Part shown: positions 1 to 32,206 of the stretch, piece by piece | How positions within the stretch are numbered: the stretch's first letter is position 1 | Layout: each line of letters begins with the position of its first letter | NCBI GenBank assembly: GCA_025210965.1 | Contig: JAOAQY010000034.1 | Coordinates: 1 to 32,206 of the forward strand | DNA length: 32,206 nucleotides | Reading direction: 5' to 3' | Origin: Tissierellales bacterium | GTDB taxonomy: Bacteria; Bacillota; Clostridia; Tissierellales; JAOAQY01 | The notes under the pieces: generated by a model | Database searches by the model: none | The model's input: the letters and a program-made list of their open reading frames with translations, nothing else | What the model was told of the DNA's origin: nothing | Translations under genes and position numbers: made by a program

Positions 1-882
1 CCTTCAACAGTAAGAGGAGCTACGTTCGATGCCATTGCATCATCATTCCCTGAATTTGCTACAGCGATGATTGCAGTTCTTATTTATAAAGAGTTTGCAG
101 ATGTTTGTGTACCTACTATAGCAGGTTCTGGTATATTTAACGTATTGCTTATACCAATGGCTAGTATATTAGCGTTCAAAGGCGTATTAGCACTTAAAGT
201 TCAAAAGCAAAATGTTTATAGAGACATGTTTTTCTATTTGTTGTCACTAGTAGTTTTAGGAGTGTCAATGTATACTGGACAATTTAATTTTACAACGGGA
301 TTGTTGTTAGTGGCTGTCTATGTAGGATATATTTTGTTTTTACACAAACAAACTCTTGCGCATAGAAAAAAGTTAGAAGAGCAAGAAGATGACGATGAAG
401 AGGTAGAAGATTTGAGTTATCCTCAAATTATATTTTGGATTGTAGTAACGATGGCAGCTGTTTGGGTTAGTGTAGATGCTATAATTGCATCAACTGGTGT
501 TGTGGCAGAATTCTTGTCTATACCTAAGTTTATTACATCTGTAATAATAATCGCAGCAGCAACTTCTATTCCGGATACATTTTTATCTATAAAATCAGCT
601 AAGCGTGGCGATGCTGATGGAGCTATAGCGAATGCAGTTGGATCAAACATATTTGATATCTGTATATGTTTAGGTTTGCCAATGCTAGTTGCTGGGCAGA
701 GTATACCAGTTTCATTTGCTCAAAATGCAGGGGCGCTTTTCTTCTTAGTAATTTCTATGCTAATAACGGCATGGGTACTTTTAAAAAAATCTGGCGTCAA
801 GAAAAACGATGCATTTGTTATGCTTATGGGATATATAACATTTTTAGTTTACATTGTTGGCATAGCGGTGAAATGGTGGTAA
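1..882 (+). CDS. Ca2+/cation antiporter (CaCA family), 5' end missing
   Basis: This is the C-terminal 293 residues of an inner-membrane Ca2+/cation exchanger; the reading frame is open from base 1, so the start lies outside the window. The first visible residues (GATFDAIASSFPEFATA) are the alpha-1 repeat with its Pro-Glu pair. Several hydrophobic helices follow, then a charged cytoplasmic loop rich in Glu and Asp (about residues 120-142 of the visible part), then the alpha-2 repeat (ATSIPDTFLS, then GSNIFDICICLGLP) and final helices. Two alpha repeats separated by an acidic loop are diagnostic of the superfamily. The alpha-2 repeat has Pro-Asp rather than Pro-Glu, which in animal exchangers is typical of the K+-dependent NCKX type; transport specificity is therefore uncertain. 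It sits directly upstream of three TerD genes, whose family binds Ca2+, so a link to calcium handling is plausible but inferred. Confidence 0.88.
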   Translation, partial: PSTVRGATFDAIASSFPEFATAMIAVLIYKEFADVCVPTIAGSGIFNVLLIPMASILAFKGVLALKVQKQNVYRDMFFYLLSLVVLGVSMYTGQFNFTTGLLLVAVYVGYILFLHKQTLAHRKKLEEQEDDDEEVEDLSYPQIIFWIVVTMAAVWVSVDAIIASTGVVAEFLSIPKFITSVIIIAAATSIPDTFLSIKSAKRGDADGAIANAVGSNIFDICICLGLPMLVAGQSIPVSFAQNAGALFFLVISMLITAWVLLKKSGVKKNDAFVMLMGYITFLVYIVGIAVKWW

Positions 883-890
883 AATTAAAT

Positions 891-920
891 TTGAAGCATG
901 TTTTTAACTTTAATTATAAA
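891..920 (+). promoter_or_regulatory. Candidate sigma-A promoter of the terD genes
   Basis: TTGAAG (891-896), an 18-base spacer and TATAAA (915-920) lie in the gap between the antiporter and the first terD gene. No terminator is visible after the antiporter, so read-through from it is also possible. Weak consensus match; inference only. Confidence 0.4.
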
Positions 921-951
921 TAAAAAATATTTAGAAAGGTGGTGAATTTGG

Positions 952-968
952 TTAGGCAAATTGCTTAA
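952..968 (+). promoter_or_regulatory. Imperfect palindrome in the terD leader
   Basis: TTAGGCAAATTGCTTAA is a 17-base inverted repeat with a single-base centre and one G/T mismatch. It lies just upstream of the first terD start, after a Shine-Dalgarno-like AAAGG (935-939) that is about 40 bases too far from ATG 980 to serve it. A tiny reading frame (TTG 948 to TAA 968, six residues) covers the palindrome, so it could be an operator or a translated leader. The first terD gene has only a weak ribosome site of its own, unlike the next two. Confidence 0.35.
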
Positions 969-979
969 TCAAAGAAACT

Positions 980-1558
980 ATGGCTGTAAGTTTATCAAAA
1001 GGACAAAAAGTAGATTTAACAAAAACTAATCCAGGACTAGAGAAGATAGTTGTAGGCTTAGGATGGGATACAAATAAGTATGATGGTGGAAATGATTTTG
1101 ATTTAGATTCAGCAGCGTTTTTAACAAATGCAACTGGAAAGGTAGCAAGTGACGGAGATTTCGTATTTTATAATAACTTGATGCACGCATCACAATCGGT
1201 TCAGCACTTAGGAGATAATTTAACTGGTGAAGGTGAAGGTGATGATGAGCAGCTTAAAATTGACTTGTCAAAGGTGCCAGGAGATGTTGAAAAGATTTCA
1301 TTTACTGTAACTATTCATGAAGCTGATACTAGAGGTCAGAATTTTGGTCAAATAAGTAATGCTTTTATTAGAGTATTAGATGAAGCTACTAACGAAGAGT
1401 TGATTAGATACGATTTGAGTGAAGATTATAGTATCGAAACGTCAGTAGTAATTGGTGAATTGTACAAACACAATGGTGAATGGAAATTTGCAGCTATCGG
1501 AGCTGGTTTTGAAGGTGGATTAGCTGCACTTTGCAACAATTTTGGAATTAACGTATAA
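980..1558 (+). CDS. TerD family protein 1
   Basis: A 192-residue, full-length TerD domain protein, cytoplasmic, with no signal or membrane segment. TerD proteins are beta-sandwich Ca2+-binding proteins of the tellurite/stress (Ter) systems. The sequence shows the typical start ([13 protein letters not shown]), the GLGWDTN motif, an Asp-rich [10 protein letters not shown] calcium-site strand, the conserved [15 protein letters not shown] loop, and the closing [10 protein letters not shown] segment. It is about 60-70% identical by eye to the next gene, indicating tandem duplication. The ribosome site is poor (AAAGAAACT before ATG), so translation may depend on the short leader frame upstream. 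First of three consecutive terD genes that probably form one transcript. Confidence 0.95.
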
Positions 1559-1611
1559 ACTATATAAATAGCATAATACACTAACAGATTGCAAACAGGA
1601 GGTCGAGACGT

Positions 1612-2187
1612 ATGACAATAACATTAGTAAAAGGACAAAAAATTGATTTAACAAAGGACAATAATTTAAAGAAAGCTATCATAGGTTTAGGATGGGATAC
1701 AAATAGATATGATGGTGGAATGGATTTTGATTTAGATGCTTCAGCATTTTTAGTTGATTCGCAAGGAAAGGCACAAAATGAGTTAGATTTTGTTTTTTAT
1801 AATAATTTGACGCATCCTAGTGGTGGCGTTGTTCATACGGGAGATAATAGAACTGGTGAAGGCGAAGGCGATGATGAGCAATTAGTAATTGAATTCGACA
1901 AGGTTCCTGCTCATGTTGATCGTATAGCTATTACTGTAACAATTCATGATGCTGTAGCAAGAAGTCAAAATTTTGGACAAGTTAGCAATGCTTTTGTTAG
2001 AGTAGTTAACGAGGAATCTAATGAAGAAATTTTGAGATACGATTTGACAGAAGAATATTCTGTGGAGACTGCTATGGTAGTTTGTGAACTTTACAGACAT
2101 AATAGTGAGTGGAAATTTAATGCCATAGGAAGTGGATTCCAAGGTGGACTTGCAGCACTTTGTAGAAATTATGGACTAGATGTGTAG
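1612..2187 (+). CDS. TerD family protein 2
   Basis: A 191-residue TerD protein with the same landmarks as its upstream neighbour: [12 protein letters not shown] at the start, [12 protein letters not shown], the [12 protein letters not shown] acidic strand, [15 protein letters not shown] in the middle and [13 protein letters not shown] at the end. All Asp/Glu positions expected for Ca2+ binding are kept. ATG is preceded by a strong AGGAGG site. The likely role is a cytoplasmic Ca2+-dependent stress protein acting with the other two TerD proteins. Paralogues in one operon are usual for Ter loci; nothing here tells the individual jobs of the copies apart. Confidence 0.95.
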
Positions 2188-2213
2188 AATAGACCCTATA
2201 GGAGGACGAAATT

Positions 2214-2819
2214 ATGAGTATTAATTTAGTTAAGGGACAAAAAATTGATTTAACAAAGAGCAATGCTGGACTTTCTAGTATTTTAGTCGGTTTAGGTTGG
2301 GATCCGGCAGAGCGAAGTGGCGGAGGAATGCTAGGTGGTTTATTTGGAGGGAAAACAGCACAAGTAGACTGCGATGCATCAGTATTACTACTAGATTCAA
2401 ATAATAAGCTTAGATCGAAGGCTGATTTGATTTATTTTGGAAATCTAAGAAATCAAAATAGTAGCATTATTCATCAAGGAGATAATCTTACTGGAGACGG
2501 TGAGGGCGATGACGAGCAAATATTATTAGATTTAAATAATATTCCACAAGAGATTCAGAAAGCGATATTTGTTGTAAATATATACGATTGTGTAAAGCGA
2601 AAACAAGATTTTGGTATGATAAAAAATGCTTTTATCAGAATTGTTGATGCAACTGGAAATAAAGAACTCTGTAAGTATAATTTAACTGAAAGTTATGCTG
2701 GTAAAACTACGTTGGTGGTTGGTGAAATATATAGACATGGCAGCGAATGGAAATTTGGAGCTATCGGTGAAGGAACTAACGAACCAGGACTTAGAGAAAT
2801 AGTTGCACGTTATCAATAG
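2214..2819 (+). CDS. TerD family protein 3, with glycine-rich insert
   Basis: A 201-residue, more divergent TerD protein. It keeps [20 protein letters not shown], the GDNLTGDGEGDDEQ loop and the final beta strands, but between the Gly-Trp-Asp motif and the acidic strand it carries a short glycine-rich insert (SGGGMLGGLFGGK, about residues 35-47). The acidic strand is changed from DFDLD to QVDCD, so its metal site probably differs from those of copies 1 and 2. Glycine-rich inserts at this place occur in one subset of TerD proteins. It starts 26 bases after the previous stop with an AGGAGG site, and a hairpin terminator follows. Confidence 0.93.
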   Translation: MSINLVKGQKIDLTKSNAGLSSILVGLGWDPAERSGGGMLGGLFGGKTAQVDCDASVLLLDSNNKLRSKADLIYFGNLRNQNSSIIHQGDNLTGDGEGDDEQILLDLNNIPQEIQKAIFVVNIYDCVKRKQDFGMIKNAFIRIVDATGNKELCKYNLTESYAGKTTLVVGEIYRHGSEWKFGAIGEGTNEPGLREIVARYQ

Positions 2820-2843
2820 ATCATATATTTAGAAATTCAAACT

Positions 2844-2870
2844 AAACAGCTTCTTAGGAAGCTGTTTTTT
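2844..2870 (+). terminator. Intrinsic terminator after the terD genes
   Basis: AAACAGCTTC, loop TTAG, GAAGCTGTTT make a perfect 10-bp stem followed by a T run ending at 2870. It separates the three terD genes from the biosynthetic genes that begin 21 bases later. As no clear promoter follows it, it may act as a partial terminator that lowers expression of the downstream module. Confidence 0.85.
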
Positions 2871-2891
2871 AACTAACGGGGAGGTTAAAAA

Positions 2892-4085
2892 ATGAAGTAC
2901 TTTGGTTATTTAACAGAAGAGCTTAGGTGTGAAATATTCTATAAGCAACCAGAAAGAATTGACTACAATGATAGCGAAATACTGAAATATGCTGTGGGAG
3001 CAGCACTCTATATGCCTGCTACAAGACGAGATTTAGCCGATATAATTATTTCCAAAAAATATCCACAGGTTAGAACTTTAGTTGTATGTTTAGAAGATGC
3101 TATAAAAGATGAAGACGTTGAATATGCTGAACAGAATTTGATAAATCAATTAAATGAAATTAAAGTAGCAGTTGAAAATAGCAAAATAAAAAAGGAAGAA
3201 ATACCGTTTTTATTTATAAGAGTGAGATCACCAAAACATTTTGAAGAACTTTCATCTAAAGTACATATAGTAGAGTCGTTATTAACTGGTTTTGTTTTTC
3301 CAAAATTTGACAGTAAAAGTGGCTTAGAATATGTGAAGGTTTTTAAAAAATTTAATGAAGATACGGCTACTAAACATTATTTTATGCCCATTTTAGAATC
3401 AAGTGATTTAATGTATGTGGAAACTCGACTTGAGACGCTTAATTTTATAAAGAAATTATTGAGTAATTGTAGAGATGATGTTTTAAATATAAGGATTGGA
3501 GCTACAGATTTTTGTTCTTACTTTGGGATAAGACGAGGGAAGGATTATACTGTTTATGAAATCCAATTAGTTAGAGACTGTATAAACGCTATACTTAATT
3601 TGTTTATTAGAAAGGAAGAAAATTACATTGTTTCAGGTACGGTTTGGGAGTATTTTGACAATGACAGGCTTTTAAAGCCGTTACTTAGGGCGACTCCTTT
3701 TCATGAATTTTTTGGAGAACAAGGTCTTGATTTAAGATCGAAACTTATTGAAAATAATTTAGATGGTTTAATAAGAGAGATTTTGAAAGACAAAGAAAAT
3801 GGTATGGTTGGTAAAACTGTTATACATCCATCACATGTTACTATAGTAAACGCACTTTATGCAGTAAATCATGAAGAATATTTAGATGCAATTGCTATAA
3901 TTGGAGAAGATGGTAATGGTGGAGTTTTCAAAAGCGATTATGGAAATAAAATGAATGAAGTTAAGCCACATACGTATTGGGCTAGAAAAATACTTACAAG
4001 GGCTAAAGTTTATGGTGTATTTAATAAGGGGTATGATTATTTATCTATCATATCTCAACTAGGAGGTATGGTTAGTGAAAAATAA
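2892..4085 (+). CDS. Ter-associated CitE-like aldolase/lyase
   Basis: A 397-residue TIM-barrel protein of the HpcH/HpaI/CitE superfamily, matching the Ter-linked C-C bond lyase family. Visible barrel landmarks are VVCLEDAI (strand with acidic metal ligand), FIRVRSPKHF (Arg in the position that binds carboxylate/CoA in relatives), GFVFPKFD, MPILESSDLMY (metal-ligand Glu), IRIGATDFCSYFGIRR and GKTVIHPSHV near the end. Family members cleave or form C-C bonds of acyl or keto acids with Mg2+; the substrate here is unknown. In published Ter loci this enzyme is predicted to join the phosphoribosyltransferases and the HAD enzyme in making a nucleoside-like metabolite. Its end overlaps the next start by 11 bases, so the two are translationally coupled. 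Good GGGGAGG site before ATG. Confidence 0.88.
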   Translation: MKYFGYLTEELRCEIFYKQPERIDYNDSEILKYAVGAALYMPATRRDLADIIISKKYPQVRTLVVCLEDAIKDEDVEYAEQNLINQLNEIKVAVENSKIKKEEIPFLFIRVRSPKHFEELSSKVHIVESLLTGFVFPKFDSKSGLEYVKVFKKFNEDTATKHYFMPILESSDLMYVETRLETLNFIKKLLSNCRDDVLNIRIGATDFCSYFGIRRGKDYTVYEIQLVRDCINAILNLFIRKEENYIVSGTVWEYFDNDRLLKPLLRATPFHEFFGEQGLDLRSKLIENNLDGLIREILKDKENGMVGKTVIHPSHVTIVNALYAVNHEEYLDAIAIIGEDGNGGVFKSDYGNKMNEVKPHTYWARKILTRAKVYGVFNKGYDYLSIISQLGGMVSEK

Positions 4086-6531
4086 TATTGAAAATCATTA
4101 CTCTATAGAACTAAATGTAGAGAGGAATCCATATGAATTAGATATAGATGATTTTTTTAAAATGGCAACTAGATGTAATCCGAAAAGACGTTTTTTGTTT
4201 GTATCTAAGGTGCTTGGAAAACATTTAAGTGTAAATCCAAAAAGAGCATTAGATGTCAGCAGACTTTTAGCTATGCATTATTATGAGTCAAGATTTTCTA
4301 AATTTGCTTTTGATAGAGAAGATCTTATAAATAGAGTTAGGCAAAATGAACATGAAGGAATTATAGATAGGTCAAGAGGATATGAAATTGATGAAGATAC
4401 ATTAGTAATAGGATTTGCAGAGACTGCTACAGGTCTTTCTCACGGCGTTTTTGATGCATTTGAAAATGTTAAGGGCTTTTACCATACTACTAGAGAAAAT
4501 CTAAGACATAGTGGAAATACAATATGTTTCGAAGAAGAACATTCTCATGCTACAGCACACAAAATTTATGAAAATGAAAATTTAAAACTGGATGGTATCA
4601 ATAGAGTCATACTCGTTGATGATGAAATTTCTACAGGTAATACTCTTTTAAATATAATGAAATCAATAAATGAAACTTTCCACATAAAGAATTTTGATAT
4701 TTTAAGTTTACTTGATTGGAGAAAAAAAGAATATAGAGATAAATTTGATTTGTTTTCAAGAGAAAATGAATTAAATGTGTCGGTGTATAGTTTGATAGAT
4801 GGCTATTTTGATAATATAGAAAACGGTGAAATTAATTTAGATGAAATAAAAAAACATGAAATTTTTGATGAGTCAAAGTTAAATAGGGAATTTGAAAAGA
4901 CTAATGAAAAGAATAAATGTGTCTTTGTTGAATCTTTATCAAAAGAAAAAGATGATGAATTATTGGATTTAGGCTCGAAATATATGAGATATACAGGAAG
5001 ATTTGGATTAAATAGAAATACTCACAAACGTGGGAAAAAAATTATGTATGATATATCCAAAAATATTCAGCCCTATGTAAGTGGTAAAACATTAATTCTT
5101 GGAACAGAAGAATTTATATATGTACCTATGTGTATAGCTGATAAATTAGATGGAGAGGTGTACTTTAAGTCAACTACAAGAAGCCCGATCTATCCATATG
5201 AAGGTGGAGATTATCCAATTGAAAATGGAATAGCCCACTATAGCTTATATAATGAAGGTGTAGTAAATTATGTATATAATATTGAGAAAGAAGAATATAA
5301 TACTATACTTATAATGACGGAAGGAGAAGGATTAAGTAAGGCAAATAATTATCTATATAATTGCCTAAAAAAATACTGCGACAATGTTAGAATGTTTTAT
5401 TTTAGTTGCAATAAAAATAATTTAAAAAGCGATCCACCTCAAATGGGAAGCTATGATGAAAAAGATATAGTTTTTTTGCTGAAAAATTTAGGCAATCGCA
5501 TAGAAGAGAAAGATAATAAAACGAGAGAGAAGGCAATACAGTCTGGTGTTCACTATTCGGAAATGTTGCCAATAGAATATAAACCATCTAAAATTTATTT
5601 AGATTTATTTCATGATTCGCTTCGAAAATTTAAATCTAAATTAGCCCTAGCGGTGGGGATTACAGCAGAAAAAATATTGAAGGCTAGAGGGGAAGACGTA
5701 GTTTTGGTATCATTAGCTAGAGCAGGTTCGCCAGCTGGGGTTTTAGTTAAGAGATATATGGAACAAGTCAGAGGAATCAATTGGCCACATTATAGTATAT
5801 CTATTATTAGAGGTCGCGGAATAGACAAAAATGCTATGGAATATATTTTTCAGAGACACCCTAATTCTCAGATTCAATTTTTAGATGGATGGACTGGAAA
5901 AGGTTCAATAACCAAAGAGTTAAAAGAAGCATTATCAGAGATAGACAAAATCTATGGGAAAAGAGAAAATTTAAGCGATGAATTAGCGGTTTTAGCAGAT
6001 CCAGGAGCATGTACAGCTATATATGGAACTCGAGAAGATTTTTTGATTCCAAATGCATGCTTGAATTCAACTATATCAGGGTTATTGAGTAGAACTGTCT
6101 ACAGAGAAGATATGATAGATAAAAATGATTATCATGGTGTGAAATTCTATAGAGAGTTAAAAAATGAAGATTTATCTAATTACTACATTGAAGAGATAGA
6201 ACGTGAATTTGAATCTATTAAAGTTGAAGCTGAAAATGAAGTGAAAGAGTTTGATGTTGATTTGGAAAATGTGAATTGGATTGGTCAGAAAGATGTAAAA
6301 AGAATTGAGAAAGATTTTGAAATAGAGAGTATTCACTTCATTAAACCTGGAATAGGTGAGACTACTAGAGTATTACTTAGAAGAATACCTTGGAAGATTT
6401 TAGTTCGTGAAGATGCAAAGAATATTGAGCATGTAATACAATTGGCTAGAGAAAAAAATATACCAATAGAAACGTATCCATTAGAGGCGTATCAATGTTG
6501 TGGAATAGTAAAGGCGCTGAAGGGAGAGTAA
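4075..6531 (+). CDS. Four-domain Ter protein: PRTase-TRSP-PRTase/StiP-PELOTA fusion
   Basis: An 818-residue cytoplasmic fusion with a GTG start placed 8 bases after AGGAGG. Residues about 5-260 form an orotate-PRTase-like domain with a clear PRPP-binding loop (VILVDDEISTGNT, about 178-190). Residues about 285-460 match the TRSP domain, with its name-giving motif in STTRSPIYP (near 368). Residues about 500-700 match the second PRTase-type domain often labelled StiP (LVSLARAGSPAGVLVKRY, about 544-561; FLDGWTGKGSITKEL). Residues about 735-818 look like a PELOTA-type RNA-binding domain (NWIGQKDVKRIEKDFEIES). In many Ter loci these parts are on two or more proteins; here they are in one chain. Predicted role: ribosyl-transfer steps in a nucleoside-like metabolite pathway. 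The older StiP label 'cysteine protease' is probably misleading. Ends 1 base before the HAD gene. Confidence 0.87.
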   Translation: MKNNIENHYSIELNVERNPYELDIDDFFKMATRCNPKRRFLFVSKVLGKHLSVNPKRALDVSRLLAMHYYESRFSKFAFDREDLINRVRQNEHEGIIDRSRGYEIDEDTLVIGFAETATGLSHGVFDAFENVKGFYHTTRENLRHSGNTICFEEEHSHATAHKIYENENLKLDGINRVILVDDEISTGNTLLNIMKSINETFHIKNFDILSLLDWRKKEYRDKFDLFSRENELNVSVYSLIDGYFDNIENGEINLDEIKKHEIFDESKLNREFEKTNEKNKCVFVESLSKEKDDELLDLGSKYMRYTGRFGLNRNTHKRGKKIMYDISKNIQPYVSGKTLILGTEEFIYVPMCIADKLDGEVYFKSTTRSPIYPYEGGDYPIENGIAHYSLYNEGVVNYVYNIEKEEYNTILIMTEGEGLSKANNYLYNCLKKYCDNVRMFYFSCNKNNLKSDPPQMGSYDEKDIVFLLKNLGNRIEEKDNKTREKAIQSGVHYSEMLPIEYKPSKIYLDLFHDSLRKFKSKLALAVGITAEKILKARGEDVVLVSLARAGSPAGVLVKRYMEQVRGINWPHYSISIIRGRGIDKNAMEYIFQRHPNSQIQFLDGWTGKGSITKELKEALSEIDKIYGKRENLSDELAVLADPGACTAIYGTREDFLIPNACLNSTISGLLSRTVYREDMIDKNDYHGVKFYRELKNEDLSNYYIEEIEREFESIKVEAENEVKEFDVDLENVNWIGQKDVKRIEKDFEIESIHFIKPGIGETTRVLLRRIPWKILVREDAKNIEHVIQLAREKNIPIETYPLEAYQCCGIVKALKGE

Positions 6532-6532
6532 G

Positions 6533-7288
6533 ATGAATATATTTGCAAGTGATTTAGACCAGACGCTTATATACTCAAAGCGCTGGATAGAGAATGAAAA
6601 AAATGTAAAGTGTGTTGAGATATATAAAGATTCGCCACTTTCGTACATGGATTTAGAGGCCATAAGTAATTTAAAGAAAATATTACTAAGAAATAAGTTT
6701 GTACCAATAACTACGAGAACAATTGAGCAATATAATAGAATAAAATTACCAGTAGAGGTTCAAACAGCAGTGGTTGCAAATGGTGGAATAATAATTGAAA
6801 ATGGTGAAATAGATGAGGTTTGGAGTGAAAGAATAAAATCTGAAATATCAGAGAGCTTGCCGTTAAATTTATTCATGGAAAGACTTAACGAACTCGAATC
6901 GGTTGAGGGTGTTTTGAAAATAAGGCAAGCTGAAAATTTATTTGCTTACTTGGTTGTTGAAGAAGAACTATTTGATAGGAAAAATATTAAATATATTATG
7001 GATAAAATTGATGAGATGAAATGGAAATGCTCGGATCAAGGCAGAAAAATATATTTTTTACCTAAAGGACTTAGTAAGGGTGCAGCTCTAAGATATTTGA
7101 GAGAAAAATACAATGCAATAAAAGTAGTTTCAGCAGGGGATTCAAAACTTGATGAATCAATGGATTGTGTATCGGAAGTGTTTATAACTCCAGGGCATTC
7201 AAAACTTGAAAACTATGAAAAAACAAAAGCTAAAGGTGTAGTGAGTGCGGTAGAGATTTTAAAAAGAACTATAGAAGTTTTTGAATAA
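6533..7288 (+). CDS. HAD-superfamily phosphatase of the Ter module
   Basis: A 251-residue HAD hydrolase. Motif I is at the N-terminus (FASDLDQTLIYS, nucleophile Asp7 and acid/base Asp9), motif II is the Thr-rich strand (VPITTRTIEQYNRI), and motif III/IV is GLSKGAALRYL with SAGDSKLDESMD, where Asp residues bind Mg2+. The size and C2-type cap suggest a sucrose-phosphatase/Cof-like phosphatase that dephosphorylates a small sugar-phosphate or nucleotide-like compound. It starts 1 base after the stop of the PRTase fusion and is certainly co-translated with it. It fits the predicted last or an intermediate step of the Ter metabolite pathway. Substrate unknown. Confidence 0.88.
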   Translation: MNIFASDLDQTLIYSKRWIENEKNVKCVEIYKDSPLSYMDLEAISNLKKILLRNKFVPITTRTIEQYNRIKLPVEVQTAVVANGGIIIENGEIDEVWSERIKSEISESLPLNLFMERLNELESVEGVLKIRQAENLFAYLVVEEELFDRKNIKYIMDKIDEMKWKCSDQGRKIYFLPKGLSKGAALRYLREKYNAIKVVSAGDSKLDESMDCVSEVFITPGHSKLENYEKTKAKGVVSAVEILKRTIEVFE

Positions 7289-7301
7289 TTTTTTGCAAAA
7301 C

Positions 7302-7334
7302 AAAGGCTGTCTCTTTTGCCGGGAGACAGCCTTT
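7302..7334. terminator. Bidirectional terminator between the Ter operon and the PTS-like gene
   Basis: AAAGGCTGTCTC pairs with GAGACAGCCTTT around a short loop, with A and T runs on the two sides. It can end the Ter transcript on the plus strand and the permease transcript on the minus strand. Confidence 0.85.
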
Positions 7335-7360
7335 CTTTTATAAAACCTTATCTTAATATA

Positions 7361-8404
7361 TTATGCTGATTGAATTTCACTATCATTAAATTGAACTTCA
7401 GATTCAGCTACTGTTTGTTTCTTATAGCTTTTAAATACCATACTTCCAAGGAAGCCAGCGAATGTACCACCGAGAATAGCAAAAATTAAAGCCATTATAA
7501 CTGGTATTGCTGGATTAAATCCGAAAGGAGCTAGTAATCCAGGAATTGGTGAAGCGGTTCCTGGTGCGTTATTAATTATTCCAAAATATGCAGCTGCTAA
7601 TCCCGCTAATCCACCACCTATAAAGTTAGAACAATAAATAGGTATTGGGTTTTGAGTTATTATATCAGCTTGAGTAAGTGGTTCAAGCATTACTGCTAAA
7701 ACATTACTATTATCTCCAAATGAAAGACGCTTGAAAATCAATCCATTTGTGAAAGATCCTCCAACACATGCAATAGCAGCTATTCCCATAGACAATCCTT
7801 GTAAACTAAGCATTGCAGTAAGAGCCATAGAGCTAAGTGGAGAAGTACAAATCATTTTGATCATACCGCCAAGTAAGAATCCCATTAATAGTGGAGATTG
7901 TTCTGCGGCTAAGTTGATAGTAACTCCAATGTTTTCTAAAACAAGAGTAACTATCGGATCTGATGCGCTAGCTAGTAATCTTGCAAAAGGTGCTATAACT
8001 AGAGCTCCGACGATCAAATCTAATCCCGTTGGCAAGACTTTTTCTATTCTAGGAGCAATAAGTGCAACTATATACCCTGCAATAAATCCTGGTAAGATTC
8101 CATAACCTGAAACTGCAACACCGGCAGCAACAGCATATACTGGATTGATACCTAAATTCAACCCTACAAGAATCACAGCGGCAACACCACCCATGCTGCC
8201 GGCTGCTGATCCGACTTGGTTGAAAAAATTGATTTTAAATATACCGCCAGCGATATATTTATGGATGGCCTCAACCAAAAAAGTTGCAACAGCAGCATCA
8301 GCTAAGCCTGACATTGCTTTTTGACCTTTTGGCATTTTGAGGCTGAAGAGCGAAAATAATGCGAGTGTCCCTAATAATAATCCTAATCCTTTAATAATTT
8401 CCAT
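7361..8404 (-). CDS. PTS IIC-like permease (PTS_EIIC_2 family), glycine-riboswitch controlled
   Basis: A 347-residue integral membrane protein with about 8-10 hydrophobic helices and many Gly/Ala pairs, resembling the PTS_EIIC_2 family (landmarks: AVAAGVAVSGYGILPGFIAGYIVAL, LLGGMIKMICTSPLSSMALTAML, GGSFTNGLIFKRLSFGDNSN). It is a lone permease: there are no EIIA or EIIB domains in it or nearby, so PTS phosphorylation is not shown. GGAGGTAG stands 6 bases before ATG. The transcript begins with a tandem glycine riboswitch, which usually switches on glycine cleavage or amino-acid transport genes. I infer that the substrate or physiological role is linked to glycine surplus; the sugar annotation given to the family may be wrong for this member. 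Confidence 0.8.
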   Translation of the reverse strand: MEIIKGLGLLLGTLALFSLFSLKMPKGQKAMSGLADAAVATFLVEAIHKYIAGGIFKINFFNQVGSAAGSMGGVAAVILVGLNLGINPVYAVAAGVAVSGYGILPGFIAGYIVALIAPRIEKVLPTGLDLIVGALVIAPFARLLASASDPIVTLVLENIGVTINLAAEQSPLLMGFLLGGMIKMICTSPLSSMALTAMLSLQGLSMGIAAIACVGGSFTNGLIFKRLSFGDNSNVLAVMLEPLTQADIITQNPIPIYCSNFIGGGLAGLAAAYFGIINNAPGTASPIPGLLAPFGFNPAIPVIMALIFAILGGTFAGFLGSMVFKSYKKQTVAESEVQFNDSEIQSA

Positions 8405-8458
8405 AAACTACCTCCAATGAAATTTTTAATAACAAAAAAGAAGCACCAACTTAAAAGA

Positions 8459-8551
8459 TGACGAAATTTTCTGCATTAAAAAAAGAACGATTAGGCAAAA
8501 ACATGTTGTAAAATGCTTTTGTCCCTGTCCTTTTATCTGAGAGTTTCGTCA
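8459..8551 (-). promoter_or_regulatory. Possible expression platform of the glycine riboswitch
   Basis: On the RNA, TGACGAAA in the second aptamer (8551 down to 8544) is exactly complementary to TTTCGTCA downstream (8466 down to 8459). Pairing would break the aptamer core and could be the ligand-free state. A U-rich stretch (8441 down to 8434) lies beyond it, but I do not see a strong classical terminator hairpin. Confidence 0.35.
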
Positions 8552-8699
8552 CTAAAAAGTGAGTTGCTTCTTCGATGCCCAATTAAATGAGTCTCTCCAG
8601 GGGCGTGTCCGACTATTGTAACTGACCTGAGAGTTTCAGAATAGATTAAGCACGTCTATTCTTTGCGCCTACGGTTATGAATACATATCTCCAATAGTC
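8521..8699 (-). ncRNA. Tandem glycine riboswitch
   Basis: Read on the minus strand, two aptamers follow each other. The first is closed by GACTATTG/CAATAGTC (8699-8692 with 8618-8611) and contains GGAGA, GGCGCAAAG and ACTCTCAGG. The second contains CCTGGAGAG, GGCATCGAAGAAGCAAC, ACTCTCAG and AAAAGGACAGGGAC. These are the conserved glycine aptamer segments in the correct order, joined by the short linker typical of the cooperative tandem form. The RNA lies about 115 bases upstream of the PTS IIC-like gene, which it should control; glycine riboswitches are mostly ON switches. Confidence 0.94.
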
Positions 8700-8729
8700 A
8701 TCTGCCACACAATTATTTATTTTTACGAA

Positions 8730-8779
8730 ATCGCAATTCGAAAAAACAATCAATGATTGTATTGTCTAAAGATTGCGAT
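8730..8779. repeat. Nested inverted repeats upstream of the riboswitch
   Basis: ATCGCAAT (8730-8737) is the exact inverse of ATTGCGAT (8772-8779), and the space between contains the dyad CAATCAATGATTG (8747-8759). The position is where the promoter of the riboswitch transcript should be, so these may be protein-binding sites. The rest of 8780-8915 is AT-rich and holds nothing else I can identify. Confidence 0.4.
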
Positions 8780-8920
8780 AGCTCTTAATAAAAAGATAAC
8801 ATAATTGTCTATAAATTGTCAAGGAAATTATTAAAATTTTAACAAAAAGTAGTTAATAGAAACAAAATTACGTTAATTACCACATAAAATAATTGTGATT
8901 TATTTTTAGGCAAAATAAAA

Positions 8921-8951
8921 AACGCCTTGAAAAAATAGACGTTTTAACAAA
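8921..8951 (-). terminator. Terminator of the zinc-ribbon gene
   Basis: On the minus strand AAAACGTCT pairs with AGGCGTTTT (one G-U pair) across a short loop and is followed by a T run. It lies just past the stop of the gene at 8962. Confidence 0.75.
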
Positions 8952-8961
8952 ATGATTATTT

Positions 8962-9387
8962 TTAAGATCTTCGCTGTCTAAAATCAGCAGTGAACATCTT
9001 ATTACTTTTTTTGTCAGCAGAAGGGATTCTAGGTAGTGGAGAACTTGATTTTATAGCACCAGTAAGTTCTTTGTTCATTTCGGATAGACATTTTTTGCAG
9101 AAACGACCACTTTTTATATTTACACCGCAGCGTTCGCATGGAATGCCAATTTCACTTAAATCTGCTACTTCAAGCCTGTCTTCGCGTAAATATCTGACGA
9201 TATCTTTTTGTGGTACACCAGTTTCTTCAGAAACTGTAGGTATATTTGCACCTCTATTTTTATAAAGGTAGTCTTTTACTTTTTTAAAATTAGCTACATC
9301 AGCTTGCTTACAAATTGGGCAAATACGATCTTTAGCTGTTAGAGCATTAAAAATTTTGCCACAAGATTTACAATTTTTTATTGCCAT
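8962..9387 (-). CDS. YvyF-like zinc-ribbon/HTH protein (flagellar operon family)
   Basis: A 141-residue protein resembling the Bacillus YvyF family (TIGR03826-type). It has an N-terminal zinc ribbon (CKSCGKIF...CPICKQ), a MerR-like helix-turn-helix (VKDYLYKNRGANIPTVSEETGVPQKD then VVRYL-type helix IVRYLREDRLEV), a second zinc ribbon (CERCGVNIKSGRFCKKC), and a basic disordered tail. In Bacillus the gene lies with flagellar regulators, but no flagellar gene is near it here. I chose ATG 9387, preceded by AGAAAGGA, over an in-frame ATG 12 codons upstream without a ribosome site. DNA binding is an inference from the helix-turn-helix. Confidence 0.8.
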   Translation of the reverse strand: MAIKNCKSCGKIFNALTAKDRICPICKQADVANFKKVKDYLYKNRGANIPTVSEETGVPQKDIVRYLREDRLEVADLSEIGIPCERCGVNIKSGRFCKKCLSEMNKELTGAIKSSSPLPRIPSADKKSNKMFTADFRQRRS

Positions 9388-9521
9388 AGTAAAACGTCCT
9401 TTCTTGATATAAGTTAAATACATGCAATTAATTTCTACAATATAAAAATACGTATAGGCAAATACGCTTTATTATTATATCATAGAATCATAAAGAAGAG
9501 TCATAAAATAGGGGGATTTTC

Positions 9522-11450
9522 ATGATGCAATCAATTGCTGACTTAAATTTATTGGCGGGAATACTTATTTTGCTTTTCGGAGTTTATGTTTATAATATGA
9601 ATAAACATAGTAAAACAAATAGATTATTTCTAGTATTATCTATAATAGAGATGCTTTGGTGCTTTTTTACATTTCAAATGAGACATTCATTTTCAATATC
9701 AGAAGCAACTGTTTGGCTCAAGATGTCATCGATTTGGGCTATTGAATTAGTATTGTTTTTTAGTTTTATAATTCAGATAAGTAAAACCGAATGTACTAGT
9801 AAGTTTTGCACATTGTTTAAGAGCCTATGCATAGTCGTTCCTGGAGCAATTTTATTTTTAGTAGATAGTAAAACGAATTATTTATCGGGAAATTTACAAT
9901 ATACTAGCGCGGGATGGTCCTATGAACTGCCAATCAACAATTGGGTTATGTTTAATCAAATTTGGACGAGCGTTGTTTTTGTGCTATGTTTATTTGTTAT
10001 ATTTAGGAGTTATAGATGTGAAAATAAAAATAGACTTAAGAATCAATTTTATTTTGTTGGAATGGGTATATTAATCTATATAGTACTTTTCACTTTAGGT
10101 GCAGGATTGATAAGTGATGATAGTGTAGCAATTCCAGAGTTCTTTAGTATGGCCTATTTATTGAAAAATATTTTTATATGGCACGCTATTCGCAAGTATG
10201 AGTTTTTTAAAATTAAATTAGAAGATATAATGTGGGATTTGGCTGATGATATTGCTGATGGAATAGTTGTTGCTACAGCTAATGGTGAAATAAGTAGATA
10301 TAATAAATCATTTGTAAACCTTTTTGATGACAGCGAAGAACTATATACTGGGAAAAATATTGAAACTTTGATAAATATAGAAGATAGACAGCAAAATCAG
10401 AAAAATATAATAAGTAACACTATCGAAGAAAATCAAAAAGCACTAAGCGTTTCAATATCACAAATTTACGGACCTAAAAAACAAGTTATAGGACTAGTTT
10501 ATATAATAAAAGATGTCAGTGAACAGCAAAAGTATGAAAAAAAGTTAGAGAGAAAGAATTTGGAATTGGTAGAGAAAAATGAATTATTACTAAAAACTCA
10601 AAAGAAATTGATTGCTAGCGAAAAAATGGCAACAATTGGTCAACTTTCGGCAGGATTGGCTCATGAGATAAACAATCCTATAGGGTTTGTAAAGAGTAAT
10701 GTTCAGACGTTGGAAGATTATTTCATAAGCTATAAGGATATAGTTGAAAATTATCATCAAATTTCTAAAATTATGGAAGATACTAAAAAGATAGAGTATA
10801 GAAAATATATTGATAAAATGAAACTTATTGAAGATAAAAACAATTTAAAGTTTATAAATGAAGATTTAGGCAGTATTTTTGATGAAATAGATGAAGGGAT
10901 TGGAAGGGTGACGAATTTGGTGAAAGGGCTTAGAGAATTTTCACACCCATCAATTGAGGGACAGATTAGACAATATAATTTAAATTATGGTATAACATCA
11001 GCTTTACTTTTGGCTAAAAATAGAATTACAGATGATATTCAAGTAGATGTGGATTTAGCTCAATTGCCAGATATAGAAGTTATCGGAAATCAAATAGACC
11101 AGGTATTAGTTAATTTGATAGTGAATGCAGTGGATGCGATTGAAATGGGTGGTAAAAATTTAAAAATACTGAGGATAAAAAGTTATGAAAGCGACGATAA
11201 TGTTTGCTTTGAGATAGAAGATAATGGAATCGGAATGGATGAAAAACAGATGGAAGATATATATAATCCTTTTTATACCACAAAGGAAATAGGTAAAGGA
11301 ACTGGTTTAGGGATGAGTATAGTTTATGACTTTGTTGTAAATAAACATTCCGGAGAAATTGAGGTTGAGTCAGATATAGGTAAAGGAACGAAATTTATGG
11401 TTACTCTTTTAAAGAAAATGAAGGTGAAAGATAATGACGAGAGAGCGTAG
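9522..11450 (+). CDS. Membrane sensor histidine kinase with 7TM-type input and PAS domain
   Basis: A 642-residue sensor kinase. Residues 1-225 hold about seven hydrophobic helices (N-terminal 7TM-type sensor, starting LAGILILLFGVYVY). A PAS domain follows at about 235-335 (IADGIVVATANGEISRYNKSF), then a coiled coil (about 340-370), then the dimerisation domain with the phospho-accepting His in SAGLAHEINNPIGFVKSN. The ATPase domain shows the N box (NQIDQVLVNLIVNAVDAI), DNGIGM, YNPFYTTKEIGKGTGLGMSI. No receiver or regulator gene is adjacent; the kinase is an orphan unless it serves the response regulator near the window end, which is far away. GGGGGA precedes the double ATG. The stop overlaps the phosphoesterase gene by 17 bases, so the two are translationally coupled. 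Confidence 0.93.
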   Translation: MMQSIADLNLLAGILILLFGVYVYNMNKHSKTNRLFLVLSIIEMLWCFFTFQMRHSFSISEATVWLKMSSIWAIELVLFFSFIIQISKTECTSKFCTLFKSLCIVVPGAILFLVDSKTNYLSGNLQYTSAGWSYELPINNWVMFNQIWTSVVFVLCLFVIFRSYRCENKNRLKNQFYFVGMGILIYIVLFTLGAGLISDDSVAIPEFFSMAYLLKNIFIWHAIRKYEFFKIKLEDIMWDLADDIADGIVVATANGEISRYNKSFVNLFDDSEELYTGKNIETLINIEDRQQNQKNIISNTIEENQKALSVSISQIYGPKKQVIGLVYIIKDVSEQQKYEKKLERKNLELVEKNELLLKTQKKLIASEKMATIGQLSAGLAHEINNPIGFVKSNVQTLEDYFISYKDIVENYHQISKIMEDTKKIEYRKYIDKMKLIEDKNNLKFINEDLGSIFDEIDEGIGRVTNLVKGLREFSHPSIEGQIRQYNLNYGITSALLLAKNRITDDIQVDVDLAQLPDIEVIGNQIDQVLVNLIVNAVDAIEMGGKNLKILRIKSYESDDNVCFEIEDNGIGMDEKQMEDIYNPFYTTKEIGKGTGLGMSIVYDFVVNKHSGEIEVESDIGKGTKFMVTLLKKMKVKDNDERA

Positions 11451-12351
11451 ATTAAATAAAATCTTAAAAACTGCAAAAAAGATACCTTTTAACAAAAATT
11501 CAAAATTGGTATTTTTAAGTGACTGTCATCGTGGAGATAATAGCATCTCTGATGAATTTGCTCACAATCAAAATATTTATTATCATGCAATGGAGTATTA
11601 CTATAAAGAAGGATATACGTATATAGAAGTCGGAGATGGTGATGAACTCTGGGAACATAAACACTTTTCTGATATACGAAGGGCACATAGTGATATATAT
11701 ATGCAATTGAAACGGTTGTACGAAGAGGGACGGTTTTATTATTTGATTGGAAATCATAACGTTGAGTTGAAAAAAGCAGTTAATGTAGAGAAAAAACTTT
11801 TCGAATTTTTTGACGAATATACAGAGCAGCAAAGGGATTTATTTAAAAATATAGAGACATATGAATCATTACTTTTAGAATATGAAGAAAACGATGAGAG
11901 TATATTTGTAGTTCATGGGCATCAAGGCGAATTATTTAATGACTATTTGTGGAGATTTTCAATGTTTACTATGAGATATATATGGAGATATCTTCATATA
12001 ATAGGATTTAGAAATCCTGCGAGTCCAGCAAAAAATTTGCATAAGAGACATAAAGTAGAAAAAAAATTAACTAATTGGATTGTTGAAAATCAGCAGGTAC
12101 TGATAGCAGGACATACACATAGACCTAAATTTCCACTACCAGGAGAGGTACCATATTTTAATGATGGTTGTTGTGTACATCCTAGAAATATAACAGGACT
12201 GGAAATTTTAAATGGAGAGATAATGTTAATAGATTGGAGAATAAGACCCGATGAGAAAGGGAGACTGAGTATTGAACGAAATGTGGTTAGAGGACCAGAA
12301 CCTTTAGAAAGATACTGGGAAAGTTTAAAAAACGGATCAATCCAAAAGTAA
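11434..12351 (+). CDS. Calcineurin-like metallophosphoesterase
   Basis: A 305-residue metallophosphoesterase. All five metal-binding blocks are visible: FLSDCHRGD (normally DxH), VGDGDELWEH (GDxxD), IGNHNVEL (GNHD/E type), FVVHGHQGE (GH) and IAGHTHRP (GHxH). The large spacing and overall layout resemble LpxH/UDP-diacylglucosamine-type and related two-metal phosphoesterases, though a lipid A role is unlikely in this type of organism. It has no signal peptide. The start sits inside the end of the histidine kinase gene behind AAGGTGAAAG. A pairing with a sensor kinase hints at processing of a signalling molecule or nucleotide, but substrate is unknown. Its stop codon lies in the loop region of a terminator. 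Confidence 0.88.
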   Translation: MTRERRLNKILKTAKKIPFNKNSKLVFLSDCHRGDNSISDEFAHNQNIYYHAMEYYYKEGYTYIEVGDGDELWEHKHFSDIRRAHSDIYMQLKRLYEEGRFYYLIGNHNVELKKAVNVEKKLFEFFDEYTEQQRDLFKNIETYESLLLEYEENDESIFVVHGHQGELFNDYLWRFSMFTMRYIWRYLHIIGFRNPASPAKNLHKRHKVEKKLTNWIVENQQVLIAGHTHRPKFPLPGEVPYFNDGCCVHPRNITGLEILNGEIMLIDWRIRPDEKGRLSIERNVVRGPEPLERYWESLKNGSIQK

Positions 12352-12370
12352 TTTGGATCGATCCGTTTTT
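12328..12370. terminator. Bidirectional terminator between convergent genes
   Basis: AAAAACGGATC pairs with GATCCGTTTTT, extended after one mismatch by ATCCAAA/TTTGGAT. The hairpin contains the stop codon of the phosphoesterase and ends 2 bases before the stop of the convergent transporter gene, so it serves both. Confidence 0.9.
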
Positions 12371-12371
12371 A

Positions 12372-13130
12372 TCAATTACAAAATGATTTTAATCTATCAA
12401 TACCATGTGTTTTATCAATTAGTACGATGAGTATTAAAGCTAAGCCACCACCAATTGTAAACTGAAACACATTTGAAGGAATGCTGAATAATGGAGTTAC
12501 AAAGCTACCGTACATAAGACTAGCAGCTAAATAGTAACCAAAAACCATAAAACTTCCAGATATTATCATTGCTATATAATGATTTATTGATATCAAAGTT
12601 GAATGCTGTTTTTTCTTGAAAATCATGAAAAGCATAAAACTTAAAACTAGAAATAGCAAAATATAAAGAAAGTTAGTTGTTGCATTTTGGATTAAACTAC
12701 TAGCTTCAGAGATAGAGGATAATTCATCATTTGCACTTAAAACAGCATTAGCAGATAATCTCGGTATATAAATTCTCAGTGCTGTTGTAAGGCAAATTAG
12801 TAATCCGACTAGGCCTCCCTGTATCATTCGAAATTTCATATCGCTACGATTTTCACATAAAAGTCCTATTATAGCTCCCATTAGAGCTTTTATTATCAGG
12901 GTAGGAATAATCCAATGTGGATAGCCCATAGCATCAGCAAGAGCTGATCCGATACCGCCAGCTAGAGCTCCAGTTTTCCAACCAAATAGTACTGCAGATA
13001 AGAAAATCATACTATCACCTGCATGAATATAACCTTGAGTGAATGGAACGGGTATTCGAATAGAAAAAGTTCCAATAAATACAAGTGCAATCATAAGTCC
13101 ACTGATAACAAGTTTTCTGATAGATGTCAT
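12372..13130 (-). CDS. ECF transporter S component, probably vitamin B6 (PdxU-like)
   Basis: A 252-residue membrane protein with about six helices and the substrate-binding layout of ECF S components: RKLVISGLMIALVFIGTF (helix 1 with the Ala-rich face that contacts EcfT), then VPFTQGYIHAGDSMIFLSAVLFGWKTGALAGGIGSALAD, which is typical of the riboflavin/B6 group. There is a non-conserved stretch at about residues 125-150. The start at ATG 13130 follows GAGG with an 8-base gap and is preferred to GTG 13139. The ATPase and EcfT partners are not in the window, as expected for shared-module (group II) systems. The divergent neighbour is a MocR/PdxR-type PLP-binding regulator, so I infer transport of pyridoxine or pyridoxal; other small vitamins are possible. 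Confidence 0.82.
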   Translation of the reverse strand: MTSIRKLVISGLMIALVFIGTFSIRIPVPFTQGYIHAGDSMIFLSAVLFGWKTGALAGGIGSALADAMGYPHWIIPTLIIKALMGAIIGLLCENRSDMKFRMIQGGLVGLLICLTTALRIYIPRLSANAVLSANDELSSISEASSLIQNATTNFLYILLFLVLSFMLFMIFKKKQHSTLISINHYIAMIISGSFMVFGYYLAASLMYGSFVTPLFSIPSNVFQFTIGGGLALILIVLIDKTHGIDRLKSFCN

Positions 13131-13157
13131 ATTGGTCACCTCAATTATAGATTTAAT

Positions 13158-13186
13158 ATTTTAACTTCGAAGTATTGTTTAACAAT
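13158..13186 (-). promoter_or_regulatory. Promoter and palindromic operators of the ECF S-component gene
   Basis: On the minus strand TTGTTA, 16 bases and TAAAAT form a fair promoter. The palindrome ACTTCGAAGT (13164-13173) lies in its spacer and the dyad ATTGTTTAACAAT (13174-13186) covers its -35 box. This is a suitable place for the divergent MocR-type regulator to bind. Confidence 0.5.
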
Positions 13187-13256
13187 TGCTATAGATATGT
13201 TACACTAAAACTGTACATAAAAAAAGAGACAATTTGAAATAAATGGAGGGGACACT

Positions 13257-14666
13257 TTGGAATTATTGCCTTATATTGATTTTAAAATAAAAAAGCCTAT
13301 ATACATACAAATATACGACTACATAAAAAATGAGATTCTAGAAGGGAAAATAAAAACTGATGAAAAGTTGCCATCAATTAGACTATTAGCAGAGAATTTG
13401 AACATAAGCAAAACTACTGTTGAAGCTGCTTATACACAATTAATAATGGAGGGATATGTTGAAAGTAAGCCGCACAGAGGTTACTTTACAAAGTTTGTAG
13501 AAAAGTATGATGTCGAAACTGAAAATATGGTGAAGTCGAGTGTAGATTATGAAGTTAATAGTGTGTCTTCTACAAAGTCTATTGATTTATGCGCAGCACC
13601 AATAAGTATTTGGAAAAAATCATATAATCAAGTTATGAGGGAATGTCCAGAAGTATTTACATCATATGGTGAAGTACAAGGTTCTAAGCTATTGCGGATA
13701 GAACTTATGAATTATTTACATCGTTCTAGAGGTGTGAATTGTGATGTAAATCAGATTATAATTGGATCTGGAGTCCAAGATTTGTTGACATTATTGGTTA
13801 TGATATTGGGAGAAAACGTTAAAATAGTGGGCATTGAGGAGCCAGGATTTAGAAAAGCTAGCAAGCGTTTTGAAGATTTGGGTTTGAAAATATGTCCTAT
13901 AGAAGTAGAAAATAGTATGCTTATAAAAAATATACAAAAAGAAAAGGATTTGGATTTGCTATATTTGACACCTTCACATCAATTCCCAATGGGGCAGGTT
14001 ATGCCTATAGCTAAGAGGATAGAGGTATTACGCTGGGCTATTGACAATGATACATACATTATAGAAGATGACTACGATAGTGAACTTAGATATAAAGGTA
14101 ATCCGATACCTAGTTTACAAGGGATTGATAAGAGTGGCAGAGTAATATATATAAGCTCTATATCAAAAGTGCTTACGCCTGCCATAAGAATCAGCTATAT
14201 GGTTTTACCAAAAACACTTTGCAAATTATATGAGAGTAAAAGAGATAGATATAGTCAAACAGCATCTTCTATAGACCAGATTGTTTTGGCTAATATAATG
14301 AGAGAGGGGAATTTTGAAAAACATATAAGGCGTATTAGAAAAATTTATAGTAGGAAAAATGAAATACTGATACTTTCATTAAAAAAAATATTTGGAGATG
14401 ATGTAGATATAGTAGGTCAAGAAACTGGTTTGAATATTTTGGTCAAATTTAATGGTATAAAACGAAAAATAGATGAAAATACTAATTGGAATAATAACAA
14501 TATGACATTAACTCCGCTGGATTATTACTATTATAGTAAGAAAGATATAAAAAAAACGAAATATTTTTTATTGTCATATGCAGGCGTTTCTGATGAAGAG
14601 ATAGAAAATAACATAGAAAAACTTCGCGAATGGATTAAACTTGATAAAAAATACCAGAAGTTATAG
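13257..14666 (+). CDS. MocR/PdxR-type GntR regulator with aminotransferase-like domain
   Basis: A 469-residue regulator of the MocR subfamily. Residues about 12-80 are a GntR winged helix (YIQIYDYIKNEILEGKIKTDEKLPSIRLLAENLNIS is split by the family pattern LPS-R-LA). Residues about 105-460 form a fold-type I aminotransferase domain: IIGSGVQDLL, EEPGFRKA, LTPSHQFPMG, IIEDDYDSELRY and the PLP-lysine motif SISKVLTPAIRISY, where the lysine is kept. Such proteins sense PLP and control B6 synthesis or uptake (PdxR) or GABA and related pathways. The TTG start is preceded by GGAGGGG with a suitable gap. Divergent orientation to the ECF S gene supports B6 control; activator or repressor cannot be told from sequence. 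Confidence 0.9.
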   Translation: MELLPYIDFKIKKPIYIQIYDYIKNEILEGKIKTDEKLPSIRLLAENLNISKTTVEAAYTQLIMEGYVESKPHRGYFTKFVEKYDVETENMVKSSVDYEVNSVSSTKSIDLCAAPISIWKKSYNQVMRECPEVFTSYGEVQGSKLLRIELMNYLHRSRGVNCDVNQIIIGSGVQDLLTLLVMILGENVKIVGIEEPGFRKASKRFEDLGLKICPIEVENSMLIKNIQKEKDLDLLYLTPSHQFPMGQVMPIAKRIEVLRWAIDNDTYIIEDDYDSELRYKGNPIPSLQGIDKSGRVIYISSISKVLTPAIRISYMVLPKTLCKLYESKRDRYSQTASSIDQIVLANIMREGNFEKHIRRIRKIYSRKNEILILSLKKIFGDDVDIVGQETGLNILVKFNGIKRKIDENTNWNNNNMTLTPLDYYYYSKKDIKKTKYFLLSYAGVSDEEIENNIEKLREWIKLDKKYQKL

Positions 14667-14697
14667 AATGAAGAGTAGGTATTGATAAAAAATACCA
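14641..14697 (+). repeat. Direct repeat and dyad upstream of the sigma-54 promoter
   Basis: TTGATAAAAAATACCA occurs at 14641-14656 and again, identical over 16 bases, at 14682-14697. The second copy is part of a dyad, GGTATT (14678-14683) and AATACC (14691-14696). It lies about 90 bases upstream of the predicted sigma-54 start, a usual distance for enhancer-binding protein sites. The first copy overlaps the end of the regulator gene. Confidence 0.5.
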
Positions 14698-14748
14698 ATG
14701 TGTTTATACGATTTACTGCGATAATGCGTTCAAAAATGCAAAAACAAC

Positions 14749-14767
14749 TTGGCACGCAAATTGCATT
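14749..14767 (+). promoter_or_regulatory. Sigma-54 promoter of the glycerol operon
   Basis: TTGGCACGCAAATTGCATT matches the -24/-12 consensus of RpoN promoters almost perfectly, with the GG and GC pairs spaced exactly 12 bases. The predicted start is near 14776. A small hairpin (GACG/CGTC with AGGG/CCCT inside, 14778-14802) would lie at the 5' end of the RNA. The operon's last gene encodes a sigma-54 activator. Confidence 0.9.
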
Positions 14768-14824
14768 AAATATAATTGACGACAGGGAAACCCTTTTCCG
14801 TCGAAAATATCAGGAGGTGGATTG

Positions 14825-15172
14825 ATGAAACACTTAGGAACAATCTTAGGAACAGCGATAGCTGGTATGTTTGTCATGAGCGTATGGGGTGAGTTTGCAG
14901 GCTCATACGGAATAGCTGGTGGTTGGTTTGCAGGATTTGCAATCATCGGTACAATGTGGTTTTTGAATCACTTTGTTGGGATTCACAACAACGATGGTGC
15001 TTGGGTAGATATGGCGCTAGGAATAGGTGTGGCAGGAACTACTAAAGATTTATTTTTAGGAAATGCTACTATGGCAGCAACTTTTCCAACTTGGATAGTA
15101 GTAATCATTGGTGGCGTAGTTGGTGGGTTCACAGCTTATATGCTAGAGTCAAAAGTACTAAACAAACAATAA
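14825..15172 (+). CDS. Small membrane protein, putative glycerol transporter subunit A
   Basis: A 115-residue protein with about three to four hydrophobic helices, rich in Gly and Trp. It resembles the Lin0368-type family described as putative glycerol transporter subunits. Key stretches are SVWGEFAGSYGIAGGWFAGF, MWFLNHFVGIHN and DGAWVDMALGIGVAG. It is a paralogue of the next gene: both share WG-x-G-x-IGGW/AGGW, a Trp-x-L-x-H segment, and GAWVDMA. The pair probably forms a hetero-oligomeric facilitator in the cytoplasmic membrane feeding glycerol to the kinase behind it. ATG 14825 follows AGGAGG by 7 bases and is better placed than the in-frame TTG one codon earlier. First gene after the sigma-54 promoter. 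Confidence 0.8.
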   Translation: MKHLGTILGTAIAGMFVMSVWGEFAGSYGIAGGWFAGFAIIGTMWFLNHFVGIHNNDGAWVDMALGIGVAGTTKDLFLGNATMAATFPTWIVVIIGGVVGGFTAYMLESKVLNKQ

Positions 15173-15195
15173 TCGGGAAACGAGGTGGATTGTAA

Positions 15196-15540
15196 ATGAC
15201 AATGAGTCAAGTTATAACAACATTCGCAGGAGCGTTTATATTTCCTTTCTTAATTCGTTTGCTTTGGGGCAAAATGGTAGAGAATTGGGGCGCTATTGGT
15301 GGCTGGATGGCAGCTGGTTTTATCGTTGGAACAACATGGACACTAACACATGGTATTGGATTAATTCATCAGACAGGCGCATGGGTAGATATGGCATGGG
15401 CAGCTGGTGTTGGATTATTTGTAGCTTCAGCATTATCTGGAGACAATGTAAGTAAAGGTTTAGTTAATGCATTATTTGCAGTAATTGGTGGAACTTTAGG
15501 CGGATTTATTTTATCAAATGCAGATTATTTTCTAAAGTAA
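15196..15540 (+). CDS. Small membrane protein, putative glycerol transporter subunit B
   Basis: A 114-residue partner of the preceding protein with the same layout of about four helices: IRLLWGKMVENWGAIGGWMAAGF, TTWTLTHGIGLIHQTGAWVDMAWAAGVG, and a last Gly-rich helix (FAVIGGTLGGFILS). The conserved GAWVDMA and Trp/His residues suggest shared pore or substrate contacts. Its gene is 23 bases after the first with a GAGGTGG site. Neither is related to GlpF aquaporins (no NPA motifs), so this is a different type of glycerol entry protein, as judged by context with glycerol kinase. Experimental function in this organism is unknown. Confidence 0.8.
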   Translation: MTMSQVITTFAGAFIFPFLIRLLWGKMVENWGAIGGWMAAGFIVGTTWTLTHGIGLIHQTGAWVDMAWAAGVGLFVASALSGDNVSKGLVNALFAVIGGTLGGFILSNADYFLK

Positions 15541-15566
15541 TTATATAGTAGAATTTATAAAATGAA

Positions 15567-15587
15567 ATGGGGGCATCTAGCCCCCAT
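15567..15587 (+). other. GC-rich hairpin before glpK
   Basis: ATGGGGG and CCCCCAT form a 7-bp stem around a 7-base loop in the 76-base gap between the transporter genes and glpK. There is no T run after it, so it is more likely an RNA-stability or processing element that separates expression levels than a terminator. Confidence 0.6.
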
Positions 15588-15589
15588 AA

Positions 15590-17116
<1,527 letters not shown>

Positions 17117-17142
17117 ATTCTTGCCTTAATTAAATAGATAGT

Positions 17143-17267
17143 GTATACTTAGAGTATACGAAAGTCTTTTAGGTCCGTACAGACCTACAATTAAAGATGT
17201 TGGCGGAGATGATGAGAGCCACACGGAACACCCATGGAATGATGGGTCTGTTCAGTGTGGCTTTTTT
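17143..17267 (+). promoter_or_regulatory. Structured leader/attenuator between glpK and the glpA-like gene
   Basis: This 181-base gap contains three ordered structures: a GTATAC/GTATAC hairpin (17143-17159), a TAGGTC/GACCTA hairpin (17170-17187), and a long terminator, with AGCCACAC and GTGTGGCT (17217-17224, 17055-type outer stem ending at 17262), GAACA/TGTTC and CCCAT/ATGGG inside, then TTTTTT to 17267. ACAGACC of the second hairpin (17179-17185) is complementary to GGTCTGT in the terminator's 3' arm (17245-17251), extendable to 9 pairs, so the two structures exclude each other. That is the logic of attenuation. Bacillus glpD has a GlpP-dependent antiterminated leader, but no glpP is in the window and no known riboswitch class was recognised. 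Confidence 0.65.
17217..17267 (+). terminator. Conditional terminator inside the glycerol operon
   Basis: The outer stem AGCCACAC/GTGTGGCT is followed by six T residues; inner stems are GAACA/TGTTC and CCCAT/ATGGG. It is placed 30 bases before the glpA-like start, in an intra-operon position, which only makes sense if termination is partial or regulated. Confidence 0.85.
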
Positions 17268-17297
17268 AATGCCTATGAAATTAGAGGAGGATACGAA

Positions 17298-18743
17298 ATG
17301 TATGATGTAGTGGTAATTGGAGCTGGAGTAATTGGAGCTGCTGTTTCTAGAGAATTATCAAAATTTAATTTGAAGACGATTATTTTAGAAAAAACAAATG
17401 ATGTAGCATGTGGAACGACAAAAGCAAATAGTGCAATAGTTCATGCTGGATATGATGCACATGTAGGGACTAATAAGGGAAAATTTAATGCGCTTGGAAA
17501 CGAGATGTATGGAGATGTATGCAAAGAGTTAGAAGTTCCTTTTAAAAGAATTGGTTCGTTAGTCGTTGCTTTTGATGAAGAAGATATTCCTACATTAGAA
17601 GAATTACTTGAAAATGGTAAGGAACTAAAGATACCAGGCCTTGAAATCATAGGAAAAAAGAGAATAAAAGAAATGGAACCAAATTTAAGTGATGAGATAG
17701 TAGCTGCATTATATGCTCCTTCAGCAGGGATAGTAGAGCCTTGGGAATTGGCTATAGCGTATGCGGAAAATGCAATGGACAATGGAGTGGAACTTAGTTT
17801 GAATACAGAAGTCGTTGATATTGAGAAGAAGGAAAACGTTTACAGTATCAAGACTAATAAAGGAAATTTCGAATCAAAATTCGTAATCAATTGTGCGGGA
17901 GTTTATGCAGATAAGATTTATAATATGGTAGTTGATAACCCAGAATTTGAAATAAAGCCGAGAAGAGGACAGTACTATCTCCTAGATAAAGAAGTTAATG
18001 GTTTAGTTAATAAGGTAATATTCCAATGTCCTACAAAACTTGGAAAAGGCGTATTGGTTGCACCTACTGTCGACGGAAATGTTATTGTAGGGCCTGATGC
18101 AGAAGATTTAGATCAAAATCAGAAAGAAGCAACAAACACTACTGGTGATCGTCTTGAGTTTGTTAGAAATATGGCGCTTAAATCGTGTGCAGATATTCCT
18201 TTTGGTAAAAATATTACTACATTTGCGGGTCTTAGAGCCGAGCCATCTACTGGAGATTTCATAATCGGAGAATCTGAATTTGCAAAGAATTTTATCAATT
18301 GTGCTGGAATTAAATCGCCAGGATTATCATCAGCTCCTGCGATAGCATGTCATATAGCAGACTTAGTGGAAGAATTATCTGGAGGATTGGAACAGAATAA
18401 AGACTATAATCCGAAAAGACGCCCTAGAGTAAAATTTGAAGAGCTTAATGCTGAAGAAAAAGCGGAAATGATAAAGAAAGATTCTAGATATGGAAGAATT
18501 ATCTGCAGGTGTGAGATGATTACAGAGGGTGAAATAGTTGATGCTATACACAGAAATGCAGGTGGACGAACATTAAATGGTATAAAGAGAAGAGTTAGAC
18601 CTGGAGCTGGACGTTGCCAAGGTGGATTCTGTGGACCAAGGGTAATGGAGATATTAGCTAGAGAGTTAAAGATGGATATGGAAGATGTTTTACAGGAAAA
18701 TGAAGGATCCAAAATACTTGTTGGCAGAACAAAGGAAATTTAG
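17298..18743 (+). CDS. glpA: Anaerobic glycerol-3-phosphate dehydrogenase, GlpA-like FAD protein with [2Fe-2S] domain
   Basis: A 481-residue flavoprotein that should oxidise glycerol-3-phosphate to dihydroxyacetone phosphate. It has an N-terminal FAD Rossmann motif (VVVIGAGVIGAAVSREL with acidic end ILEK), the DAO fold with GTTKANSAIVHAGYDA, the FVINCAGVYADKI strand and TFAGLRAEPSTGDFIIG, then a BFD-like domain (about 400-460) with four Cys in CRC and CQGGFC spacing to hold a [2Fe-2S] cluster. This organisation is the usual clostridial GlpA. AGAGGAGG precedes ATG. The two following genes supply partner subunits. It is downstream of a conditional terminator, so it may need a second signal beyond sigma-54. 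Confidence 0.92.
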   Translation: MYDVVVIGAGVIGAAVSRELSKFNLKTIILEKTNDVACGTTKANSAIVHAGYDAHVGTNKGKFNALGNEMYGDVCKELEVPFKRIGSLVVAFDEEDIPTLEELLENGKELKIPGLEIIGKKRIKEMEPNLSDEIVAALYAPSAGIVEPWELAIAYAENAMDNGVELSLNTEVVDIEKKENVYSIKTNKGNFESKFVINCAGVYADKIYNMVVDNPEFEIKPRRGQYYLLDKEVNGLVNKVIFQCPTKLGKGVLVAPTVDGNVIVGPDAEDLDQNQKEATNTTGDRLEFVRNMALKSCADIPFGKNITTFAGLRAEPSTGDFIIGESEFAKNFINCAGIKSPGLSSAPAIACHIADLVEELSGGLEQNKDYNPKRRPRVKFEELNAEEKAEMIKKDSRYGRIICRCEMITEGEIVDAIHRNAGGRTLNGIKRRVRPGAGRCQGGFCGPRVMEILARELKMDMEDVLQENEGSKILVGRTKEI

Positions 18744-18758
18744 TAGGAGGGTATCGAC

Positions 18759-20015
18759 GTGTTGAATTATGATATTGTAGTAATTGGAGGCGGTCCAGCA
18801 GGGCTTGCAGCAGCTATAGAAGCAAGAAAAAATGGAGTAGATAGTATTTTAGTTATAGAAAGAGATCGTGAACTTGGTGGTATATTGCAGCAATGTATTC
18901 ACAATGGATTTGGACTTCATGAATTTAAAGAGGAACTTACAGGTCCTGAATATGCAGAACGATTTATATTGGAATTAAAAAAGGAAAATATTGATTATAA
19001 ATTAGATACTATGGTATTAGATGTATCAGAGGACAAAAAAATAGCTATGATAAATACAAAAGATGGGTATACTGAAATACAAGCGAAGGCAGTTGTATTA
19101 TCTATGGGATGTAGAGAGAGAACTCGTGGAGCAATTGCTATTCCAGGATATAGACCAGCAGGAATATTTAGTGCTGGTACAGCCCAGAGATACCTTAATA
19201 TGGAAGGATACATGGTTGGGAAAAAAGTAGTTATACTTGGTTCGGGAGATATCGGTCTAATTATGGCTAGAAGGATGACATTAGAAGGCGCTGAGGTTCA
19301 AGCTGTAGCCGAGCTTATGCCGTACTCGGGTGGACTGAATAGAAATATAGTTCAGTGTTTGCATGATTACAATATACCTTTGCTATTGAGTCATACAATC
19401 ACAGATATAAGAGGGAAAGATCGAGTGGAAGGTGTTACTATAGCTGAAGTTGACGAGAATAGACGTCCTATATCGGGAACTGAAAAACATTATGATTGTG
19501 ATACAGTGTTGTTTTCTGTTGGCTTAATTCCGGAAAATGAATTGTCTAGAGGAGCTGGGGTTCAAATTGATAGGCGAACAAGTGGTCCTATTGTAAATGA
19601 ATGTATGGAAACATCTATTGAAGGAATTTTTGGATGTGGTAATGTCGTTCATGTTCATGATTTAGTTGATTTTGTGACAGCAGAGAGTAGAAGAGCTGGT
19701 GAAATGGCAGCTAAATATGTTAATAAAGAGCTTAAAAATGAAGGAAATATTATTCTTACAAAACCACAGAGTGGAATAGGATATATAGTTCCACAAAAAA
19801 TTAGAGAGATAAATGTTCAAAAGGAAGTAACTCTATTTATGAGAGTTAGAGATGTATATCACAATGCAGAGATGGTTGTGAAAGCAGATGGTGAAGAAAT
19901 CAAGCGTATGAAAAAACGTCATTTGGCACCTGGTGAGATGGAAAAAGTTATATTAGAAAAATCTTTATTTGAAGATAAAAATTACAAAGAGATTTCTATA
20001 GAAATAGAGGCTTAA
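18759..20015 (+). CDS. GlpB-like FAD/NAD(P)-dependent oxidoreductase subunit
   Basis: A 418-residue pyridine-nucleotide-disulphide-type flavoprotein. It has an N-terminal FAD site (YDIVVIGGGPAGLAAAIEARKNG, acidic VIERD), a redox-site region ELGGILQQCIHNGFG, the NAD(P) site GKKVVILGSGDIGLIMARRM, and the second FAD contact IFGCGNVVHVHDLVDFVTAES. A C-terminal domain of about 90 residues follows. It is next to the GlpA-like and DUF1667 proteins in clostridial glycerol operons, and probably passes electrons between the dehydrogenase and NAD or another carrier. GTG start at 18759 after TAGGAGGG, 15 bases past the previous stop. Name by context rather than by E. coli glpB homology. Confidence 0.88.
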   Translation: MLNYDIVVIGGGPAGLAAAIEARKNGVDSILVIERDRELGGILQQCIHNGFGLHEFKEELTGPEYAERFILELKKENIDYKLDTMVLDVSEDKKIAMINTKDGYTEIQAKAVVLSMGCRERTRGAIAIPGYRPAGIFSAGTAQRYLNMEGYMVGKKVVILGSGDIGLIMARRMTLEGAEVQAVAELMPYSGGLNRNIVQCLHDYNIPLLLSHTITDIRGKDRVEGVTIAEVDENRRPISGTEKHYDCDTVLFSVGLIPENELSRGAGVQIDRRTSGPIVNECMETSIEGIFGCGNVVHVHDLVDFVTAESRRAGEMAAKYVNKELKNEGNIILTKPQSGIGYIVPQKIREINVQKEVTLFMRVRDVYHNAEMVVKADGEEIKRMKKRHLAPGEMEKVILEKSLFEDKNYKEISIEIEA

Positions 20016-20030
20016 GAGAGGAAGAGGAAT

Positions 20031-20402
20031 ATGAGTGAAAAAGAAATGATCTGTATCGTATGCCCTATGGGATGTCGAATGACTTTGATAAAAGATGATA
20101 ATCAGCCAGATGGCTATAGAGTTGATGGTAATACATGTAAAAGAGGATATAATTATGCAATAGAAGAGCAGACAAATCCTAAAAGAGTTATTCCTACAAC
20201 TGTAAAAATTAAAAGTGGTATATTAAATAGATTGCCAGTTAAAACAAATGGTGCGGTTCCAAAAGAACTCATATTTGAATGTATGAAGGTTATAAATAAG
20301 GTGGAAGTTGAAGCTCCTATAAAAACTGGTGATGTAGTTGTTGAAAATATTTTAGGAACGGGAATAGATGTAGTAGCTACGAGAACTATGGAGCGAGTAT
20401 AA
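20031..20402 (+). CDS. DUF1667 protein, probable Fe-S subunit of the GlpAB-type complex
   Basis: A 123-residue cytoplasmic protein matching DUF1667. The N-terminal third holds conserved Cys residues (ICIVCPMGCRMTLI and, later, NTCKRGYNYA), a CxxC-x3-C pattern and a fourth Cys, well suited to an iron-sulphur cluster. The C-terminal part (RLPVKTNGAVPKELIFECMKVINKVEV) is typical of the family. It always travels with GlpA- and GlpB-like flavoproteins, so it probably is their electron-transfer subunit, taking the place of the longer GlpC of E. coli. 15-base gap to the previous gene and a GAGGAAGAGG site. Confidence 0.88.
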   Translation: MSEKEMICIVCPMGCRMTLIKDDNQPDGYRVDGNTCKRGYNYAIEEQTNPKRVIPTTVKIKSGILNRLPVKTNGAVPKELIFECMKVINKVEVEAPIKTGDVVVENILGTGIDVVATRTMERV

Positions 20403-20429
20403 ATATTTAGAAGGGTTGGGAGATAGCGT

Positions 20430-21821
20430 ATGAATATTATCAGGACGCCAAAAAATGATCGATTTTCATGGGTAGATGAAGTTACAGCAAAAGACTATGA
20501 AGATGTTTTAAACGCATTTGAACAAGGAATATGTGTTGTAAGTGCTAGTGGGCGAATAGTCTATATTAATAGAGCTTATGAAGATATTTTTAATATGAGT
20601 GATTTCATAGTTAGAGGAAGAAGTATTTTCAATACTGTAAAGGATGAAATGCTTCTAAAGGCATATAAAAATAGAAAAAAATATACTGGAATCGTCAATT
20701 ATGATGGCCGAAAAGATGGTGTTTTTGGAATGGCTTTTCCCTTCTTTAAAGATAATGAGTATCAAGGCGTAGTTGGATTATATACATTAGATTCAAAATC
20801 TATTAAGAGAGAAACTGCAGTTCTTAGAGTAAAGGATAAAAAAGAGCTTACGAATCCATTTGATAATGTAATAGGGCAAAGTAGATCACTTGTAGAACAA
20901 ATGAATATAGCCTATAAGGTTGCTAAGACAAATTCGACTGTACTGATTAGAGGAGAAAGTGGTACTGGAAAGGAAGTTGTTGCAAGAGCTATTCATAAAT
21001 ACGGAAATAGAAATGATAAACCATTTGTTGCAGTTAATTGTGGGGCTATTCCAATAAATCTTATAGAATCAGAGTTATTTGGCTATGAGAAAGGGGCTTT
21101 TACCGGTGCAAATCACCAAAGAATTGGTAAGTTTGAATTAGCTCATGGTGGAACTTTGTTTTTAGACGAAATAGGTGATTTACCACTTGAGGTTCAAGTA
21201 AAACTTCTTAGAGTTATCCAGGAGAAGGAGTTTGAGAGAATTGGTGGAAATGAAAGTATTAATGTGGATGTAAGAATAGTTGCAGCTACTCACAAAAACC
21301 TGGAGAAAATGATTGATGAAGGTGAATTTAGAGAAGACCTGTACTATAGAATAAATATAATTCCAATAGAATTGGATGCATTGCGTGAAAGAAAGGAAGA
21401 TATACCCCTTTTAGTTGATTATTTTTTGGAGAAGACTAAAAACCGTTTATGTGTTGATGAGCTAGATATAGATTCCAAAGCAATGGAAGCATTAATGCAA
21501 TATGATTGGCCAGGAAATGTTCGTGAATTGGAAAATATACTAGAACGAATGGCAATATTGAGTGAAGATAGTATAATAGGTTTTGCTGATGTTCCTAGTC
21601 ATATTGCAAATGTTTATAGATACAATCCAAAGACAACAGATTATAGTGGTCTTATAAATATGAGTTCTTCGGGAGAAATTGCTACTATGGAAGAGTATGA
21701 GTGTGAAGTTATAATGAGAGCGATGAAGAAATACAAGAGTTTCAATGCTGCAGGTAAAGCATTGGGAATCACTCATAAAACAGTAGCCTCGAAAGTAAGA
21801 AAGTATGGAATAGAATATTGA
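20430..21821 (+). CDS. Sigma-54 activator with PAS domain, regulator of the glycerol operon
   Basis: A 463-residue bacterial enhancer-binding protein. Residues about 20-120 form a PAS sensor (ALNAFEQGICVVSASGRIVYINRAYEDIF). The AAA+ domain (about 145-385) has Walker A GESGTGKE (about 174-181), the sigma-54 contact loop GAFTGA (about 222-227), Walker B GGTLFLDEIGDLPL and the Arg finger region FREDLYYRIN. The C-terminus is a Fis/TyrR-type helix-turn-helix (FNAAGKALGITHKTVASKVRKYG). It is the last gene of the operon that begins with a sigma-54 promoter at 14749, so autoregulation and direct control by a ligand binding the PAS domain are likely. No receiver domain is present, so it is not a response regulator. 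Confidence 0.95.
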   Translation: MNIIRTPKNDRFSWVDEVTAKDYEDVLNAFEQGICVVSASGRIVYINRAYEDIFNMSDFIVRGRSIFNTVKDEMLLKAYKNRKKYTGIVNYDGRKDGVFGMAFPFFKDNEYQGVVGLYTLDSKSIKRETAVLRVKDKKELTNPFDNVIGQSRSLVEQMNIAYKVAKTNSTVLIRGESGTGKEVVARAIHKYGNRNDKPFVAVNCGAIPINLIESELFGYEKGAFTGANHQRIGKFELAHGGTLFLDEIGDLPLEVQVKLLRVIQEKEFERIGGNESINVDVRIVAATHKNLEKMIDEGEFREDLYYRINIIPIELDALRERKEDIPLLVDYFLEKTKNRLCVDELDIDSKAMEALMQYDWPGNVRELENILERMAILSEDSIIGFADVPSHIANVYRYNPKTTDYSGLINMSSSGEIATMEEYECEVIMRAMKKYKSFNAAGKALGITHKTVASKVRKYGIEY

Positions 21822-21840
21822 TATATGCTTGAATCAAAGG

Positions 21841-21886
21841 GCTGTCTTGAAATAGTTTCATTTATCTATTTTGAGACAGTTTTTTA
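21841..21886 (+). terminator. Terminator of the glycerol operon
   Basis: CTGTCT and AAATAG pair with CTATTT and AGACAG across a loop, followed by TTTTTT. Its sequence resembles the terminator after the APC permease at 30600 (both carry TTGAAATAG), as commonly seen for dispersed terminator-like repeats in Firmicutes. Confidence 0.85.
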
Positions 21887-21929
21887 GTTTTTAATTACGT
21901 ATATTACAGAAATAATTTAGTGATATAAA

Positions 21930-21945
21930 TTTCTCATTAGAGAAA
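21930..21945 (+). promoter_or_regulatory. Dyad upstream of the second sigma-54 promoter
   Basis: TTTCTCATTAGAGAAA is a perfect 6-bp inverted repeat with a 4-base centre, about 75-80 bases upstream of the -24 box at 22007. This is a suitable place for an enhancer-binding protein. Confidence 0.5.
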
Positions 21946-22006
21946 AAAATTTCACTAATTTGATTTGAAAAGTATAGTAAAGTGTTGAAAAATAAAGAAT
22001 ACTATT

Positions 22007-22025
22007 TTGGCTTGTAATTTGCATT
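22007..22025 (+). promoter_or_regulatory. Sigma-54 promoter of the prdD-prdE operon
   Basis: TTGGCTTGTAATTTGCATT keeps the GG and GC pairs at the exact 12-base spacing and the full TTGCA -12 box. The -24 box deviates at two positions from TTGGCACG. Proline reductase genes are known to be driven by sigma-54 with the activator PrdR, which fits. Confidence 0.82.
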
Positions 22026-22068
22026 ACTAGAGAATGAAGGAATAAATTATATTTTGGGGGTGTAAACA

Positions 22069-22827
22069 ATGAATGAAATTGAATTGAGGCGATTGGTGAT
22101 CAAGGCATTTCATGTGAAAAAGGTGATTTTAGGAGAAAAAGATCGTCTTAAAAATCAGGTTTTAGAAATATCACTAGATGGAATTCAGGAAATAGAAGAG
22201 GCAAATGAAAATATAATTGATATAAAAGTTGATATTATAGAGCCTGGAGATCATAATAGAGAAATTAATACTATCATGGATATAGTGCCAATATCTACAA
22301 AAGTAATAGGAAAAATTGGCGAAGGAATAACTCATACTATTACTGGAGCATATTTCATGCTTACAGGAGCAGATGAAGAAGGAAACCAAATGCATGAATT
22401 TGGATCAAGTGAAGGGTTACTAAGTAATCAATTGGTGCTAGATAGAGCTGGAACACCTGGCAAAAGAGATTATATAATTCACATGGACGTAAAATTAAGA
22501 GCAGGAGTACCATTTTCCAGAGAACTAGCAAATGCAGCGTTTGAAGCTGGGGATAAATTTATACAAAACTTTAGACAGATATTAAAGAGAATAGATGGTA
22601 GGGAATGTACTGAATCACATGAATACTATGATAAGATCCGACCAGGAAAGAAAAAAGTTGTACTAATAAAACAAATAGCTGGTCAAGGAGCTATGTACGA
22701 CAATAGGTTGTTAGCTAGTGAGCCAAGTGGATTTATTGGTGGTAGATCAATTATAGATATGGGAAATGTACCAGTCATATTAAGTCCAAATGAATATAGA
22801 GACGGAGCTCTTAGGAGCTTAGAATAG
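22069..22827 (+). CDS. prdD: Proline reductase cluster protein PrdD
   Basis: A 252-residue cytoplasmic protein of the D-proline reductase PrdA/PrdD family. It carries the family core ITGAYFMLTGADEEGNQMHEFGSSEGLLSNQLVLDRAGTPGKRDYIIHMDV, followed by RAGVPFSRELANAAFEAGDKFIQ. It is much shorter than PrdA, which is cleaved to a pyruvoyl subunit, and corresponds to the PrdD accessory or paralogous subunit. In Stickland fermenters prdD and prdE follow prdA and prdB, but those catalytic genes are not here. GGGGGTG before ATG and a sigma-54 promoter 45 bases upstream. The exact role of PrdD is not settled in the literature, so I only assign membership. Confidence 0.85.
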   Translation: MNEIELRRLVIKAFHVKKVILGEKDRLKNQVLEISLDGIQEIEEANENIIDIKVDIIEPGDHNREINTIMDIVPISTKVIGKIGEGITHTITGAYFMLTGADEEGNQMHEFGSSEGLLSNQLVLDRAGTPGKRDYIIHMDVKLRAGVPFSRELANAAFEAGDKFIQNFRQILKRIDGRECTESHEYYDKIRPGKKKVVLIKQIAGQGAMYDNRLLASEPSGFIGGRSIIDMGNVPVILSPNEYRDGALRSLE

Positions 22828-22839
22828 GAGGAATGGAAA

Positions 22840-23310
22840 ATGGGAATAGGACCTTCGACTAAAGAGACGAGTTTACATTATTTTAGAGATCCGTTACTTG
22901 AGGTTATAGAGCAGGATACGGATTTGGATTTACTTGGGGTTATGGTTGTGGGAACACCACAAGATAACACCGAAAAATATTTTGTAGGAGAACGTGCTGC
23001 TGTTTGGGCAGAAGCTATGAGAGCTGATGGAGTTGTGTTTTCTTGCGATGGATGGGGAAATTCGCATGTAGATTATGCAAATACTTTTGAACAACTTGGT
23101 TCTAGAAATATACCAACAGTTGGAATAACATTTCAAGGAACACAGGCTAAATTTGTAGTAACAAATCAGTATATGGATACTATAGTGGATATAAATAAAT
23201 CAAAAGAGGGAATAGAAACTGAAGTTGTTGGAGAAAATAATTTAATCAGTTCTGATGCAAGAAAAGCTGTAGCCCTTTTGAAATTAAAAATGAGAAAGAT
23301 GGGAAGGTAG
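22840..23310 (+). CDS. prdE: Proline reductase cluster protein PrdE
   Basis: A 156-residue protein related to the GrdB/PrdB reductase group and matching PrdE. It shows IGPSTKETSLHYFRDPLLEV at the start and ADGVVFSCDGWGNSHVDYANTFEQLGSRNIPTVGITFQGTQAKFV in the centre; the latter has the pattern of the selenocysteine-subunit family. No in-frame TGA exists, and the one Cys in SCDGWG is an ordinary codon, so it is not a selenoprotein. It starts 12 bases after prdD behind TAGGAGG and should form a complex with PrdD. It lacks the N-terminal half of PrdB. Confidence 0.83.
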   Translation: MGIGPSTKETSLHYFRDPLLEVIEQDTDLDLLGVMVVGTPQDNTEKYFVGERAAVWAEAMRADGVVFSCDGWGNSHVDYANTFEQLGSRNIPTVGITFQGTQAKFVVTNQYMDTIVDINKSKEGIETEVVGENNLISSDARKAVALLKLKMRKMGR

Positions 23311-23314
23311 TAAT

Positions 23315-23803
23315 ATGGAGATAGCAGAAAAAGTATATAATTATTTAGATGGTTTAGGTATAGATTATAAGAAACATGAACATCCAGCAGTTAGAACTGT
23401 TGAGGAAGCACAATTGTACTGGAAAGGTATAGATGGTGCTCAGTGTAAAAACCTATTTTTGAGAGACCAAAAAGGTAAGAGGCACTACCTAGTAGTTGTA
23501 GAAGAAAATAAAAAAGTGGATATGAGTAAATTAGCAGAACAATTAGGGGAGAAAAAATTAAGTTTTGCATCGGAGAAAAGATTAGATAAGTATCTTAAAT
23601 TAAAACCTGGTGCAGTATCTCCTTTTGGACTAATAAATGATGAAGAAAATCTAGTAGAGCTAAAGATTGATAAGGATTTAAAGAAGGAAAAAAAGATTAG
23701 TTTTCATCCAAATATAAACACCGTAACTTTAGAACTTTCATATAGTGATTTTGAAAAATATTTAAAAGCATCCGGAAATGATTATGAATATATAGCAATA
23801 TAA
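23315..23803 (+). CDS. prdX: PrdX-like prolyl-tRNA editing deacylase (YbaK/ProX family)
   Basis: A 162-residue YbaK/ProX-type deacylase. Landmarks are YKKHEHPAVRTVEEA, GAQCKNLFLRDQKGKRHYLVVV (the substrate-binding Lys and Asn are kept), LSFASEKRLDKYLKLKPGAVSPFGLINDE and SFHPNINTVTLELSYSDFEKYL. These free-standing proteins hydrolyse mischarged Ala- or Cys-tRNA(Pro). The clostridial PrdX form is found in proline reductase clusters, which fits its place 4 bases after prdE. Cells that use proline as an electron acceptor may need such editing because free proline runs low. An AAGGTAG site precedes ATG. Confidence 0.88.
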   Translation: MEIAEKVYNYLDGLGIDYKKHEHPAVRTVEEAQLYWKGIDGAQCKNLFLRDQKGKRHYLVVVEENKKVDMSKLAEQLGEKKLSFASEKRLDKYLKLKPGAVSPFGLINDEENLVELKIDKDLKKEKKISFHPNINTVTLELSYSDFEKYLKASGNDYEYIAI

Positions 23804-23807
23804 TTTT

Positions 23808-23846
23808 AAAAGTGGTCAGTTATTTTTAAACTGTACCACTTTTTTG
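23808..23846 (+). terminator. Terminator of the prdDEX transcript
   Basis: AAAAGTGGT pairs with ACCACTTTT, with AGTT/AACT inside, and ends in a T run. The following regulator's -10 box overlaps its tail. Confidence 0.85.
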
Positions 23847-23853
23847 ATATAAT
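23845..23853 (+). promoter_or_regulatory. Extended -10 promoter of the second sigma-54 activator
   Basis: TGATATAAT is an extended -10 element. Transcription would start near 23860, after a GTG at 23858 that opens the reading frame, which is a reason to choose ATG 23885 as the start of the gene. The -35 region is weak. Confidence 0.55.
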
Positions 23854-23884
23854 AGGGGTGAATACAATATGGGGAGAAATTGAT

Positions 23885-25216
23885 ATGAGGTGTCGATTAG
23901 CGATAGTAGAAGAGGATATAAAGTATGTAGAAGCATTAAAAATTGTTTTGGAAGAAAAAATATATGAGTTAACTCATTACAGATATTTGGATGAACTTCT
24001 GAAAAAAGGGGTTGATGCGGATATTTGTCTTGTTAATTTGGATGAAAAAAATTTCACAATAGATATGTTTGAAAAATTAAAAGAGGTCAATAATAATAAA
24101 CATAGTCATATAATTGGATTATCATCTAAGCATGATATAGAAAAAATAATGATTGCTAGAAAAAATGGAATGGATTATTATCATCTGAAAAGTCACCCTA
24201 CAGAAGAGTTAATATCTTTGATTGAAAATCAAACTAGGAAAGAAACTACGGAAGAATTAGAGGGAATACTACTAAAATCTAATAATGAAAAGTTTAAAAA
24301 AAGTGTTGAAATTGCAGCAAAAGCAGCGAAAAGTGATGTTAATATATTAATTCTAGGAGAGTCTGGAGTTGGCAAGGAAGTTTTTGCAAAGTATATACAT
24401 TATTGTAGTGAAAGAAGCAAAGAGATATTCGTTCCTGTGAATTGCCATTCATATTCGGAGAGTTTGCTTGAGTCAGAACTGTTTGGCCATGAAAAGGGAG
24501 CTTTTACAGGGGCAATTAATTCTCGAAGTGGAAAATTTGAAGAAGCGAGTAGAGGAACACTTTTTTTAGATGAGGTGGGAGACATTCCTATTGATATACA
24601 GGTGAAATTGCTTAGAACTATAGAAAATAAAACAGTTGAAAAAATAGGTAGCAATGTGACGAAAAAAGTTGATTTTAGATTGATAAGTGCCACGAATAAA
24701 AATTTGCAAGCGGATATTTTTAATGGAAGTTTTCGAGAAGATTTTTTTTATAGAATAAGTACTATAGTTATAGAGATTCCGCCGATTAGAGAGCGCAGAG
24801 AAGATTTAAAAATGCTTATAGAATTTTTTATGGAGCAAATTTCTAAGCAATTTGGAAAAGAAATTTACTATATTGAAAAAGAAGTAGAGAACTTCTTATA
24901 TTCATATGACTATCCAGGAAATGTAAGAGAGTTGAAAAATATATTAGATAGATTAATTGTGCTTTCTGAAAACGGAATTATAGCTACTGAAAATTTACCA
25001 ATATGTTTTGGGTATAAGAAAAAAGAAAATTATGCTTGTAGTACTGAACTTGAAATAAAGCCACTTAGAGAAAAAAGAAAAGAATTTGAAAAAGAATATA
25101 TTAGGCAAGTACTTGAATATTATGGCGGAAATCAAACACAAGCGGCTAAAATACTTGAAATTAGCAGAAGACAATTGGTAAATAAAATAGAAGAATATGG
25201 ATTGAGAAAAAAATAA
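23885..25216 (+). CDS. Sigma-54 activator with degenerate receiver-like domain
   Basis: A 443-residue enhancer-binding protein of NtrC type. Residues 1-120 have the fold of a receiver (RLAIVEED, DADICLVNLDE, IIGLSSKHD, YYHLKSHPTEEL), but the expected phospho-Asp after the third strand is Asn51, so conventional phosphorylation is doubtful although the conserved Lys is present. The AAA+ domain has Walker A GESGVGKE (about 158-165), GAFTGA in GHEKGAFTGAINS, Walker B GTLFLDEVGDIP, and FREDFFYRIS. A Fis-type helix-turn-helix closes it (NQTQAAKILEISRRQLVNKIEEYG). ATG 23885 is taken over GTG 23858 because GGGGAG sits just before it. It follows prdDEX, so it could control their sigma-54 promoter, though PrdR of other clostridia has a different sensor domain. 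Confidence 0.92.
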   Translation: MRCRLAIVEEDIKYVEALKIVLEEKIYELTHYRYLDELLKKGVDADICLVNLDEKNFTIDMFEKLKEVNNNKHSHIIGLSSKHDIEKIMIARKNGMDYYHLKSHPTEELISLIENQTRKETTEELEGILLKSNNEKFKKSVEIAAKAAKSDVNILILGESGVGKEVFAKYIHYCSERSKEIFVPVNCHSYSESLLESELFGHEKGAFTGAINSRSGKFEEASRGTLFLDEVGDIPIDIQVKLLRTIENKTVEKIGSNVTKKVDFRLISATNKNLQADIFNGSFREDFFYRISTIVIEIPPIRERREDLKMLIEFFMEQISKQFGKEIYYIEKEVENFLYSYDYPGNVRELKNILDRLIVLSENGIIATENLPICFGYKKKENYACSTELEIKPLREKRKEFEKEYIRQVLEYYGGNQTQAAKILEISRRQLVNKIEEYGLRKK

Positions 25217-25226
25217 CAAAAAATGT

Positions 25227-25255
25227 TTGACAAAATTATAACAATGATGTATTAT
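25227..25255 (+). promoter_or_regulatory. Sigma-A promoter of the small ORF
   Basis: TTGACA (25227-25232), 17 bases, TATTAT (25250-25255). This is the strongest sigma-A match in the window and lies about 60 bases upstream of the small ORF. Confidence 0.8.
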
Positions 25256-25314
25256 AATATTGTAAATAAGTTAAAAATTTATCAAACTTTACTCTAAGAA
25301 AAGGGAGTGGTAGT

Positions 25315-25485
25315 ATGGTAAGAAAAGTACAAGCAATTGATAATTTTAGAACATTTGCAGTTGCAATAACTAAAGGGAAAACATATGAAGTATTGTCACA
25401 AAACATTTTTGGAGACTATCTAATTATTGATGACAATCATAAAGAGCAATATTGTTTTCCATATAGGTTTGTTGAGATTGTGTGA
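25315..25485 (+). CDS. Small hypothetical protein, 56 residues
   Basis: A short gene with its own strong promoter, an AAGGGAGTGG ribosome site and a terminator. The product begins MVRKVQAIDN and has alternating hydrophobic positions (KTYEVLSQNIFGDYLIIDDN, then CFPYRFVEIV), a pattern of five or six beta strands like small SH3-like barrels found in Firmicutes and their phages. I do not recognise the family. No membrane segment or signal is present. It is alone in its transcription unit, whose 3' part contains two hairpins with the same loop. Strong signals around it make it a real gene rather than a chance ORF. Function unknown. Confidence 0.75.
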   Translation: MVRKVQAIDNFRTFAVAITKGKTYEVLSQNIFGDYLIIDDNHKEQYCFPYRFVEIV

Positions 25486-25540
25486 TTTAAAATAATCAAT
25501 CCCTTTCAGTTCTACTATTAAGTATTACAATACGAATGTT

Positions 25541-25606
25541 GTTAGATTGTCGCCGCAATTCTAACAAAGAAAGAAAAGAGAAGGTCGCCGCCTTTCTCTT
25601 CTTTTA
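25541..25606 (+). other. Two adjacent hairpins with identical TCGCCG loops (second is a terminator)
   Basis: Hairpin 1: GTTAGATTG (25541-25549), loop TCGCCG, CAATTCTAAC (25556-25565). Hairpin 2: AAGAGAAGG (25576-25584), loop TCGCCG, CCTTTCTCTT (25591-25600), followed by CTTTT. Stems differ, each with one bulge, while the six-base loops are the same, as in RNAs that present a repeated loop for a protein or an antisense partner. They end the transcript of the 56-residue ORF. Confidence 0.75.
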
Positions 25607-25628
25607 TTTGTAATGATTACAAATAAGA

Positions 25629-25657
25629 TTGAAAAAAATTAAAAAAAGTTATATAAT
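25629..25657 (+). promoter_or_regulatory. Sigma-A promoter of the glycyl radical enzyme gene
   Basis: TTGAAA (25629-25634), 17 bases, TATAAT (25652-25657), with a leader of about 100 bases before the gene. The leader shows no recognised riboswitch. Confidence 0.75.
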
Positions 25658-25767
25658 AAAACTAACAATATATCCGTATGATGTATTAAACAACCGTCTA
25701 TATGTTGAATAGATTTGTTCCATAAAATGAGAACTAGGTTAAAATATATTAAATGGAGTGGAGTAGA

Positions 25768-27264
25768 ATGTGTAAAGAAGAAGTATTAAAAATTGTAAAA
25801 GACCAAACGATAACTTATGAACAGAAAGTGCTCAGTTTAGCTAGAGCTGCTGAGGACTCGCTTGAAGTGCTCAATATTCCGAAAGAAACACAAAATCTTA
25901 GAGATGAAGGAATTATATGTGATTTATTTGAAGGACATGCTCCTTATAGACCTAGATACATAGTTCCAGACTATGAAAAGTTTATGAAGCAAGGAAGTAA
26001 ATTTTTAGAATTAGACCCACCTGAAGATATATGGGAAGCTACACATAATTTGCTTATTTTGTATAAACACGTTCCATCTATAACATCATTTCCTGTTTAT
26101 ATTGGTAATATTGATGAGCTACTAGAACCATTTGTAAAAGATGAAGACGAAGCGTATCGAGCTATCAAATTGTTTATAAAGCATATAGATAGAACTCTAA
26201 CAGATTCATTTTGTCATGCTAATATTGGACCTAGAGATACTATTGCTGGAAGATTGATATTGAAAGCCCAAAGGGAAATGCAGACATCTATACCAAATAT
26301 AACTATAAAATATTCTAAAAGCACACCTGAAAGACTAGCACTAGATAGTATTGAAACAGCTATGATTACGGCTAAACCATCATTTGCAAATGATGAGATG
26401 TATAGAGCTGATTTTGGCGGAGAATATGCTATAGTTAGTTGTTATAATGGTTTGTATATAGGTGGGGGTAGTTATACTTTAGTAAGACTTAATTTAGCTG
26501 ATTTGGCAAAAAAAGCTAAGTCAAAGGCTGATTTCTTTGAAAGAGTATTACCTAATACATCGAAATTGATGGCAGATTATATCAATGAAAGGATAAGATT
26601 TTTGGTAGATGAGAGTGGATTTTTTGAGAGTAGTTTTCTTATAAGAGAAGGATTGATTGAAAAAGATAGATTTTCTGCAATGTTTGGTGTTTTTGGATTG
26701 GCAGAAGGGACTAATGCATTGATGAAAATGGAAGGCGAGTCTGGCAGATTTGGAAATGACTCAAAAGCGGATGAGCTAGGACTTGAGATTATAGATTCGC
26801 TAGCAAAATTGGTTGATGGTTATGAAAGTCCAAATTGCAAGATTTCAAATAAGAAATTACTTATGCATTCTCAAGTAGGTATCGACAGTGATATAGGCAT
26901 AAGCCCAGGATGTAGAATACCTATAGGTGAAGAACCGGAATTGCCAATTCATATAAAACAGTCGGCTAAATTTCATAAGTATTTTACATCAGGAATTGGC
27001 GATATATTTGCTTTTGACGAAACTGCAAAAGGAAATACTAAATTTATACAAAATATAATAGATGGTTCTTTTAAAGAAGGAATGAGATATTTTTCTTTAT
27101 ATGGATCAGATGCTGATGTTATAAGGATTACTGGATATCTAGTTAAAAAATCTGAAATAGAAAAATTAGATAAGGGAAATCAAGTTCTTAGAGATACAGT
27201 AGTTTTAGGTCAAGGCTCAGTGCGCAATAATGGCGTATTAGATAGAAAAGTTAGAAAAATATAA
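25768..27264 (+). CDS. yjjI: YjjI-type glycyl radical enzyme
   Basis: A 498-residue protein of the YjjI (DUF3029) family of glycyl radical enzymes, smaller than pyruvate formate-lyase types. The C-terminal radical-loop motif is VIRITGYLVKK, with Gly456 the likely radical site; the candidate active-site Cys lies in IVSCYNGLYIGGG (Cys225). Other landmarks: GHAPYRPRYIVPDYEKFMKQGS, SFCHANIGPRDTIAGRLILKAQREMQTSIPNI, GLAEGTNALM, HSQVGIDSDIGISPGCRIPIG. Its substrate is unknown in all organisms to my knowledge. ATG 25768 follows GGAGTGGAG and is better placed than the in-frame ATG 5 codons before. The radical-SAM activase (YjjW in enteric bacteria) is not adjacent, so it must be encoded elsewhere. 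Confidence 0.88.
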   Translation: MCKEEVLKIVKDQTITYEQKVLSLARAAEDSLEVLNIPKETQNLRDEGIICDLFEGHAPYRPRYIVPDYEKFMKQGSKFLELDPPEDIWEATHNLLILYKHVPSITSFPVYIGNIDELLEPFVKDEDEAYRAIKLFIKHIDRTLTDSFCHANIGPRDTIAGRLILKAQREMQTSIPNITIKYSKSTPERLALDSIETAMITAKPSFANDEMYRADFGGEYAIVSCYNGLYIGGGSYTLVRLNLADLAKKAKSKADFFERVLPNTSKLMADYINERIRFLVDESGFFESSFLIREGLIEKDRFSAMFGVFGLAEGTNALMKMEGESGRFGNDSKADELGLEIIDSLAKLVDGYESPNCKISNKKLLMHSQVGIDSDIGISPGCRIPIGEEPELPIHIKQSAKFHKYFTSGIGDIFAFDETAKGNTKFIQNIIDGSFKEGMRYFSLYGSDADVIRITGYLVKKSEIEKLDKGNQVLRDTVVLGQGSVRNNGVLDRKVRKI

Positions 27265-27269
27265 AAAGA

Positions 27270-27305
27270 AAAAAGAGTTATCATTCAAAGATGACTCTTT
27301 TTTTG
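27270..27305 (+). terminator. Terminator of yjjI
   Basis: AAAAGAGT and ATC pair with GAT and ACTCTTTT around a 7-base loop, followed by a T run. Confidence 0.85.
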
Positions 27306-27317
27306 TGCAAATAAATA

Positions 27318-27346
27318 TTGATTTCTTCTTCAAAAAACACTACAAT
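27318..27346 (+). promoter_or_regulatory. Promoter of the DMT permease gene
   Basis: TTGATT (27318-27323), 17 bases, TACAAT (27341-27346), 31 bases before the start codon of the permease. Confidence 0.6.
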
Positions 27347-27377
27347 AATCATGTTAGGGAAAAGGGGATGAGCAAAA

Positions 27378-28295
27378 ATGAAGTTAAAAGGAGTAATTTG
27401 TACAGCAGCGTCAGCATTTTTGTATGGAGCAACACCAGCATTAGCACAAATGACATATGGAATGGGAAATAATTCTCTTTCGATGACTTTTTTTAGAAAT
27501 TTCTTTGCAGGGATTGCATTATTATTGTTTATGATTATGACTAAAGTTGATTTTAAGATAAAAAAAAGTGATCTGAAAAATACTGCTATAGTTGCAGTGT
27601 TCGGAGTTCTTTTGTGCAATATATTAATATATTCATCATATGAATATATTGGAATTGGAGCGACTACTACATTACATTTTATGTATCCTGTATTTGTAGC
27701 ACTAATGGCGAGATTTGTTTTTGGAGAAATACTGACTAAGAGAAAAGTTATTTGTTTGGTTATAGCATCTATTGGTGTTTGTTTTTTCATGGATTTAAAA
27801 AACATATCAAATTTAGTTGGAGTAGTATTTGCTGTAGCATCAGGTATATTCTATGCGTTTTATATGGTTGGAATGGAACAAAAAAAATTAGTTTTACTAA
27901 ATCCATACAAGGTATCATTCTATATTGCATTAGTTGGCTCATTGGCATTGCTAGTTGCAAATATATTTGGTGGTTTTTTGGTTTTTGAATTGCCAATTAA
28001 AGCATATTTACTTATAATAGTACTTGCTGTGAGTACATCATTTGTAGCAACAGTTTTATTGCAGGTTGGTATAAAAGAAATAGGAGCTACTTCAGCAGCA
28101 TTATTTTGTTTGATAGAGCCTATAACAAGTGTTGTGGTTGGATACTTCATGTTTGATGAAGATTTATCTATAACAAAGATAATAGGATGTGTGGCCATAT
28201 TTGTAGCCATAATACTGCTTACATTTGATAAAGAGAAAGAGGCTACGGGTAACAACGAGACCAACGTAAATACTCATGCTAGAGATATTGTTTGA
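27378..28295 (+). CDS. EamA/DMT-family permease
   Basis: A 305-residue inner-membrane transporter with ten hydrophobic helices in two repeated EamA halves. The first half starts with GVICTAASAFLYGATPALAQMTYG and includes RNFFAGIALLLFMIM; the second begins at about residue 150 (NLVGVVFAVASGIFYAFYMVGM) and has the family Ala-Ala-Pro-type end (GATSAALFCLIEPITSVVVGYFMFDEDLS). The C-terminal tail is short and polar. DMT permeases export amino acids, nucleosides or metabolites; the substrate cannot be told here. ATG is preceded by AAGGGGATG. It appears to be transcribed with the next gene. Confidence 0.92.
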   Translation: MKLKGVICTAASAFLYGATPALAQMTYGMGNNSLSMTFFRNFFAGIALLLFMIMTKVDFKIKKSDLKNTAIVAVFGVLLCNILIYSSYEYIGIGATTTLHFMYPVFVALMARFVFGEILTKRKVICLVIASIGVCFFMDLKNISNLVGVVFAVASGIFYAFYMVGMEQKKLVLLNPYKVSFYIALVGSLALLVANIFGGFLVFELPIKAYLLIIVLAVSTSFVATVLLQVGIKEIGATSAALFCLIEPITSVVVGYFMFDEDLSITKIIGCVAIFVAIILLTFDKEKEATGNNETNVNTHARDIV

Positions 28296-28317
28296 TTTAT
28301 GCGAAAGGAGATTGACT

Positions 28318-28860
28318 ATGGACGAAAAGAATTTGTTATTTAGTATTGAAACTCGAATTGAAGGAAAGGATTATAGAAAATTTTTATATATCGCAACCTT
28401 TTTTAGGAAAAAAATGGTGATACCGATGATTTTACTGCTTAGTGGAGCTATGGCTTATTTATTATCAATAAGTGAGAATGGCTTTAGTATAAGTGCTTTT
28501 CTTGTGTTTTGGTTAGTACTTCTTTTAGTAGGTATTGCTAGTACAGCATTTCAGATTGAAAGAAAGAACAAAGTACGAATAAAGACTGATAAAACAGGAA
28601 CTTTTGGTGCAGTGAATGAACTTCTGTTTTTTGAAAATGAATTTGAAGTTAACAGTGAGGTTTTGAAATCACAATCTACAATAGAGTATGAAAAGATATA
28701 CCAGGTTTTGGAGTCCAAAGATTATTTTATTGTATATTTCAATGCGAACCAAGCAGCTATAGTTAGAAAAGAAGATATGGACATCGATATTGAGCTAAAA
28801 TTTAGAGATTTATTTGAGAGAAAAATAGGGAAAAAATATTTAAAAATTAATATGATTTAG
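28318..28860 (+). CDS. YcxB-like membrane protein
   Basis: A 180-residue protein with the YcxB layout: an N-terminal soluble stretch (FSIETRIEGKDYRKFLYIATFFRKK), two transmembrane helices (about 38-58 and 65-85), and a C-terminal PH-like beta domain (ENEFEVNSEVLKSQSTIEYEKIYQVLESKDYFIVYFNANQAAIVRKEDM split as usual in the family). The characteristic segment is the Tyr-phe-rich strand before AIVRKEDM. Start at ATG 28318, 7 bases after AAAGGAG, 22 bases after the permease stop; an in-frame upstream ATG would overlap the permease and lacks a site. Function unknown. Confidence 0.8.
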   Translation: MDEKNLLFSIETRIEGKDYRKFLYIATFFRKKMVIPMILLLSGAMAYLLSISENGFSISAFLVFWLVLLLVGIASTAFQIERKNKVRIKTDKTGTFGAVNELLFFENEFEVNSEVLKSQSTIEYEKIYQVLESKDYFIVYFNANQAAIVRKEDMDIDIELKFRDLFERKIGKKYLKINMI

Positions 28861-28872
28861 TGTATGTAAGAT

Positions 28873-28920
28873 AGGCTAAATAAATTAGTAGCGAGCTAAT
28901 ATTATTCAGCCTATTTTTTT
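28873..28920 (+). terminator. Terminator after the YcxB-like gene
   Basis: ATAGGCT pairs with AGCCTAT around an inner ATTAG/CTAAT stem, followed by a T run. The rest of 28921-29100 is AT-rich. Confidence 0.8.
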
Positions 28921-29002
28921 ATAATAGACGGTAATATGGGTATAAAATAAATAAGAAGAGTACACGAATATATATGCACAAAATGAATAAAAATTACAAG
29001 AT

Positions 29003-29029
29003 TATATTATAATCGTTAATTATAATATA
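29003..29029. promoter_or_regulatory. Long AT-rich dyad upstream of the APC permease
   Basis: ATATTATAAT (29004-29013) and ATTATAATAT (29019-29028) are exact inverse copies around CGTTA; one more outer pair (T29003/A29029) extends it to 11 bp. It lies about 120 bases upstream of the permease promoter -35 box and is too AT-rich to exclude chance. Confidence 0.35.
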
Positions 29030-29125
29030 GAATGGGTTAAAAAATAATCTTGGATTACAAAATAATAAACGAGTATTTTACAATATTTGATTGGTTGAAA
29101 AAGTCAAAAAATTTCATAAAAACAA

Positions 29126-29154
29126 TTGCAAAAAGCAAAGGTGCAATGTATAAT
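29126..29154 (+). promoter_or_regulatory. Sigma-A promoter of the APC permease
   Basis: TTGCAA (29126-29131), 17 bases, TATAAT (29149-29154), 30 bases before the start codon. The 323-base gap before the gene holds this, the dyad upstream, and the terminator of the gene before; nothing else was seen. Confidence 0.75.
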
Positions 29155-29183
29155 CTAAGCATAAAGAAAGTTGAGGTGGTTAG

Positions 29184-30590
29184 ATGAAAGGACGATCTGA
29201 AGAATCATTTGAAAAGGTATTGTCAAAGAAAGATATCTTTGCGCTGGCATTTGGCGCAATGATAGGTTGGGGCTGGGTAGTACTTACCGGTGAATGGATT
29301 CAAAAAGCAGGTGCATTTGGTGCAATTATATCATTTATTATTGGCGGAATTATGATTTTGTTCGTAGGGCTTACCTATGCTGAACTTACTGCGGCACTTC
29401 CTGAAAATGGAGGGGTAAGCGTTTTCACAGAGCGTGCTTTTGGCTGGAAAGCATCTTTCTTAAGCTCATGGGCAATAATACTAGGTTATGTTTCGGTAGT
29501 TGCATTTGAGGTAGTAGCTTTTCCGACTGTTTTAGAGTATTTTATTGGATCTGGATATCTAAAGGGGTATTTGTATACGATACAAGGATATGATGTATAT
29601 GGTACTTGGGTTTTAGTTGGAGTAGGGAGTTCTATAATAGTGACATTATTAAATTACTTTGGCACTAAGAATGTTGCAATCATACAGACTGGTTGTACTG
29701 TATTAATCGCAGCAGTTGGGTTAGCTCTATTTGGTGGGAGTGTAGTTAATGGAAATGCACAAGTTATAGAACCGTTAGCTAGTACTGGATTGAAAGGAAT
29801 ACTAGGGGTGGCAGTTATGACACCTTTTATGTTTATGGGATTTGACGTAATACCACAGGCTGCTGAAGAGATGAATGTGCCATATAAGAAGATAGGAAAA
29901 ATAATGATATTGGCAGTTATTATGGCAGTTCTTTGGTATATTATGATAATATTTAGTGTTGTAAGGTCATTGAACCATGGTGAGATAGTAGGTTCGGGTT
30001 TGGTTACTGCTACTGCTATGGCAAAGGTATTTGGAGGAAGTAATTTGGCTTCTAAAATACTAGTGCTTGCAGGTCTTAGCGGAATTATTACTAGTTGGAA
30101 TGCGTTTTTTATTGGGGGAAGTAGGGCTATTCAGGCTATGGCTGAAAAAGGTAGATTGCCTGAATTTTTGGCAAGAGTACATCCTAAGCATAAGACACCT
30201 GGAAATGCAATATTACTTATAGGCGGTATAACAACTATTGCACCATTATTTGGACGAAATATGTTGACTTGGCTTGTGAATGCGGGTAGTTTTACAGTGA
30301 TTTTAGCGTATTTAATGGTTGGTCTTGCTTTTGTGAAGTTAAGAATTAAGGAACCAAATCTCAAAAGACCATATGAAGTTAAAAATTGGAGATTTGTTGG
30401 TACTATGGCTATATTCTTAAGCTCGGCGCTATTTATTCTGTTTTTACCAGGATTTCCATCCGCTATGCAATGGCCTTATGAATGGGGAATAGTAATTGGA
30501 TGGTTCGGACTTGGTGGAGTGTTCTTTTTGAAAATATTAGTTAGAGAAAAAAGAGCGAAACGTGAATTAATTAGAGCGAAAATTAGATAG
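29184..30590 (+). CDS. APC-family amino-acid permease
   Basis: A 468-residue integral membrane protein with about 12 helices. It begins with the APC signature in helix 1 (SKKDIFALAFGAMIGWGWVVLTGEWIQKAG split), where GAMIGWGW is the unwound substrate-binding part. Helix 3 follows with VFTERAFGWKASFLSSWAIILGY, then helix 6-type VMTPFMFMGFDVIPQAAEEMNVPYKKIGK, with the conserved P-x-A-E-E-x motif at the cytoplasmic end. It probably imports an amino acid by H+ or Na+ symport. The substrate is unknown. It stands alone between two terminators behind its own promoter, so is regulated separately. RBS: GAGGTGG before ATG. Confidence 0.93.
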   Translation: MKGRSEESFEKVLSKKDIFALAFGAMIGWGWVVLTGEWIQKAGAFGAIISFIIGGIMILFVGLTYAELTAALPENGGVSVFTERAFGWKASFLSSWAIILGYVSVVAFEVVAFPTVLEYFIGSGYLKGYLYTIQGYDVYGTWVLVGVGSSIIVTLLNYFGTKNVAIIQTGCTVLIAAVGLALFGGSVVNGNAQVIEPLASTGLKGILGVAVMTPFMFMGFDVIPQAAEEMNVPYKKIGKIMILAVIMAVLWYIMIIFSVVRSLNHGEIVGSGLVTATAMAKVFGGSNLASKILVLAGLSGIITSWNAFFIGGSRAIQAMAEKGRLPEFLARVHPKHKTPGNAILLIGGITTIAPLFGRNMLTWLVNAGSFTVILAYLMVGLAFVKLRIKEPNLKRPYEVKNWRFVGTMAIFLSSALFILFLPGFPSAMQWPYEWGIVIGWFGLGGVFFLKILVREKRAKRELIRAKIR

Positions 30591-30599
30591 AAAATGCAT

Positions 30600-30650
30600 G
30601 GGGTTGTTTTGAAATAGATAGTTATTTTATTTCAAGATGGCTCCTTTTTT
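30600..30650 (+). terminator. Terminator of the APC permease
   Basis: TTGAAATA pairs with TATTTCAA, extended outwards through several G-U pairs to GGG/CTCC, followed by a T run. It shares TTGAAATAG with the terminator at 21841. Confidence 0.75.
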
Positions 30651-30663
30651 GTGTACATATAAA

Positions 30664-30691
30664 TTATTTTCCCACAATAACTGGGTATAAA
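30664..30691 (+). promoter_or_regulatory. Candidate promoter of the channel gene
   Basis: TTATTT (30664-30669), 16 bases, TATAAA (30686-30691), 22 bases before the start codon. Fair match only. Confidence 0.45.
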
Positions 30692-30712
30692 ATATAAAAT
30701 GGAGGTGAGAAA

Positions 30713-31915
30713 ATGAAGACACGACTTTTGCAAGATGAATGGAAAGATCAATTTAATGAAGAGATATATGACTATCTTGTAGAATGTGGAAGCAATGGAG
30801 ATTATAAAAAGTGGTATAAGTACTTGAGATCTAATAAAATAAAAAAGATAAAATTGAAAGGCGCGAATTTAAAAAATCTCAATTTTTCAAGATTTAATTT
30901 GAGAAATATAGACTTAGAATATTCTGATTTGAGTTTTTCGGAATTTAATATGTCTATTTTGAATAATGTAAATATGAAAGAAGCTAGAGTTCACGGTGCT
31001 GATTTCACCAAGGCAGTTTTGATGGCAGGAAATTTTGAAAAAGCAAATTTTTCATCTACAAATTTGTATAAGAGTGATTGTAGATTTGCAAATTTTTTAA
31101 GGGCGGAATTTCATGAAGCAATACTTGGAGAGACCGTGTTTGATTATTCAAATATGCAAAAATCTGTATTTAAGGCCAGTAGATTAGAGAAGGCTAGTTT
31201 GAAAAATACAAATTTGAAGGGGGCAGAGTTTATATATGCAGATCTTAGAGATGCAAGCTTTGTAGCTAGCATGGTAAATGGAGAAACTATATTTTGGGAT
31301 TGCAAATTTTCTCAGAATACAGATTTGACAGGTGTTGGACTTGGCAATATTAGGATTGATCCTCAGATGAAGTCTGGTTTTGAAAATAATATAAGAAGAA
31401 TATGGTGGAAACGATATTATGAAAATGAAAAGAATATAAGAATAAATATAATAAAATCCATAAAGGGATATCCTGTTAAGTATTTTTATAGGATAACAAA
31501 GTGGTTTATGAGTTATGCTAAAGAGAATGTTATAAAGTTTTTTTGGAATTTAACGGGATATGGAGCTTCGACATTTGCACTCATACGAGCATTTTTTATC
31601 AGTGTCTTGGTATTTAGTATAATATATAGCCTGTTTCCATCTCTAAATAATACAGATCTTGTGATACATGAAGCATCATGGGGTATAAAGTTCATAAGAA
31701 ATATTTATTTTTCAATAGTAGTAATGACATCTGTTGGGTTTGGCGATATATACGCTAATGGTACTAGTGTATTTAGTTATTTAATTATCAGTATACAAAT
31801 ACTAATCGGTTATGTAATGCTTGGGGCATTATTGGTTCGTTTGGGTATTCTATTTCAGGGTGGCTTACCGGAGCGAGCTTTTATAAAATACAAGGGAGGT
31901 CATAAGAATGAATAA
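30713..31915 (+). CDS. Pentapeptide-repeat protein fused to a K+ channel pore
   Basis: A 400-residue fusion. Residues about 45-225 are pentapeptide repeats, A(D/N)LxX-type (LKGANLKNLNFSRFNLRN, then NFEKANFSSTNLYKSD, SLKNTNLKGAEF), which fold into a right-handed beta helix. A basic linker leads to a two-helix pore: helix at about 284-308, pore loop with the filter TSVGFGD (about 338-344; K+ channels have TVGYG or TVGFG), and helix at about 352-380. It is a membrane protein of the Ion_trans_2 type whose soluble domain probably gates or anchors the pore. The stop overlaps the next gene by 8 bases; the two are co-translated. GGAGGTG precedes ATG. Why the channel is joined with a CheY-like regulator is unknown. 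Confidence 0.9.
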   Translation: MKTRLLQDEWKDQFNEEIYDYLVECGSNGDYKKWYKYLRSNKIKKIKLKGANLKNLNFSRFNLRNIDLEYSDLSFSEFNMSILNNVNMKEARVHGADFTKAVLMAGNFEKANFSSTNLYKSDCRFANFLRAEFHEAILGETVFDYSNMQKSVFKASRLEKASLKNTNLKGAEFIYADLRDASFVASMVNGETIFWDCKFSQNTDLTGVGLGNIRIDPQMKSGFENNIRRIWWKRYYENEKNIRINIIKSIKGYPVKYFYRITKWFMSYAKENVIKFFWNLTGYGASTFALIRAFFISVLVFSIIYSLFPSLNNTDLVIHEASWGIKFIRNIYFSIVVMTSVGFGDIYANGTSVFSYLIISIQILIGYVMLGALLVRLGILFQGGLPERAFIKYKGGHKNE

Positions 31916-32206
31916 AGCTAGAGTGTTGATTGCAGATGATAGCAAATTTTTCCAAAAATATATTAAAACCTTAGTTGAGTCGCTAGGATTCGATGTAATA
32001 GAGACTGTGGGAGATGGTGTAGAAGCGATAGAAGCATTAAAGGAAAAAGATGTGAACTTGATATTTTTAGATATAAATATGCCTAGGATGACAGGGATAG
32101 AGGCAGTAGAAGAAATTATAAATGAGTATCCTCATTCAACGGTTATAATGATGACTTCTGTATCGGATATATTGATAGTCCAAAAATGTATGGATCTAGG
32201 AGCAGC
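31908..32206 (+). CDS. Response regulator receiver domain, 3' end missing
   Basis: The first 99 codons of a CheY-like receiver run off the window end. It starts MNKARVLIADDSKFFQK, where ADD holds the acidic pair, then LIFLDINMPRMTG with the phospho-Asp, then VIMMTS with the switch Thr/Ser, and ends before the conserved Lys. The start overlaps the end of the channel gene by 8 bases behind AAGGGAGG, so the two proteins are made together. Whether an output domain follows (for example HTH or a phosphatase domain) cannot be seen. The canonical residues suggest that it is phosphorylated normally. Confidence 0.93.
   Translation, partial: MNKARVLIADDSKFFQKYIKTLVESLGFDVIETVGDGVEAIEALKEKDVNLIFLDINMPRMTGIEAVEEIINEYPHSTVIMMTSVSDILIVQKCMDLGA

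Follow-up and report, generated by a model that had tools for sequence, protein, structure and literature searches.

Does an 818-residue protein encoded in a ter locus of a Tissierellales bacterium represent a true fusion of two biosynthetic enzymes, and what does such a fusion indicate about the chemistry of the Ter system? This system is widespread and is linked to resistance to phages, colicins and tellurite. We analyzed the first 32,206 bases (hereafter, the window) of a contig of 143,966 bases (C34), base 1 of the window being the first base of the contig. The source is a draft genome of 3.6 Mb in 243 contigs (95.8% complete), and it is the sole representative of its family in the genome collection.

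The + strand of the window carries, in order, a truncated Na/Ca exchanger gene, three TerD paralogues, a CitE-like lyase gene, the fused gene, a HAD phosphatase gene and a terminator. The CaxA-like exchanger (1..882; PF01699, 1.1e-29) has lost its 5′ end at the contig start, and its reading frame is open through to base 1. The TerD paralogues are located at 980..1558, 1612..2187 and 2214..2819 (PF02342, 1.7e-85, 2.8e-83 and 1.1e-73, respectively). A preliminary description of the window was silent on both the exchanger and the TerD genes (980–2819), although they lie directly upstream of the lyase gene on the same strand. The lyase, a C–C bond lyase of the TIM barrel type (2892..4085; PF15617 C-C_Bond_Lyase, 6.9e-122; PDB 3qll citrate lyase, 5.9e-4), overlaps by 11 nt with the fused gene (4075..6531; GTG start), whose Shine–Dalgarno sequence AGGAGGT (4061..4067) lies within the lyase gene. 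A gap of 1 nt separates the fused gene from that of the HAD phosphatase, which is of the sucrose-6-phosphatase type with the motif DLDQT (6533..7288; PF05116, 6.8e-08; PDB trehalose phosphatase, 5.9e-11), and the operon ends at an intrinsic terminator with a 14-pair stem and a T run (7302..7334). The three reading frames that the preliminary description had identified, together with their overlapping or nearly touching arrangement, were thus recovered at the same coordinates. All families of the Ter biosynthetic module, namely the PF15617 lyase, PRTase_2, TRSP, PRTase_1/StiP, PELOTA and HAD, occur together here, with TerD genes in the same operon. A hairpin with a T run, read from the + strand sequence at 2844..2870, separates the TerD genes from the biosynthetic genes as a possible attenuator; a terminator scan returned it in the – strand form only, at chance level. 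This hairpin perhaps sets a lower level of the enzymes relative to the TerD proteins.

A protein search of the source genome for AIM24, a neighbor gene in the locus of the nearest relative, led to a second contig (C167), the end of which shares 636 aligned columns (97.3% identity) with the start of the window. Positions 16315–16950 of L111 and 1–630 of the window differ by a 6-nt indel between the contig ends at this same identity, as if the contig break arose from two strain variants or an assembly bubble. C167 encodes, on the strand opposite to the operon, TelA and a protein with a YceG domain; these are followed by AIM24, a fourth TerD and the full start of the exchanger. This gene order, continued on C34, matches that of the unfused locus of G809 (L090). 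Together, the two contigs make up an entire ter locus like those of the relatives. By its gene content, the locus is an ordinary Bacillota ter locus with an uncommon but recurrent gene fusion.

Pfam profiles identified four domains in the single chain, all far above the cut-off and in the order previously described: PRTase_2 (residues 28–243, 4156..4803; PF15609, 3.9e-60), TRSP (residues 306–428, 4990..5358; PF12500, 1.7e-33), PRTase_1/StiP (residues 458–708, 5446..6198; PF11202, 1.2e-102) and PELOTA_1 (residues 735–813, 6277..6513; PF15608, 2.4e-31). A junction linker (residues 441–457, 5395..5445) connects the second and third domains. The motifs VDDEISTGNT (residues 181–190), TTRSP (residues 367–371) and RAGSPAGV (residues 549–556), which had been read from the sequence earlier, are all present. 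The structures of the two halves, PRTase_2-TRSP and StiP-PELOTA, were predicted apart, using alignments without plasmid or phage rows; a full-length alignment that combined fused and split proteins misaligned the halves and was discarded.

The PRTase_2-TRSP model (pLDDT 83.8, pTM 0.89) matched APRT (Foldseek, 9.4e-6) and other type I PRTases, and PurR repressors were also among the matches. In the PRPP loop of PRTase_2 (4615..4644), residues D183, E184, T187 and G188 are invariant among 27 sequences, as is an E-H-H set at residues 154–158. With this loop and its predicted PRTase fold, PRTase_2 is probably a type I phosphoribosyltransferase. It is weakly similar to a retron III-A PRTase (2.1e-5), and a PADLOC search detected no significant defence system. 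A comparison of TRSP with PRTase_2 using hhalign aligned 98 columns (79.7%, E = 1.5e-5) with a score of 38.7, compared with at most 17.8 for 40 column shuffles, 17.5 for the reversed profile and at most 19.9 for 10 unrelated families from the same loci. Because of this homology over the controls, a TTR motif common to both domains and the loss of the PRPP loop, whose equivalent stretch is unconserved in the profile alignment, TRSP appears to be a degenerate PRTase-like domain derived as a decayed tandem copy of PRTase_2 rather than an active PRTase. Its role is presumably structural or ligand-binding.

The StiP-PELOTA model (pLDDT 81.9, pTM 0.86) had PyrR proteins as its best PDB matches (Foldseek, E = 3.2e-4, probability 1.00), which places StiP among proteins with a predicted PRTase fold. 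Among 28 diverse StiP proteins, RAG and DGWxGxG are invariant; in the window, these correspond to R, A and G of RAGSPAGV (5719..5742), the presumed PPi loop, and to D, G, W, G and G of DGWTGKG (residues 604–610, 5884..5904), the presumed short PRPP loop. Both motifs lie in the model on strand–loop–helix units whose positions correspond to those of the PPi and PRPP loops in PRTases, and DGWTGKG, preceded by a strand and followed by a helix, is shortened compared with the canonical PRPP loop. A profile comparison of PRTase_2 with StiP found no homology, and their kinship is therefore one of fold only. The preliminary description had counted two ribosyl-transfer domains, and this number requires revision: because TRSP is a putative degenerate copy of PRTase_2 and StiP is predicted to be PyrR-like, the chain would contain three PRTase-like domains and one L7Ae-like domain.

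The C-terminal PELOTA domain aligned with archaeal L7Ae across the RNA-contact loop, KPGIGETTR (residues 757–765, 6343..6369) being paired with KKGTNETTK, with an E-value that is borderline by sequence (E = 0.007). Snu13/NHP2 proteins were among the matches of the StiP-PELOTA model, below PyrR, and by length they fit the PELOTA part. The similarity in sequence and predicted fold across this loop suggests membership of the L7Ae/eL30/pelota fold and renders RNA binding plausible and an RNA-linked step possible. Such a step had been proposed previously from the presence of the domain in the fused chain; the alignment across the RNA-contact loop is consistent with the proposal, but all aligned StiP proteins contain the domain, which is thus uninformative on the fusion in particular.

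We then considered whether the 818-residue reading frame is a true fusion. In nearly all relatives, PRTase_2-TRSP (about 370–520 aa) and StiP-PELOTA (about 350–420 aa) are encoded by adjacent, often overlapping genes. The earlier view that the module acts as a unit is supported. All 20 unfused relatives examined harbor a Shine–Dalgarno sequence of at least 4 nt upstream of the StiP start. At the window junction, the only nearby methionine is Met457, where no such sequence is found (the match is just 3 nt), and the corresponding stretch in G690 (L087) contains no start codon. Because the ribosome-binding site is lost at the junction and retained in these relatives, the 818-residue gene is, as far as sequence can tell, a true fusion. 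A search for genomes with the same fusion, as the preliminary description had suggested, found it in one of 29 other StiP genomes from phylum, order and class samples (G690, Bacillota; 826 aa), and a third case on a complete plasmid of Curtobacterium pusillum (pCPAA3, L048; 836 aa, 34% identical). Three further candidates chosen by open-frame length (G530, G627 and G228) proved to be unfused: each has a pair of genes that share a frame but are separated by stop codons or a break. In the StiP tree, on which the origins were counted (the PRTase_2 tree being a quick version), the window is sister to the unfused G809 (99/93), and the fused state needs three changes, at least two of which are forced; the fusion therefore appears to have arisen at least twice. 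Between the final strand of TRSP and the GSY motif of StiP lie 54 nt in the window versus 58 nt in G809, so that a small out-of-frame indel plus loss of a stop codon would be enough to produce the fusion. Its rarity among the sampled StiP genomes indicates that it is dispensable for function. Taken together, the sequence comparisons indicate that the fusion is real, recurrent and evolutionarily cheap, and it favors the view that the two proteins act jointly. The argument from the fusion is stronger than originally put, since the same pair of genes, neighbors in nearly all relatives, has been fused at least twice.

The absence of ATP-grasp, TerC and TerB from the window had been regarded as unusual. 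These genes are indeed missing from it; however, the remainder of the operon lies on the overlapping contig, and the absence of ATP-grasp is the common state among relatives. Because the Pfam ATPgrasp_Ter model was unspecific, matching 13 of 14 control genomes, we replaced it by a search based on aligned genuine Ter ATP-grasp proteins. The results for 20 genomes with the module were bimodal: five matched at 1e-147 or better, always inside the ter locus, whereas the best match in the other 15, including the source genome and four single-contig genomes, was 1.4e-12, a level expected of unrelated ATP-grasp enzymes, which indicates that the Ter ATP-grasp is absent from them. Thus, no Ter ATP-grasp gene lies just outside the window or elsewhere in the source genome, and yet the locus is ordinary. 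Among 38 homologous loci, the lyase, PRTase_2, StiP and HAD form a core that is present in most, whereas the Ter ATP-grasp was found in six and missing in 32; ATP-grasp, TerA, TerB and TerC are optional in ter loci.

The source genome has no TerC, and CaxA occupies its place. Across the 38 loci (including window 1–882, L032–L050, L063–L065 and L087–L095), the cation transporter was a P-type ATPase of the Ca type in 14, TerC in eight and a CaxA exchanger in three, with none seen in 13; loci with an identified transporter had exactly one kind each, never two. These counts, which include lineage effects, suggest that the cation exporters paired with TerD are interchangeable. Several loci differ in other ways. 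G189 (L045, 4369–6556) has a very divergent pair of PRTase_2 and StiP, the latter with about 22% identity, and lacks the lyase and HAD genes; this pair adjoins TerD genes and a P-type ATPase and is possibly a second type of module. On a Brevibacillus megaplasmid (L046, 6848–10404), the lyase, PRTase_2 and StiP occur alone, with no TerD or HAD nearby. In G311 (L067, 4446–5876), StiP-PELOTA lies between a chemotaxis receptor and dnaX, with ter genes absent nearby, demonstrating that StiP can exist without PRTase_2; it bears an unrelated 118-aa N-terminal extension, which profile tests did not support as a TRSP remnant. Conversely, G821 (L097, 8213–9367) has a PRTase_2-TRSP gene without an adjoining StiP. 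Phage ME3 has TerD together with PRTase_2, HAD and StiP (L050/L051 entry; PMC7824862), and an unverified faecal phage scaffold in the same entry contains lyase, PRTase_2, StiP, three TerD genes and a P-type ATPase. In one plasmid collection, 2567 of 72 556 records encode relatives of the fused protein, nearly all as adjacent genes.

Comparative genomics has led to a reading of Ter loci as synthesizing a nucleoside-like signal metabolite by means of PRTases and HAD enzymes (PMC7824862, PMC8115787), and our search of the literature on StiP, TerD and PRTases returned no report of a substrate or product for any Ter biosynthetic enzyme. We consider it reasonably probable that the fused protein is a PRPP-dependent enzyme that, with the lyase and the HAD phosphatase, makes a small nucleoside-like stress metabolite in the cytoplasm, by a chemistry that we infer as follows. 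The CitE-like lyase would supply or trim a carboxylate-bearing carbon unit that serves as the acceptor, and PRTase_2, with its catalytically dead twin TRSP, would move ribose-5-phosphate from PRPP to this acceptor. StiP, as another PRTase whose loop is shortened, would take PRPP or the ribosylated intermediate for a second step, while its L7Ae-like domain would bind RNA or the product, and the HAD enzyme would take off the 5′-phosphate. The TerD proteins, with the cation exporter, might respond to or sense the product. The fusion would keep the two PRTase steps equimolar and allow direct hand-over, possibly of a shared intermediate, and an ATP-grasp ligation would be an optional later step that is absent from this lineage. 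The domain order, the fusion evidence, the fold models, the homology of TRSP and the core gene set support this enzymatic reading; against it, DGWTGKG appears not to be a canonical PRPP loop, the L7Ae match is borderline, and the fusion is rare.

Could the open frame have been created by an error of sequencing or assembly from two genes that in fact overlap? The draft state of the assembly, short A runs at the junction and the out-of-frame difference in spacing from the nearest unfused relative would fit such an error. However, a separate StiP gene would then be the only one to lack a Shine–Dalgarno sequence against all 20 relatives with one, and the fusion recurs with a similar short linker in G690 and also on the complete Curtobacterium plasmid, so we regard an artefact as very improbable. 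The notion that StiP is a cysteine protease, with the fused protein processing itself or TerD proteins, is scarcely credible. It derives from the family names alone (Pfam, NCBI), for which a literature search gave no source, whereas none of the Cys or His residues is invariant among the 28 diverse members, as a conserved catalytic pair would be, and no protease was among the 50 PDB matches listed. Given the predicted PyrR-like PRTase fold and the lack of an invariant Cys or His, the protease name is probably a misnomer.

The same resemblance to PyrR raises the question of whether the PRTase-like domains are regulators, that is, PyrR- or PurR-like sensors of ligands or RNA, and not enzymes. PyrR is an attenuation regulator, PurR repressors match PRTase_2 and TRSP has lost its PRPP loop; nevertheless, PyrR is also an active UPRTase, PRTase_2 retains its four invariant loop residues and the E-H-H set, and a lyase and a phosphatase constantly accompany these domains, which speaks for a metabolic function. 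We therefore consider regulation by these domains rather unlikely. It is likewise unlikely that the PRTase domains act on RNA, with PELOTA docking the RNA, StiP or PRTase_2 adding ribosyl-phosphate, as Rit1 does to tRNA, and HAD removing the phosphate. The L7Ae-type match across the RNA-contact loop, the structural similarity to Snu13/NHP2 and also to PyrR, which has a PRTase fold and binds RNA, and the constant presence of PELOTA on StiP chains are in keeping with this possibility. However, the substrates of HAD IIB enzymes of this sucrose/trehalose-phosphatase class are small phosphates, it is not obvious what the lyase would do to RNA, and the PELOTA domain has Gly in place of the key Asn of L7Ae. 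More speculative, and in our judgment improbable, is a PRPP-driven assembly line in one polypeptide, in which a working PRTase would act with TRSP as its inactive twin and with another PRTase whose PRPP loop is minimal to build a stress nucleoside on an RNA carrier, the L7Ae-type domain holding the growing molecule until it is freed by the lyase or phosphatase. Synthesis of a small nucleoside-like metabolite by PRPP-dependent enzymes remains our preferred reading.

The assignments of TRSP and StiP and the optional nature of ATP-grasp are useful additions to the description of the module. The natural single chain offers an equimolar enzyme for reconstitution, with the natural 826-aa orthologue as a second candidate. 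Reading TRSP as an inactive PRTase twin and assigning StiP to the PRTases instead of the proteases would correct the annotation on the plasmids that carry them, and it points assays toward PRPP consumption and toward residues to mutate.

Compared with known proteins, the StiP model is closest in its PRTase fold to PyrR of B. subtilis and B. caldolyticus, which is also RNA-binding; however, PyrR has a canonical PRPP loop, lacks a PELOTA domain and shares 15–19% identity with StiP. Over GxxETT[KR] and the next segment, PELOTA can be aligned with archaeal L7Ae, Snu13 and NHP2, but the Asn that contacts the K-turn is replaced by Gly, and PELOTA forms the C-terminal part of a presumed enzyme. At the level of the locus, the window resembles the Ter biosynthetic module defined by Anantharaman, Iyer and Aravind (2012; summaries in PMC7824862 and PMC8115787) in having a CitE-like lyase, PRTase_2-TRSP, PRTase_1/StiP-PELOTA and a HAD phosphatase by TerD genes; it differs in having one fused chain, no ATP-grasp and CaxA in place of TerC. 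The nearest relative, G809, has the same order of AIM24, a TerD-like gene, CaxA, three TerD genes, lyase, PRT2, StiP and HAD, and its StiP is 65% identical to that of the window, but PRT2-TRSP and StiP-PELOTA are two genes there. The closest counterparts in architecture are the proteins of G690 and Curtobacterium pCPAA3, both of which combine the four domains in the identical order in a single chain. The StiP tree places neither of them as sister to the window, and G690 has a P-type ATPase where the window has CaxA.

Follow-up and report, generated by a model that had tools for sequence, protein, structure and literature searches.

In Bacillus subtilis, the leaders of glpD, glpFK and glpT contain terminators that are relieved by GlpP together with glycerol-3-phosphate (PMC9604022). 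Deletion of glpP abolishes the induction by glycerol, and the glpD leader confers glycerol control on other promoters (PMC9604022). In the hut operon, the ligand-activated protein HutP acts on short repeated NAG boxes and blocks formation of a terminator (PMC7430163). A 2013 study of Thermotoga stated that the regulon of the GlpP antiterminator family was not analysed there by comparative genomics (PMC3750489), and we found no published GlpP RNA motif for clostridia in the open-access literature, which excludes the original GlpP papers of the 1990s. Here we describe the region between glpK and glpA in a 32,206-nucleotide stretch of Tissierellales DNA, hereafter the window. We consider it highly probable that this gap is a conserved, GlpP-responsive conditional terminator leader for glpABC and not a riboswitch, with a pair of GAGA boxes as the presumed point of GlpP contact.

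Results

Layout of the gap between glpK and glpA

The intergenic gap spans 17117-17297 (181 bases). A first-pass annotation of the window, made from the sequence, had described two small hairpins and a strong terminator in it, and all three were recovered in their places by sequence inspection and folding. The features of the region are as follows.

15599..17116, + strand: glpK, glycerol kinase, the upstream gene (TIGR01311, 768.6 bits, cut-off 590)
17121..17149, + strand: candidate sigma-70-type promoter in the gap, TTGCCT-17-TATACT (consensus scan)
17143..17159, no strand: perfect palindrome GTATACT-TAG-AGTATAC (GTATACTTAGAGTATAC), 7+7, over the -10 hexamer (sequence)
17164..17198, + strand: leader hairpin 2, 12 pairs with a 5-nt bulge and the loop CGTACA (folding)
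17206..17209, + strand: GAGA box 1, in the unpaired state and a proposed site of contact with GlpP (conservation among glpA leaders)
17214..17217, + strand: GAGA box 2, the 5' foot of the terminator stem, paired with the U-tract at 17262-17265 (alignment A1 and fold)
17214..17267, + strand: conditional intrinsic terminator, stem 17214-17265 (folding and covariation)
17284..17290, + strand: glpA ribosome-binding site GAGGAGG (sequence)
17298..18743, + strand: glpA-like FAD dehydrogenase, the first gene past the terminator (identity from NCBIfam comparison)
18759..20015, + strand: second subunit in the glpB position, pyridine nucleotide-disulphide oxidoreductase fold (PF07992)
20031..20402, + strand: third subunit in the glpC position, DUF1667 (PF07892)

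The glpA-like protein scores 355 bits, under the cut-off of 460, against its top NCBIfam model, NF033460 (type 2 glycerol-3-phosphate oxidase). A gene for a PrdR-like sigma-54 activator (20430-21821) lies behind glpABC.

The candidate promoter in the gap matches 9 of 12 consensus positions, which is not significant alone, since the scanned region held 14 such candidates where 18.9 were expected. It is supported by the relatives, because many related leaders place a strong promoter at the equivalent position upstream of the same element (for example TTGACA or TTTACA-17-TATAAT). The palindrome at 17143-17159, which the first-pass annotation had read as the first of the small hairpins, is present in the sequence but overlaps the -10 hexamer of this promoter. 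On transcription from the gap promoter it would thus act as DNA, and it would appear in RNA only upon read-through from glpK. It is a possible operator for some regulator. The genome contains no second perfect copy of it and near matches are rarer than those of a reversed-pattern control, and we therefore rejected it as a genome-wide operator. Hairpin 2, with its inner stem TAGGTC-CGTACA-GACCTA at 17170-17187, appears to be an extra of this leader and not a shared feature of its relatives, because the distance from the end of the -10 hexamer to the match of our covariance model is 46 nt here and 11-31 nt in relatives whose promoters score 11 or 12.

The upstream part of the operon and its surroundings

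Upstream of two DUF6905 genes and glpK, the + strand at 14750-14765 reads TGGCAC-N5-TTGCA (TGGCACGCAAATTGCA), which matches the sigma-54 promoter consensus exactly. This site is preceded by two identical 16-nt repeats of TTGATAAAAAATACCA (14641-14656 and 14682-14697, 41 nt apart), which resemble activator sites. Within its own genome, a search with covariance model R1 (described below) detected no GAGA-box element at glpK. Since glpK lacks the element and stands behind a sigma-54 consensus match, the kinase and the dehydrogenase look to be separately controlled. This, together with the covarying terminator described below, supports the earlier suggestion that antitermination divides kinase from dehydrogenase expression.

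The two DUF6905 genes (PF21846; 14822-15172 and 15196-15540) lie side by side directly before glpK, in the usual place of glpF, and encode small membrane proteins that belong to one family, making them a candidate two-part glycerol transporter. Between the second of them and glpK, a perfect, GC-rich hairpin of 8 pairs, ATGGGGGC-ATCTA-GCCCCCAT, occupies 15567-15587; it has no T run on the + strand and may serve in the processing or stability of the RNA. Elsewhere in the window, a glycine riboswitch aptamer (RF00504, 52.6 bits) lies on the - strand at 8515-8610, and the stretch 12372-14666 holds a PdxR-type MocR regulator (NF052282) and, as its divergent neighbour, an ECF transporter substrate-binding component, likely a vitamin B6 uptake pair.

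Tandem GAGA boxes and a covarying terminator

The conserved part of the gap that the first-pass annotation did not mention is the tandem of GAGA boxes at 17206-17217, which runs into the terminator as GGAGATGATGAGAGCCACAC. The terminator consists of a basal stem (17214-17224/17255-17265), an apical hairpin (17230-17247) with the six-base loop GGAATG (17236-17241), and a run of six T at 17262-17267. Folding of the gap region, as a stretch of 191 nt, gave -56.2 kcal/mol, whereas shuffles averaged -38.9 and 0 of 200 were as good (z = -4.8). This energy is due mainly to the terminator; the 72-nt motif that holds the terminator folds at -30.4 kcal/mol.

For comparison, 60 genomes belonging to this order supplied GlpA relatives, whose upstream DNA was read in the correct orientation. 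The window's own family has no further member among the compared genomes. TGAGA-N4-GAGA running into a terminator is present in most of these leaders. In a set of 21 glpA leaders for which box 2 and the T run were the sole criteria of choice, box 1 reads GAGA in 18, compared with 2.3% at random positions of the same loci, and box 2 is near-invariant across alignment A1. In the same alignment, 8 of the 13 basal-stem pairs and 4 of the 5 apical-hairpin pairs are changed on both sides, values reached by 0 of 500 shuffles, and 93% of cells are paired, compared with 41-59% in slid controls. The window carries a compensatory change of its own, CCCAT/ATGGG in place of the CCTAT/ATAGG of most leaders. 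Many clostridial versions have the core ATGGARTGAT in their apical hairpin. By folding and covariation, then, this leader of glycerol-3-phosphate genes holds an intrinsic terminator, as expected of a GlpP leader. The first-pass annotation had proposed that a lack of covariation in homologues would speak against its reading; the terminator does covary, and the same comparison counts against the alternative pairing discussed below.

Distribution of the element

Covariance model R1 was trained on 21 of the order's leaders and matches there by construction; its independent matches are those upstream of glpP and those in genomes outside the training set. In the window's own 3.6 Mb genome, R1 has a single match at E up to 1, which is this site (2.2e-11). 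A simple pattern of two boxes, a spacer and six T likewise finds this site alone, and the reversed control yields 3 matches, so that the simple pattern alone is uninformative. Of the order's 249 genomes, 33 have an R1 match at E 1e-4. Among the matches listed for the first 60 genomes, nearly all are just upstream of glpA or glpP, judged by position; this assignment does not cover four stronger ones (G038:C1:599683, G025:C57:43500, G027:C11:4875 and G001:C164:1374). The element stands before glpA or glpP in most of the 33 genomes and spans many families of the order.

Several relatives carry the element directly before glpP itself (L054, L065, L066, G011:C13:44332, G030:C1:420064 and G052:C10:16653), which suggests that GlpP may govern its own gene in them; the R1 search did not show it at glpP of the window's own genome. 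One locus has the GAGA-box terminator twice in tandem before glpA (L059:1410-1477 and 1501-1565; G001:C188). In family f14, the terminator that precedes glpA is shorter and has only one GGAGAAGG box (leaders L005, L009 and L011), a divergent or decayed version. Among plasmids, similarity to the leader DNA was limited to one Fusobacterium record, whose match falls in the glpA coding start.

Association of the element with GlpP

The window's genome encodes GlpP (PF04309, E 4e-64) on a different contig, unlinked to the glpK-glpA locus (G000:C96:36815-37333), and this protein is a clear homologue of the solved GlpP-type structures 3kts and 1vkf. GlpP is present in 32 of the 33 motif genomes, compared with 116 of 249 overall (P 3.5e-11, a value that ignores kinship), and the sole motif genome without GlpP is an assembly that is 85% complete (G039). 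When the comparison was restricted to genomes of the 60-genome set with a close GlpA, the motif was found in 28 of 32 with GlpP and in 1 of 4 without it, the latter being the incomplete assembly (Fisher P 0.018, or 0.005 with that assembly set aside). The other three, G019, G026 and G050, have a close GlpA and neither GlpP nor the motif. The closest sequenced relative that we found, a Dethiosulfatibacter MAG with 66% GlpA identity (L070), has a glpK-glpA gap of 27 nt and no leader. No GlpP was detected in this MAG, which is weak evidence since incompleteness may explain it, and R1 has one weak match elsewhere in it (E 0.018). The genomic GlpP and its strong co-occurrence with the motif support the earlier naming of GlpP and glycerol-3-phosphate as the likely signal.

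Outside the order, the Bacillaceae member Cytobacillus spongiae has the gene order glpP-glpF-glpK-glpD. Its glpF leader is matched by R1 (E 0.0016) and reads GAGATTAAGAGA followed by a terminator; its glpD leader, recognised by eye only, reads GAGACCACGAGAGACC followed by a terminator. Both leaders thus have GAGA-N4/5-GAGA and a terminator, beside glpP. R1 missed the glpD leader, which is below the model's reach, and within 8 kb of glpP in Enterococcus, Listeria, Paenibacillus and Acetoanaerobium it gave no convincing match, a result that counts neither way. The motif was undetectable in 84 of the 116 GlpP-positive genomes of the order, which, together with the missed Cytobacillus glpD leader, indicates that GlpP targets vary or diverge.

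These data bear on the simplest account of the gap, in which the glpK transcript stops at an ordinary terminator and the expression of glpA is separate and unregulated, with no antitermination. A strong intrinsic terminator 3' of glpK and a promoter-like sequence in the gap fit that account. However, the candidate promoters here and in relatives lie upstream of the terminator, so that an unconditional terminator would silence glpA; moreover, there is conservation of the GAGA boxes, and the occurrence of the element follows that of GlpP. We regard an ordinary terminator as decidedly unlikely.

The alternative pairing and other antitermination schemes

The first-pass annotation had proposed that mutually exclusive hairpins form a switch here, an attenuator or new riboswitch in which ACAGACC (17179-17185) pairs with GGTCTGT (17245-17251) of the terminator. 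The two segments are complementary, with 9 pairs possible including one G-U, and hairpin 2 has a 5' arm similar to the terminator's apical 3' arm. When the upstream part was shuffled by dinucleotides, about 2% of the shuffles held a 9-pair helix and 5% held 7 Watson-Crick pairs, which places the complementarity marginally above chance. Forcing this helix gave -27.9 compared with -46.0 kcal/mol over the full stretch, and -21.9 compared with -41.7 kcal/mol from the likely transcript start. Relative to hairpin 2 plus terminator it is thus disfavoured by 18-20 kcal/mol, and it loses at each 3' end tested (17252, 17256, 17260 and 17267). Its only conflicts are with hairpin 2 and with the terminator's apical part, and it crosses the basal stem as a pseudoknot, so that it does not simply exclude the terminator, whose basal stem is left unblocked except by topology. 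None of 37 related leaders, all from outside the window's own family, has an equivalent helix; their best helices are at chance level and differ in place and sequence. An antiterminator built from these segments, with or without a ligand, is therefore very improbable. Regarding a riboswitch, nothing like the core of an aptamer is conserved upstream of the GAGA boxes, and the matches of Rfam 15 families to this leader are noise below gathering scores, in keeping with the earlier remark that no known riboswitch class is recognisable. What stands of the attenuator proposal is the conditional terminator; the riboswitch and the disfavoured, unconserved pairing do not.

Hairpin 2 (CGTACA) and the apical hairpin of the terminator (GGAATG) both have six-base loops, as would suit a dual-hairpin antiterminator of the ANTAR type recognised by EutV or NasR. 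In ANTAR loops the first base must be A and the fourth G (PMC3369931), which holds for neither base in either loop here, and hairpin 2 is not common to the related leaders. We rejected such an element on these loop bases and give it next to no chance of being right.

Discussion

The reading that we favour is a GlpP-controlled terminator. Judging from the sequence and from the known GlpP systems, the terminator is almost certainly opened by the glycerol-3-phosphate sensor GlpP, through a predicted GlpP-RNA contact. Polymerase starting at the gap promoter, or reading through from glpK, would transcribe the two GAGA boxes and then the intrinsic terminator. When glycerol-3-phosphate is lacking, box 2 would pair with the U-tract, the stem would close and transcription would end at about 17267. 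When GlpK makes glycerol-3-phosphate, GlpP would bind it and then the GAGA boxes, keeping the foot of the stem open so that the dehydrogenase genes are made; glpABC would thus be expressed only when glycerol-3-phosphate is present. Antitermination by GlpP and glycerol-3-phosphate is the part of this model that derives from B. subtilis, while the terminator, its covariation, the tandem boxes, the genomic GlpP and its co-occurrence with the motif come from the present analysis. From the anatomy of the element, we infer that the GAGA boxes are the GlpP contact and that blocking of the stem foot is the mechanism, and any function of the conserved apical loop ATGGARTGAT would likewise be read from the anatomy.

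In its general form, the idea is that GAGA-N4-GAGA running into the foot of a terminator is the recognition site of GlpP, which keeps the foot single-stranded, and that the ATGGARTGAT hairpin is a possible second contact in clostridia. We lean slightly towards this idea. If true, it would define an RNA family that is missing from Rfam, and the GAGA boxes would be the RNA code of the antiterminator family left out by the 2013 Thermotoga study (PMC3750489). What may be new is that the GlpP target is defined here by GAGA boxes, a definition with no Rfam match. An intergenic terminator is explained without a new riboswitch, and tandem GAGA boxes plus a covarying terminator provide a compact, searchable definition of a protein-controlled leader. 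Should GlpP turn out to bind at the boxes, RNA targets of its family would become predictable across Bacillota. In this genome, the arrangement suggests a feed-forward order in which the kinase comes first and its product then unlocks the dehydrogenase.

Comparison with known systems

The leader has in common with the GlpP leaders of B. subtilis a promoter, a GlpP site (here proposed) and an intrinsic terminator in the 5' leader of a glycerol gene, together with a genome that encodes GlpP. The glpF and glpD leaders of a Bacillaceae relative, Cytobacillus, have the tandem GAGA arrangement too. Unlike the B. subtilis leaders, the element lies between glpK and glpA and governs an anaerobic-type, three-gene dehydrogenase; glpK is without a detectable element and apparently under a sigma-54 promoter; and the apical ATGGARTGAT hairpin is that typical of many clostridial versions. 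The likeness to HutP is one of mode only and not of membership, since the protein family, the ligand and the boxes (two GAGA) are different here. ANTAR systems (EutV/NasR) likewise use protein-mediated antitermination in leaders, whereas their loop signature and conserved dual hairpin are absent from this one.
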